A stretch of 39,064 nt of DNA from Bacteroidota bacterium (GTDB lineage Bacteria; Bacteroidota; Bacteroidia; Bacteroidales; UBA7960), in the NCBI GenBank assembly GCA_018335675.1, contig JAGXRQ010000044.1, forward strand, positions 1 through 39,064, in the 5' to 3' direction. The position numbers were made by a program, and so were the translations under genes. The notes beneath the pieces are model-generated. The model was not told the origin of the DNA, ran no database searches, and saw nothing but the letters and a program-made list of their open reading frames with translations. This document shows, one piece after another, positions 1-39,064 of the stretch. Positions within the stretch are counted from its first letter, which is position 1. Each line of letters starts with the position of its first letter.

Positions 1-2
1 AG

Positions 3-278
3 TCTATATTGGCTAAGGAACACATAAGCAAGGAAAATAACAATATCCACCTTCAACATGTAAACAACCTTCATGCTCAACTGCGTAAATTCCTAAGACA
101 ATTTAATGGTGTAAGTTCAAAATATCTACAAAACTATCTAAACTGGTTTGCATATAAAGATAAACTATATGGAACGAAGTCAACCATTAAACAATGGTTC
201 TACGCAATTCTTGCTACGCCATACGCATATGAGCTGTTTTTGCAATTTAAAGATAATGCTGTTAATATTAGAACTTAG
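3..278 (+). mobile_element. 3' end of an IS1595-family transposase gene (partial)
   Basis: The reading frame is open from the window edge, so this is the C-terminal ~90 residues of a longer protein. The apparent TTG start at position 9 is probably only an internal codon. The segment HLQHVNNLHAQLRKFLRQFN followed by GVSSKYLQNYLNWF resembles the end of the DDE domain of IS1595-type transposases (ISXO2-like fold), where an N-x-H-x-x-L-K pattern precedes a GVxxKYLxNYLxWF motif. Only 31 bp separate the stop codon from the next gene, and I could not recognise a terminal inverted repeat there. The insertion sequence may therefore be an old remnant, or its end may overlap the promoter of the next gene. 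Family assignment is by remembered motif only. Confidence 0.7.
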
Positions 279-309
279 CCGTTAGAAACAAAAATACACT
301 ATCATAAAG

Positions 310-3300
310 ATGGAAAAACTCAATATAATTTTAAACGGAAAGATTGCAGAAGGCTTTAAAGGAGAAACTATTTTGCAAACAGCAAACCGTTATGGAATTG
401 AAATCCCAACCCTATGCAATGATGAGAGGCTTCAGCCTTTTTCATCTTGCTTTGTATGTGTTGTTGAAGTTGAAGGCATGAGAGGCCTACAACCAGCATG
501 TTCGACTAAGGTTACAGAAGGCATGAACATAAACACTAACAATGAAAGAGTTGTTAATTCAAGAAAATTTTCTTTAGAACTTATAGCTAGTAATCATTAT
601 GCTGATTGTGCGGCTCCCTGCAAAGAAAGATGCCCTGCCGGCGTTGATGTTCAAGGCTACATAGCACTTATAAACCAAGGACTCTATAGTGAGGCAGTAG
701 AGCTCATTAAGAAGGTAAACCCATTGCCAGCGATTTGCGGAAGGGTTTGTGTTAGACCTTGTGAAGTAGCCTGCAGAAGAAATCTTATAGAAGGCGAAGG
801 AGTTGGCATAGATTATCTTAAAAGATATGCTTCAGACAAAGACATTCAATCTAAAAATCCATTCCGCCCTGAGATAAAGAAATCGACCGGCAAAAAAGTT
901 GCTGTTATTGGCGCAGGTCCTGGCGGCCTAACTGCTGCATACTATCTTCAAATTGAAGGTCATGCGGTTGAGTTATTTGAAGCTAGCCCTAACCCCGGAG
1001 GAATGCTTAGATACGGAATTCCGCCATACAGGCTGCCAAACGACATTATTGATGCTGAGGTAAAGGCAATTACCGACATTGGAGTAAAAATTCATTATAA
1101 TCAAAAACTTGGAGATAACGTTTCATATAAAGAGTTGAAAACTAAATTCGACAGTGTTGTTCTGGCAATTGGATCTCAGAGTGGAACAAGTATAGGTTGC
1201 GAAAATGATGATGCAGGAAATATATTTTCCGGAATTGATTTTCTGAGAAACATGGAAATGACAGGCCAAAAATATGATTTTACAGGCAAAAAAGTTGGAG
1301 TTATCGGAGGTGGAAATACAGCAATGGATTGTTGCCGAACTGCCATGAGATGCGGAGCTTCAGAAATATATGTTCTTTACAGAAGAACAGAAAAAGAAAT
1401 GCCGGCAAACCCCATTGAAATACACGAATCAAAACTCGAAGGTATAAAGTATATGTTTCTGACAGCTCCTGCAAAAGTTGTGAAAGATAAAAAGGGAGAT
1501 CTTAAGTCATTGCTTTGCTACAAAATGGAACTTGGAGAACCGGATGCTTCGGGCAGAAGACGTCCGGTTAAAGTGGAAGGAAGCGACTTTGAGGTTCAGC
1601 TTGACTATATTTTAGCTGCAATAGGTCAAAAAACAGTTGTTAACTTCATAGATGACATCAACAAAAGTTCAGAGCAGGAATTAATAATCAATAAATGGGG
1701 CGATATAGATGCAAATCCAAAAACTCTACAAACATCAGTAAATAGCATCTTCGCTTGTGGCGATGGAGTAACCGGCCCTGCAACTTTAATTGAAGCAATT
1801 GCTCAAGGGCGCCTTGCAGCTCAAAGCTGCAACAAATTCCTACAGGGCAAGGAAGTAACCCCTCCTGAAAAAGAATTTTTGAGTAAAAGAGATAACTTTA
1901 TTAAACAAGAAAAACACGACTACCAAGGCCACTATGGTTCTCAGTTAAGAGAAGAAATGCCAACGCTTGACCCTAAGAAAAGGAAGAATTTTGAGGAAGT
2001 AGAACTTGGATACACAGACAAACAAGCTAATAATGAAACTTTAAGATGTTTGGAATGTGGATGTGTAGAATACTATACTTGCGATTTGAAAAAATATTCT
2101 ACTGAATACAATGTTGAACAAACTCATTTTGGAGGTGATTTCAATAAACATAATATTGATTTCTCACATCCGTTTATAGAAATCGACAACAACAAATGCA
2201 TATTGTGTGGACGATGCGTAAGAATATGCAAAGAAGTCGTTGGAGCAAATGCGCTTGGTTTTATAAACAGAGGATTTGAAACATTTGTTGCTCCCAGCTT
2301 AAACTCTAAACTATCAGAAACAAATTGCGAATCGTGTGGGATGTGTATTTCAACATGCCCAACTGCTGCATTAACAGAAAATGTTCCTTTCAAACCCGGT
2401 CCTTTAAAAACAGAAGAAATTACTTCTACCTGCAATTATTGCTCAATTGGCTGTGAAATAAGCCTACATCACAAATCAGGATTTTTTACAAAAGCCACTG
2501 GCTCAAAGGGTTTAATTAATAAGGACGGAAATATCTGCAAATATGGGCGCTTTGGATACAGTCATCTAAATGATAAAACTAGAATTTTAAAACCTCTCAT
2601 TAAGAAAGACGGAAAATTTGAGGAAATTTCATTTAATGAAGCTTTTAAAATAATCTCAGATAGAATTGCGAAAGCAAACCCAAATGAAAATGCATTTTTT
2701 GCCGGGGCAAGACTAAGTAACGAAGAGATTTACATGATTCAAAAAATGGCCAGGGCAGGTGCAAAAACCAATAATATATACTCATTCCATTACATGGGAA
2801 GAGAAAAAGCTTATTTAGAAAATAGCGATTTCAATGTTGCACCTGAAAACTTAAAACACGTTTCTCAATATTTTATTTTGGGTTCAGAATTGAATTACGA
2901 AAATGGAGTTGTTGGTTTTGTTATTGCAAACGAAAAATATAATGGCAACAAGCCTGTACATCTTATCACCGAAAAAGCAGACAGCTTCATGAAGCACAAA
3001 GCTGATTCTGAACTAATTATTAAATCATACTATCATTTTGTAAAAGCCGTAAATCATTATATAATTTCAAACAAATTAGAAAACGGCATTTTCATTAAAG
3101 ACCAATCAATTGGATTTGATAAATATAAGAAGGCATTATTAGAAGAGAACTTTGAAGATATTGTTAAGAAAGCCGGCTGTAATAAAAATGACATAAAAAC
3201 ATTTGTTGAAAAGTATAATAAGGAACATAAATCAGTTGTGGTTTTTGCAGAGAAAAACGTTTCTCCGGAAACATGTTTTGAATTGCAGAATTTATCGATG

Positions 3301-4002
3301 CTAACGGGCAAAAAAGGGAAAATTGGTGCCGGCATATTAGGGTTAAAAGAAAAGAATAACTCACAAGGACTAATTGATATGGGCGCATTATCAAACCTTA
3401 CTCCGGGGGGCAAAACACTTGACAAAAAAGCATCTGAAACTTTGTCTCAAATTTGGAATATTAAAGAGTTAGCAACAAATACAGAAGCAAATAGTTATGA
3501 ATATTTCTCTAATGGACATATAAAAAACTTGTTTATTTTTGGAGAAGATCCAGTTGGGTGTAGCTTGAGTAAGAAAAAAATTACAGATGTATTAAAAAAA
3601 TCTGACTTTATTGTTGTTCAGGATTTTTATATGACAGAAACAGCAGAGCATGCAACAATAATTTTACCTGCAACGATGAATTTCGAAACAGGAGGTAGCT
3701 ACACAAATACATGGAAGTACATTCAGCAATTCGACAAATCAATCAACAAAAAAATTGAATTATCAAGCTTTGAGCAGTTAGTTGAACTTCATAAGAGTAT
3801 TGGAATAAAAAACAATATAAACACTCCGGCAGAAGCATTAATTGAAGCAATGAGCATTATTGAAAAACTTAATGGGAATAGCGAAAAACCTGTAGAATTT
3901 CATATTACTAATGATAATGCTTTCATGAAATTATTTGAATATGGATGTGATATTTTAGTAAAACGATTTGATGAAGAATTTGAAAGTTCATTTAAAAATT
4001 AG
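310..4002 (+). CDS. Fused iron-sulfur flavoprotein oxidoreductase (2Fe-2S / GltD-like / 2x4Fe-4S / degenerate molybdopterin module)
   Basis: A 1230-residue cytoplasmic redox protein with several modules. Residues 1-80 form a NuoG-type 2Fe-2S ferredoxin (Cys36, 47, 50, 64). Residues 95-160 carry the GltD-type N-terminal iron-sulfur cysteines (C100, C104, C108 and C143, C147, C151, C155). A FAD-binding GAGPGG lies at 201-206 and an NADPH-type GGGNT at 333-337. Two 4Fe-4S sets follow (C630/633/636/640 and C673/676/679/683). A molybdopterin-oxidoreductase Fe4S4 domain (C708, C711, C715, C743) then leads into the catalytic fold. The expected active-site Cys/Sec region after TNN (around residues 822-832) has no cysteine or in-frame TGA, and the usual C-terminal Mo-cofactor-binding barrel is absent. 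The last module may therefore be structural, as in NuoG. The likely role is NAD(P)H-linked electron transfer; the substrate is unknown. The rubrerythrin-like gene follows 48 bp downstream. Confidence 0.8.
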   Translation: MEKLNIILNGKIAEGFKGETILQTANRYGIEIPTLCNDERLQPFSSCFVCVVEVEGMRGLQPACSTKVTEGMNINTNNERVVNSRKFSLELIASNHYADCAAPCKERCPAGVDVQGYIALINQGLYSEAVELIKKVNPLPAICGRVCVRPCEVACRRNLIEGEGVGIDYLKRYASDKDIQSKNPFRPEIKKSTGKKVAVIGAGPGGLTAAYYLQIEGHAVELFEASPNPGGMLRYGIPPYRLPNDIIDAEVKAITDIGVKIHYNQKLGDNVSYKELKTKFDSVVLAIGSQSGTSIGCENDDAGNIFSGIDFLRNMEMTGQKYDFTGKKVGVIGGGNTAMDCCRTAMRCGASEIYVLYRRTEKEMPANPIEIHESKLEGIKYMFLTAPAKVVKDKKGDLKSLLCYKMELGEPDASGRRRPVKVEGSDFEVQLDYILAAIGQKTVVNFIDDINKSSEQELIINKWGDIDANPKTLQTSVNSIFACGDGVTGPATLIEAIAQGRLAAQSCNKFLQGKEVTPPEKEFLSKRDNFIKQEKHDYQGHYGSQLREEMPTLDPKKRKNFEEVELGYTDKQANNETLRCLECGCVEYYTCDLKKYSTEYNVEQTHFGGDFNKHNIDFSHPFIEIDNNKCILCGRCVRICKEVVGANALGFINRGFETFVAPSLNSKLSETNCESCGMCISTCPTAALTENVPFKPGPLKTEEITSTCNYCSIGCEISLHHKSGFFTKATGSKGLINKDGNICKYGRFGYSHLNDKTRILKPLIKKDGKFEEISFNEAFKIISDRIAKANPNENAFFAGARLSNEEIYMIQKMARAGAKTNNIYSFHYMGREKAYLENSDFNVAPENLKHVSQYFILGSELNYENGVVGFVIANEKYNGNKPVHLITEKADSFMKHKADSELIIKSYYHFVKAVNHYIISNKLENGIFIKDQSIGFDKYKKALLEENFEDIVKKAGCNKNDIKTFVEKYNKEHKSVVVFAEKNVSPETCFELQNLSMLTGKKGKIGAGILGLKEKNNSQGLIDMGALSNLTPGGKTLDKKASETLSQIWNIKELATNTEANSYEYFSNGHIKNLFIFGEDPVGCSLSKKKITDVLKKSDFIVVQDFYMTETAEHATIILPATMNFETGGSYTNTWKYIQQFDKSINKKIELSSFEQLVELHKSIGIKNNINTPAEALIEAMSIIEKLNGNSEKPVEFHITNDNAFMKLFEYGCDILVKRFDEEFESSFKN

Positions 4003-4050
4003 TTCAATAAGACAATACTCAATTGATTATAAATAAAACCGATATAAACC

Positions 4051-4506
4051 ATGAAAGCATTTGAAAATATTGACGAAGTTTTGGATTTTGCTATGAATGC
4101 AGAACAAGAAGCAGTTGATTTTTATACTCAGCTGGCATCAGTAATGAGTAATCAACAAATGAAGGAAACCTTTTTAGAATTTGCAAAAGAAGAGATAAAG
4201 CATAAAGCCAGATTGGAAAAAATCAAAGAAGAAAAGATATTCGAACAAAATCCCGAGAAAGTTGCTGATCTTAAAATTGCTGATTATACTGTTAATGTGA
4301 CTCCAAGTCCAAATATGAATTACGCTGATGCACTTGTTTTAGCAATGAAAAAAGAAAAAGCAGCGTTCCGGCTTTATTATGCTTTAGCAGAAAGAACAAC
4401 AAACCCGGAACTAAAAAAGGTGTTTGAAGAACTAGCAATAGAGGAGTCTAAGCATAAGCTTAAGTTTGAAATTGAATATGACGAACATGTCTTGAGAGAT
4501 AATTAA
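4051..4506 (+). CDS. Rubrerythrin-like ferritin-fold diiron protein
   Basis: A 151-residue four-helix protein with duplicated diiron-ligand motifs: AEQEAVDFY near residues 17-25, EEIKHK near 46-51, KKEKAAFRLY around 100-109 and EESKHKLKFE near 130-139. This is the erythrin domain only; the C-terminal rubredoxin domain of classical rubrerythrin is absent, so electrons must come from a separate donor. Family members reduce peroxide or handle iron under oxidative stress in anaerobes. It lies 48 bp after the large iron-sulfur flavoprotein on the same strand and could be co-transcribed with it, which makes that flavoprotein a candidate electron donor (inference). It ends about 60 bp before a convergent gene. 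Confidence 0.85.
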   Translation: MKAFENIDEVLDFAMNAEQEAVDFYTQLASVMSNQQMKETFLEFAKEEIKHKARLEKIKEEKIFEQNPEKVADLKIADYTVNVTPSPNMNYADALVLAMKKEKAAFRLYYALAERTTNPELKKVFEELAIEESKHKLKFEIEYDEHVLRDN

Positions 4507-4526
4507 AAAATACTTTGAAATCACCG

Positions 4527-4549
4527 GATATCTCGCTTACGCTCGATAT
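4527..4549. repeat. Imperfect palindrome between convergent genes
   Basis: GATATC at 4527-4532 and the matching GATAT at 4545-4549 flank a short GC-rich core (TCGCTTACGCTC), giving an interrupted hairpin in the 63-bp gap between two convergent genes. It may act as a weak bidirectional terminator or be one copy of a small dispersed repeat. There is no clear T-run on either side. Confidence 0.35.
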
Positions 4550-4569
4550 GACAGCAGTTTCATGCAGAA

Positions 4570-5670
4570 TTATCTAAATGACAAAGCCATTCCGGCAGTA
4601 GCCACAGAATAATGTGCGTATGTGTAATCAAAATACAAGTGAAATAATCCCATTTTGAATTTTAAACCCAGATTATACTTTGGCTCATATTTATTTGCAT
4701 CTCCAACAACAACAAAATCGATTGGATCTTTCCGGACAACGCTTTCATCAGTAACTATTCTAGAACCATCAGTCATATCTAGAGTAGGAATTGGGTAATA
4801 ACCCAACATCCTTAAATTAGCAGTATTTGTAGCAAATCCAACAGCTCCATAAACAACAAAGAATGGAATATCAACAGATGCAACCAAATTAGCTGTTATA
4901 CTACTTACATCAAAAAGAAACTTTTGATCACTAAAATTAACAGCATCTGTTGTACGATCAGAAGCATCAATATCGACTGGCTTAATATCTATTCCCGAAC
5001 TAGTATGAAATTTCGTATATCCACCTTGAATTGAAAGATTTATTAAAGGTAATTTTTCAAAAACAGGAATCCACTGTTTAATGCTATGTTTAATACCAAA
5101 CCCATATAGCCCTATTTTACCTGTATTACCCAAATTAAATTCAGGAGTATATCGAAATATTAAGTCTGTATCGAAAGGCATACCTATTCCAGCTTGTATC
5201 ATTGGTGCGGGAATATAAGCCAGGCCAACGCCATTAGGCACTCTGTATTTAGTTAGCTCAACCGGATTGCCATTATATTCCATATAGTATGCGAGGTGAG
5301 ATCTATCACTATCAGGCACACCTGAAAAAGTTGGCACTACATCATCACCAATAACTGTCGCATCAAGATTCAAATCAGATAGATTATATGACCTGGCTAC
5401 TGAAGGAACAATTGAAGTGTTAAGAGATACAGTAAGATCGAAACCAAACAAACTATGAGGTTTAGCTGTATTATACCAACCAGCATTCAGATTGGCTCCA
5501 AAGCCATCAATAAATGGGTTGAGGTATGCTTGAGAGATCTTCTCTGCATCATCAATACCACCCGTTAATAATCTACCCATTATATCAATTTGGGCATTAG
5601 ATTTACTTGCAATTAGACTTAATAGTCCAAAGCATAGAACAAAACTAAACTTAACTAACAATTTTTTCAT
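4570..5670 (-). CDS. Outer-membrane beta-barrel protein, DUF6588-like
   Basis: Counting from the second methionine, the product has about 366 residues and opens with a typical signal peptide (MKKLLVKFSFVLCFGLLSLI, then ASKSNAQ, with cleavage expected after the Ala). I chose the start at 5670 because the upstream in-frame ATG at 5706 would overlap the end of ribonuclease Y and put 12 extra residues before the signal peptide. The mature part has alternating hydrophobic strands with many Gly, Tyr and Asn residues and ends in ...MALSFR, with an aromatic near the C-terminus as in outer-membrane barrels. The early motif DIMGRLLTGGIDDAEKISQA, followed by YLNPFIDGFGANLNAGWYNT, is like Bacteroidota DUF6588 proteins. 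Ligand and function are unknown. It starts 25 bp after rny on the same strand, so co-transcription is plausible. Confidence 0.7.
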   Translation of the reverse strand: MKKLLVKFSFVLCFGLLSLIASKSNAQIDIMGRLLTGGIDDAEKISQAYLNPFIDGFGANLNAGWYNTAKPHSLFGFDLTVSLNTSIVPSVARSYNLSDLNLDATVIGDDVVPTFSGVPDSDRSHLAYYMEYNGNPVELTKYRVPNGVGLAYIPAPMIQAGIGMPFDTDLIFRYTPEFNLGNTGKIGLYGFGIKHSIKQWIPVFEKLPLINLSIQGGYTKFHTSSGIDIKPVDIDASDRTTDAVNFSDQKFLFDVSSITANLVASVDIPFFVVYGAVGFATNTANLRMLGYYPIPTLDMTDGSRIVTDESVVRKDPIDFVVVGDANKYEPKYNLGLKFKMGLFHLYFDYTYAHYSVATAGMALSFR

Positions 5671-5695
5671 AACGTAATTTTTAGTTAACAATTTA

Positions 5696-7237
5696 CTATT
5701 TAGCAAATGACACGGCCCTTATTTCGCGTATAACGGTTATTTTAATCTGACCCGGGTATGTCATTTCAGTTTGAATTTTCTTTGAAAGATCATAAGCAAT
5801 TTGTTCGGCTTCTTTATCAGAAACTTTATCGCTCCCAACAATAACTCTAAGTTCTCTACCTGCTTGAATAGCATATGTTTTAACAACACCCGGATATGAC
5901 AGTGCTAATTCTTCCAAATCGTTTAATCTTTTTATATAAGATTCAACAACTTCTCTCCTAGCTCCCGGTCTTGAACCAGATATTGCATCACATACCTGAA
6001 TTATTGGTGAAATAAGACTTGTCATTTCGACCTCATCATGGTGAGCTCCAATCGCATTAATAACTTCAGGTCTTTCCTTGTACTTTTCGGCCAACTTCAT
6101 ACCTAGCAATGCATGTGGAAGATCCGGCTCGTTATCAGGAACTTTTCCAATATCATGCAACAACCCGGCTCTTTTCGCAAGCTTAGTGTTTAAACCTAAC
6201 TCAGCAGCCATGGTAGCAGCAAGGTTTGCAACTTCTCTTGAGTGTTGAAGCAAATTCTGACCGTATGAAGATCTGTATTTCATTCTTCCAACAAGCCTGA
6301 TAAGCTCATGATGAAGATTATGAATACCTAAATCAATAGCAGTTCTTTTCCCGATTTCTATAATTTCCTGCTCTATTTGTTTTTGCGTTTTTGCAACTAC
6401 TTCTTCAATTCTAGCAGGATGAATACGCCCATCAGTAACTAATTTATGCAAAGACAACCTTGCAATTTCCCTTCTAACCGGATCAAAACCAGAAAGAATA
6501 ATAGCTTCCGGAGTATCGTCAACAATAATTTCAACACCAGTAGCAGCTTCTAAAGCTCTAATATTTCTACCTTCACGACCAATTACACGACCCTTAATTT
6601 CATCATTCTCAATTGGGAAAACAGAAATAGAATTCTCAATTGCAACTTCAGTAGCAGTTCTTTGAACAGATTGTAAAACAAGTTTTTTAGCTTCCATATT
6701 TGAAGTAATTTTTGCTTCATCCATTACTTCTTTAATGTAGGCTTGAGCATCTTGTTGAGCTTCATTTTTAAGAGCTTCAACAAGCTGTACTTTCGCTTCT
6801 TGAGACGACATTCCGCTAATAGCTTCAAGCTTTTCTATTTGAGATTTATAAGACTTGTCTAGTTCAGCTTGCTTTTTAGTAACGATTTCCAGTTGATTAT
6901 TTAAATTTTCCTTTACAATATCAACCTCTTTCTGTTTCTTTTGGATTTCTTCGAACTTTTGATTTATCGAAGCTTCTTTTTGTTTTAATCTGTTTTCCTG
7001 AGCAAGTAAAGTCTGATTTTTCTCAGCAACATACTCTTCGTGTTCTGCTTTCAGTTGAATAAATTTCTCCTTAGCTTGGAGCATTTTTTCTTTTTTCATC
7101 ACTTCGGCTTCAGCTATTGCATCTTTCAACACTCGCTGGCTTTTGCTCAGAAGAGATTTCCGCATTATTGTTACGGAAATTAATAAGCCTAAACCTAAGC
7201 CTGATATTCCGATAATTATAATAGTTAATATGTCCAT
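5696..7237 (-). CDS. rny: Ribonuclease Y
   Basis: A 513-residue membrane-anchored endoribonuclease that starts mRNA decay. It has one N-terminal transmembrane helix (residues ~3-24), then a long charged coiled coil to about residue 190. A KH domain follows with the RNA-binding GxxG loop ([19 protein letters not shown]), then an HD domain with the [10 protein letters not shown] and GLLHDIGK metal-binding motifs, and a conserved C-terminal region ending [20 protein letters not shown]. Length and domain order match the family. It lies downstream of the 6S-like RNA and zapA on the same strand, an arrangement I recall from Bacteroidota. The 89 bp between the end of the 6S RNA and the start codon is AT-rich leader with no recognised box. 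Confidence 0.95.
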
Positions 7238-7326
7238 TTTTAGATATTTAAAAGTTAGTAATCAGATTTTAATATTAAACGTATATCTATGTTATATTGT
7301 TCGAGATTGAGTTTCAGTTAATTAAA

Positions 7327-7526
7327 TAAAAAAACCCGCATAATTCAATGAGGTTATATGAAACCCCAAATATACATGGTTAGGGCAACCGGGGCTTTTC
7401 GAACTTCCTGTGATGCGTTAGCAAAATTTCGGCAAGCCGATATTCAGGCCTGTTCTTGAAATCCCGAGTTGTGACCGTTTAGTTTATAGCGTTGAGTTTC
7501 AAAACGTATCTTGAATTGATGCGGGT
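7327..7526 (-). ncRNA. ssrS: 6S RNA (SsrS-like)
   Basis: The ~200-nt transcript would read right to left. Its ends pair in a closing stem: 7511-7526 with 7334-7348 (15 bp with one bulged base), and the 3' arm runs straight into an A-run on the plus strand (U-run in the RNA), so the closing stem also resembles an intrinsic terminator. Inside, further rod-like pairing is visible: TGAAACTC with GGGTTTCA, CGGG with CCCG, TTTC/GAAC with GTTC/GAAA, and an apical CGGC/GCCG hairpin. These leave an AT-rich unpaired stretch on each side, as in the open-complex-mimicking bubble of 6S RNA, which binds RNA polymerase holoenzyme. The position just downstream of zapA matches the classical ssrS neighbourhood. 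No covariance model was run. Confidence 0.75.
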
Positions 7527-7555
7527 ATATTGATATATTTTTCAAAGAACGATTA

Positions 7556-7846
7556 TTACTTTTCCAGATAACTGTTAAGCAGTTTATCGATGTTCACCAG
7601 CTTTTCTTTAAGAGGCTGCTGATATTCAACTTTTTTTTCACTACTCAATAATTCCACACTAATTTGCAATCCCACCATCGCCAACAAATCTTGCTTGTCT
7701 CTGAAAGCATAATTTGCTGCAAATTCCTGCAACTTCTCATTGATCCGCTTACCGGCTTCCCTCAGGGATATTTCTTCTTCTTCGCTTGTTACGCTAAGCC
7801 TGTATGGCCTGTCAGCGATTATTACTGAAATAAATTGTTCCTTCAT
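7556..7846 (-). CDS. zapA: Cell division protein ZapA
   Basis: A 96-residue protein with the ZapA pattern: an N-terminal beta segment (ISVIIADRPYRLSV), then helices with EEEISLREAGKRINEKLQEF, and a conserved segment DKQDLLAMVGLQISVELL, ending in a short coiled coil. ZapA binds and bundles FtsZ at the septum. It is 18 bp downstream of a small coiled-coil gene and precedes the 6S-like RNA, so the three probably form one transcription unit from the promoter near 8180. Length is normal for the family. Confidence 0.9.
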   Translation of the reverse strand: MKEQFISVIIADRPYRLSVTSEEEEISLREAGKRINEKLQEFAANYAFRDKQDLLAMVGLQISVELLSSEKKVEYQQPLKEKLVNIDKLLNSYLEK

Positions 7847-7864
7847 CAGTGTGAAAATTTGCGG

Positions 7865-8149
7865 CTATCTGTTTAAAAGTGAATAGCACTTTTCAATTTC
7901 CCGCAAAAGATCATTAATTTTTTGTTTCGCTTGAAAAGAGTCGCCTCTCTCAAGCACTTTGGCTACTTTTAATGTTTGAATTTCATACCTCAATGCAGTA
8001 ATGATATCAGTCTTTTCGTCTATTTCTGATTTCAATTCAGACACCTCCACTTTTAAACTGCCATTCTCTGTTTTTAGCTGGTCAATCTGAAATACTAATC
8101 TCTTAATTTTAGTCTCAAATCCTTCAACTATCAGAGGCAAATCATCCAT
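7865..8149 (-). CDS. Small coiled-coil protein upstream of zapA
   Basis: A 94-residue, charged, leucine-rich protein without signal peptide or membrane segment. Heptad-like spacing runs through most of it (KIKRLVFQIDQLKTENGSLK, then VEVSELKSEIDEKTDIITAL), followed by a short C-terminal helical part (AKQKINDLLREIEKCYSLLN). The position directly before zapA suggests a partner in the divisome or a ZapB-like helper, but that is inference from context. The sequence itself shows only a coiled coil. First gene of the unit. Confidence 0.75.
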   Translation of the reverse strand: MDDLPLIVEGFETKIKRLVFQIDQLKTENGSLKVEVSELKSEIDEKTDIITALRYEIQTLKVAKVLERGDSFQAKQKINDLLREIEKCYSLLNR

Positions 8150-8175
8150 AAAAAGAAACCTTTATATAATATTAA

Positions 8176-8183
8176 CAAAGGTA
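8176..8183 (-). promoter_or_regulatory. -7 box for the coiled-coil/zapA unit
   Basis: Read on the minus strand this is TACCTTTG, a full match to the Bacteroidota TAnnTTTG -7 element, 27 bp before the start codon at 8149. No clear -33 TTTG is seen. Confidence 0.55.
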
Positions 8184-8325
8184 TTACTTTTCGCATAAAT
8201 TTAGTTATTTTTTTTTAATAAAAGAAGTAATTTGAAGAATTAGTAATCATTTTTTATCATTGACTGATTATTCGCAAAAAGATGTAATTTTTTCGGTAGT
8301 GTGTTTTTTATTTCTTTTTATCTAT

Positions 8326-8333
8326 TATTTTTG
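8326..8333 (+). promoter_or_regulatory. -7 box for the DUF2851 gene
   Basis: TATTTTTG fits TAnnTTTG and ends 18 bp before the preferred start codon at 8352. This implies a very short 5' leader and supports the internal ATG over the longer frame beginning at 8301. No convincing -33 box. Confidence 0.55.
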
Positions 8334-8351
8334 CACTTTAATATATTAATT

Positions 8352-9629
8352 ATGAAAGAAGAATTCTTATCCTATTTATGGGAATACAAACTTATTCAAA
8401 AGGAGTTATTGCATACAACACAAGGCCAGGAATTAGAAATAATTTCGCCGGGAACAAAAAACAAGAATTCAGGACCGGATTTTAGTGCAGCTAAAATAAG
8501 AATTGGGAATACAATATGGGCCGGCAATGTTGAATTACATATTAATACATCTGATTGGAAGAATCACAATCATCATAATGACCCTGCTTATTCAAATATA
8601 ATATTACATGTAGTTTTCAATAACGACATTCCAGAAACTAATGGTTCCAATTCTTTTCCACAGCCCTGCCTTGAATTAAAAAACTACTACGACAGCAGAT
8701 TATTTTCAAACTTTCAGCATCTGATAAATAGCAAAAACTGGGTGCCATGTCAGAATTTTATCGAATCAGTGAATAATGTAATTATTTCAAGTTGGCTTAA
8801 CAGAATGCTAATAGAAAGATTGGAGCGCAAATCTGAAGAAATACTGCATTTTTTGAAGTATAATAACAACAACTGGGATGAAGTATTTTATCAATTTCTT
8901 GCCAGAAACTTCGGATTTAAAATTAACAAAACACCATTTGGTTTGCTGGCTCAAAAAACTCCTCTTAACATCATCACTAAACACAACGATCAACTCATTC
9001 AAATTGAAGCTATATTATTTGGACAGTCAGGATTGCTAAATAATTCGCAAACTGACATTTACCCAAGAACGCTTATAAAGGAATATGAATTCATAAAGAA
9101 TAAATACAATCTTGCTCCTATAGATAAGAAACTTTGGAAACAATCGAAACTAAGACCTGCAAATTTTCCGTGCATAAGATTATCTCAGTTTGCAATGCTT
9201 TTATACAATAGAGGTAAACTATTCAGAGATTTAATTAACTCAGAAACAGCAGATGAAATCATAAACATATTAAAAACACATAGCTCGCCATATTGGGCAG
9301 AGCATTACAATTTCGACAAACAATCTGCTCAAAAAAACAAAACTTTGGGGCTAGACTCAATTCAAAATATAATTATTAATACTATAGTTCCTTTTATGTT
9401 TGTGTACGGCAAAGAAAGAATGGATAATAGACTTGTTGAAAAGGCGATAGAAATAATCACAAAGCTTGCGCCTGAGAAAAACCAAATAACAAACAATTGG
9501 ATAAGACTTGGCTTAGCACCAATAAACGCCGCCGACTCTCAAGCACTTATTGAACTGAAAAAAAATTATTGTGTTTCAAAGAAATGCCTACATTGCGCAA
9601 TAGGACATTGCGTTATTAAAGGCAATTAA
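8352..9629 (+). CDS. DUF2851 family protein
   Basis: A 425-residue protein starting MKEEFLSYLWEYKLIQKELL. The longer frame from 8301 is rejected because its extra 17 residues run over the likely promoter. The segments SPGTKNKNSGPDFSAAKIRI and WAGNVELHINTSDWKNHNHH are typical of the Bacteroidota DUF2851 family; the E-x-H and H-rich region recalls a nuclease-like active site, but the function is not established. The C-terminus carries a C-x4-C-x2-C-x4-C cluster (CVSKKCLHCAIGHC) that could bind zinc or an iron-sulfur cluster. No signal peptide. The stop codon abuts the stop codon of the convergent kinase gene with no gap. Confidence 0.85.
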   Translation: MKEEFLSYLWEYKLIQKELLHTTQGQELEIISPGTKNKNSGPDFSAAKIRIGNTIWAGNVELHINTSDWKNHNHHNDPAYSNIILHVVFNNDIPETNGSNSFPQPCLELKNYYDSRLFSNFQHLINSKNWVPCQNFIESVNNVIISSWLNRMLIERLERKSEEILHFLKYNNNNWDEVFYQFLARNFGFKINKTPFGLLAQKTPLNIITKHNDQLIQIEAILFGQSGLLNNSQTDIYPRTLIKEYEFIKNKYNLAPIDKKLWKQSKLRPANFPCIRLSQFAMLLYNRGKLFRDLINSETADEIINILKTHSSPYWAEHYNFDKQSAQKNKTLGLDSIQNIIINTIVPFMFVYGKERMDNRLVEKAIEIITKLAPEKNQITNNWIRLGLAPINAADSQALIELKKNYCVSKKCLHCAIGHCVIKGN

Positions 9630-11486
9630 TCATTCTTTGTCTGCAAAAGAAATCTTAAAAGTAGTCTCCCCTGGTTTAGAAACAATATCAAAAGTTCCAT
9701 TAATTTGTTCATTTACCAATACCTTAATTAATTGCAATCCAATGGTTTGCTTCGTTGAAAGCTCCTCAGTATTTTTAAAACCAGCGCCGTTGTCAGAAAT
9801 TTCAATATCATAAAAGCCATCCTGATATCTATAAATGACAGAGAGCACAGGGATGATACTTTCATCGTTATCTAATAGCTCCTTAGAAAATCCGTGTATT
9901 AAGGCATTTGATACTATTTCATTCATTACAATTCCAAGAGGAATAGCAAAGTCAATATCAAGGTAAACTTCCGAAACATTTAAATCAAGGTGTACTTTAC
10001 CCTTTCTTTTATAAAACGCCATTAAGTCATTAATTAATGTATTAATGAAAGAGGCAAAATCAACATATGAGTAACTGATTGACAAATATAAATTATCATG
10101 GACTAGAAGTATGCTTTTAACCCTATTGGATAGCTCCATAAACTTTTTGTGGGTTTTTTCGTGCAGACCTTTTTTCGTAAGTGTTTCAATTAATAAAACA
10201 ATAATCTGCATGTTGCTCTTTACCCTGTTAATAATTTCGCTAATCAGAATTTCTTTTTCAGTAATATCAGCCTTAATTTGTTCTTCAACCTGCATTCTTT
10301 CAGCAATTTTGAGCTGAAGTTGCTTATACGACTCAATCAATTCATTAGTACGTTCCTTTACCCTTACATCAAGAAGTTCTTTAATTTTATTCATTTTAAC
10401 CTCAATATCTTGCCTAAAAAGTATCTCATCTTTTAGTGCGATTGCTTCCCTATTGTCGCTTCCAAAAACTACAATACCAAGGGTGTCACCAAATGAGTCA
10501 TTAATCAATGAAAATGACAATAATAGAGGAATGGTATTTCCATTACTTCCGATAATATTAAACTCTATATTTTCAAGTGAAGCACCTTTAAGGACTTTAT
10601 TCAGGCTAATTTCAATAAATTCCCTTTCAACAAAGGTATCCGGTAAATATGTCTGAATAAGATCAAATTTATTGTGATCAAGCAACTTCAATGAATACGA
10701 ATTAATATTACTTATATAAAACTGAGGATTAATAAAAACCAAGAATTTCTGCATTTCTTTTAGAACAACTTCTGTGGCAATGTTTTTAGTATCAAAAGCA
10801 TTTTTATTTCTGGCAACCACATGTCCAGATGCAAAAATCCATGCAATAGCTGACAGATAGGACAAGTTAAAACTTACAGAATCAAGAAAATAAAAGAAAA
10901 TAACATCATAGATTATGTAAAATGCAAGAAGAAATATTAAAGAATAGCTTTGTAGTCTTTGCTGCATTCTTAAATTCTCTTCTTCTTTAGGGGCTTTATA
11001 ATAATTCAACAGAAAAATTGCTATCAAAATACTAACACCAAAAAATACAAAACAAAAGTTATTAATGTCAGTCACATTAGCTACTAGGGGAAATTGATTG
11101 AATTCATTAACAAAAGTAAATTTGGCATCTTCACTGCTAAAAGCTAATAAATACAAAACTAAAAAGCATAATAAAAAAACCAAACTCAGGGTAATGTACT
11201 TTACTTTATTAAGAAATTCATTTTCAATATATTCAAATACAATAGCTAAAATAACAAATGGAATAAAAGAATATCCAAAGGTTGAAATTTTAAAAGCTAA
11301 ATCAACATAAAATGCATCTGTGGCAACATAAGCCATAGCGTACCCCAATGACCATAATGCAAGCATAATAGCATTAAACAAGAAAATTGCATTCAGCTTC
11401 AGCTTGGGATTTTTAGCAAAAACCATTATCCCAACCTGCAGATAAACAATACATGTAATAATAGAAATAATTGCAAAAAACAGCAT
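9630..11486 (-). CDS. 7TM-type HisKA_2 histidine kinase homologue lacking the phosphoacceptor histidine
   Basis: A 618-residue membrane protein. Residues 1-~225 form about seven hydrophobic helices (HisKA-7TM-like sensor), followed by a PAS-like domain (~230-350), a coiled coil, a HisKA_2-type dimerisation region and an HATPase_c domain. The ATP-binding motifs are present: N box NEIVSNALIHGF, G1 DNGAGF and G2 TIGLQLIKVLV. The expected HHRVKNN motif instead reads INRVKSN, with Asn420 at the phosphorylatable position. The product is unlikely to autophosphorylate in the usual way. It lies 16 bp downstream of a paralogous kinase with an intact HHRVKNN, so it may act as a regulatory or heterodimer partner (inference). 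Confidence 0.8.
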   Translation of the reverse strand: MLFFAIISIITCIVYLQVGIMVFAKNPKLKLNAIFLFNAIMLALWSLGYAMAYVATDAFYVDLAFKISTFGYSFIPFVILAIVFEYIENEFLNKVKYITLSLVFLLCFLVLYLLAFSSEDAKFTFVNEFNQFPLVANVTDINNFCFVFFGVSILIAIFLLNYYKAPKEEENLRMQQRLQSYSLIFLLAFYIIYDVIFFYFLDSVSFNLSYLSAIAWIFASGHVVARNKNAFDTKNIATEVVLKEMQKFLVFINPQFYISNINSYSLKLLDHNKFDLIQTYLPDTFVEREFIEISLNKVLKGASLENIEFNIIGSNGNTIPLLLSFSLINDSFGDTLGIVVFGSDNREAIALKDEILFRQDIEVKMNKIKELLDVRVKERTNELIESYKQLQLKIAERMQVEEQIKADITEKEILISEIINRVKSNMQIIVLLIETLTKKGLHEKTHKKFMELSNRVKSILLVHDNLYLSISYSYVDFASFINTLINDLMAFYKRKGKVHLDLNVSEVYLDIDFAIPLGIVMNEIVSNALIHGFSKELLDNDESIIPVLSVIYRYQDGFYDIEISDNGAGFKNTEELSTKQTIGLQLIKVLVNEQINGTFDIVSKPGETTFKISFADKE

Positions 11487-11502
11487 AAACTATTTATTAA
11501 TA

Positions 11503-13356
11503 TTACTTTAAAAATTCTAACGTAACCTTTGTTCCATCAGCTGACAGAATATTCAAATTCCCTTTTAAGTGCTTTCTCACTATGATATCAACAAGATGTA
11601 GCCCGATTGCTTCCGGCTTATCAATATTCTTTTCCCAATTTATCCCCACCCCATTATCGCTAATTATAAGGCAATAATTGTTATCTTTTTTGAAAAATTC
11701 TATCTCTATGATATGCGGGTGGTGGAGTTTCTTTGCCAAATAACCTTTAGTTGGAAAAGCAAATTTTAGAGCATTTGTCAATAATTCGACAAACACAATT
11801 CCACATGAAATGGCCCTATCTATATCAAGATCTTCGTCAGAAATATTTAGTCTGAAAAGAATATTTTTATTCCCTTTATGTAAGGAATACAATTCTCCTG
11901 TGGTTTTTTTCAAAAATGAACCAAAGTTTATTCTAGACAATCTAGGCAATGAATAGAAAACTTCATGCACATTAGAAATACTTCTAACTTTATCTCCAAG
12001 CTCTTTTAATTTTATTGCAGATTCTTTATCAATATCCTCGTGCGTAGCCAACATATTAATCAGAGAAATAATTATCTGGATATTATTTTTAACTCTATGA
12101 TGAATTTCTTGAATTAAAGCAACCTTTTTGTTAAGATCACTTTTTATCTGCAGCTCAACTCTTTTTCTTTCAAGAATCTCATTTTTCAACTTTTCATTGG
12201 CTCGAAATATTTCCAGGGTTTTCTTTTCAACTAATGATTCAAGGTCTTTTTTAATTTTCTGCAATTCTTTTTCCCTTGAAATTCTATCAATAACTTCTTG
12301 TTTCAATGCAAGTTTTTGTCTGTAATCATTGCATATCAATACAAAACCTAAAGGGTTTCCATAATTATCTTTATTTAGTAGACAAGATAAAACAACGGGG
12401 ATTTGCTCATTTCTATTATTAATTAAATTCACATTGTAAACATTTGACAAGCCGGTCTGATAAGATTTCTTCAACATCCCACTTATAAAGTCAGATTTGT
12501 CAAACAACTTATCAAACGACAATTTCTGTAGTTCATATTTTTCTATTCCAATACTTTTTAATAAATGCCTGTTTGAAGAGACAATTTTCCCATCAATATC
12601 AAGGAACAAAATAAAATCCTTCATTTGATCAAGGATTAGAAAATCAAGTATTTCAGGACTACTTAATGTAGGTTTAAACTTCACAAGCAAGTAATAGAAC
12701 ATCCCAACAGTAAAAACTACAAATAATGGAGTTGTTGAAGCAGCAAAATCTAAATGAATAGCTGAGGCAACATAATATGTAAACATAATAATGGGTGTTA
12801 GCACCCCAACAATTAATAAAAAGCCAAATGCCAGTTTTCTCTCCCTATTTGTTTTTGCTTTTTTCTTCCATTCTTTAATAATGAAGAGAGAAAAAACACC
12901 ACAAAAAATAAAATTAATTATAGACAGTAAAAACCAGGGAGATTGATACACAGGATTTACATGCCATACACCATTAGTATAAATAAATTCTTTAACGCTA
13001 TTCAAATCTAATATTATGTACTTATACATTAAAAATACATAAACAGGGATTAGAACATATCTGATAACATTAATAAAAACAATGTTTTGAGACTTTGAGA
13101 TTCTAAAAAAGAAGAAAACTAGCAGACCAGGGATTCCTGCTCTGGCAACAGATGATATTCTATAATAAATGCTAAACTCCTCATAATCCTTTGTGATTTG
13201 CATTAAAAAAATAAATACAGCATAAATGAAAATATTGAAACAGACTAATGCAAATTCTTTGGCTGCAATAGCTCTCTTTTCAAAGAAAAAAAGATAAACT
13301 ACCGCCTGAATGAATAAGACAGAGGCAATTAATGAAAATAACGCATAGCTATTCAT
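11503..13356 (-). CDS. 7TM-type HisKA_2 sensor histidine kinase
   Basis: A 617-residue inner-membrane kinase. Residues 1-~235 hold about seven hydrophobic helices, then a PAS-like domain (~240-360), a coiled coil with ESLVEKKTLEIFRANEKL, a HisKA_2 region with the intact phosphoacceptor motif EIHHRVKNNIQIIISLINML (His420 precedes the Arg), and HATPase_c (N box VELLTNALKFAF, G1 DNGVGI, G2 AIGLHLV). Its ligand is unknown. The adjacent 618-residue gene has the same architecture and its non-His residue falls at the same number, 420, so the two are tandem duplicates. No response regulator lies next to the pair. It sits 117 bp after trxB on the same strand with no clear promoter box of its own. Confidence 0.85.
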   Translation of the reverse strand: MNSYALFSLIASVLFIQAVVYLFFFEKRAIAAKEFALVCFNIFIYAVFIFLMQITKDYEEFSIYYRISSVARAGIPGLLVFFFFRISKSQNIVFINVIRYVLIPVYVFLMYKYIILDLNSVKEFIYTNGVWHVNPVYQSPWFLLSIINFIFCGVFSLFIIKEWKKKAKTNRERKLAFGFLLIVGVLTPIIMFTYYVASAIHLDFAASTTPLFVVFTVGMFYYLLVKFKPTLSSPEILDFLILDQMKDFILFLDIDGKIVSSNRHLLKSIGIEKYELQKLSFDKLFDKSDFISGMLKKSYQTGLSNVYNVNLINNRNEQIPVVLSCLLNKDNYGNPLGFVLICNDYRQKLALKQEVIDRISREKELQKIKKDLESLVEKKTLEIFRANEKLKNEILERKRVELQIKSDLNKKVALIQEIHHRVKNNIQIIISLINMLATHEDIDKESAIKLKELGDKVRSISNVHEVFYSLPRLSRINFGSFLKKTTGELYSLHKGNKNILFRLNISDEDLDIDRAISCGIVFVELLTNALKFAFPTKGYLAKKLHHPHIIEIEFFKKDNNYCLIISDNGVGINWEKNIDKPEAIGLHLVDIIVRKHLKGNLNILSADGTKVTLEFLK

Positions 13357-13473
13357 TAAGACGGTTTTTAAAAAATTATTCTATAAAACAGTTCTAAGTA
13401 TAGCACTACACTGAATAGAGAGTGCAATAGCTAAGATACTCAATAAATCGTTATTATGAGCGTATAGAAGAAA

Positions 13474-14403
13474 CTATTCCTGATCGCTTAAAAATCTTTC
13501 AGCTTCAATTGCAGCCATGCATCCTGTTCCGGCAGCAGTAACAGCCTGTCTGAACACATGGTCTTGAACATCACCAGCGGCAAAAACTCCTTCGATATTA
13601 GTTTGGGTTGTTCCTGGTTTTGTTAATATGTATCCGTTTTCATCGAGATTTAACTGACCTTTAAATATGTCTGAATTAGGCTTGTGACCGATTGCGATAA
13701 AAACTCCCTGAACATCGATTTTGACATCTTTGTTGCCTTTTATATCATGAACAATAAACCCATCAACATTCTTATCTCCAACAATTTCTTTAGGGATATG
13801 ACTCCAAAGCACCTCAATGTTTTTTGTTTTCAAAATCCTATTTTGCATTGCTTTAGAAGCCCTAAGTTCGTCTCTACGGTGAACAAGATATACTTTTTTG
13901 CATAATTTCGACAAATAAGAAGCCTCTTCACAAGCTGTGTCTCCACCACCAACAACTGCAACATCCAGTCCTCTATAAAAGAACCCATCGCAAGTTGCAC
14001 ATGCTGAAACACCAAATCCATTAAACCTCTTCTCTGATTCTATGCCAAGCCATCTCGCAGAAGCTCCGGTAGCAATAATAAGTGTTTCTGCCAAAAAGGT
14101 CTTATCTCCGTCTATTATAACTTTGAAAGGCCTTTTGCTCAAATCAACCTCTGTTGCAATTCCCCATCTGACATCTGTGCCAAATCTTTCAGCTTGTTTT
14201 TTTAACAATTCCATCATTTCAGGCCCTGTAATTCCATCTGCAAATCCCGGGAAATTTTCTACTTCCGAAGTAATTGTAAGTTGACCGCCGGGCTGTAGTC
14301 CTTGAAAAACAACCGGTTTTAAATCGGCTCTAGCGGCATAAATAGCTGCAGTATATCCGGCAGGCCCCGATCCTAAAATCAAACATTTAATTTTTTCTTC
14401 CAT
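13474..14403 (-). CDS. trxB: Thioredoxin reductase
   Basis: A 309-residue flavoprotein that reduces thioredoxin with NADPH in the cytoplasm. FAD-binding GSGPAG is at residues 11-16, the redox-active CATC at 135-138, NADPH-binding GGGDTACEEASYL after it, and the C-terminal FAD motif AAGDVQDHVFRQAVTAAGTG closes the protein. Length and motif spacing match low-molecular-weight bacterial TrxB. Its substrate may be the thioredoxin encoded near 24.5 kb. A TAnnTTTG-type box lies 16 bp upstream of the start. Confidence 0.95.
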   Translation of the reverse strand: MEEKIKCLILGSGPAGYTAAIYAARADLKPVVFQGLQPGGQLTITSEVENFPGFADGITGPEMMELLKKQAERFGTDVRWGIATEVDLSKRPFKVIIDGDKTFLAETLIIATGASARWLGIESEKRFNGFGVSACATCDGFFYRGLDVAVVGGGDTACEEASYLSKLCKKVYLVHRRDELRASKAMQNRILKTKNIEVLWSHIPKEIVGDKNVDGFIVHDIKGNKDVKIDVQGVFIAIGHKPNSDIFKGQLNLDENGYILTKPGTTQTNIEGVFAAGDVQDHVFRQAVTAAGTGCMAAIEAERFLSDQE

Positions 14404-14418
14404 AATTTATAGTTTTTT

Positions 14419-14426
14419 CAAAAGTA
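14419..14426 (-). promoter_or_regulatory. -7 box for trxB
   Basis: Minus strand reads TACTTTTG, matching TAnnTTTG, 16 bp before the trxB start. No clear -33 box. Confidence 0.5.
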
Positions 14427-14446
14427 TATAATTATCGCGATATGTT

Positions 14447-14482
14447 AAAAAAAAACCGAATATTGAAAAGCAATATTCGGTT
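14447..14482 (-). terminator. Intrinsic terminator of the 339-residue barrel gene
   Basis: A perfect 12-bp inverted repeat (14454-14465 with 14471-14482, 5-base loop) is followed on the minus strand by an eight- to nine-base T-run. It begins 20 bp after the stop codon at 14503. Confidence 0.9.
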
Positions 14483-14502
14483 GTAATTCAATAATAAAAA
14501 CT

Positions 14503-15522
14503 TTAAAAACCCACACTTAACTTTAATGCATTAGAAAAATATTTATCATATTTAGTTGAAACATCTTGCACTCCATCAAAAAGATTGAAGAAAGTATATC
14601 TGTAACCTAATTCATACCCTAATCTTACTTTATCGTTCAGTTTAAATCCAAAACCAATACCTACTGGTATAGTTGGCTGAATCTGACTATATTCAATTTC
14701 AACACGGTATCTTCTATTAAATTCATCATAAACTCTTAAGTCGTTAAAAAACACTCCAATCCCTGTAAATAAATAAGCATCAGCAATGGTATTTTTCAAG
14801 AAAGGCGCATGTAGTTCAGTTTTTCCAAAAAACTCAAAAACATCGTTTTCAAATCTGTAACCTGAATAATTATTAGCAACAACACTTTGAACACCTTTAT
14901 AGCTTCCGTAATCCATTCCAAAGCTAGCAGCAAAATAGCTTGTAAATTTGTATTTTGTATAAATGCCAAAATTCAACCCAAGGTTACTAAACTGATAGCT
15001 AACAAAATCACCAAATGCCATTTCTTTAGAGTCTCCAATATCTGCAACAGCATGTGAAGAACCTATAGACAAACCAAGCTCCCATTTATTAGGAACATTG
15101 ACCACTCTATCTCTTCTTGATGTTGCTAGTGGTTCTTTGGGTGTATTCTGAACTCCTTGGTTTTCTGTAGATGATGGACTGCCATTTTCTGTATATCCAC
15201 CCGGAATACTACTATTGCTTTTTGCTTTAGGATTTTTGAAAGCACTTTGCTTTGTAGAAGCATGGGTTGGGGATTTAGAGTTTTGCTCAGCAACGGTCTT
15301 TTTCCTAAACAGTCTCTTAAAAAATCCGTCATTTCCATTGTTATAATTTGGATAATTACTGAATGCTAAAAACTCAGATAATTTAAGTTCACTATTCAAT
15401 GAGAAAGAAACTTCATTTTGATCGTTCACTACATTGTGAAAATTACTTTCGGCATTAACTATTCCTGAAAGCACTAAAATCAGTGAAACACTTAAAAAGC
15501 ACTTAAGATTTAATAACATCAT
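14503..15522 (-). CDS. Outer-membrane beta-barrel protein, DUF6089-like (copy 1)
   Basis: A 339-residue secreted protein. An N-terminal signal peptide (CFLSVSLILVLSGIVNAES) is followed by a low-complexity, Ser/Asn/Lys-rich linker to about residue 145 that contains a basic FKRLFRKK patch. A barrel domain then begins at NKWELGLSIGSSHAVADIGD and ends in ...LKLSVGF with the C-terminal Phe typical of outer-membrane barrels. The WELG...DIG start recalls Bacteroidota DUF6089 proteins. A second copy lies immediately upstream (15800-16642) with the same linker-plus-barrel layout. Function unknown. It has its own terminator and a likely own promoter with a ~110-nt leader. Confidence 0.7.
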   Translation of the reverse strand: MMLLNLKCFLSVSLILVLSGIVNAESNFHNVVNDQNEVSFSLNSELKLSEFLAFSNYPNYNNGNDGFFKRLFRKKTVAEQNSKSPTHASTKQSAFKNPKAKSNSSIPGGYTENGSPSSTENQGVQNTPKEPLATSRRDRVVNVPNKWELGLSIGSSHAVADIGDSKEMAFGDFVSYQFSNLGLNFGIYTKYKFTSYFAASFGMDYGSYKGVQSVVANNYSGYRFENDVFEFFGKTELHAPFLKNTIADAYLFTGIGVFFNDLRVYDEFNRRYRVEIEYSQIQPTIPVGIGFGFKLNDKVRLGYELGYRYTFFNLFDGVQDVSTKYDKYFSNALKLSVGF

Positions 15523-15593
15523 TTTTAAGATTTAGGTTTATATATATTGTTATTTGAATATCAATGAAAAACCGACAACTTATTACAGCGACA

Positions 15594-15625
15594 AGGAATG
15601 TAAAAAATACAAACACAACATTCCT
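15594..15625 (-). other. Inverted repeat in the 5' leader of the 339-residue barrel gene
   Basis: AGGAATGT (15594-15601) and ACATTCCT (15618-15625) form an 8-bp stem with a 16-base loop, extendable by GCG/CGC across a three-base bulge. It lies between the likely -7 box at 15639 and the start codon, so it would be an mRNA-leader hairpin, possibly affecting stability or translation. Confidence 0.4.
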
Positions 15626-15638
15626 CGCATAATGGCAA

Positions 15639-15646
15639 CAAATGTA
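15639..15646 (-). promoter_or_regulatory. -7 box for the 339-residue barrel gene
   Basis: Minus strand reads TACATTTG, matching TAnnTTTG, 116 bp upstream of the start codon. No clear -33 TTTG. Confidence 0.45.
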
Positions 15647-15732
15647 TAAAAAAAAATCAGTGTATAATCAGATTTTTGTTTAAAAAATATTAACAATATA
15701 AATTAACATTTATTAACGGTGGGTAAAGAAAA

Positions 15733-15777
15733 GAGGTTTAAGATTTTTAGTGGAATTTTATTATAATCTTAAACCTC
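15733..15777 (-). terminator. Terminator of the 280-residue barrel gene
   Basis: A perfect 12-bp inverted repeat (GAGGTTTAAGAT at 15733-15744, ATCTTAAACCTC at 15766-15777) with a 21-base loop, located 22 bp after the stop codon at 15800. A T-rich stretch follows on the minus strand. The long loop makes it weaker than the terminator near 14460. Confidence 0.65.
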
Positions 15778-15799
15778 AATCATTGATATTTAAAAAGAA

Positions 15800-16642
15800 T
15801 CAGAATTTCCTTTTTTTCTTTTTCATATCAAGGAAATATGTAAATTTTGCAGCAGTAAAATAATAACTATTATATCCTTCACTCCATGGTCTGGTGAATC
15901 CATTTAAGTAACTTGTAAATGTCTTTCTCCAGCCAATATCAATACCAACACGGTATTTTTTCATAAAAGTATAGTTAGCTCCCAACCCAATAGGGAAAAC
16001 AACCTGATACTTAGAAAATTCATCATACACGAAAGTGTCAGGGTTAGGCACAGTAAGTTTAGGATTGTGATAGAATCCACCTACACCTAAATAGCCATAT
16101 ATGTCTAAGGGGACGCTATAATAAATTCTTGGAGCGTAAACTTCAGTAATAAAGGCCAGTTCATAAATATTATTCTGGAATGAAAATCCTCTGTTATATC
16201 TTGAAGAATTTGGAGGAGACAAAGAGTCAGCACCATGAATGTGTCCGTAGTTAAAAGTCAAGCCTGATACGAAAGTATAATTAAATCTATACTTAGCAAA
16301 TGCGCCCAAATTAATACTTGTAGTTTCGAACTGAGTATCCATTATAAAACCTCTGGCATCTGATCTACTACCACCAATTTCAGTTAATGAATTGGATGTG
16401 CCAATATTTGGACCAAATTCCCACCCTTTTGGAGTAAGTGCTTTACTTCTTCTTGACTGCTTGATGGGTTTTCGAGACTGAGAGGGAGGACGTGAGCCAC
16501 TAAACACTCTTCTAATTATTCTTTTGTAAATTGGAGGCTTTGAATTACTTGGTGGCGCTGATGCCATAGCTATATCGGTCCCTATGCCATTATCAAAAAT
16601 GCCAACCAGAAATATGACTAAAATAATTGCTAGCTTTTTCAC
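15800..16642 (-). CDS. Outer-membrane beta-barrel protein, DUF6089-like (copy 2)
   Basis: A 280-residue secreted protein with a signal peptide (MKKLAIILVIFLVGIFDNG...), a Pro/Ser/Arg-rich basic linker (residues ~30-70, with KRIIRRVFSG and SRKPIKQSRRSK), and a barrel starting GWEFGPNIGTSNSLTEIGGS. It ends in a lysine-rich tail, MKKKKRKF. Barrel start, strand spacing and the YDEFSKYQV/YDEFNRRYRV segment align with the neighbouring 339-residue protein, so the two are diverged tandem copies. The basic linker could contact peptidoglycan or another surface polymer, but nothing in the sequence proves this. Function unknown. Confidence 0.65.
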   Translation of the reverse strand: MKKLAIILVIFLVGIFDNGIGTDIAMASAPPSNSKPPIYKRIIRRVFSGSRPPSQSRKPIKQSRRSKALTPKGWEFGPNIGTSNSLTEIGGSRSDARGFIMDTQFETTSINLGAFAKYRFNYTFVSGLTFNYGHIHGADSLSPPNSSRYNRGFSFQNNIYELAFITEVYAPRIYYSVPLDIYGYLGVGGFYHNPKLTVPNPDTFVYDEFSKYQVVFPIGLGANYTFMKKYRVGIDIGWRKTFTSYLNGFTRPWSEGYNSYYFTAAKFTYFLDMKKKKRKF

Positions 16643-16960
16643 AACAATATGTTTTTAGGTTAATAAAAAATTATTGTTTAGTGCTGTATTGAAAAAATAT
16701 TCCAACTGTTATTGTTGTAAAATAATTTGTAAATGTAATAAATTTTTGAAAATAAACTTCATCATTTTTTTTTGTACATAAACTAACAAAATCAAAAAAC
16801 AAACAATTAAAGCTTTACCACAAAAAACAAAACCATTTTATTATTACCTTTAGACTATATTTTGTATTATGAGGATAATTTTGCAAATACAAAGTATACA
16901 ATAGTAACATTTACTAAACAAATTTTATTATCTTGTGTTCAAAATTAACCTGCTTAAATA
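16643..16960. other. 318-bp divergent intergenic region
   Basis: Very AT-rich spacer between divergent genes. On the plus strand TAATTTTG (16876-16883) matches TAnnTTTG and lies 77 bp before the start at 16961, with a TTTA at 16849 as a poor -33 candidate. On the minus strand no full TAnnTTTG was found for the barrel gene. No other feature recognised. Confidence 0.4.
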
Positions 16961-18082
16961 ATGAAAACATCAGAAAAATATCAGACAAGGCCTTTTAAGG
17001 TAATGCTTATAGATGATGATGAAAGTATAGTTAAGACAATTCAGAAGATACTAGTTGATAAAAATTACATAATATACTCTTCTTTATCAGGCCAAGACGC
17101 TCTTACTAACATCGGTAATATTATGCCTGACATAATATTATTAGACATTTTGATGCCTAAAATGGATGGATATGAAGTTTGCAAAGCAATAAAACAAGAT
17201 ATTAGATTTGAGAGTGTTCCGGTTATTTTCATCACAGAAAGTAATGACCCTGACAATATTATAAAAGCATTTGAATCCGGAGGAGTTGATTACATTTTAA
17301 AACCCTTAAATCATAAAGCATTGCTAGCTAGGCTAGATACACATCTGCAGCTTAAATTATCTCAAGAAACATTAAAAGAATTAAACAAAGTTAAGATGAA
17401 GTTTTTTTCTATAATGACTCGAGATATAAAAGACCATTTGATAGGTGTAAAGGGTATTGCAGACTTTTTAGTTCAAGACTTGGAGCAAGATTGTGAATCT
17501 AACACTGAAGGAATTAAAATGGCAAAAATACTTCAGGATGATTCTAAAAGACTATATGAATTATTGGAGAACTTAATAGAATGGGCTTCAGTTGAAATAG
17601 GCCAAATAACCTTTATTCCTAAAGACATTAGAATTAAAGAATTCATTACCGAAAAAATACAATTATTGCAATTTTATTCAACAAGCAAAAAATTAGTAAT
17701 TAATCTTGATTGTGATGATGATATTATTTTAAAAACAGACCCAAATGCATTAAAAACGATATTTCTAAAAATATTTTCCAACGCAATAAAATATAGTAAC
17801 CCAGGGGGGACTATAGATATTAAAATTTCCAGAAAAAAGAATAAGTGTATCTTTTCAATTACTGACAATGGAATTGGGATGGATGCAGATGTAATTAACA
17901 ATATTTTCAGATTAGACACTCCCCATCCTAAAACTATAGGTACCGCAGAGGAAAAAGGTGCAGGGCTCGGACTTATAATATGCAAATCTATAATTGACAA
18001 ACTTAATGGGAAGATAATAATTGAAAGCAAAAAATTCAGAGGTGCGAATGTGACATTTGAAATCCCTGATTTCGTAAAATAA
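16961..18082 (+). CDS. Receiver-HATPase protein with degenerate HisKA (no phosphoacceptor His)
   Basis: A 373-residue soluble protein. Residues 12-130 form a receiver domain with acidic D18-D20, phosphoacceptor Asp62 (DIILLDILMP), Thr92 and Lys114. A HisKA-like helix pair follows, and residues ~245-370 are HATPase_c with N box KIFSNAIKYS, G1 DNGIGM and G2 GAGLGLIICK. In place of the usual SHDLRNPL, the dimerisation helix reads SIMTRDIKDHL, putting Arg154 where the phosphorylated His belongs. The protein can probably be phosphorylated at Asp62 and bind ATP but should not autophosphorylate on His. It may modulate another kinase. The serpin gene follows 46 bp downstream. Confidence 0.8.
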   Translation: MKTSEKYQTRPFKVMLIDDDESIVKTIQKILVDKNYIIYSSLSGQDALTNIGNIMPDIILLDILMPKMDGYEVCKAIKQDIRFESVPVIFITESNDPDNIIKAFESGGVDYILKPLNHKALLARLDTHLQLKLSQETLKELNKVKMKFFSIMTRDIKDHLIGVKGIADFLVQDLEQDCESNTEGIKMAKILQDDSKRLYELLENLIEWASVEIGQITFIPKDIRIKEFITEKIQLLQFYSTSKKLVINLDCDDDIILKTDPNALKTIFLKIFSNAIKYSNPGGTIDIKISRKKNKCIFSITDNGIGMDADVINNIFRLDTPHPKTIGTAEEKGAGLGLIICKSIIDKLNGKIIIESKKFRGANVTFEIPDFVK

Positions 18083-18128
18083 AAAAATAAAATATCAGTT
18101 AAAAAAATAAATATTAAACCAATTACCC

Positions 18129-19391
18129 ATGAAAAACACAAAAAACCTCGGCATAATAATTACAATTTTTGCAATGCTTATAAATATTTCATGCAAACAA
18201 AAGAGCATTTCAAGCACAAATTCAACAAATGACAACAACATTGAAGTAAATTCAGATATGAAGCAAACTGTAATAGATGGTAACAATAAATTTGCAATAG
18301 CGATAATGCAAAATTTGAAATTTGCAGAAGAGAATAGTATTATTTCGCCATACAGCATAAGCACTGCATTGGCTATGACTTATGGGGGCGCAAGAGGGAA
18401 GACAATGAATGAAATGGCAAATGTCATGAGATATTCATTAGATCAAAATAGTTTTCACCCAACATTTAGTGCTTTCATGAAAGACATTACATCAATATCT
18501 TCTGAAAAAGCCGGATTTGAGTCAGCAAATGCTATTTATGCACAAAAAGAATATGATTTTTTGCAAGAATTTTTTGATTTGATAAATAGAAACTATGGGT
18601 CGGCTTTGAAATTTGTTGATTTTCACAAAGGCAATAGAGAAGCTATAAGGCAAGAGATCAACAAATGGGTTGAAGGAAAAACCAAGTCTAAAATTACAGA
18701 TCTAATTGCACCAAATATTTTAAGTGAAGATACAAGGATGGTATTGGTTAATTCGATATACTTCTTAGCTGAATGGGAGAAGGAATTTAACAAGGAACTT
18801 ACTTACAACGATTCATTTTACCCAAACAATGGAGATCCACAAAAAGTTAAATACATGAAAACGACAGATGATTTTATGTATTTAAAAAGTAAAGGTTACG
18901 AAGCCATAGAATTACCATATAGTGGAAATAAATTCTCTATGATGATAGTATTACCTGAGAGCAAAACTGATTTTAGCTCATTTATCAAGAGCTTCAGTTA
19001 TGAAGATTTCAATACTATTAAATCAAATTTTGTAAAAAAACAAGTAGAAGTTAATATCCCAAAATATAAAATTGAAACAGCAACAGAATTGCAAAAAGTT
19101 TTGATTCAGATGGGAATGCCTTTAGCATTTTCAAACAAAGCAGATTTTTCAGGGATGACCGGCAAGCAAGACCTTAAAATCGACAAAGTAATTCATAAAG
19201 CATTTGTGGAGGTTGATGAGAAGGGTACTGAAGCTGCAGCTGCAACTGCTGTAGTTATGATTAGAAAAACTGCAGCTGTTGAGGATATGTCTCAAAAAAT
19301 AATATTCAAAGCAGACAGGCCATTTTTATTTTTTATTAAGGAGAATGACAACAACACTATAATTTTCATGGGAAGTGTTATTAATCCTTAA
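18129..19391 (+). CDS. Serpin family protease inhibitor, lipoprotein
   Basis: A 420-residue serpin. The N-terminus has a lipoprotein signal with lipobox LINISC (Cys22), so the protein should be anchored to a membrane and exposed in the periplasm or on the surface. The serpin fold begins near residue 50, with NSIISPYSISTALAMTYGGA and later LVNSIYFLAEWEKEF. The reactive-centre hinge EKGTEAAAATAVVM matches the inhibitory consensus (small residues P12-P9), so it should trap serine or cysteine proteases. Counting from the hinge puts P2-P1 around Arg-Lys, hinting at trypsin-like targets. The loop up to RPFLFFI is about seven residues longer than in alpha-1-antitrypsin, so P1 is uncertain. It is convergent with the HPt gene, 6 bp apart. 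Confidence 0.9.
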   Translation: MKNTKNLGIIITIFAMLINISCKQKSISSTNSTNDNNIEVNSDMKQTVIDGNNKFAIAIMQNLKFAEENSIISPYSISTALAMTYGGARGKTMNEMANVMRYSLDQNSFHPTFSAFMKDITSISSEKAGFESANAIYAQKEYDFLQEFFDLINRNYGSALKFVDFHKGNREAIRQEINKWVEGKTKSKITDLIAPNILSEDTRMVLVNSIYFLAEWEKEFNKELTYNDSFYPNNGDPQKVKYMKTTDDFMYLKSKGYEAIELPYSGNKFSMMIVLPESKTDFSSFIKSFSYEDFNTIKSNFVKKQVEVNIPKYKIETATELQKVLIQMGMPLAFSNKADFSGMTGKQDLKIDKVIHKAFVEVDEKGTEAAAATAVVMIRKTAAVEDMSQKIIFKADRPFLFFIKENDNNTIIFMGSVINP

Positions 19392-19397
19392 CTACCC

Positions 19398-19784
19398 TTA
19401 AAAACCTTCATTGTCAAAATATTGACTTAGTTGTTTGAGATTACTGTCAAAAAGGGTATATAATTCTTCTTTATAAGTGAAGTTTTCTTGTTTATGACAA
19501 GCATCTATAAATGAAAGAAGCTGGTAAAACCTTGATGCACCTATTGTGCCTGACAAACCCTTAAGTGTATGAACTGACCTGGAAAGCATTTCTTCATTAT
19601 TGGTTGCAATATATGATTTCATTTCTTCAACAATTTCGTAGCTTTCTTCAATAAATGAATCAATAATTTCTTTTAGTAGTTCTGGCTTGTTTCTGGTTTG
19701 AAATCTTAACTTCTCCATATTTGTCGGGTTAAAAACCGGGAAATTGGAAAAGTCTGGAATCTCATTTTGAGGTTTATCCGTCAT
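19398..19784 (-). CDS. HPt domain phosphotransfer protein
   Basis: A 128-residue single-domain histidine phosphotransfer protein. The motif SRSVHTLKGLSGTIGASRFY carries the phosphoacceptor His72, in a helical context typical of HPt bundles. It begins 13 bp after the large hybrid kinase on the same strand. It very probably receives phosphate from that kinase's receiver (Asp1134) and passes it to an unlinked response regulator, since no DNA-binding regulator is nearby. No signal peptide. Confidence 0.9.
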   Translation of the reverse strand: MTDKPQNEIPDFSNFPVFNPTNMEKLRFQTRNKPELLKEIIDSFIEESYEIVEEMKSYIATNNEEMLSRSVHTLKGLSGTIGASRFYQLLSFIDACHKQENFTYKEELYTLFDSNLKQLSQYFDNEGF

Positions 19785-19797
19785 AATATAATGGTTA

Positions 19798-22700
19798 TTA
19801 TTCTGATGATTTATTTGTCCATTTTATAATTTTCGCATACAGGTCTTCCGCCTTTACAGGTTTTGAAATATAGTCATCCATACCTGCATTAATATATTTT
19901 TCAGCATCACCTTCCAGAGCATTAGCGCTCAAAGCAATTACTGGAGGGAGTTCTTTATATCTTGTTTTCATATGCTTATTAGCAGTAACCCCATCCATTA
20001 CGGGCATTTGAATATCCATAATAATAAGATCGAATTTTTCACCTTTTTCGAGAATATCTAAGGCTTGTTGGCCATTATACGCAATTTTGACTCTGCACCC
20101 TGCATTTTCGAGCATCATCCGGATAATTTTCTGATTAATAATTTTATCCTCAACAAGCAAAATATCAATATCCAGATTGAGATTTTCCTTAACAATTGGC
20201 TTTTCCTCTTTAGGAGCAATAAACAGGTGATCTAACTTTTGGACCTTCACGGTGAAGAAGAAAGTAGTTCCATGCCCTTCTTCATTATTTTTTACGCCTA
20301 TCTCTCCGCCCATTAACTTAACAATACTTCGGCAAATTGAAAGGCCAAGTCCGGTTCCTTCATGCACTCTCTTTAGTGAAGTATCTATTTGTGTAAAAGG
20401 TTGGAAAAGTTTATCCATAGATTCTTCACTAATACCAATTCCTGAATCAGTCACTTCAACATATAATTCAACCTCATCAATAACTTTCTTGTTTAAAGAA
20501 ATTAGTATTTTGACACCACCTTCAGGTGTAAATTTTACAGCATTAGAAATTAGATTTGTAAATACCTGCATTAATCTATTTTCATCTGCCGAAATAAACT
20601 CAGGAACTTCAGGTTTTATCTCAATTGAAAATGAAAGAACTTTTTGCTTTGTTAGAGCAGCAAATAATCCTTTGATTCTTTCAAGGCTTTCATAAAGATT
20701 AAACTCAACAGGCTTCAGCTGCAATTTACCTGCTTCAATTTTTGATAAATCAAGAACATCATTAATAATATTTAAAAGGCTTTCTGATGAATGCTTAATT
20801 GTGTTGGCATAATCTAGTTGTTCTTCTGAAAGAGTTGTTTTTAAAAGAAAATCAATCATGCCAAGTATGCCATTCATTGGTGTTCTCATTTCATGGCTCA
20901 TATTAGCCAAGAATTGTTGCTTCATTTCAGAAATTTTCACGGCAATTTCAACATTATTTTTGAGCTCTTGATTAGCAACTTGTTCTGTCACATCCTGAAC
21001 AGTCCCAATTAACAAAATGGGTTTTAGTTTATCATCAAAATTTATCTGAGAAGTAGCCCTAATATGCTTAATAGTACCTGCAAAATCAACAATTCTATAA
21101 TTAGAGTTTATATCAGACACATTGCCACTATATATTTTATGCATCTGACTAACAATATGTTTCCTATCTTCAGGGTGAACCAGAGCTCTGAAGTCATCAT
21201 CATTAAATGATTTACGTTTCTCAGGAGAAACGCACATTATATCGAAATAAGATTCTGAAAAAACTTTCCTGCCTGATTTTAAATCCCATTCCCAATTACC
21301 AATCTTTGCAATTTTTTGAGCTTGGTATAGCTTCTCATGGCTTTCATTTAAAGCTTGCTCCATGTTTTTAGAGTCTATTATTTGGGCTAACTTTTCGGCA
21401 ATACTTTTGATTAAGATTTTCTCACTAAACTGGAATGGATCTTTATTAACATTTGGCTTTTCTTCCAGATATCCGATTTTTATATGACCTAATTTTTTCT
21501 TTTGAATTTTGATAGGAGTTATAAAAACCCAAGGAGTTTCAATATAGTTTTCACTTCGAAATACTTCACTACCGTATAAAACCTCAACATAAACATCATG
21601 CGAATATTTTATGCCATTTGGTATTATATCGATTGCTTTTTTAAGCAATTCTTCAAATGTAATACCGGGCACACTTGTAAGATCAGACACATCAAACAAA
21701 CAGTTTAGCTGCTTAATCTTTTGATTTAGGTTAGCCGTGGCTTCCTGAAGCTGATAGTTGGATTTTTTATTTTCGGTTACATCAAGCAATACGATAACTG
21801 AACCATAAAACTTTTGATTTTCGTCTAGCAATGGCGATACGCTAAAATGCCCCCAAAAGTCATCATCATCAAGGCTACTTAATTGAATTTCAAACTGATC
21901 GGCAACTCCTATCTTCCTAAGCTCAAAGCCTTCTAGATAAGCCTTTCGCTGCTCATCGTTTCCAATAAAGCTTTTTAATGGCTTCATTTTTATTTGCTCA
22001 AAAGTTGCGCTAAGCATTTGGCAAGCTTTACTATTGGCAAATTGAATATTGTCATTTTCATCGGCCATTATTAGGCCTTCATTCATAGTCTTAATCAACT
22101 TACTATATCTGTCTTCGCTTTTGCGCAGAGCAGATGTTATTTCATCTCTTTCTGCAATTGATTGTTGCAGTTTTGCTATAAATGATTTTTTATCTCTGTT
22201 GCTTCTATAAAAAACAATTAAAAGTCCTGACAGCAATAACAGAATGAATATTGCAAAAAAGTATATAATAGAGTTCCTTTGTTTAAGGCTTTGATAAAGC
22301 TTATTAATTTCATATGCTTCATCTTTTCTTGCTTCGAGAAGATTTGCCTGCCCATGGAGATTTTTAAAATTCAGTTCCTTACTAATAGACACATACGTGA
22401 GCATATCTTCGTAAGCTTCTTTTTGCTTACCCATTTCAAAATTGAGCCTTGCCCTGTCGGAGTAGAAATTAATAAGCATAGACCTAAGTCCAATTTGCTT
22501 CATAATAAGGAGACCTTCATTTATATGAGATTCAGCTTTGTCATATTGCTTTAGCTCCAGATAAGTAACCCCCTGATTCCTAGTAACAAGCCCATACAGA
22601 GGTATATTATAAAATATTTTCAAAACACTGTCGGACCTTAAATAATAACTAAGGGCAAGGTCTAACTCTTTCATTTCTCTGTAAACATTGCCAATATTAT

Positions 22701-23415
22701 TGTATATTATTGCTTGACTGTGAATATCTTCAATTCCTGTGGCCATAATAAACGCCTGGTCATAGAAGAAGAATGCCATTTCAAAATTCTTATCAACAAT
22801 ATTAAGAGTTCCAATGTTATTAAATACCCTAATTGTTACTTTATGAAAATCGTTGGGCAATGATATTTTAAGGGCAGCATCATAATATTCTCTTGCTTTA
22901 TCAATTTTCTCAAGATTTCTATAAACCATTCCCATATAATTCAAGGAGCTGGCTTCCCCATAAAGATAATTGTATGTTTCAGAAATTCGAAGAGCTTCAT
23001 GGTGATTTTCAACGGCCAAATAATAAATACCTCTTTGTCTTAAAAGGTTTCCAAGTTGATTTTTAATATTGACGGCTAATTCAGGAAATTTATCAGGGTC
23101 TAATAATTCATTTGCCTCATTATAGATTTGTTCGGCATCATAATATTTACCCATAAGCATATATAATTGGGCAATATTATCGATTGATACAATTATTACG
23201 GGTAAATTATTTGTCTGCTTTGCCTTTTCAAGAGCTTCTATAGCAAAACTCTCCCTTTGTTCAATGTTGAAGTTTTTATAGTCATTAGATTTAGCAACTA
23301 AATCAGAGATACTGTCGGGCAATATAACTATGTTGTTTTCAATCCCATACCCAAAAATGGTTGAAATAGAGAGAAGTATAAAAACAACAAAATTTGTATA
23401 GATTCTTGAATTCAT
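19798..23415 (-). CDS. TPR-PAS hybrid sensor histidine kinase/response regulator
   Basis: A 1205-residue hybrid kinase. A signal-like hydrophobic N-terminus (~4-25) is followed by an extracytoplasmic array of TPR repeats (~60-370), a transmembrane helix near 385-403, a coiled coil and PAS domains (~430-550 and ~700-820) flanking a GAF-like segment. HisKA carries an intact FLANMSHEMRTPMNGILG (His841). HATPase_c (N box NLISNAVKFT, G1 DSGIGI, G2 GTGLGLSI) precedes a receiver with phosphoacceptor Asp1134 (LIIMDIQMP). The 13-bp spacing to the HPt gene points to a His-Asp-His relay. The TPR-TM-kinase layout is common in Bacteroidota; the signal sensed is unknown. It starts 66 bp downstream of the DUF58 gene. 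Confidence 0.9.
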   Translation of the reverse strand: MNSRIYTNFVVFILLSISTIFGYGIENNIVILPDSISDLVAKSNDYKNFNIEQRESFAIEALEKAKQTNNLPVIIVSIDNIAQLYMLMGKYYDAEQIYNEANELLDPDKFPELAVNIKNQLGNLLRQRGIYYLAVENHHEALRISETYNYLYGEASSLNYMGMVYRNLEKIDKAREYYDAALKISLPNDFHKVTIRVFNNIGTLNIVDKNFEMAFFFYDQAFIMATGIEDIHSQAIIYNNIGNVYREMKELDLALSYYLRSDSVLKIFYNIPLYGLVTRNQGVTYLELKQYDKAESHINEGLLIMKQIGLRSMLINFYSDRARLNFEMGKQKEAYEDMLTYVSISKELNFKNLHGQANLLEARKDEAYEINKLYQSLKQRNSIIYFFAIFILLLLSGLLIVFYRSNRDKKSFIAKLQQSIAERDEITSALRKSEDRYSKLIKTMNEGLIMADENDNIQFANSKACQMLSATFEQIKMKPLKSFIGNDEQRKAYLEGFELRKIGVADQFEIQLSSLDDDDFWGHFSVSPLLDENQKFYGSVIVLLDVTENKKSNYQLQEATANLNQKIKQLNCLFDVSDLTSVPGITFEELLKKAIDIIPNGIKYSHDVYVEVLYGSEVFRSENYIETPWVFITPIKIQKKKLGHIKIGYLEEKPNVNKDPFQFSEKILIKSIAEKLAQIIDSKNMEQALNESHEKLYQAQKIAKIGNWEWDLKSGRKVFSESYFDIMCVSPEKRKSFNDDDFRALVHPEDRKHIVSQMHKIYSGNVSDINSNYRIVDFAGTIKHIRATSQINFDDKLKPILLIGTVQDVTEQVANQELKNNVEIAVKISEMKQQFLANMSHEMRTPMNGILGMIDFLLKTTLSEEQLDYANTIKHSSESLLNIINDVLDLSKIEAGKLQLKPVEFNLYESLERIKGLFAALTKQKVLSFSIEIKPEVPEFISADENRLMQVFTNLISNAVKFTPEGGVKILISLNKKVIDEVELYVEVTDSGIGISEESMDKLFQPFTQIDTSLKRVHEGTGLGLSICRSIVKLMGGEIGVKNNEEGHGTTFFFTVKVQKLDHLFIAPKEEKPIVKENLNLDIDILLVEDKIINQKIIRMMLENAGCRVKIAYNGQQALDILEKGEKFDLIIMDIQMPVMDGVTANKHMKTRYKELPPVIALSANALEGDAEKYINAGMDDYISKPVKAEDLYAKIIKWTNKSSE

Positions 23416-23481
23416 AAAGCCAACATATAGGTCTGAAAAACTTCATAAAAATACAAAAAACAGATTATAAATTAAGACTTT

Positions 23482-24417
23482 TTAAAAAAGCCTTGCTCTT
23501 TTTATTAAAAAAGAAAACAAAACCTTTTCAAAACCCTCATTTATATCGGCATCCACGAAATCTATATGATATTGAAGGCACTTCATTTTTAGTGTTTTAA
23601 AGTAATCAGAAAGAGCATTTTGATACTTTTCTTTAATTCCACCGGGATTTAATTTAATTTCTTTGCCGGTTTCCATATCAATAAATCTTAAAGGCCTGTT
23701 TGTGAAGTCAAACTTGAGTTCTTTTTGTTTATCATAAACATGGAATAAAATAACTTCGTGTTTGTTGTGTTTTAGATGTTTTAGTGCAGAAAAAACCTCA
23801 GCAGGATCTTCAGCATTTACCAGCATGTCGCTGAACACAATTACCAATGATCTCTTATGAAGACTTTCAGCCAGCAAATGAAGACTTTCAGCAGTTGCAG
23901 ACAATTTGTTGAGAGGTTGGTTTTCTCTTTTAATTATGCTATTAAGATGTGCAAACAACATTTTTTGGTGAGTACTGTTTGACCGAGCCTTATAATGAGA
24001 ATCCACTTTGTTTGAAAAAATACTTAATCCTACTGCATCTCTTTGCTTATTCATAAGATACATTAGGGAGGCTGCAGACATTACAGAAAATTCAAGCTTA
24101 TTAAATTGTTCGGGACTTTTATTTTCCAATGGGAAATACATTGATGAAGAATTATCTATGATAATATGGCATCTTAGATTAGTTTCTTCTTCAAAGCATT
24201 TCACAAAAAGTTTTTCTGATCTGGCAAACAATTTCCAATCTATGTGCCTTGTAGATTCTCCTTGGTTATAAATTTTATGTTCGGCAAACTCGACCGAAAA
24301 ACCGTGAAAAGGGCTCTTGTGGAGCCCTGTAATAAATCCCTCAACTACTTGTTTGGCAAGCAGTTCAAGGTTTCCAAATTTTTTAAAAATGGCCTGGTTA
24401 AAACCGGGATTATTCAT
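23482..24417 (-). CDS. DUF58 domain protein
   Basis: A 311-residue soluble protein. The early region (GLHKSPFHGFSVEFAEHKIY followed by QGESTRHIDWKLFARS) contains the DUF58 signature, and the central part has a von Willebrand A-like fold with the MIDAS-type DNSSSM. DUF58 proteins usually accompany MoxR AAA+ ATPases and Bat/aerotolerance proteins. No MoxR gene is present in this window, so it is separated from the usual partner here or the partner is elsewhere. It sits 35 bp after trxA on the same strand. Role inferred from family only. Confidence 0.85.
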   Translation of the reverse strand: MNNPGFNQAIFKKFGNLELLAKQVVEGFITGLHKSPFHGFSVEFAEHKIYNQGESTRHIDWKLFARSEKLFVKCFEEETNLRCHIIIDNSSSMYFPLENKSPEQFNKLEFSVMSAASLMYLMNKQRDAVGLSIFSNKVDSHYKARSNSTHQKMLFAHLNSIIKRENQPLNKLSATAESLHLLAESLHKRSLVIVFSDMLVNAEDPAEVFSALKHLKHNKHEVILFHVYDKQKELKFDFTNRPLRFIDMETGKEIKLNPGGIKEKYQNALSDYFKTLKMKCLQYHIDFVDADINEGFEKVLFSFLIKRARLF

Positions 24418-24452
24418 TATATGATATTAAACGAAGTAGTATTTCAAAAAAA

Positions 24453-24770
24453 CTACAATAATGCGTCAATTTTAGCCGATAATACATTTTTAGGCACGGC
24501 ACCAACCTGTTTGTCGACTACTTCACCATTCTTAATAAACAATATAGTAGGAATGTTTCTAATTCCAAATCTTGCTGAAATTTCAGGATTACTGTCAACA
24601 TCAACTTTACCAATTAAAGCTTTACCTTCATAATCATTAGCAAGCTCGTTTACAATAGGAGCTATCATTCTGCAAGGTCCACACCACTCTGCCCAAAAAT
24701 CAACAAGAACAGGTTTATCAGATTTAATAACCAATTCTTCAAAGTTCGCGTCTGTAAATTCTAATGCCAT
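24453..24770 (-). CDS. trxA: Thioredoxin
   Basis: A 105-residue thioredoxin with the active site WCGPC (Cys30, Cys33) in VDFWAEWCGPCRM and the cis-proline loop RNIPTILF. It reduces disulfides in cytoplasmic proteins using electrons from thioredoxin reductase. It lies between dnaE (98 bp upstream) and the DUF58 gene. A TAnnTTTG-type box in the gap to dnaE suggests its own promoter. Full length. Confidence 0.95.
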   Translation of the reverse strand: MALEFTDANFEELVIKSDKPVLVDFWAEWCGPCRMIAPIVNELANDYEGKALIGKVDVDSNPEISARFGIRNIPTILFIKNGEVVDKQVGAVPKNVLSAKIDALL

Positions 24771-24816
24771 TTTATTACGTTTTTAGTTAGTGAATAATTA
24801 TATATAAATTTTACAA

Positions 24817-24824
24817 CAAACATA
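24817..24824 (-). promoter_or_regulatory. -7 box for trxA
   Basis: Minus strand reads TATGTTTG, matching TAnnTTTG, 47 bp before the trxA start, inside the 98-bp dnaE-trxA gap. No clear -33 box. Confidence 0.45.
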
Positions 24825-24868
24825 CTATCCAAAATGTTCTTTTCCAATTTTTTTAAATATAAAAATCT

Positions 24869-27800
24869 TTAATTTAGCTTATAATCAATTTCCATTCTAT
24901 TGAGTAAGTTGTTTAAAAAATCATACGGTTCAACTCTGAATGATTTTGATTCCAGCGTAACTGCGCTTCTTTCTTCTGAGTCGATAAGATTAATTTTCAA
25001 TTTTGCATTTCCTTGATATTTTTCAATATACATTCTCAAAATCTCTATAGTTCTTTCCGACAATGTTTCCAGTGGCAGGTTCAATAAAAGGTTGTTTGAC
25101 ACATTGCCTCCCAGCTCGCTTAGAAGTCCCATTTGTGTAATTCTTACTTCCAATTCATTAGACCGAACATTCTTTCTTACCGCTGCCCTAATAAATACAG
25201 AATTATCCTTAACTAGCAAATGTTTATATTTCAGATAATCTTCAGAGAAGAGAAAAAACTGATGACTGTCTTTATAGTCTTCCAAAGAGAAAGCACCATA
25301 TTGATTACCACTCTTTTGAGATACTTTATGTCGAACATCAGTAACTATTCCTGCTAAAACTATATCAATTTTATTTAGACTTGAAAGGTCTTTCAGTTGG
25401 TCAACAGACGTATTGCTGAAAGATTTAATCCTAACCCTGTAATTGTCGAGAGGATGACCAGAAAGATACATACCTGTAACTTCTTTTTCATTTTTGAGCA
25501 TATCCAGTTTTGACCAATGCGGGCAATCGGGGAGCTCCGGATCAGGAATTGTAATTTCTTCTGAGTCGCCAAATAAATTCATTTGAGAAGAATTTTCCTG
25601 ATTGCTGATCATATTAGCGTGTCTGATAATTTTGTCAACGAAGTTTGATTCCCCATTATTATCGCTAAAGAAAAACTGCGCCCTATGAGTATTTAGGCAG
25701 TCGAATGCACCACTCAGGGCTAAAGCTTCAAAGGTTTTTTTATTAACGATTCTAAGATTAACTCTAGCAGCAAAGTCAAAAATGCTTTTATATGGGCCAT
25801 TATTCTGTCTTTCTTCAACAATATTTTCAACTGCACCTTCGCCAACCCCTTTTACAGCACCAAGTCCAAATCTAATCTCCCCTTTTTCATTTACATTGAA
25901 GCTGAAGATACTCTCGTTGATATCAGGGCCGAGAACAGGAATATTTTGCCTGTTACATTCATCCATAAAGAAACCTATTTTCTTTATGTCGCTGAAATTG
26001 TGAGTAAGCACTGCGGCCATGTATTCGGGCATATAATGAGCTTTCAAGTATGCCGTTCTAAAAGCCAAAACCGAATAAGCAGCTGAATGAGAGCGATTAA
26101 ATCCATATTCAGCAAAATTTGCCATAATATCAAAAATCTCTTGAGCTTTCTTTTTATCTACTCCTTTTTCAACAGCCCCATTAACAAAAACATCTTTTTG
26201 CTTTGCCATTTCAGCAACATCTTTTTTACCCATTGCACGTCTCAAAATATCGGCAGCAGCTAAAGAGTAGCCAGCCATAATTTGAGCAGCCTGCATAATT
26301 TGCTCCTGATAGACCATAATTCCGAAAGTTGGTTTCAGTATATCTTCAAGCCAGGGGTGTAAGTATTTCGGCTTATCGTAACCATGTTTACATTTAATGT
26401 ATGTAGGAATAAAATCCATTGGTCCCGGCCTGTACAATGCGTTCATTGCAATAAGATCCTCAATATTTGTTGGCTTTAACTCCATTAAGCATCCACGCAT
26501 GCCTTTTGATTCAAACTGAAATGTACCAACGGTATCACCAGCTTGATAAAGTTGATAAGTTTTCTCATCATCAAGCGGGCAATTATCAATATCAACTTCA
26601 ATATTATGTCGGGCTTTAATGTTCTTTAAAGCCTCTTTAATGATAGACAGAGTTTTTAAACCGAGAAAATCCATTTTTAGCATACCTACAGACTCGGCGT
26701 CTTTGCCATCATATTGAGTAACCGGTAAGTCAGAATCCTTTTGTTTACAAAGAGGAATACAGTCTATAAGATCTTTAGGTCCAATAATTACACCGCAAGC
26801 ATGAACACCGGGGTGGCTATTTGTACCCTCAAGATGTTTAGCATAAATTAAAGTGTCCTTAACAAGTTGCTCTCCATCATTTAAAGCACTCTTAAGATCC
26901 GGGATTTCTTTGTAAGCTGCATCAAGGTTTGAAGCTTTGTCGGGCACAAGTTTAGCAAGTTTATCAGCCTCGCTCAAGGGCAATTTCAAAACTCTGGCAA
27001 CATTCCTAATTGATGAACGAGCAGCCATTGTTCCGAAAGTTACAATTTGGGCAACCTTTTCCCTTCCATATTTATTAATAACATAATCTAGAACTTTATC
27101 CCTACCTTCATCATCAAAATCAACATCAATATCAGGCATTGAAATCCTTTCAGGATTAAGAAATCTCTCAAAAAGCAAATTATATTTGATAGGGTCAATT
27201 TCAGTGATGCCTGTACAATAAGCAATAATAGACCCAGCGGCACTACCTCTTCCCGGCCCTACAGAAACTCCCATTTTTCTAGCTTCATTAATAAAATCCT
27301 GAACAATAAGAAAATAGCCTGCAAATCCCATATTTTTAACAACATCTAATTCAAGGTCTATTCTTTCCTGCACCTCGTTGGTTATTTCAGAATAGAGCTT
27401 TTTTGCGCCGTTATTGGTAAGATATGTAAGATAATCATTTTCAGTTTCAAACCCCTCAGGAAGAGGAAACACTGGAAGAAGAATATTTTTTGTAATAATA
27501 TCAAATTCCTCAACTTTGGATGCAACCTCCATTGTATTTTCGATTGCTTCAGGAACGTCTTTAAACAATTCCCACATTTCCTTGGGGCTTTTTAAAAATT
27601 CATTACCTGAATATTTCATTCTGTTAGGATCATCATAATCCTTGTTTGTTTGCATACAAACAAGAATATCATGAGCTTTTGCATCATCATTTTTGATATA
27701 ATGCACATCGTTTGTAGCAATAAGCTTAACATTATATTTTTCTGAAAGCTTAATAAGGCCTTCATTTACCCTATCCTGCTCCGGCCATCCATGCCTCATC

Positions 27801-28321
27801 ATTTCAAGATAAAAGTCATCTCCAAAAATATCGAGATATTCTTTTAAAATTTCCTCCGCTTTTTCGAAGCCTAAAGATTCGAGAGCATAAGGAATTTCCC
27901 CTCCAAGGCAAGCCGATGATGCAATAAGCCCCGAACTATGTTCGCGAAGTAATTCCTTGTCTATTCTGGGAGTATAATAAAAGCCTTCTAAAAACCCTTT
28001 TGAACAAAGCTTTGATAAATTTTTGTATCCCTCAAAATTTTTCGCCAACAGAATAAGATGAAAGCCCGACCTATCTTCTCTTCCTTTTTTCTCAAATCTA
28101 CTGCCGTCAGCCACATACATTTCGCAGCCAATAATTGGTTTTATTCCAAGTTTTTTGGCCATTTTAGTAAACCGCAACACTCCATACATATTTCCATGGT
28201 CGGTAATTGCAAGAGATTTCATACCTAACTCTGAGGTTCTCTTCAATAATTTTTCAATTTCTGCAGCTCCATCAAGCAGACTAAATTCAGTATGTACGTG
28301 TAAATGAGTAAACTCTGTCAT
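24869..28321 (-). CDS. dnaE: DNA polymerase III subunit alpha
   Basis: A 1150-residue replicative polymerase. It has an N-terminal PHP domain (FTHLHVHTEFSLLDGA...) and the catalytic palm with SMPDIDVDFDD (Asp397, Asp399) after GPGRGSAAGSIIAY. Conserved fingers segments include MALYRPGPMDFIP-like NALYRPGPMDFIPTYI, and a helix-hairpin-helix follows near residue 830 (GLGAVKGVGEGAVENIV). A C-terminal OB-fold runs from about 1000. The length is typical of DnaE1. It is the first gene of the dnaE-trxA-DUF58 stretch. Confidence 0.95.
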   Translation of the reverse strand: MTEFTHLHVHTEFSLLDGAAEIEKLLKRTSELGMKSLAITDHGNMYGVLRFTKMAKKLGIKPIIGCEMYVADGSRFEKKGREDRSGFHLILLAKNFEGYKNLSKLCSKGFLEGFYYTPRIDKELLREHSSGLIASSACLGGEIPYALESLGFEKAEEILKEYLDIFGDDFYLEMMRHGWPEQDRVNEGLIKLSEKYNVKLIATNDVHYIKNDDAKAHDILVCMQTNKDYDDPNRMKYSGNEFLKSPKEMWELFKDVPEAIENTMEVASKVEEFDIITKNILLPVFPLPEGFETENDYLTYLTNNGAKKLYSEITNEVQERIDLELDVVKNMGFAGYFLIVQDFINEARKMGVSVGPGRGSAAGSIIAYCTGITEIDPIKYNLLFERFLNPERISMPDIDVDFDDEGRDKVLDYVINKYGREKVAQIVTFGTMAARSSIRNVARVLKLPLSEADKLAKLVPDKASNLDAAYKEIPDLKSALNDGEQLVKDTLIYAKHLEGTNSHPGVHACGVIIGPKDLIDCIPLCKQKDSDLPVTQYDGKDAESVGMLKMDFLGLKTLSIIKEALKNIKARHNIEVDIDNCPLDDEKTYQLYQAGDTVGTFQFESKGMRGCLMELKPTNIEDLIAMNALYRPGPMDFIPTYIKCKHGYDKPKYLHPWLEDILKPTFGIMVYQEQIMQAAQIMAGYSLAAADILRRAMGKKDVAEMAKQKDVFVNGAVEKGVDKKKAQEIFDIMANFAEYGFNRSHSAAYSVLAFRTAYLKAHYMPEYMAAVLTHNFSDIKKIGFFMDECNRQNIPVLGPDINESIFSFNVNEKGEIRFGLGAVKGVGEGAVENIVEERQNNGPYKSIFDFAARVNLRIVNKKTFEALALSGAFDCLNTHRAQFFFSDNNGESNFVDKIIRHANMISNQENSSQMNLFGDSEEITIPDPELPDCPHWSKLDMLKNEKEVTGMYLSGHPLDNYRVRIKSFSNTSVDQLKDLSSLNKIDIVLAGIVTDVRHKVSQKSGNQYGAFSLEDYKDSHQFFLFSEDYLKYKHLLVKDNSVFIRAAVRKNVRSNELEVRITQMGLLSELGGNVSNNLLLNLPLETLSERTIEILRMYIEKYQGNAKLKINLIDSEERSAVTLESKSFRVEPYDFLNNLLNRMEIDYKLN

Positions 28322-28347
28322 TATTAATATTTCCTTTTATTTGCTCT

Positions 28348-28355
28348 CAAAAATA
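28348..28355 (-). promoter_or_regulatory. -7 box for dnaE
   Basis: Minus strand reads TATTTTTG, matching TAnnTTTG, 27 bp before the dnaE start. A TTTG lies upstream at 28374-28371 (minus), but at 15 bp it is closer than the usual ~19-bp spacing. Confidence 0.5.
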
Positions 28356-28494
28356 TACAAAAATTCCCCACAAAAAATGATTAGTTTTTCACAAATCATA
28401 TTTAATTATCAACTCAAAAAAAAATTATTAACACATAATCATAAAAAGGCAAACCAAATAAAATTAAAAGTGTTTAATATCTGAATTAAAGCAG

Positions 28495-28502
28495 TACTTT
28501 TG
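28495..28502 (+). promoter_or_regulatory. -7 box for typA
   Basis: TACTTTTG matches TAnnTTTG and ends 19 bp before the start codon at 28522, implying a very short leader. Only a weak TTTA is seen near the -33 position (about 28473). The rest of the 200-bp divergent gap is AT-rich without other visible features. Confidence 0.55.
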
Positions 28503-28521
28503 CAAGCTTAAAAATTAAAAA

Positions 28522-30327
28522 ATGCAACAAAATATTAGAAATATTGCAATCATCGCACACGTTGACCATGGCAAGACCACTTTAGTTGACAGAATTTTAC
28601 ATCAATCAAAGCTCTTCAGAGACAATCAGGAAACTGGAGATTTAATAATGGACAGTAATGAGTTGGAGAGAGAAAGAGGGATAACTATTTTATCAAAAAA
28701 CTGTTCGGTAAGATATAACGATGTTAAAATAAACATCATAGATACACCGGGTCACTCTGATTTTGGAGGTGAAGTTGAGCGTGTATTGAACATGGCTGAC
28801 GGAGTGTTGCTGATTGTAGATGCATTTGAAGGTCCAATGCCGCAAACCAGATTCGTATTGGAGAAAGGAATACTTTTAGATAAAAAGCCTATTGTAGTAA
28901 TAAACAAGGTTGACAAGCCTAATTGTGATCCGGAATTGACTCAGGAGAAAGTTTTTGATTTAATGTTAAGTTTAAATGCGACTGAAGACCAGTTAAATTT
29001 CCCAACTGTTTATGGTTCAGCCAAGGTTGGATGGATGGGAGAAGATTGGAAAAATCCTACTGAAGATGTTAGTTATTTGTTAGATGTTATAATTGAGCAT
29101 ATTCCACCTGCACATTTTGCAGAAGGCACAAGCCAGCTTCAAATTACTTCTTTAGATTACAGCTCATATGTTGGTCGTATAGCTGTAGGAAAAATAAATC
29201 GCGGAAGCTTGATTCAAAATCAACAAGTTTCATTAGTAAAAAGAGATGGCAAAATTCTTAAGTCGAAGATCAAAGAATTATACGTTTTTGAAGGTTTAGG
29301 TAAAGAAAAAATAAAGCATGCTATTCACGCAGGCGAGATTTGTGCGGTTTTAGGAGTTGATGATTTTGAAATTGGCGACACTATTGCTGATTTCGAAAAC
29401 CCAGAAGCAATCAAACCTATTTCCATAGATGAGCCAACAATGAGTATGTTATTTACAATTAACAACTCTCCATTTTTTGGAAGAGACGGCAAGTTTGTAA
29501 CAAGTCGTCAGCTTCGCGAGCGTCTTTTTAAAGAGACTGAAAAAAACCTAGCATTAAGAGTAGAAGAAACAGGCTCATCTGATTCATACATGGTATTTGG
29601 ACGTGGTGTGTTGCATTTATCAATCTTAATTGAGACAATGAGAAGAGAAGGATATGAACTTCAAGTTGGTCAGCCACAGGTTGTTATAAAGACTGTTGAT
29701 GGAGTTAAAAACGAGCCGATTGAGTTCTTAACTGTTAAGGTACCAGATGAATTTGCCGGCAAAGTTATTGAGATGGTTTCCCAGAGGAAGGGGGAAATGC
29801 TTAGCATGGAGCAAAAAGGAGGCAGAACATCTCTCGAGTTTGAAATTCCTGCCAGGGGATTAATTGGATTGCGCAGTAATCTACTTACAGCGACTGAAGG
29901 TGAAGGGATAATGGCGCATAGATTTAAGGGTTATGAACCATGGAAAGGCGATTTTGCTGCAAAACAAAATGGTGCTTTAATAGCAATGGAAACAGGAACA
30001 GCGATTGCTTATTCAATAGATAAACTTCAAGACAGAGGCAAATTCTTTATTTACCCTGGAGAAGAAGTATATGCCGGCCAAATAATTGGTGAAAATTCAA
30101 GGCAAGATGATTTACTTATCAACGTAATCAAAACAAAGAAACTCACAAACGTAAGAGCATCAGGATCTGACGACAAAGCGATGTTAGCACCTCCTATTAG
30201 ATTTTCTATGGAAGAAGCACTTGAGTACATTAAATCTGATGAAATTGTGGAATTTACACCAAAGCACATTAGAATGAGGAAAATTATTCTTGATGAGCAT
30301 GAGAGAAAAAGGGCTTCTAAGAAGTAA
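28522..30327 (+). CDS. typA: Ribosome-associated GTPase BipA/TypA
   Basis: A 601-residue translational GTPase. The G domain has G1 AHVDHGKTTL, the switch I/G2 region RERGITI, G3 DTPGHSDFGGEVER and G4 NKVDKP. EF-G-like domains II, III and V and the BipA-specific C-terminal domain follow (RGLIGLRSNLLTATEGEGIM and ...TPKHIRMRKIILDEHERKRA). It binds the 70S ribosome and helps large-subunit assembly and stress adaptation. Full length. It is convergent with the following sensor gene, 11 bp apart. Confidence 0.95.
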   Translation: MQQNIRNIAIIAHVDHGKTTLVDRILHQSKLFRDNQETGDLIMDSNELERERGITILSKNCSVRYNDVKINIIDTPGHSDFGGEVERVLNMADGVLLIVDAFEGPMPQTRFVLEKGILLDKKPIVVINKVDKPNCDPELTQEKVFDLMLSLNATEDQLNFPTVYGSAKVGWMGEDWKNPTEDVSYLLDVIIEHIPPAHFAEGTSQLQITSLDYSSYVGRIAVGKINRGSLIQNQQVSLVKRDGKILKSKIKELYVFEGLGKEKIKHAIHAGEICAVLGVDDFEIGDTIADFENPEAIKPISIDEPTMSMLFTINNSPFFGRDGKFVTSRQLRERLFKETEKNLALRVEETGSSDSYMVFGRGVLHLSILIETMRREGYELQVGQPQVVIKTVDGVKNEPIEFLTVKVPDEFAGKVIEMVSQRKGEMLSMEQKGGRTSLEFEIPARGLIGLRSNLLTATEGEGIMAHRFKGYEPWKGDFAAKQNGALIAMETGTAIAYSIDKLQDRGKFFIYPGEEVYAGQIIGENSRQDDLLINVIKTKKLTNVRASGSDDKAMLAPPIRFSMEEALEYIKSDEIVEFTPKHIRMRKIILDEHERKRASKK

Positions 30328-30338
30328 TGCTTATTAGA

Positions 30339-32408
30339 TTATTTGTCAGACTGTTGCTTTAACTGAAATAACTCATTTTCTAATTCTTCTACCAAACGAG
30401 TAAGGTCGTCTATTTTTTCACTGTTGACCCTCTCCTGTTCCTCCATTTGCTCTTGAACCTCAATAAGTTCTTCCATGTTTCTTTTCATGTCTTCTTCCTG
30501 CGCTCTCATTTCATCTGCCTGCTTTTGTGACATTTTAAGCAACATGTTTGTTTTTATATTATTCTTAACATATTGCAATGTAGAAGCTATATTTTCAGCA
30601 ATCTTCTCAACAAATTGAATCTGATACTGTTCAAGTTTATTAAATGAAGCTATTTCCATTACACCATAAACTTTATTATCCTTCAAGAGAGGCACAATAA
30701 GAAGACAATCAGGATTAGCGCTACCAAGACCGGATTCAATCTTTATATATGTTTGTGGTATATCAGTGATATATATAGTTTTCTTTTCTACTGCACAAGA
30801 CCCAATAAGACCTTCACCACGTTCAAATCTATTCTCAAGATACTTTCTTCTATCGTAGGCGAAGGCAGCTTTCAATTCAAAAAATACATTATCAGAATCG
30901 TCATTTATTATAAAAATACCACCTTGATTTGCATCCAGATATTTTACAAGATTATGAATAATCTCAAAGGATAGTTTTTCAATATCATCATTATTTTGTC
31001 TTAATATTTCGGCAAACATATTAAGGCCTTCATTAACCCAATTGGTTTTCCCAACAGCCTGCATTTGCTTTTCCATTTCCTCCTGCTTGGCTGTTTTAAG
31101 GTTTTCTCGCATTTGAAGCAGAGATTTTGCAAGATGGTCGTCTTGAACTATATCATCAAGCTGAGCCTCAAGGTTTCCTTCCCCAATTTTTCTTGCAAAC
31201 TCAGATTTGCTAATGTATCCATCAATATAAATGTTTAATGCATTTGCCATCTCTTGCATTTCATCACCGGTAGAAATATCTAATTTCAGCGTTTTATCAA
31301 CCTTACCTGCTGAAATCATTTTTATGGCATGAGTGAGTTTTTGAATCGGTCTTGATATGTTATCAGCCAGCAACCATATAATAAACGCCACTATTAAAAG
31401 GCCAATTACACCTGCTAATAAAGCAATTCTATATGTATGTGATGCTGCAGCTAGAATAGATTTTCTGGGGAATGCCACACCCAAAAACCATGGAGTACCA
31501 GAATCGCCAATTTGAACAACTGCAACTGAAACATAATAGTTCTCATCTTTGAACTTTGTATCAAAACTAAACGGACGACCATCTTCAACAGCTTCACGGA
31601 ACAAACCAGCTTTTTCATCAACAAGCCCAATACTAAAGATATCTCTTCCTATATTTACCCTTTCAGGAAAGGTAACAATCTTGCCAGACTGCGTAAATAA
31701 AAAAGCATAGCTACCATCTAATGGCTGATAACCATCAATTATAAACTGCAATGATGCCAAAGATACATCTACTCCGACAACTCCTATAAACTCCCCATCT
31801 TTAACAACAGGAGCAACCATATTCGTTTGCAGGATATCGTCTTGAGCAGCACCTGTGTATGAGTAATAGTAAGGATCTATAACCGTTTCCTTTCCTCGTC
31901 TTTTAACAAGATTGAAAATTGTACCACTTAATACTTCTGAAGGATTTTGCTCAATATACTCACTTAGCTTAATATCTCCATTGTCACGATAATAGATGTA
32001 GCGAAAATTACCAAGAATTGTACTTCCCAATCTATTTATATACAAACTATCCCTATTGTCAATTGTAGCCGGAGCTAGAATACTCCAAGCTGATAACATA
32101 TCCTTGTTTTCAGTCAAAATATGCTTAAGCAATTTACTATAAAAATCCCTTCTATTGTCTTCAGGAATCATCTCATGTGCGTCAAATGTTTGCTTTAAAT
32201 ATCTTGTAATCTGCATATATTCATTAAGGTCAGACTTTGCAAGATTTGCATACTGTCCGGCATATGAATCTGCGAGGTCAGTGCTAAACTCATCAAGAAG
32301 CTTGCGAGAATTTGAGCCAACATAAGAAGATACTGCAATTATAACTATTGCAGTCGCAGTTAATAAATAAACTAAAATTCTGGATTTTACTTTAAGCTTC
32401 TTTGCCAC
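30339..32408 (-). CDS. dCache-HAMP-GAF sensor protein without output domain
   Basis: A 689-residue membrane protein. A transmembrane helix at ~11-28 is followed by an extracytoplasmic double-Cache-like sensor (~35-325, with APVVKDGEFIGVVGVDVSLA) and a second helix at ~328-348. A HAMP-like segment (NISRPIQKLTHAIKMISAGK) and a second HAMP-like stretch lead to a GAF domain (~465-610, with RGEGLIGSCAVEKKTIYITD) and a glutamate-rich coiled coil to the C-terminus. There is no kinase, cyclase, phosphatase or methyl-accepting signalling hairpin, so it must work through a partner, perhaps binding a kinase through the coiled coil (inference). Ligand unknown. Confidence 0.8.
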   Translation of the reverse strand: MAKKLKVKSRILVYLLTATAIVIIAVSSYVGSNSRKLLDEFSTDLADSYAGQYANLAKSDLNEYMQITRYLKQTFDAHEMIPEDNRRDFYSKLLKHILTENKDMLSAWSILAPATIDNRDSLYINRLGSTILGNFRYIYYRDNGDIKLSEYIEQNPSEVLSGTIFNLVKRRGKETVIDPYYYSYTGAAQDDILQTNMVAPVVKDGEFIGVVGVDVSLASLQFIIDGYQPLDGSYAFLFTQSGKIVTFPERVNIGRDIFSIGLVDEKAGLFREAVEDGRPFSFDTKFKDENYYVSVAVVQIGDSGTPWFLGVAFPRKSILAAASHTYRIALLAGVIGLLIVAFIIWLLADNISRPIQKLTHAIKMISAGKVDKTLKLDISTGDEMQEMANALNIYIDGYISKSEFARKIGEGNLEAQLDDIVQDDHLAKSLLQMRENLKTAKQEEMEKQMQAVGKTNWVNEGLNMFAEILRQNNDDIEKLSFEIIHNLVKYLDANQGGIFIINDDSDNVFFELKAAFAYDRRKYLENRFERGEGLIGSCAVEKKTIYITDIPQTYIKIESGLGSANPDCLLIVPLLKDNKVYGVMEIASFNKLEQYQIQFVEKIAENIASTLQYVKNNIKTNMLLKMSQKQADEMRAQEEDMKRNMEELIEVQEQMEEQERVNSEKIDDLTRLVEELENELFQLKQQSDK

Positions 32409-32505
32409 TTTTTTGCATTTATATATTGGGACTCTTGATTTTTCAATAGACTAAACAAACCTTTAGTGTAATAAGCAAACAAAACCTAGTTATAAGTTCG
32501 CTTTA

Positions 32506-32513
32506 CAAATATA
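32506..32513 (-). promoter_or_regulatory. -7 box for the dCache-HAMP-GAF gene
   Basis: Minus strand reads TATATTTG, matching TAnnTTTG, 98 bp upstream of the start codon. An ATTG lies about 17 bp further upstream at the -33 position. Confidence 0.45.
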
Positions 32514-32583
32514 ACGAAATATTTATTGAGCAATGAATTTTATTAAAAAATCAAAAAATAAATATTCGTATAATTTTTATGTT

Positions 32584-32591
32584 TTACTTTG
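32584..32591 (+). promoter_or_regulatory. Possible -7 box of the his operon
   Basis: TTACTTTG resembles TAnnTTTG with one mismatch and ends 9 bp before the leader-peptide ATG at 32601. The his transcript would then begin almost at the leader start codon. A TATAAT at 32569-32574 is an alternative. Low confidence. Confidence 0.35.
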
Positions 32592-32600
32592 CCTACAAAT

Positions 32601-32666
32601 ATGCGAAAAATGTTTTTATTCAATTTACATCTTCATCATTTTCATACTTGCACTCAGGCGAGGTGA
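32601..32666 (+). CDS. hisL: Histidine operon leader peptide
   Basis: A 21-codon reading frame ending in TGA. Residues 1-9 are MRKMFLFNL, residues 10-15 HLHHFH, and residues 16-21 TCTQAR. Four of six consecutive residues are histidine. It lies directly upstream of a terminator and hisG, which is the hallmark of ribosome-mediated his attenuation: low charged tRNA-His should stall the ribosome on these codons. The last codons overlap the antiterminator arm (32652-32660), so a ribosome finishing at the stop codon would cover that arm. No Shine-Dalgarno sequence is seen, as for most genes here. Confidence 0.85.
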   Translation: MRKMFLFNLHLHHFHTCTQAR

Positions 32667-32713
32667 GAATGATATTTTGTAATTTATAATATAATTATAA
32701 AACCCGTCTGAGT
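32652..32713 (+). promoter_or_regulatory. his antiterminator (arms 2 and 3)
   Basis: ACTCAGGCG (32652-32660), just after the His codons of the leader, pairs with CGTCTGAGT (32705-32713) over 9 bp including one G-U. The second arm is also the left arm of the terminator, so the two structures exclude each other. Stalling on the His codons leaves the first arm free and should favour this pairing and read-through into hisG. An AT-only hairpin (32683-32690 with 32694-32701) lies in the loop. Confidence 0.8.
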
Positions 32714-32730
32714 AAACAGGCGGGTTTTTT
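32699..32730 (+). terminator. his attenuator terminator
   Basis: ACCCGTCTG (32702-32710) pairs with CAGGCGGGT (32717-32725) over 9 bp with one G-U and a 6-base loop. The stem extends by A-U pairs and is followed by a run of six T. It sits 48 bp before the hisG start codon and after the leader peptide, so it is a regulatory rather than an end-of-operon terminator. Confidence 0.9.
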
Positions 32731-32747
32731 GTTTCTTACCTATACTA

Positions 32748-32760
32748 GTTTACTCAGACG
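32748..32760 (+). promoter_or_regulatory. Third arm complementary to the his terminator
   Basis: GTTTACTCAGACG is perfectly complementary, over 13 bp, to CGTCTGAGTAAAC (32705-32717), the left arm and loop of the terminator. It lies between the terminator and hisG. It is also a near-copy of the antiterminator arm at 32652-32660. In read-through mRNA it could take over pairing with the terminator arm. Confidence 0.75.
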
Positions 32761-32777
32761 ATAAAAAATCTTAAACA

Positions 32778-33635
32778 ATGAGTAAACTAAAAATTGCAAT
32801 TCAGAAAAGCGGCAGGTTGAGCGAAAAATCGCTTGATCTTTTAAAAGAGTGTGGGATAAAACTCCCTAATGGAGACAGGAAACTTAAAACAGAAGCGAAA
32901 AACTTTCCTATTGAGATTTTGTATCTGAGAGATGATGACATCCCTCAATATGTTGAACAAGGTGTTGCCGATGTTGGGATACTTGGCGAAAACGAAGTTC
33001 ATGAAAAAGGAAAAAATGTTTTACAAATAAAGAAACTAGGGTTTGCAAACTGCAAACTTGCTCTTGCTATTCCAAAGGACGAAGAATACAATGGCATAAA
33101 TTGGTTTGAGAACAAAAAAATTGCAACATCATATCCAAAGATTCTTGAAAAATTCTTTAAAGAAAAGGCCATTGCTGTTGAAGTAGAGGAGATAAGTGGC
33201 AGTGTGGAAATTGCGACAGGCATAGGATTGGCAAATGCTATTTTCGACATTGTAAGTACCGGTAGCACATTGATAATGAATGGACTTAAGGAGGTTGAAG
33301 TTGTTATGAAAAGTGAAGCCGTTCTTATTGCAAACCCAAATCTAAATAATCTCAAGAAAGAAATCCTTAACCAACTTATCTTCCGAATTACTGCTGTAAG
33401 AAATGCATCTGAAAATAAATACATACTTCTGAATGCACCAAATAGTGCTATTGATCAAATATCCAAGGTTTTACCAGGGATGAAATCGCCAACAATCTTG
33501 CCTCTTGCAGACAAAAGTTGGAGCAGTCTGCACTCTGTTGTTAAGGAAGATGAATTCTGGGATATAATTGGGCAGCTCAAAGAACTGGGCGCCCAAGGCA
33601 TTCTGGTTGTACCAATTGAAAAAATGATAATCTAA
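32778..33635 (+). CDS. hisG: ATP phosphoribosyltransferase, long form
   Basis: A 285-residue enzyme that joins ATP and PRPP in the first step of histidine synthesis. The N-terminal part has IAIQKSGRLSEKSLDLLKEC and the PRPP-binding loop DIVSTGSTL. The C-terminal ~75 residues (from about FRITAVRNASENKYILLN) form the HisG_C regulatory domain, which binds histidine for feedback inhibition, so no HisZ is needed. First structural gene of the operon, 48 bp after the attenuator; 19 bp before hisD. Confidence 0.95.
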   Translation: MSKLKIAIQKSGRLSEKSLDLLKECGIKLPNGDRKLKTEAKNFPIEILYLRDDDIPQYVEQGVADVGILGENEVHEKGKNVLQIKKLGFANCKLALAIPKDEEYNGINWFENKKIATSYPKILEKFFKEKAIAVEVEEISGSVEIATGIGLANAIFDIVSTGSTLIMNGLKEVEVVMKSEAVLIANPNLNNLKKEILNQLIFRITAVRNASENKYILLNAPNSAIDQISKVLPGMKSPTILPLADKSWSSLHSVVKEDEFWDIIGQLKELGAQGILVVPIEKMII

Positions 33636-33654
33636 CTTTAAAAAATATAAAACT

Positions 33655-34944
33655 ATGCAAAAAGTAATTAACCCGCCAAAAAACGAATGGGAAAAATTGA
33701 GCAAACGACCTCTAAAAGATTTTAACTCTCTTTCGAAAATCGTGAATGAGATATTTGATGATATAAAAAGGAACAAAGATGAAGCAGTGTTGAGATATAC
33801 GAGGTTATTCGACAAGGCTGAAATTACCACTCTGCAGCTTAGCGAAGAAGAATACAACAGGGCATCAGATGAAATTCCTGAAGAATTAAAAAATGCGATT
33901 AAGCTGGCAAGCAGAAATATTGAAAAGTTTCACCTTTCACAAAAGGAAGATTCAAAAATCTGCGAAACATCCAAAGGAGTTTATTGCTGGAGAGAAAGTA
34001 GGCCAATAGAAAAAGTTGGTATTTATATTCCCGGAGGCAGTGCGCCATTATTCTCCACCATAATGATGCTAGGAATACCAGCAAAAATAGCCGGTTGTAA
34101 AGAAATTATCATGTGTACTCCTCCGGACAAAAACGGAGAAATAAACCCAATAATGGTTTATACAGCAAAAACTATTGGCATTAAATCAATATTCAAAGTT
34201 GGAGGAATACAAGCAATTGGTGCTTTAGCTTTAGGAACGGAAGCAATACCAAAAGTGGACAAAATTTTCGGACCCGGGAATCAATTTGTTACAGCAGCAA
34301 AATTAATTGCTCAAAACTACGGAATTGCAATCGACATGCCTGCCGGACCAAGCGAAGTGTTGGTTATTGCAGACAGTTCCTCAAATCCTGAATTTATTGC
34401 AGCTGATTTGCTTTCTCAGGCTGAACACGGTGAAGATAGTCAAGTAATACTGCTATCAGACGATGAGAGAATAATTGACGAAGTGATTGAAAGCATCAAA
34501 AACCAACTTTCTGATTTACCAAGAAAAGACACTGCAATTGCAGCTCTAAAAGAGAGCAAGGCAATAATGCTCAATAGCATTGAAGAATGCTTTGAGTTTA
34601 GCAACATTTATGCACCCGAGCACTTAATTATTGCATCTGATAATGCAAAATCGTATTTGTCAATAATTGAAAATGCGGGATCTGTATTCATTGGAAACTA
34701 CAGTTGCGAAAGTGCAGGCGATTATGCCAGCGGCACGAATCATACTTTACCGACTAACGGATTTGCCAAAAACTACAGCGGAGTTTCTCTGGATAGCTTC
34801 GTCAAGAAAATAACATTCCAGGAAGTTACTAAAGAAGGTATTATGAATATTGGGCCTTCAATTGAGTTTATGGCTGAAGCCGAGCAACTTGCTGCTCACA
34901 AAAAAGCAGTAAGTGTAAGATTGAAAAAAATTAATGAAAAATAA
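33655..34944 (+). CDS. hisD: Histidinol dehydrogenase
   Basis: A 429-residue zinc enzyme that oxidises L-histidinol to L-histidine in two NAD-dependent steps. The family motifs are present: VGIYIPGGSAPLFST, FKVGGIQAIGALALGTE, IFGPGNQFVTAAK, DMPAGPSEVLVIAD, the metal-site QAEHGEDSQ, and the catalytic Glu-His in YAPEHLI. The typical GTNHTLPTNGFA segment is near the C-terminus. Full length. Eleven bp separate it from the next gene. Confidence 0.95.
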   Translation: MQKVINPPKNEWEKLSKRPLKDFNSLSKIVNEIFDDIKRNKDEAVLRYTRLFDKAEITTLQLSEEEYNRASDEIPEELKNAIKLASRNIEKFHLSQKEDSKICETSKGVYCWRESRPIEKVGIYIPGGSAPLFSTIMMLGIPAKIAGCKEIIMCTPPDKNGEINPIMVYTAKTIGIKSIFKVGGIQAIGALALGTEAIPKVDKIFGPGNQFVTAAKLIAQNYGIAIDMPAGPSEVLVIADSSSNPEFIAADLLSQAEHGEDSQVILLSDDERIIDEVIESIKNQLSDLPRKDTAIAALKESKAIMLNSIEECFEFSNIYAPEHLIIASDNAKSYLSIIENAGSVFIGNYSCESAGDYASGTNHTLPTNGFAKNYSGVSLDSFVKKITFQEVTKEGIMNIGPSIEFMAEAEQLAAHKKAVSVRLKKINEK

Positions 34945-34955
34945 ACAGAATAATC

Positions 34956-36575
34956 ATGGACTCAATAAATATTTGCGACCTTGCAAGGCAGAATATTCTA
35001 AAACTCAAACCCTATTCATCTGCCAGAAGCGAGTTTACAGGAAGTTCCGGAATATTTCTGGATGCAAATGAAAATCCTTACGGAAAACTAAACAGATATC
35101 CCGACCCTTTGCAAATGGAGCTTAAAAAAATAATTAGTTCACAGCAAGACATTGGCATTGAAAACATTTTCATAGGCAATGGCAGTGACGAAATAATTGA
35201 TTTAGCAATACGGGTTTTTTGTGAGCCAGGCAGAGATCAAATCTTAATTTTCACACCAACATATGGTATGTATAAGTTTTTGGCTGACGTTAACAATGTT
35301 GGCATAATTCAAAATCAACTAGATGAAAACTTTCAGATAAATATTCCTGAGTTTGAAAAAACTATATCAGAAAATAATGTGAAGCTTATTTTTATTTGCT
35401 CCCCGAATAATCCAACTGCAAACATCATAAATGGAATTGACAAGATATTTAGCAGATTTAATGGTATTGTTTTTATTGATGAAGCATATATCGAATTTTC
35501 AGACACACCTTCATTTGCCAAAGAAGTAACTTCTGTGCCAAATATTATCGTTTCACGAACATTAAGCAAAGCCTATGGCATTGCAGGAGCCAGAGTAGGA
35601 GCTGGTTTTGCGAATAAGCAAGTAATCTCACTTTTTACCAAAACTAAATATCCTTACAATGTCAGCAAATTAAACCTGAAAGCAGCCATAGACATTTTAA
35701 GAGACAAGGATGAGTTTGAGCGCATAAGGTTAGCTATAATAATCCAAAGGGAATTCCTTGAAAAAGAGCTGTCAAGCTTAGGATTTGTAAAAAAAGTATT
35801 TCCAACTGACGCCAACTTTATACTAATTGAAGTTGAAAATGCTCAGAAAGTTTATTCTGGTCTGGCAGAAATTGGAATAATAGTTAGAACCCGTGATTCT
35901 GAGTTAAAGAACTGTATTAGAATAACTGTTGGGAGCCCTTATGAGAATAAGCAACTTATAGAAGCATTGAAAACACTTGACAAAAAAGACATACTTGGAA
36001 CTAGAGAAAGTGCCATTAAAAGACAGACAAATGAGACTAACGTTGATGTTGTAATAAACATTGACGGAAGCGGGAAAAGTTTCATCTCAACAGGACTGAA
36101 TTTTTTCGACCACATGCTTGAGCAAATTGCAAAACATGGCAACATCGACATCAATATAACTGCGGTTGGAGATATAATGACTGATGAGCACCACACAGTA
36201 GAAGATGTTGGAATTATTCTAGGAGAAGCTTTTAATAATGCTATTGGTAATAAAAATGGCATCGAAAGATATGGGTTCCTGCTTCCGATGGACGATAGTC
36301 TGGCGCAGGTTGCTATTGACTTTGGAGGAAGGCCATATTTGGTTTGGGATGTAAGTTTCAGAAGAGAAATGATTGGAGATATGCCAACAGAATTATTTGA
36401 ACATTTCTTCAAATCATTTAGCGATAATGCCAAATGCAATATCAACATAAAAGCGGAAGGCGAAAATGATCACCATAAAATTGAAGCTATTTTTAAAGCA
36501 TTCGCAAAATCAGTAAGACAAGCTGTTAGCAAAACAAACGATAATTCAATACCAAGTACAAAAGGGATATTATGA
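34956..36575 (+). CDS. hisCB: Fused histidinol-phosphate aminotransferase / imidazoleglycerol-phosphate dehydratase
   Basis: One uninterrupted 539-residue frame. Residues 1-~343 are a PLP-dependent HisC with NENPYG, SPNNPTAN and the PLP lysine Lys205 in SRTLSKAYGIAGARVG. Residues ~350-539 are a complete IGPD (the dehydratase half of HisB): IKRQTNETNVDVVINIDGSG, the metal-binding FFDHMLEQIAKHG, DEHHTVEDVG, and DHHKIEAIFKAFA, ending STKGIL. A linker of only a few residues joins them. The usual bifunctional HisB joins IGPD to a histidinol-phosphatase instead; here that phosphatase is missing. The two activities are non-consecutive steps with the phosphatase-independent order IGPD then aminotransferase, so a product hand-over is conceivable (inference). 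It overlaps hisH by 4 bp. Confidence 0.9.
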   Translation: MDSINICDLARQNILKLKPYSSARSEFTGSSGIFLDANENPYGKLNRYPDPLQMELKKIISSQQDIGIENIFIGNGSDEIIDLAIRVFCEPGRDQILIFTPTYGMYKFLADVNNVGIIQNQLDENFQINIPEFEKTISENNVKLIFICSPNNPTANIINGIDKIFSRFNGIVFIDEAYIEFSDTPSFAKEVTSVPNIIVSRTLSKAYGIAGARVGAGFANKQVISLFTKTKYPYNVSKLNLKAAIDILRDKDEFERIRLAIIIQREFLEKELSSLGFVKKVFPTDANFILIEVENAQKVYSGLAEIGIIVRTRDSELKNCIRITVGSPYENKQLIEALKTLDKKDILGTRESAIKRQTNETNVDVVINIDGSGKSFISTGLNFFDHMLEQIAKHGNIDINITAVGDIMTDEHHTVEDVGIILGEAFNNAIGNKNGIERYGFLLPMDDSLAQVAIDFGGRPYLVWDVSFRREMIGDMPTELFEHFFKSFSDNAKCNINIKAEGENDHHKIEAIFKAFAKSVRQAVSKTNDNSIPSTKGIL

Positions 36576-37150
36576 TAGCAATTGTAAAATATAACGCAGG
36601 AAATATTACCTCAGTAAAAAATGCTGTTGAAAGATTAGGTTATCAGTGTATAGTAACTGATGATTCTGAAACATTGAAAAATGCTTCAAAAGTTATTTTT
36701 CCCGGAGTTGGTGAGGCAGGTTTTGCAATGAAATATTTAAAAAGCAAAAATCTTGATATAGTTATAAAATCTCTAAAGCAGCCGGTTTTAGGCATTTGCC
36801 TCGGGCTTCAGCTTCTATGCAGTAGCTCTGAAGAAAGCAACACAGAGTGTCTTGGTGTTTTTGATGCGGATGTAAAGCTTTTTCCCAAAAATGAAATTAT
36901 TCCGCATATGGGTTGGAATAGCATTGAAAGTTTAGATTCGGAAGTTTTCAATAACATTAGTGAAAATTCCAATGTGTATTTCGTGCATAGCTACTACGCA
37001 GAATTGTGCGCAAACACCATTGCAATATGCAACTACATTCTACCTTTCAGTGCTTCAATGCAGAAGGATAATTTTTACGCAACTCAATTTCACCCTAAAA
37101 AATCAGCAGAAATTGGAGAGAAAATATTGAAAAACTTTTTAAAATTATAA
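36572..37150 (+). CDS. hisH: Imidazole glycerol phosphate synthase glutaminase subunit
   Basis: A 192-residue class I glutamine amidotransferase that feeds ammonia to HisF. The nucleophile Cys76 is in [10 protein letters not shown], the oxyanion region is [10 protein letters not shown], and the C-terminal His174 is in [11 protein letters not shown]. The third triad residue is normally Glu in HPE; here it is Lys176 (HPKKS). The gene starts in an ATGA overlap with the end of the HisC-IGPD fusion, so translation is probably coupled. Only 2 bp separate it from hisA. Confidence 0.9.
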
Positions 37151-37152
37151 TT

Positions 37153-37893
37153 ATGAAAATAATACCGGCAATAGACATAATAGACGGCAAATGTGTAAGG
37201 CTTACAAAAGGGAATTATAATGAGAAGATAATATACAACGAAGACCCTCTGGAAGTTGCCAGAGAATTTGAGGATAGTGGTATAACACATTTACACCTTG
37301 TAGATCTTGATGGAGCAAGGTCATACAGGATTATTAATTACAAGACCCTTTTTAAAATTGTTACCAAAACAAAGCTGAAAGTAGATTTCGGAGGTGGTAT
37401 AAAAAGCTGGAATGACCTGGAAATTGCTTTTGACAGCGGCGCGGCGCAAATTACAATCGGAAGTTTAGCTGTAAAGCAACCTGAATTGTGTAAAGAATGG
37501 ATAACCCATTATGGCAACGAGAAAATAATTTTGGGAGCAGACTGTTCAAACAGAAAAATTGCGCATGGCGGTTGGATTGAAATATCCGATTATGATGTAA
37601 TTGATTTCATCGATGATTATGCAAGTTCAGGAATTAAATATGTGATATGCACTGATATTTCTAAGGATGGTATGATGAAGGGGCCGTCAATCAATCTCTA
37701 CAAAGACATTCTAAAAGAAACAAATATAGATTTGATTGCAAGCGGTGGCGTTTCAGAAATCAAAGATATTTACGACTTGAAAGAAATTGGCTGTATGTCG
37801 GCAATAATAGGCAAGGCCATATATGAAGGAAAAATCACTCTAAAACAAATTCAAGAATATAATGCTAAAGAAAAGGATAATACCCTGTCTTGA
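37153..37893 (+). CDS. hisA: ProFAR isomerase
   Basis: A 246-residue (beta-alpha)8 barrel that isomerises ProFAR to PRFAR. It has the start [20 protein letters not shown] with the catalytic Asp near residue 8, [11 protein letters not shown]-like [10 protein letters not shown], the phosphate-binding DFGGGIKS, and [13 protein letters not shown] with [10 protein letters not shown] for the second phosphate loop. Its last 32 bp overlap the start of hisF, giving tight translational coupling. Full length. Confidence 0.95.
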
Positions 37894-38614
37894 CATCAAA
37901 GACGGAACAACTGTAAAGGGAGTCAATTTTATTAATATCATAAATGCCGGTGATCCTGTTGAATTGGCAAAACGGTATGTTGATGAAGGTGCCGATGAAT
38001 TAGTATTTTTAGACATTACAGCTACAGTTGAAAAGCGCAAAACTCTTGCGATGCTTGTAAGTAAGATTGCAAAAGAAATAAACATCCCTTTTACTGTGGG
38101 AGGAGGAATACAATCCTGGGAAGACGCTGCAATTCTAATCAAAGCAGGTGCTGATAAAATCAGCATTAATTCGGCAGCTGTAAGAAACCTGGAGTTAATC
38201 AATGAAATTGCTTCGGTATTCGGAAGGCAATGTGTGGTTGTTGCTATAGATGCTAAATTTAAACATGGAAATTACATTGTCTATTTGAATGGCGGCCGAA
38301 CAGAAACAGATATTGATGCAATAGATTGGGCAATTAAAGCTGAGAAAGCCGGCGCCGGAGAAATATTGCTGACATCTATGGATGCTGATGGCACAAAAAA
38401 TGGCTTTGAACTTGAACTTACCAGGAGAGTTTGTGAATCAGTTAACATACCCGTAATTGCCTCAGGCGGTGCTGGGAAGGATGAACACTTTAAAGACGTT
38501 TTTTTGAAAACGACAGCATCAGGAGCTCTTGCTGCAAGCATTTTTCACTTTAATGAAATCCCAATACCTGAGTTAAAAAATTATTTAAAACAAAAAAAAA
38601 TCCCTGTAAGATGA
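37862..38614 (+). CDS. hisF: Imidazole glycerol phosphate synthase cyclase subunit
   Basis: A 250-residue (beta-alpha)8 barrel, the cyclase partner of HisH. It begins [20 protein letters not shown] with the catalytic Asp11, and has [27 protein letters not shown] with the second catalytic Asp, [16 protein letters not shown] and [11 protein letters not shown]. It ends normally at LKQKKIPVR. It starts inside hisA. In most Bacteroidota his operons hisIE follows; here nothing recognisable does. Confidence 0.95.
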
Positions 38615-38883
38615 AACATCCATGACAAAATCTTTGACAAACAGAATGATGATTATAACTGGATGTTCTCCCGCATGGGTAGCGATTTTTAAGAGTATTG
38701 CTGTTTTATAAAATAGAGATATATATGTTTGTATATGAATGATATACAGAAATATTTACTCATTTGAAAAATGGCGGAGTCAGGTTAATTTTTTTATTTG
38801 CTTGTATATTGATGATAAATAAGGTAATAAGTCCCTCAGTATACCCAATATTGCCCCTAAACGAATAACTGGAGAAAAATTAT
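38615..38883. other. Gene-free stretch downstream of hisF
   Basis: No reading frame of convincing length and no hisIE homologue. AACATCCA (38615-38622) and TGGATGTT (38660-38667) form an 8-bp inverted repeat with a 37-base loop, without a T-run, so it is not a convincing terminator. A 7-base T-run lies near 38790 but has only a weak CATTT/AAATG hairpin before it. Confidence 0.5.
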
Positions 38884-39056
38884 TAAATTTAGGCATTGCC
38901 CATGCATTTTATGTCGTAAGAACCATGATGTAAAACATCACTAATAAGTCTGACACTAGGTGGTTTAAAGAGTCCCAATTGGCAGTTGGATGCCGTATAA
39001 GAGAGTTTACAATCTAAACCACCAGGCATAGGGCAATGATAAACCCCTAAATTTAT
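38884..39056 (+). other. Structured element with nested inverted repeats (RNA or mobile-element end)
   Basis: Outer arms: AAATTTAGG (38885-38893) with CCTAAATTT (39047-39055), and CATTGCCC (38894-38901) with GGGCAATG (39031-39038), continued by ATGC/GCAT with one bulge. Inside are a hairpin TGATG/CATCA (38926-38940), a 9-bp stem GGTGGTTTA (38959-38967) with TAAACCACC (39015-39023), and within that GGCA/TGCC (38981-38994). It folds as a three-way junction. An ATG occupies the last three bases of the window, six bases after the outer arm. It may be an RNA preceding a reverse transcriptase or other gene, or the structured left end of a transposon. The gene itself is outside the window. Confidence 0.55.
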
Positions 39057-39064
39057 AAACTATG

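Follow-up and report, generated by a model that had tools for sequence, protein, structure and literature searches.

The segment from 32610 to 32733, lying in front of hisG, is almost certainly a ribosome-mediated transcription attenuator of the his operon, judging from its sequence. It belongs to a Bacteroidota bacterium of the lineage UBA7960 (the window, as used here, is the whole stretch of 39,064 nucleotides that was analysed). Past the terminator lies a further arm that can pair either with part of the terminator or with the start of hisG, and very probably this is an attenuator whose fifth arm is functional, in whatever role. Sequence and comparison with relatives together establish the leader, the helices 1:2, 2:3, 3:4 and 3:5 (named by the arms they join), and the complementarity 5:6. 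No reading other than classical attenuation covers the leader, the competing helices and the conservation of these elements.

The leader and its helices

The short leader ORF is enriched in codons for the operon's own amino acid: four of its 18 codons, at 32628, 32634, 32637 and 32643, specify histidine, and it closes before hisG with a stop codon at 32664. A sequence-only reading of the window had seen a 21-codon leader. The in-frame ORF it described, 32601-32666 (...HLHHFHTCTQAR), is present as stated, but the second ATG, 32610, is the most likely start of the leader, because relatives conserve that position; in a sequence-only alignment (A1), made from 29 leaders of the same type as the window's, the counterpart of this ATG is where the leader begins. 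Two culturable relatives, Flavobacterium soli DSM 19725 (L113) and F. subsaxonicum (L098), share the window's anatomy. The upstream ATG at 32601 is not conserved in relatives and was rejected as the start.

The neighbour upstream (30339-32408) points the opposite way, and the leader must therefore have its own promoter. There is a candidate for the Bacteroidota -7 element at 32584-32591 (Table 1), and a perfect TAnnTTTG is found within 60 nt before the first leader ATG in 60% of 162 relatives, as against 4% of shuffled sequences. The divergent neighbour itself, on the minus strand, has Cache, HAMP and GAF domains, and Pfam found no output domain in it.

Between the leader and hisG stands an intrinsic terminator with a 12-pair stem, a T-run and covariation, which reads ACCCGTCTG-AGTAAA-CAGGCGGGT at 32702-32725 and continues into the T-run at 32725-32730. 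Both it and the antiterminator arm ACTCAGGCG, at the end of the leader ORF, lie exactly where the sequence-only reading had put them, and arm 3 is common to terminator and antiterminator, as it had claimed. It had also called the attenuator complete. The leader, antiterminator and terminator are real, but hairpin 1:2 and the arm past the terminator had been overlooked. Folding, shuffles and covariation all have the antiterminator 2:3 excluding both the terminator and hairpin 1:2, whose 5' arm (32635-32651) overlaps the His codons. Against dinucleotide shuffles, the 2:3 duplex gives z -5.3; the fold of the whole leader gives z -6.0, none of 200 shuffles being equally stable. The helix energies in the window are -11.0 kcal/mol for 2:3, -17.8 for 3:4, -18.5 for 3:5, and -11.9 for 5:6.

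Table 1. Features of the his leader region in the window
Feature	Position	Strand	Remarks
Candidate promoter -7 element TTACTTTG	32584..32591	+	7/8 of TAnnTTTG, 18 nt before ATG 32610
Leader peptide ORF	32610..32666	+	18 codons + TGA, MFLFNLHLHHFHTCTQAR; relatives start at equivalent of 32610
Hairpin 1:2 (anti-antiterminator)	32635..32673	+	32635-32651 with 32658-32673; 16 pairs, -17.6 kcal/mol
Arm 2, antiterminator 5' arm ACTCAGGCG	32652..32660	+	End of leader ORF; pairs with 32705-32713 (helix 2:3, 9 pairs)
Intrinsic terminator	32699..32733	+	Stem 32699-32710 with 32717-32728 (12 pairs), T-run 32725-32730
Arm 3 CGTCTGAGTAAAC	32705..32717	+	Common to antiterminator 2:3, terminator 3:4 and helix 3:5
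Arm 5 TAGTTTACTCAGACG	32746..32760	+	32748-32760 with arm 3 (13 pairs); 32746-32756 with hisG start (11 pairs)
hisG	32778..33635	+	First gene of regulated operon
Arm 6, start of hisG, TGAGTAAACTA	32779..32789	+	UG of start codon to codon 4; complementary to arm 5, pairing with TAGTTTACTCA (32746-32756, 11 pairs)

Conservation across Bacteroidota

The sequence-only reading had staked its case on relatives, where the leader frame and the pairing of the arms should be conserved if there is indeed an attenuator here, and it had proposed aligning related hisG upstream regions. That alignment, across Bacteroidota relatives, bears it out: the His codons and the leader frame are conserved, and the arm pairings are kept through compensatory changes.

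Of 160 distinct hisG upstream regions, drawn from relatives of the window and also from named genomes, 129 contain a short His-rich ORF with a terminator after it. The same rule applied to any other amino acid succeeds in at most 15 of the 160 (serine being the highest), and applied to histidine on the reverse strand it succeeds in none. The His codons of these leaders are mainly CAT (649 vs 136 CAC). Flavobacteriaceae, sampled at roughly one genome for each genus, have a His-rich leader with a terminator at 104 of 107 hisG loci.

Such numbers bear on the idea that the His-rich ORF is there by chance and that the operon is controlled by a T-box or a metabolite riboswitch. Precedent exists, in that his genes are under T-boxes in Firmicutes and Actinobacteria (PMC9413887). 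The idea is nonetheless extremely improbable, already contradicted both by the specificity of the leader ORF for histidine and by Rfam, in which no family reaches its gathering score for the window or for any of 16 relatives (17 loci in all), the T-box covariance model among those unmatched. Even up to E 10, the window yields only chance-level matches, with neither T-box nor His_leader among them. The attenuator would work like His_leader, but it does not reach the gathering threshold of that family and is not filed as a member.

Covariation was counted on alignment A1. The terminator, 3:4, has 94% of cells paired, with double changes in four pairs (7 cells), and helix 2:3 has 87%, with double changes in three pairs (5 cells). 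The best covariation of all belongs to helix 3:5, 86% paired, with double changes in six pairs (15 cells) and a score of 0.227, compared to 0.157 for shuffled alignments and no more than 0.066 when slid. Helix 1:2 is 82% paired and has 10 cells with a double change. Its score of 0.163 exceeds that of shuffled alignments (0.128) but rises to 0.197 when slid by 3 columns. It slides well because the CAT repeats are self-similar, and by covariation it is the least certain of the four helices.

A few loci depart from the pattern. L057 (in genome G063) keeps the leader ORF, with no terminator before hisG and with its hisG match split over two frames; this his locus is either decaying or misassembled. 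Four loci of family f61 (L063, L064, L066, L069) have conserved leaders ending HHFHHSS before hisG, in which the scan found no terminator. Perhaps these are a Rho-dependent or a purely translational version.

A fifth arm and the start of hisG

The partner of arm 5 is the 5' arm of the terminator plus the loop. The two change together: matched insertions in arms 3 and 5 are seen in L098, L100 and L116, and a matched deletion in L097. Arm 5 is significant in 75 of 105 Flavobacteriaceae leaders of the window's type (one genome per genus), and arm 3 prefers its own arm 5 to swapped ones with p 5e-5 in each of two sets, by tests that ignore relatedness.

A perfect inverted repeat of 13 bp, lying around the terminator and close to hisG, might also suggest a DNA operator for a his repressor, the leader being incidental. 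It is too much to expect of an operator, however, that the distance between its halves should range from 13 to 70 nt across relatives, or that many of the kept pairs should be G-U, which have no symmetry in DNA. On these two grounds the operator is rejected, and I regard it as very improbable; besides, at least some 100 bp separate the repeat from the promoter upstream.

It is harder to say what the fifth arm does as RNA. The initiation site of hisG is complementary to arm 5, and the alternative helix 3:5 can capture arm 5. In the first set of relatives, arm 5 pairs better with the start of its own hisG than with swapped ones (mean -10.5 against -8.6, p 5e-5); the outcome holds for 38 less redundant loci, and in the Flavobacteriaceae set the p value is again 5e-5. 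A CTCA core is found in the spacer of 52 of the 60 Flavobacteriaceae loci whose hisG starts with ATGAG, compared to 6 of the 45 with other starts (p 1e-14); for the first set the figures are 44/51 and 2/11. The TGAG core of arm 3 is present in nearly all Flavobacteriaceae loci of both groups. Flavobacterium loci whose hisG begins ATGAGTAC have GTACTC in arm 5 and GAGTAC in arm 3. None of 28 leaders with other types of terminator has a start-codon arm. The associations between arm 5 and the hisG start are strong but not conclusive, because the tests ignore relatedness, the two sets have a few genomes in common, and several of the Flavobacterium matches amount to one event.

Suppose, then, that the system is a transcription attenuator and nothing else, arm 5 serving, in read-through mRNA, to stop arm 3 from folding back into the terminator. 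Its benefits would lie in stability, processing, and ease of leader translation, and its match to the hisG start would be a by-product. This falls somewhat short of an even chance, in my judgment. It would account for the strongest covariation lying in 3:5, for the retention of 3:5 in 23 Flavobacteriaceae whose hisG does not start ATGAG, and for four loci (L061, L094, L097, L175) in which arm 5 tracks arm 3 and not the hisG start. It does not account for the loss of CTCA from arm 5 in 39 of the 45 loci without an ATGAG start while TGAG is retained in arm 3, nor for L003, L004 and L081, where arm 5 fits the hisG start better than it fits arm 3, nor for the preference of arm 5 for its own hisG start over swapped ones. 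A probable second layer, translational, in which the start codon would be sequestered in leak transcripts, is how I read these latter observations, with the balance of belief level between yes and no.

A proposed mechanism

I propose that the leader ribosome senses His-tRNA. That it stalls, that transcripts terminate, the order in which the arms fold and any effect on translation are all inferred. When His-tRNA is ample, the ribosome would reach the stop codon and arm 2 would be covered or held in 1:2. With arm 2 unavailable, terminator 3:4 would form and transcription would end near 32730. Under a shortage of His-tRNA, the ribosome would stall on arm 1, made up of the His codons, and arm 2 would be freed to pair with arm 3. 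No terminator would then form, and RNA polymerase would enter hisG. Arm 5, made next, would dock on the part of arm 3 left free by 2:3 and capture arm 3, and the hisG start codon would remain open. Some polymerases would leak past a terminator that has formed. In their transcripts arm 3 would be locked in 3:4, and arm 5 would pair instead with the hisG start and block its translation.

The arms are synthesized in the order 3, 4, 5, 6, and this, along with the helix energies, means that arm 5 can take arm 3 away from arm 2 before the hisG start is made. At equilibrium, 2:3 plus 5:6 (-22.9 in the window) is favoured over 3:5 (-18.5), so an open start upon starvation needs kinetics, through the order of folding, or a stalled ribosome. 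That need is the weak point of the model. The predicted accessibility of the start codon in the two states is 0.29 vs 0.32 in the window, a small difference, and 0.31 vs 0.41 over 52 loci, a modest one. I hold it an open wager, equally weighted on each side, that a double lock of this kind, arm 5 either capturing arm 3 or sequestering the hisG start, operates in a large part of Bacteroidota.

The operon and the history of hisG

The operon runs through hisG, hisD, a hisC-hisB fusion, hisH, hisA and hisF, to 38614. The fusion is a single 539-aa ORF (34956-36575, plus strand) that joins an aminotransferase to an IGP dehydratase and has no HisN phosphatase domain, unlike the hisNB found in all Bacteroidetes considered by one survey (PMC8305728). 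The window's genome (98% completeness) gave no match to ilvD, to component I of anthranilate synthase (trpE), or to homoserine dehydrogenase. The bacterium is probably auxotrophic for several amino acids, yet it has kept a his operon that is complete and regulated.

Only one attenuator lies before hisG in the window. Twenty relative loci carry two complete His attenuators in series: L008, L012 and L016 (g6); L026, L029, L030, L032, L033, L036, L038 and L049 (g3); L011 and L022; L133; L136, L137, L139, L153 and L156; and L148. (The first "leader" of L079 was rejected from this list as a chance ORF.) They span several separate clades of HisG, including the cultured Carboxylicivirga marina and C. 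sediminis, and this doubling of an attenuator for one amino acid apparently took place in several clades. TAnnTTTG precedes the first leader in 62% of cases and the second in 5%. With a promoter element before the first leader only, one transcript probably passes two His checkpoints.

In the HisG tree of L001-L168, the window's clade crosses Flavobacteriaceae, Weeksellaceae, Chitinophagaceae and Bacteroidales, and the window's own family lies in three distant places. Its HisG is 72-80% identical to proteins of other families, some from Flavobacterium, and about 60% identical to most of its own family. Tree and identities suggest that hisG, with its type of attenuator, probably moved between families by horizontal transfer.

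Relation to known systems

The his attenuator itself is a known kind of system; the fifth arm makes it a variant of which no description was found in the literature searched. The enterobacterial attenuator (hisL; Rfam His_leader) has the same clustered-His leader peptide before hisG, the same placement of the His codons inside arm 1, and the same competition among 1:2, 2:3 and the terminator. Here, by contrast, the four His among 18 codons have other residues between them, there is no Shine-Dalgarno sequence and no match to Rfam His_leader, and a conserved arm 5 lies beyond the terminator and reaches the hisG start. A 2004 comparative study of attenuators is said to have mentioned Bacteroidetes/Chlorobi.

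In mechanism, the system would resemble vmlR of B. subtilis (PMC9226507). That leader too has a short upstream ORF, an anti-antiterminator, an antiterminator and a terminator. An additional hairpin conceals its initiation site in leak transcripts, and upon induction a leader segment disrupts this hairpin. The signal for vmlR is antibiotic stalling, whereas here it would be shortage of His-tRNA, and what is hidden there is the Shine-Dalgarno sequence, here the start codon. The B. subtilis trp leader (PMC12288461) likewise combines transcription attenuation with a hidden initiation site of the first gene in read-through RNA, but its sensor is the protein TRAP rather than a ribosome on a leader ORF. 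The tandem loci of the relatives resemble Salmonella mgtCBR (PMC3641672) in having two short ORFs in one leader. Those ORFs answer different signals (proline and ATP), whereas a Bacteroidota tandem consists of two His-rich leaders, with a terminator for each.

As of 2010, no leader-peptide system was said to be known beyond Proteobacteria and Actinobacteria, ermC excepted (PMC2965389). The survey of his genes across the superphylum speaks of attenuation in a single place, in connection with enterobacteria (PMC8305728). Within the window's phylum, the transcriptome of Flavobacterium psychrophilum offers candidates, with strong clues for leader-peptide attenuation before amino-acid operons (PMC9723704); the main text does not mention histidine and describes no arms, covariation or fifth arm. 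Bacteroidota ribosomes do not recognize Shine-Dalgarno sequences, and mRNA structure tunes initiation (PMC9976891, PMC6847099). Under those circumstances, concealment of the start codon would be the natural counterpart of hiding a Shine-Dalgarno sequence.

Significance

The attenuator should let the bacterium transcribe its his genes only when histidine is short. Leader-peptide attenuation requires a ribosome close behind RNA polymerase, and a conserved, covarying example in 104 of 107 Flavobacteriaceae hisG loci implies that coupling of transcription with translation is used throughout a phylum where such coupling has received little study. Since none of the 17 scanned loci matches any Rfam family, his operons of the window's type probably go unannotated. 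The fifth arm suggests a translational lock by hiding of the start codon in bacteria without Shine-Dalgarno control. If true, the double lock couples ribosome-mediated attenuation to occlusion of the start codon without any Shine-Dalgarno pairing.
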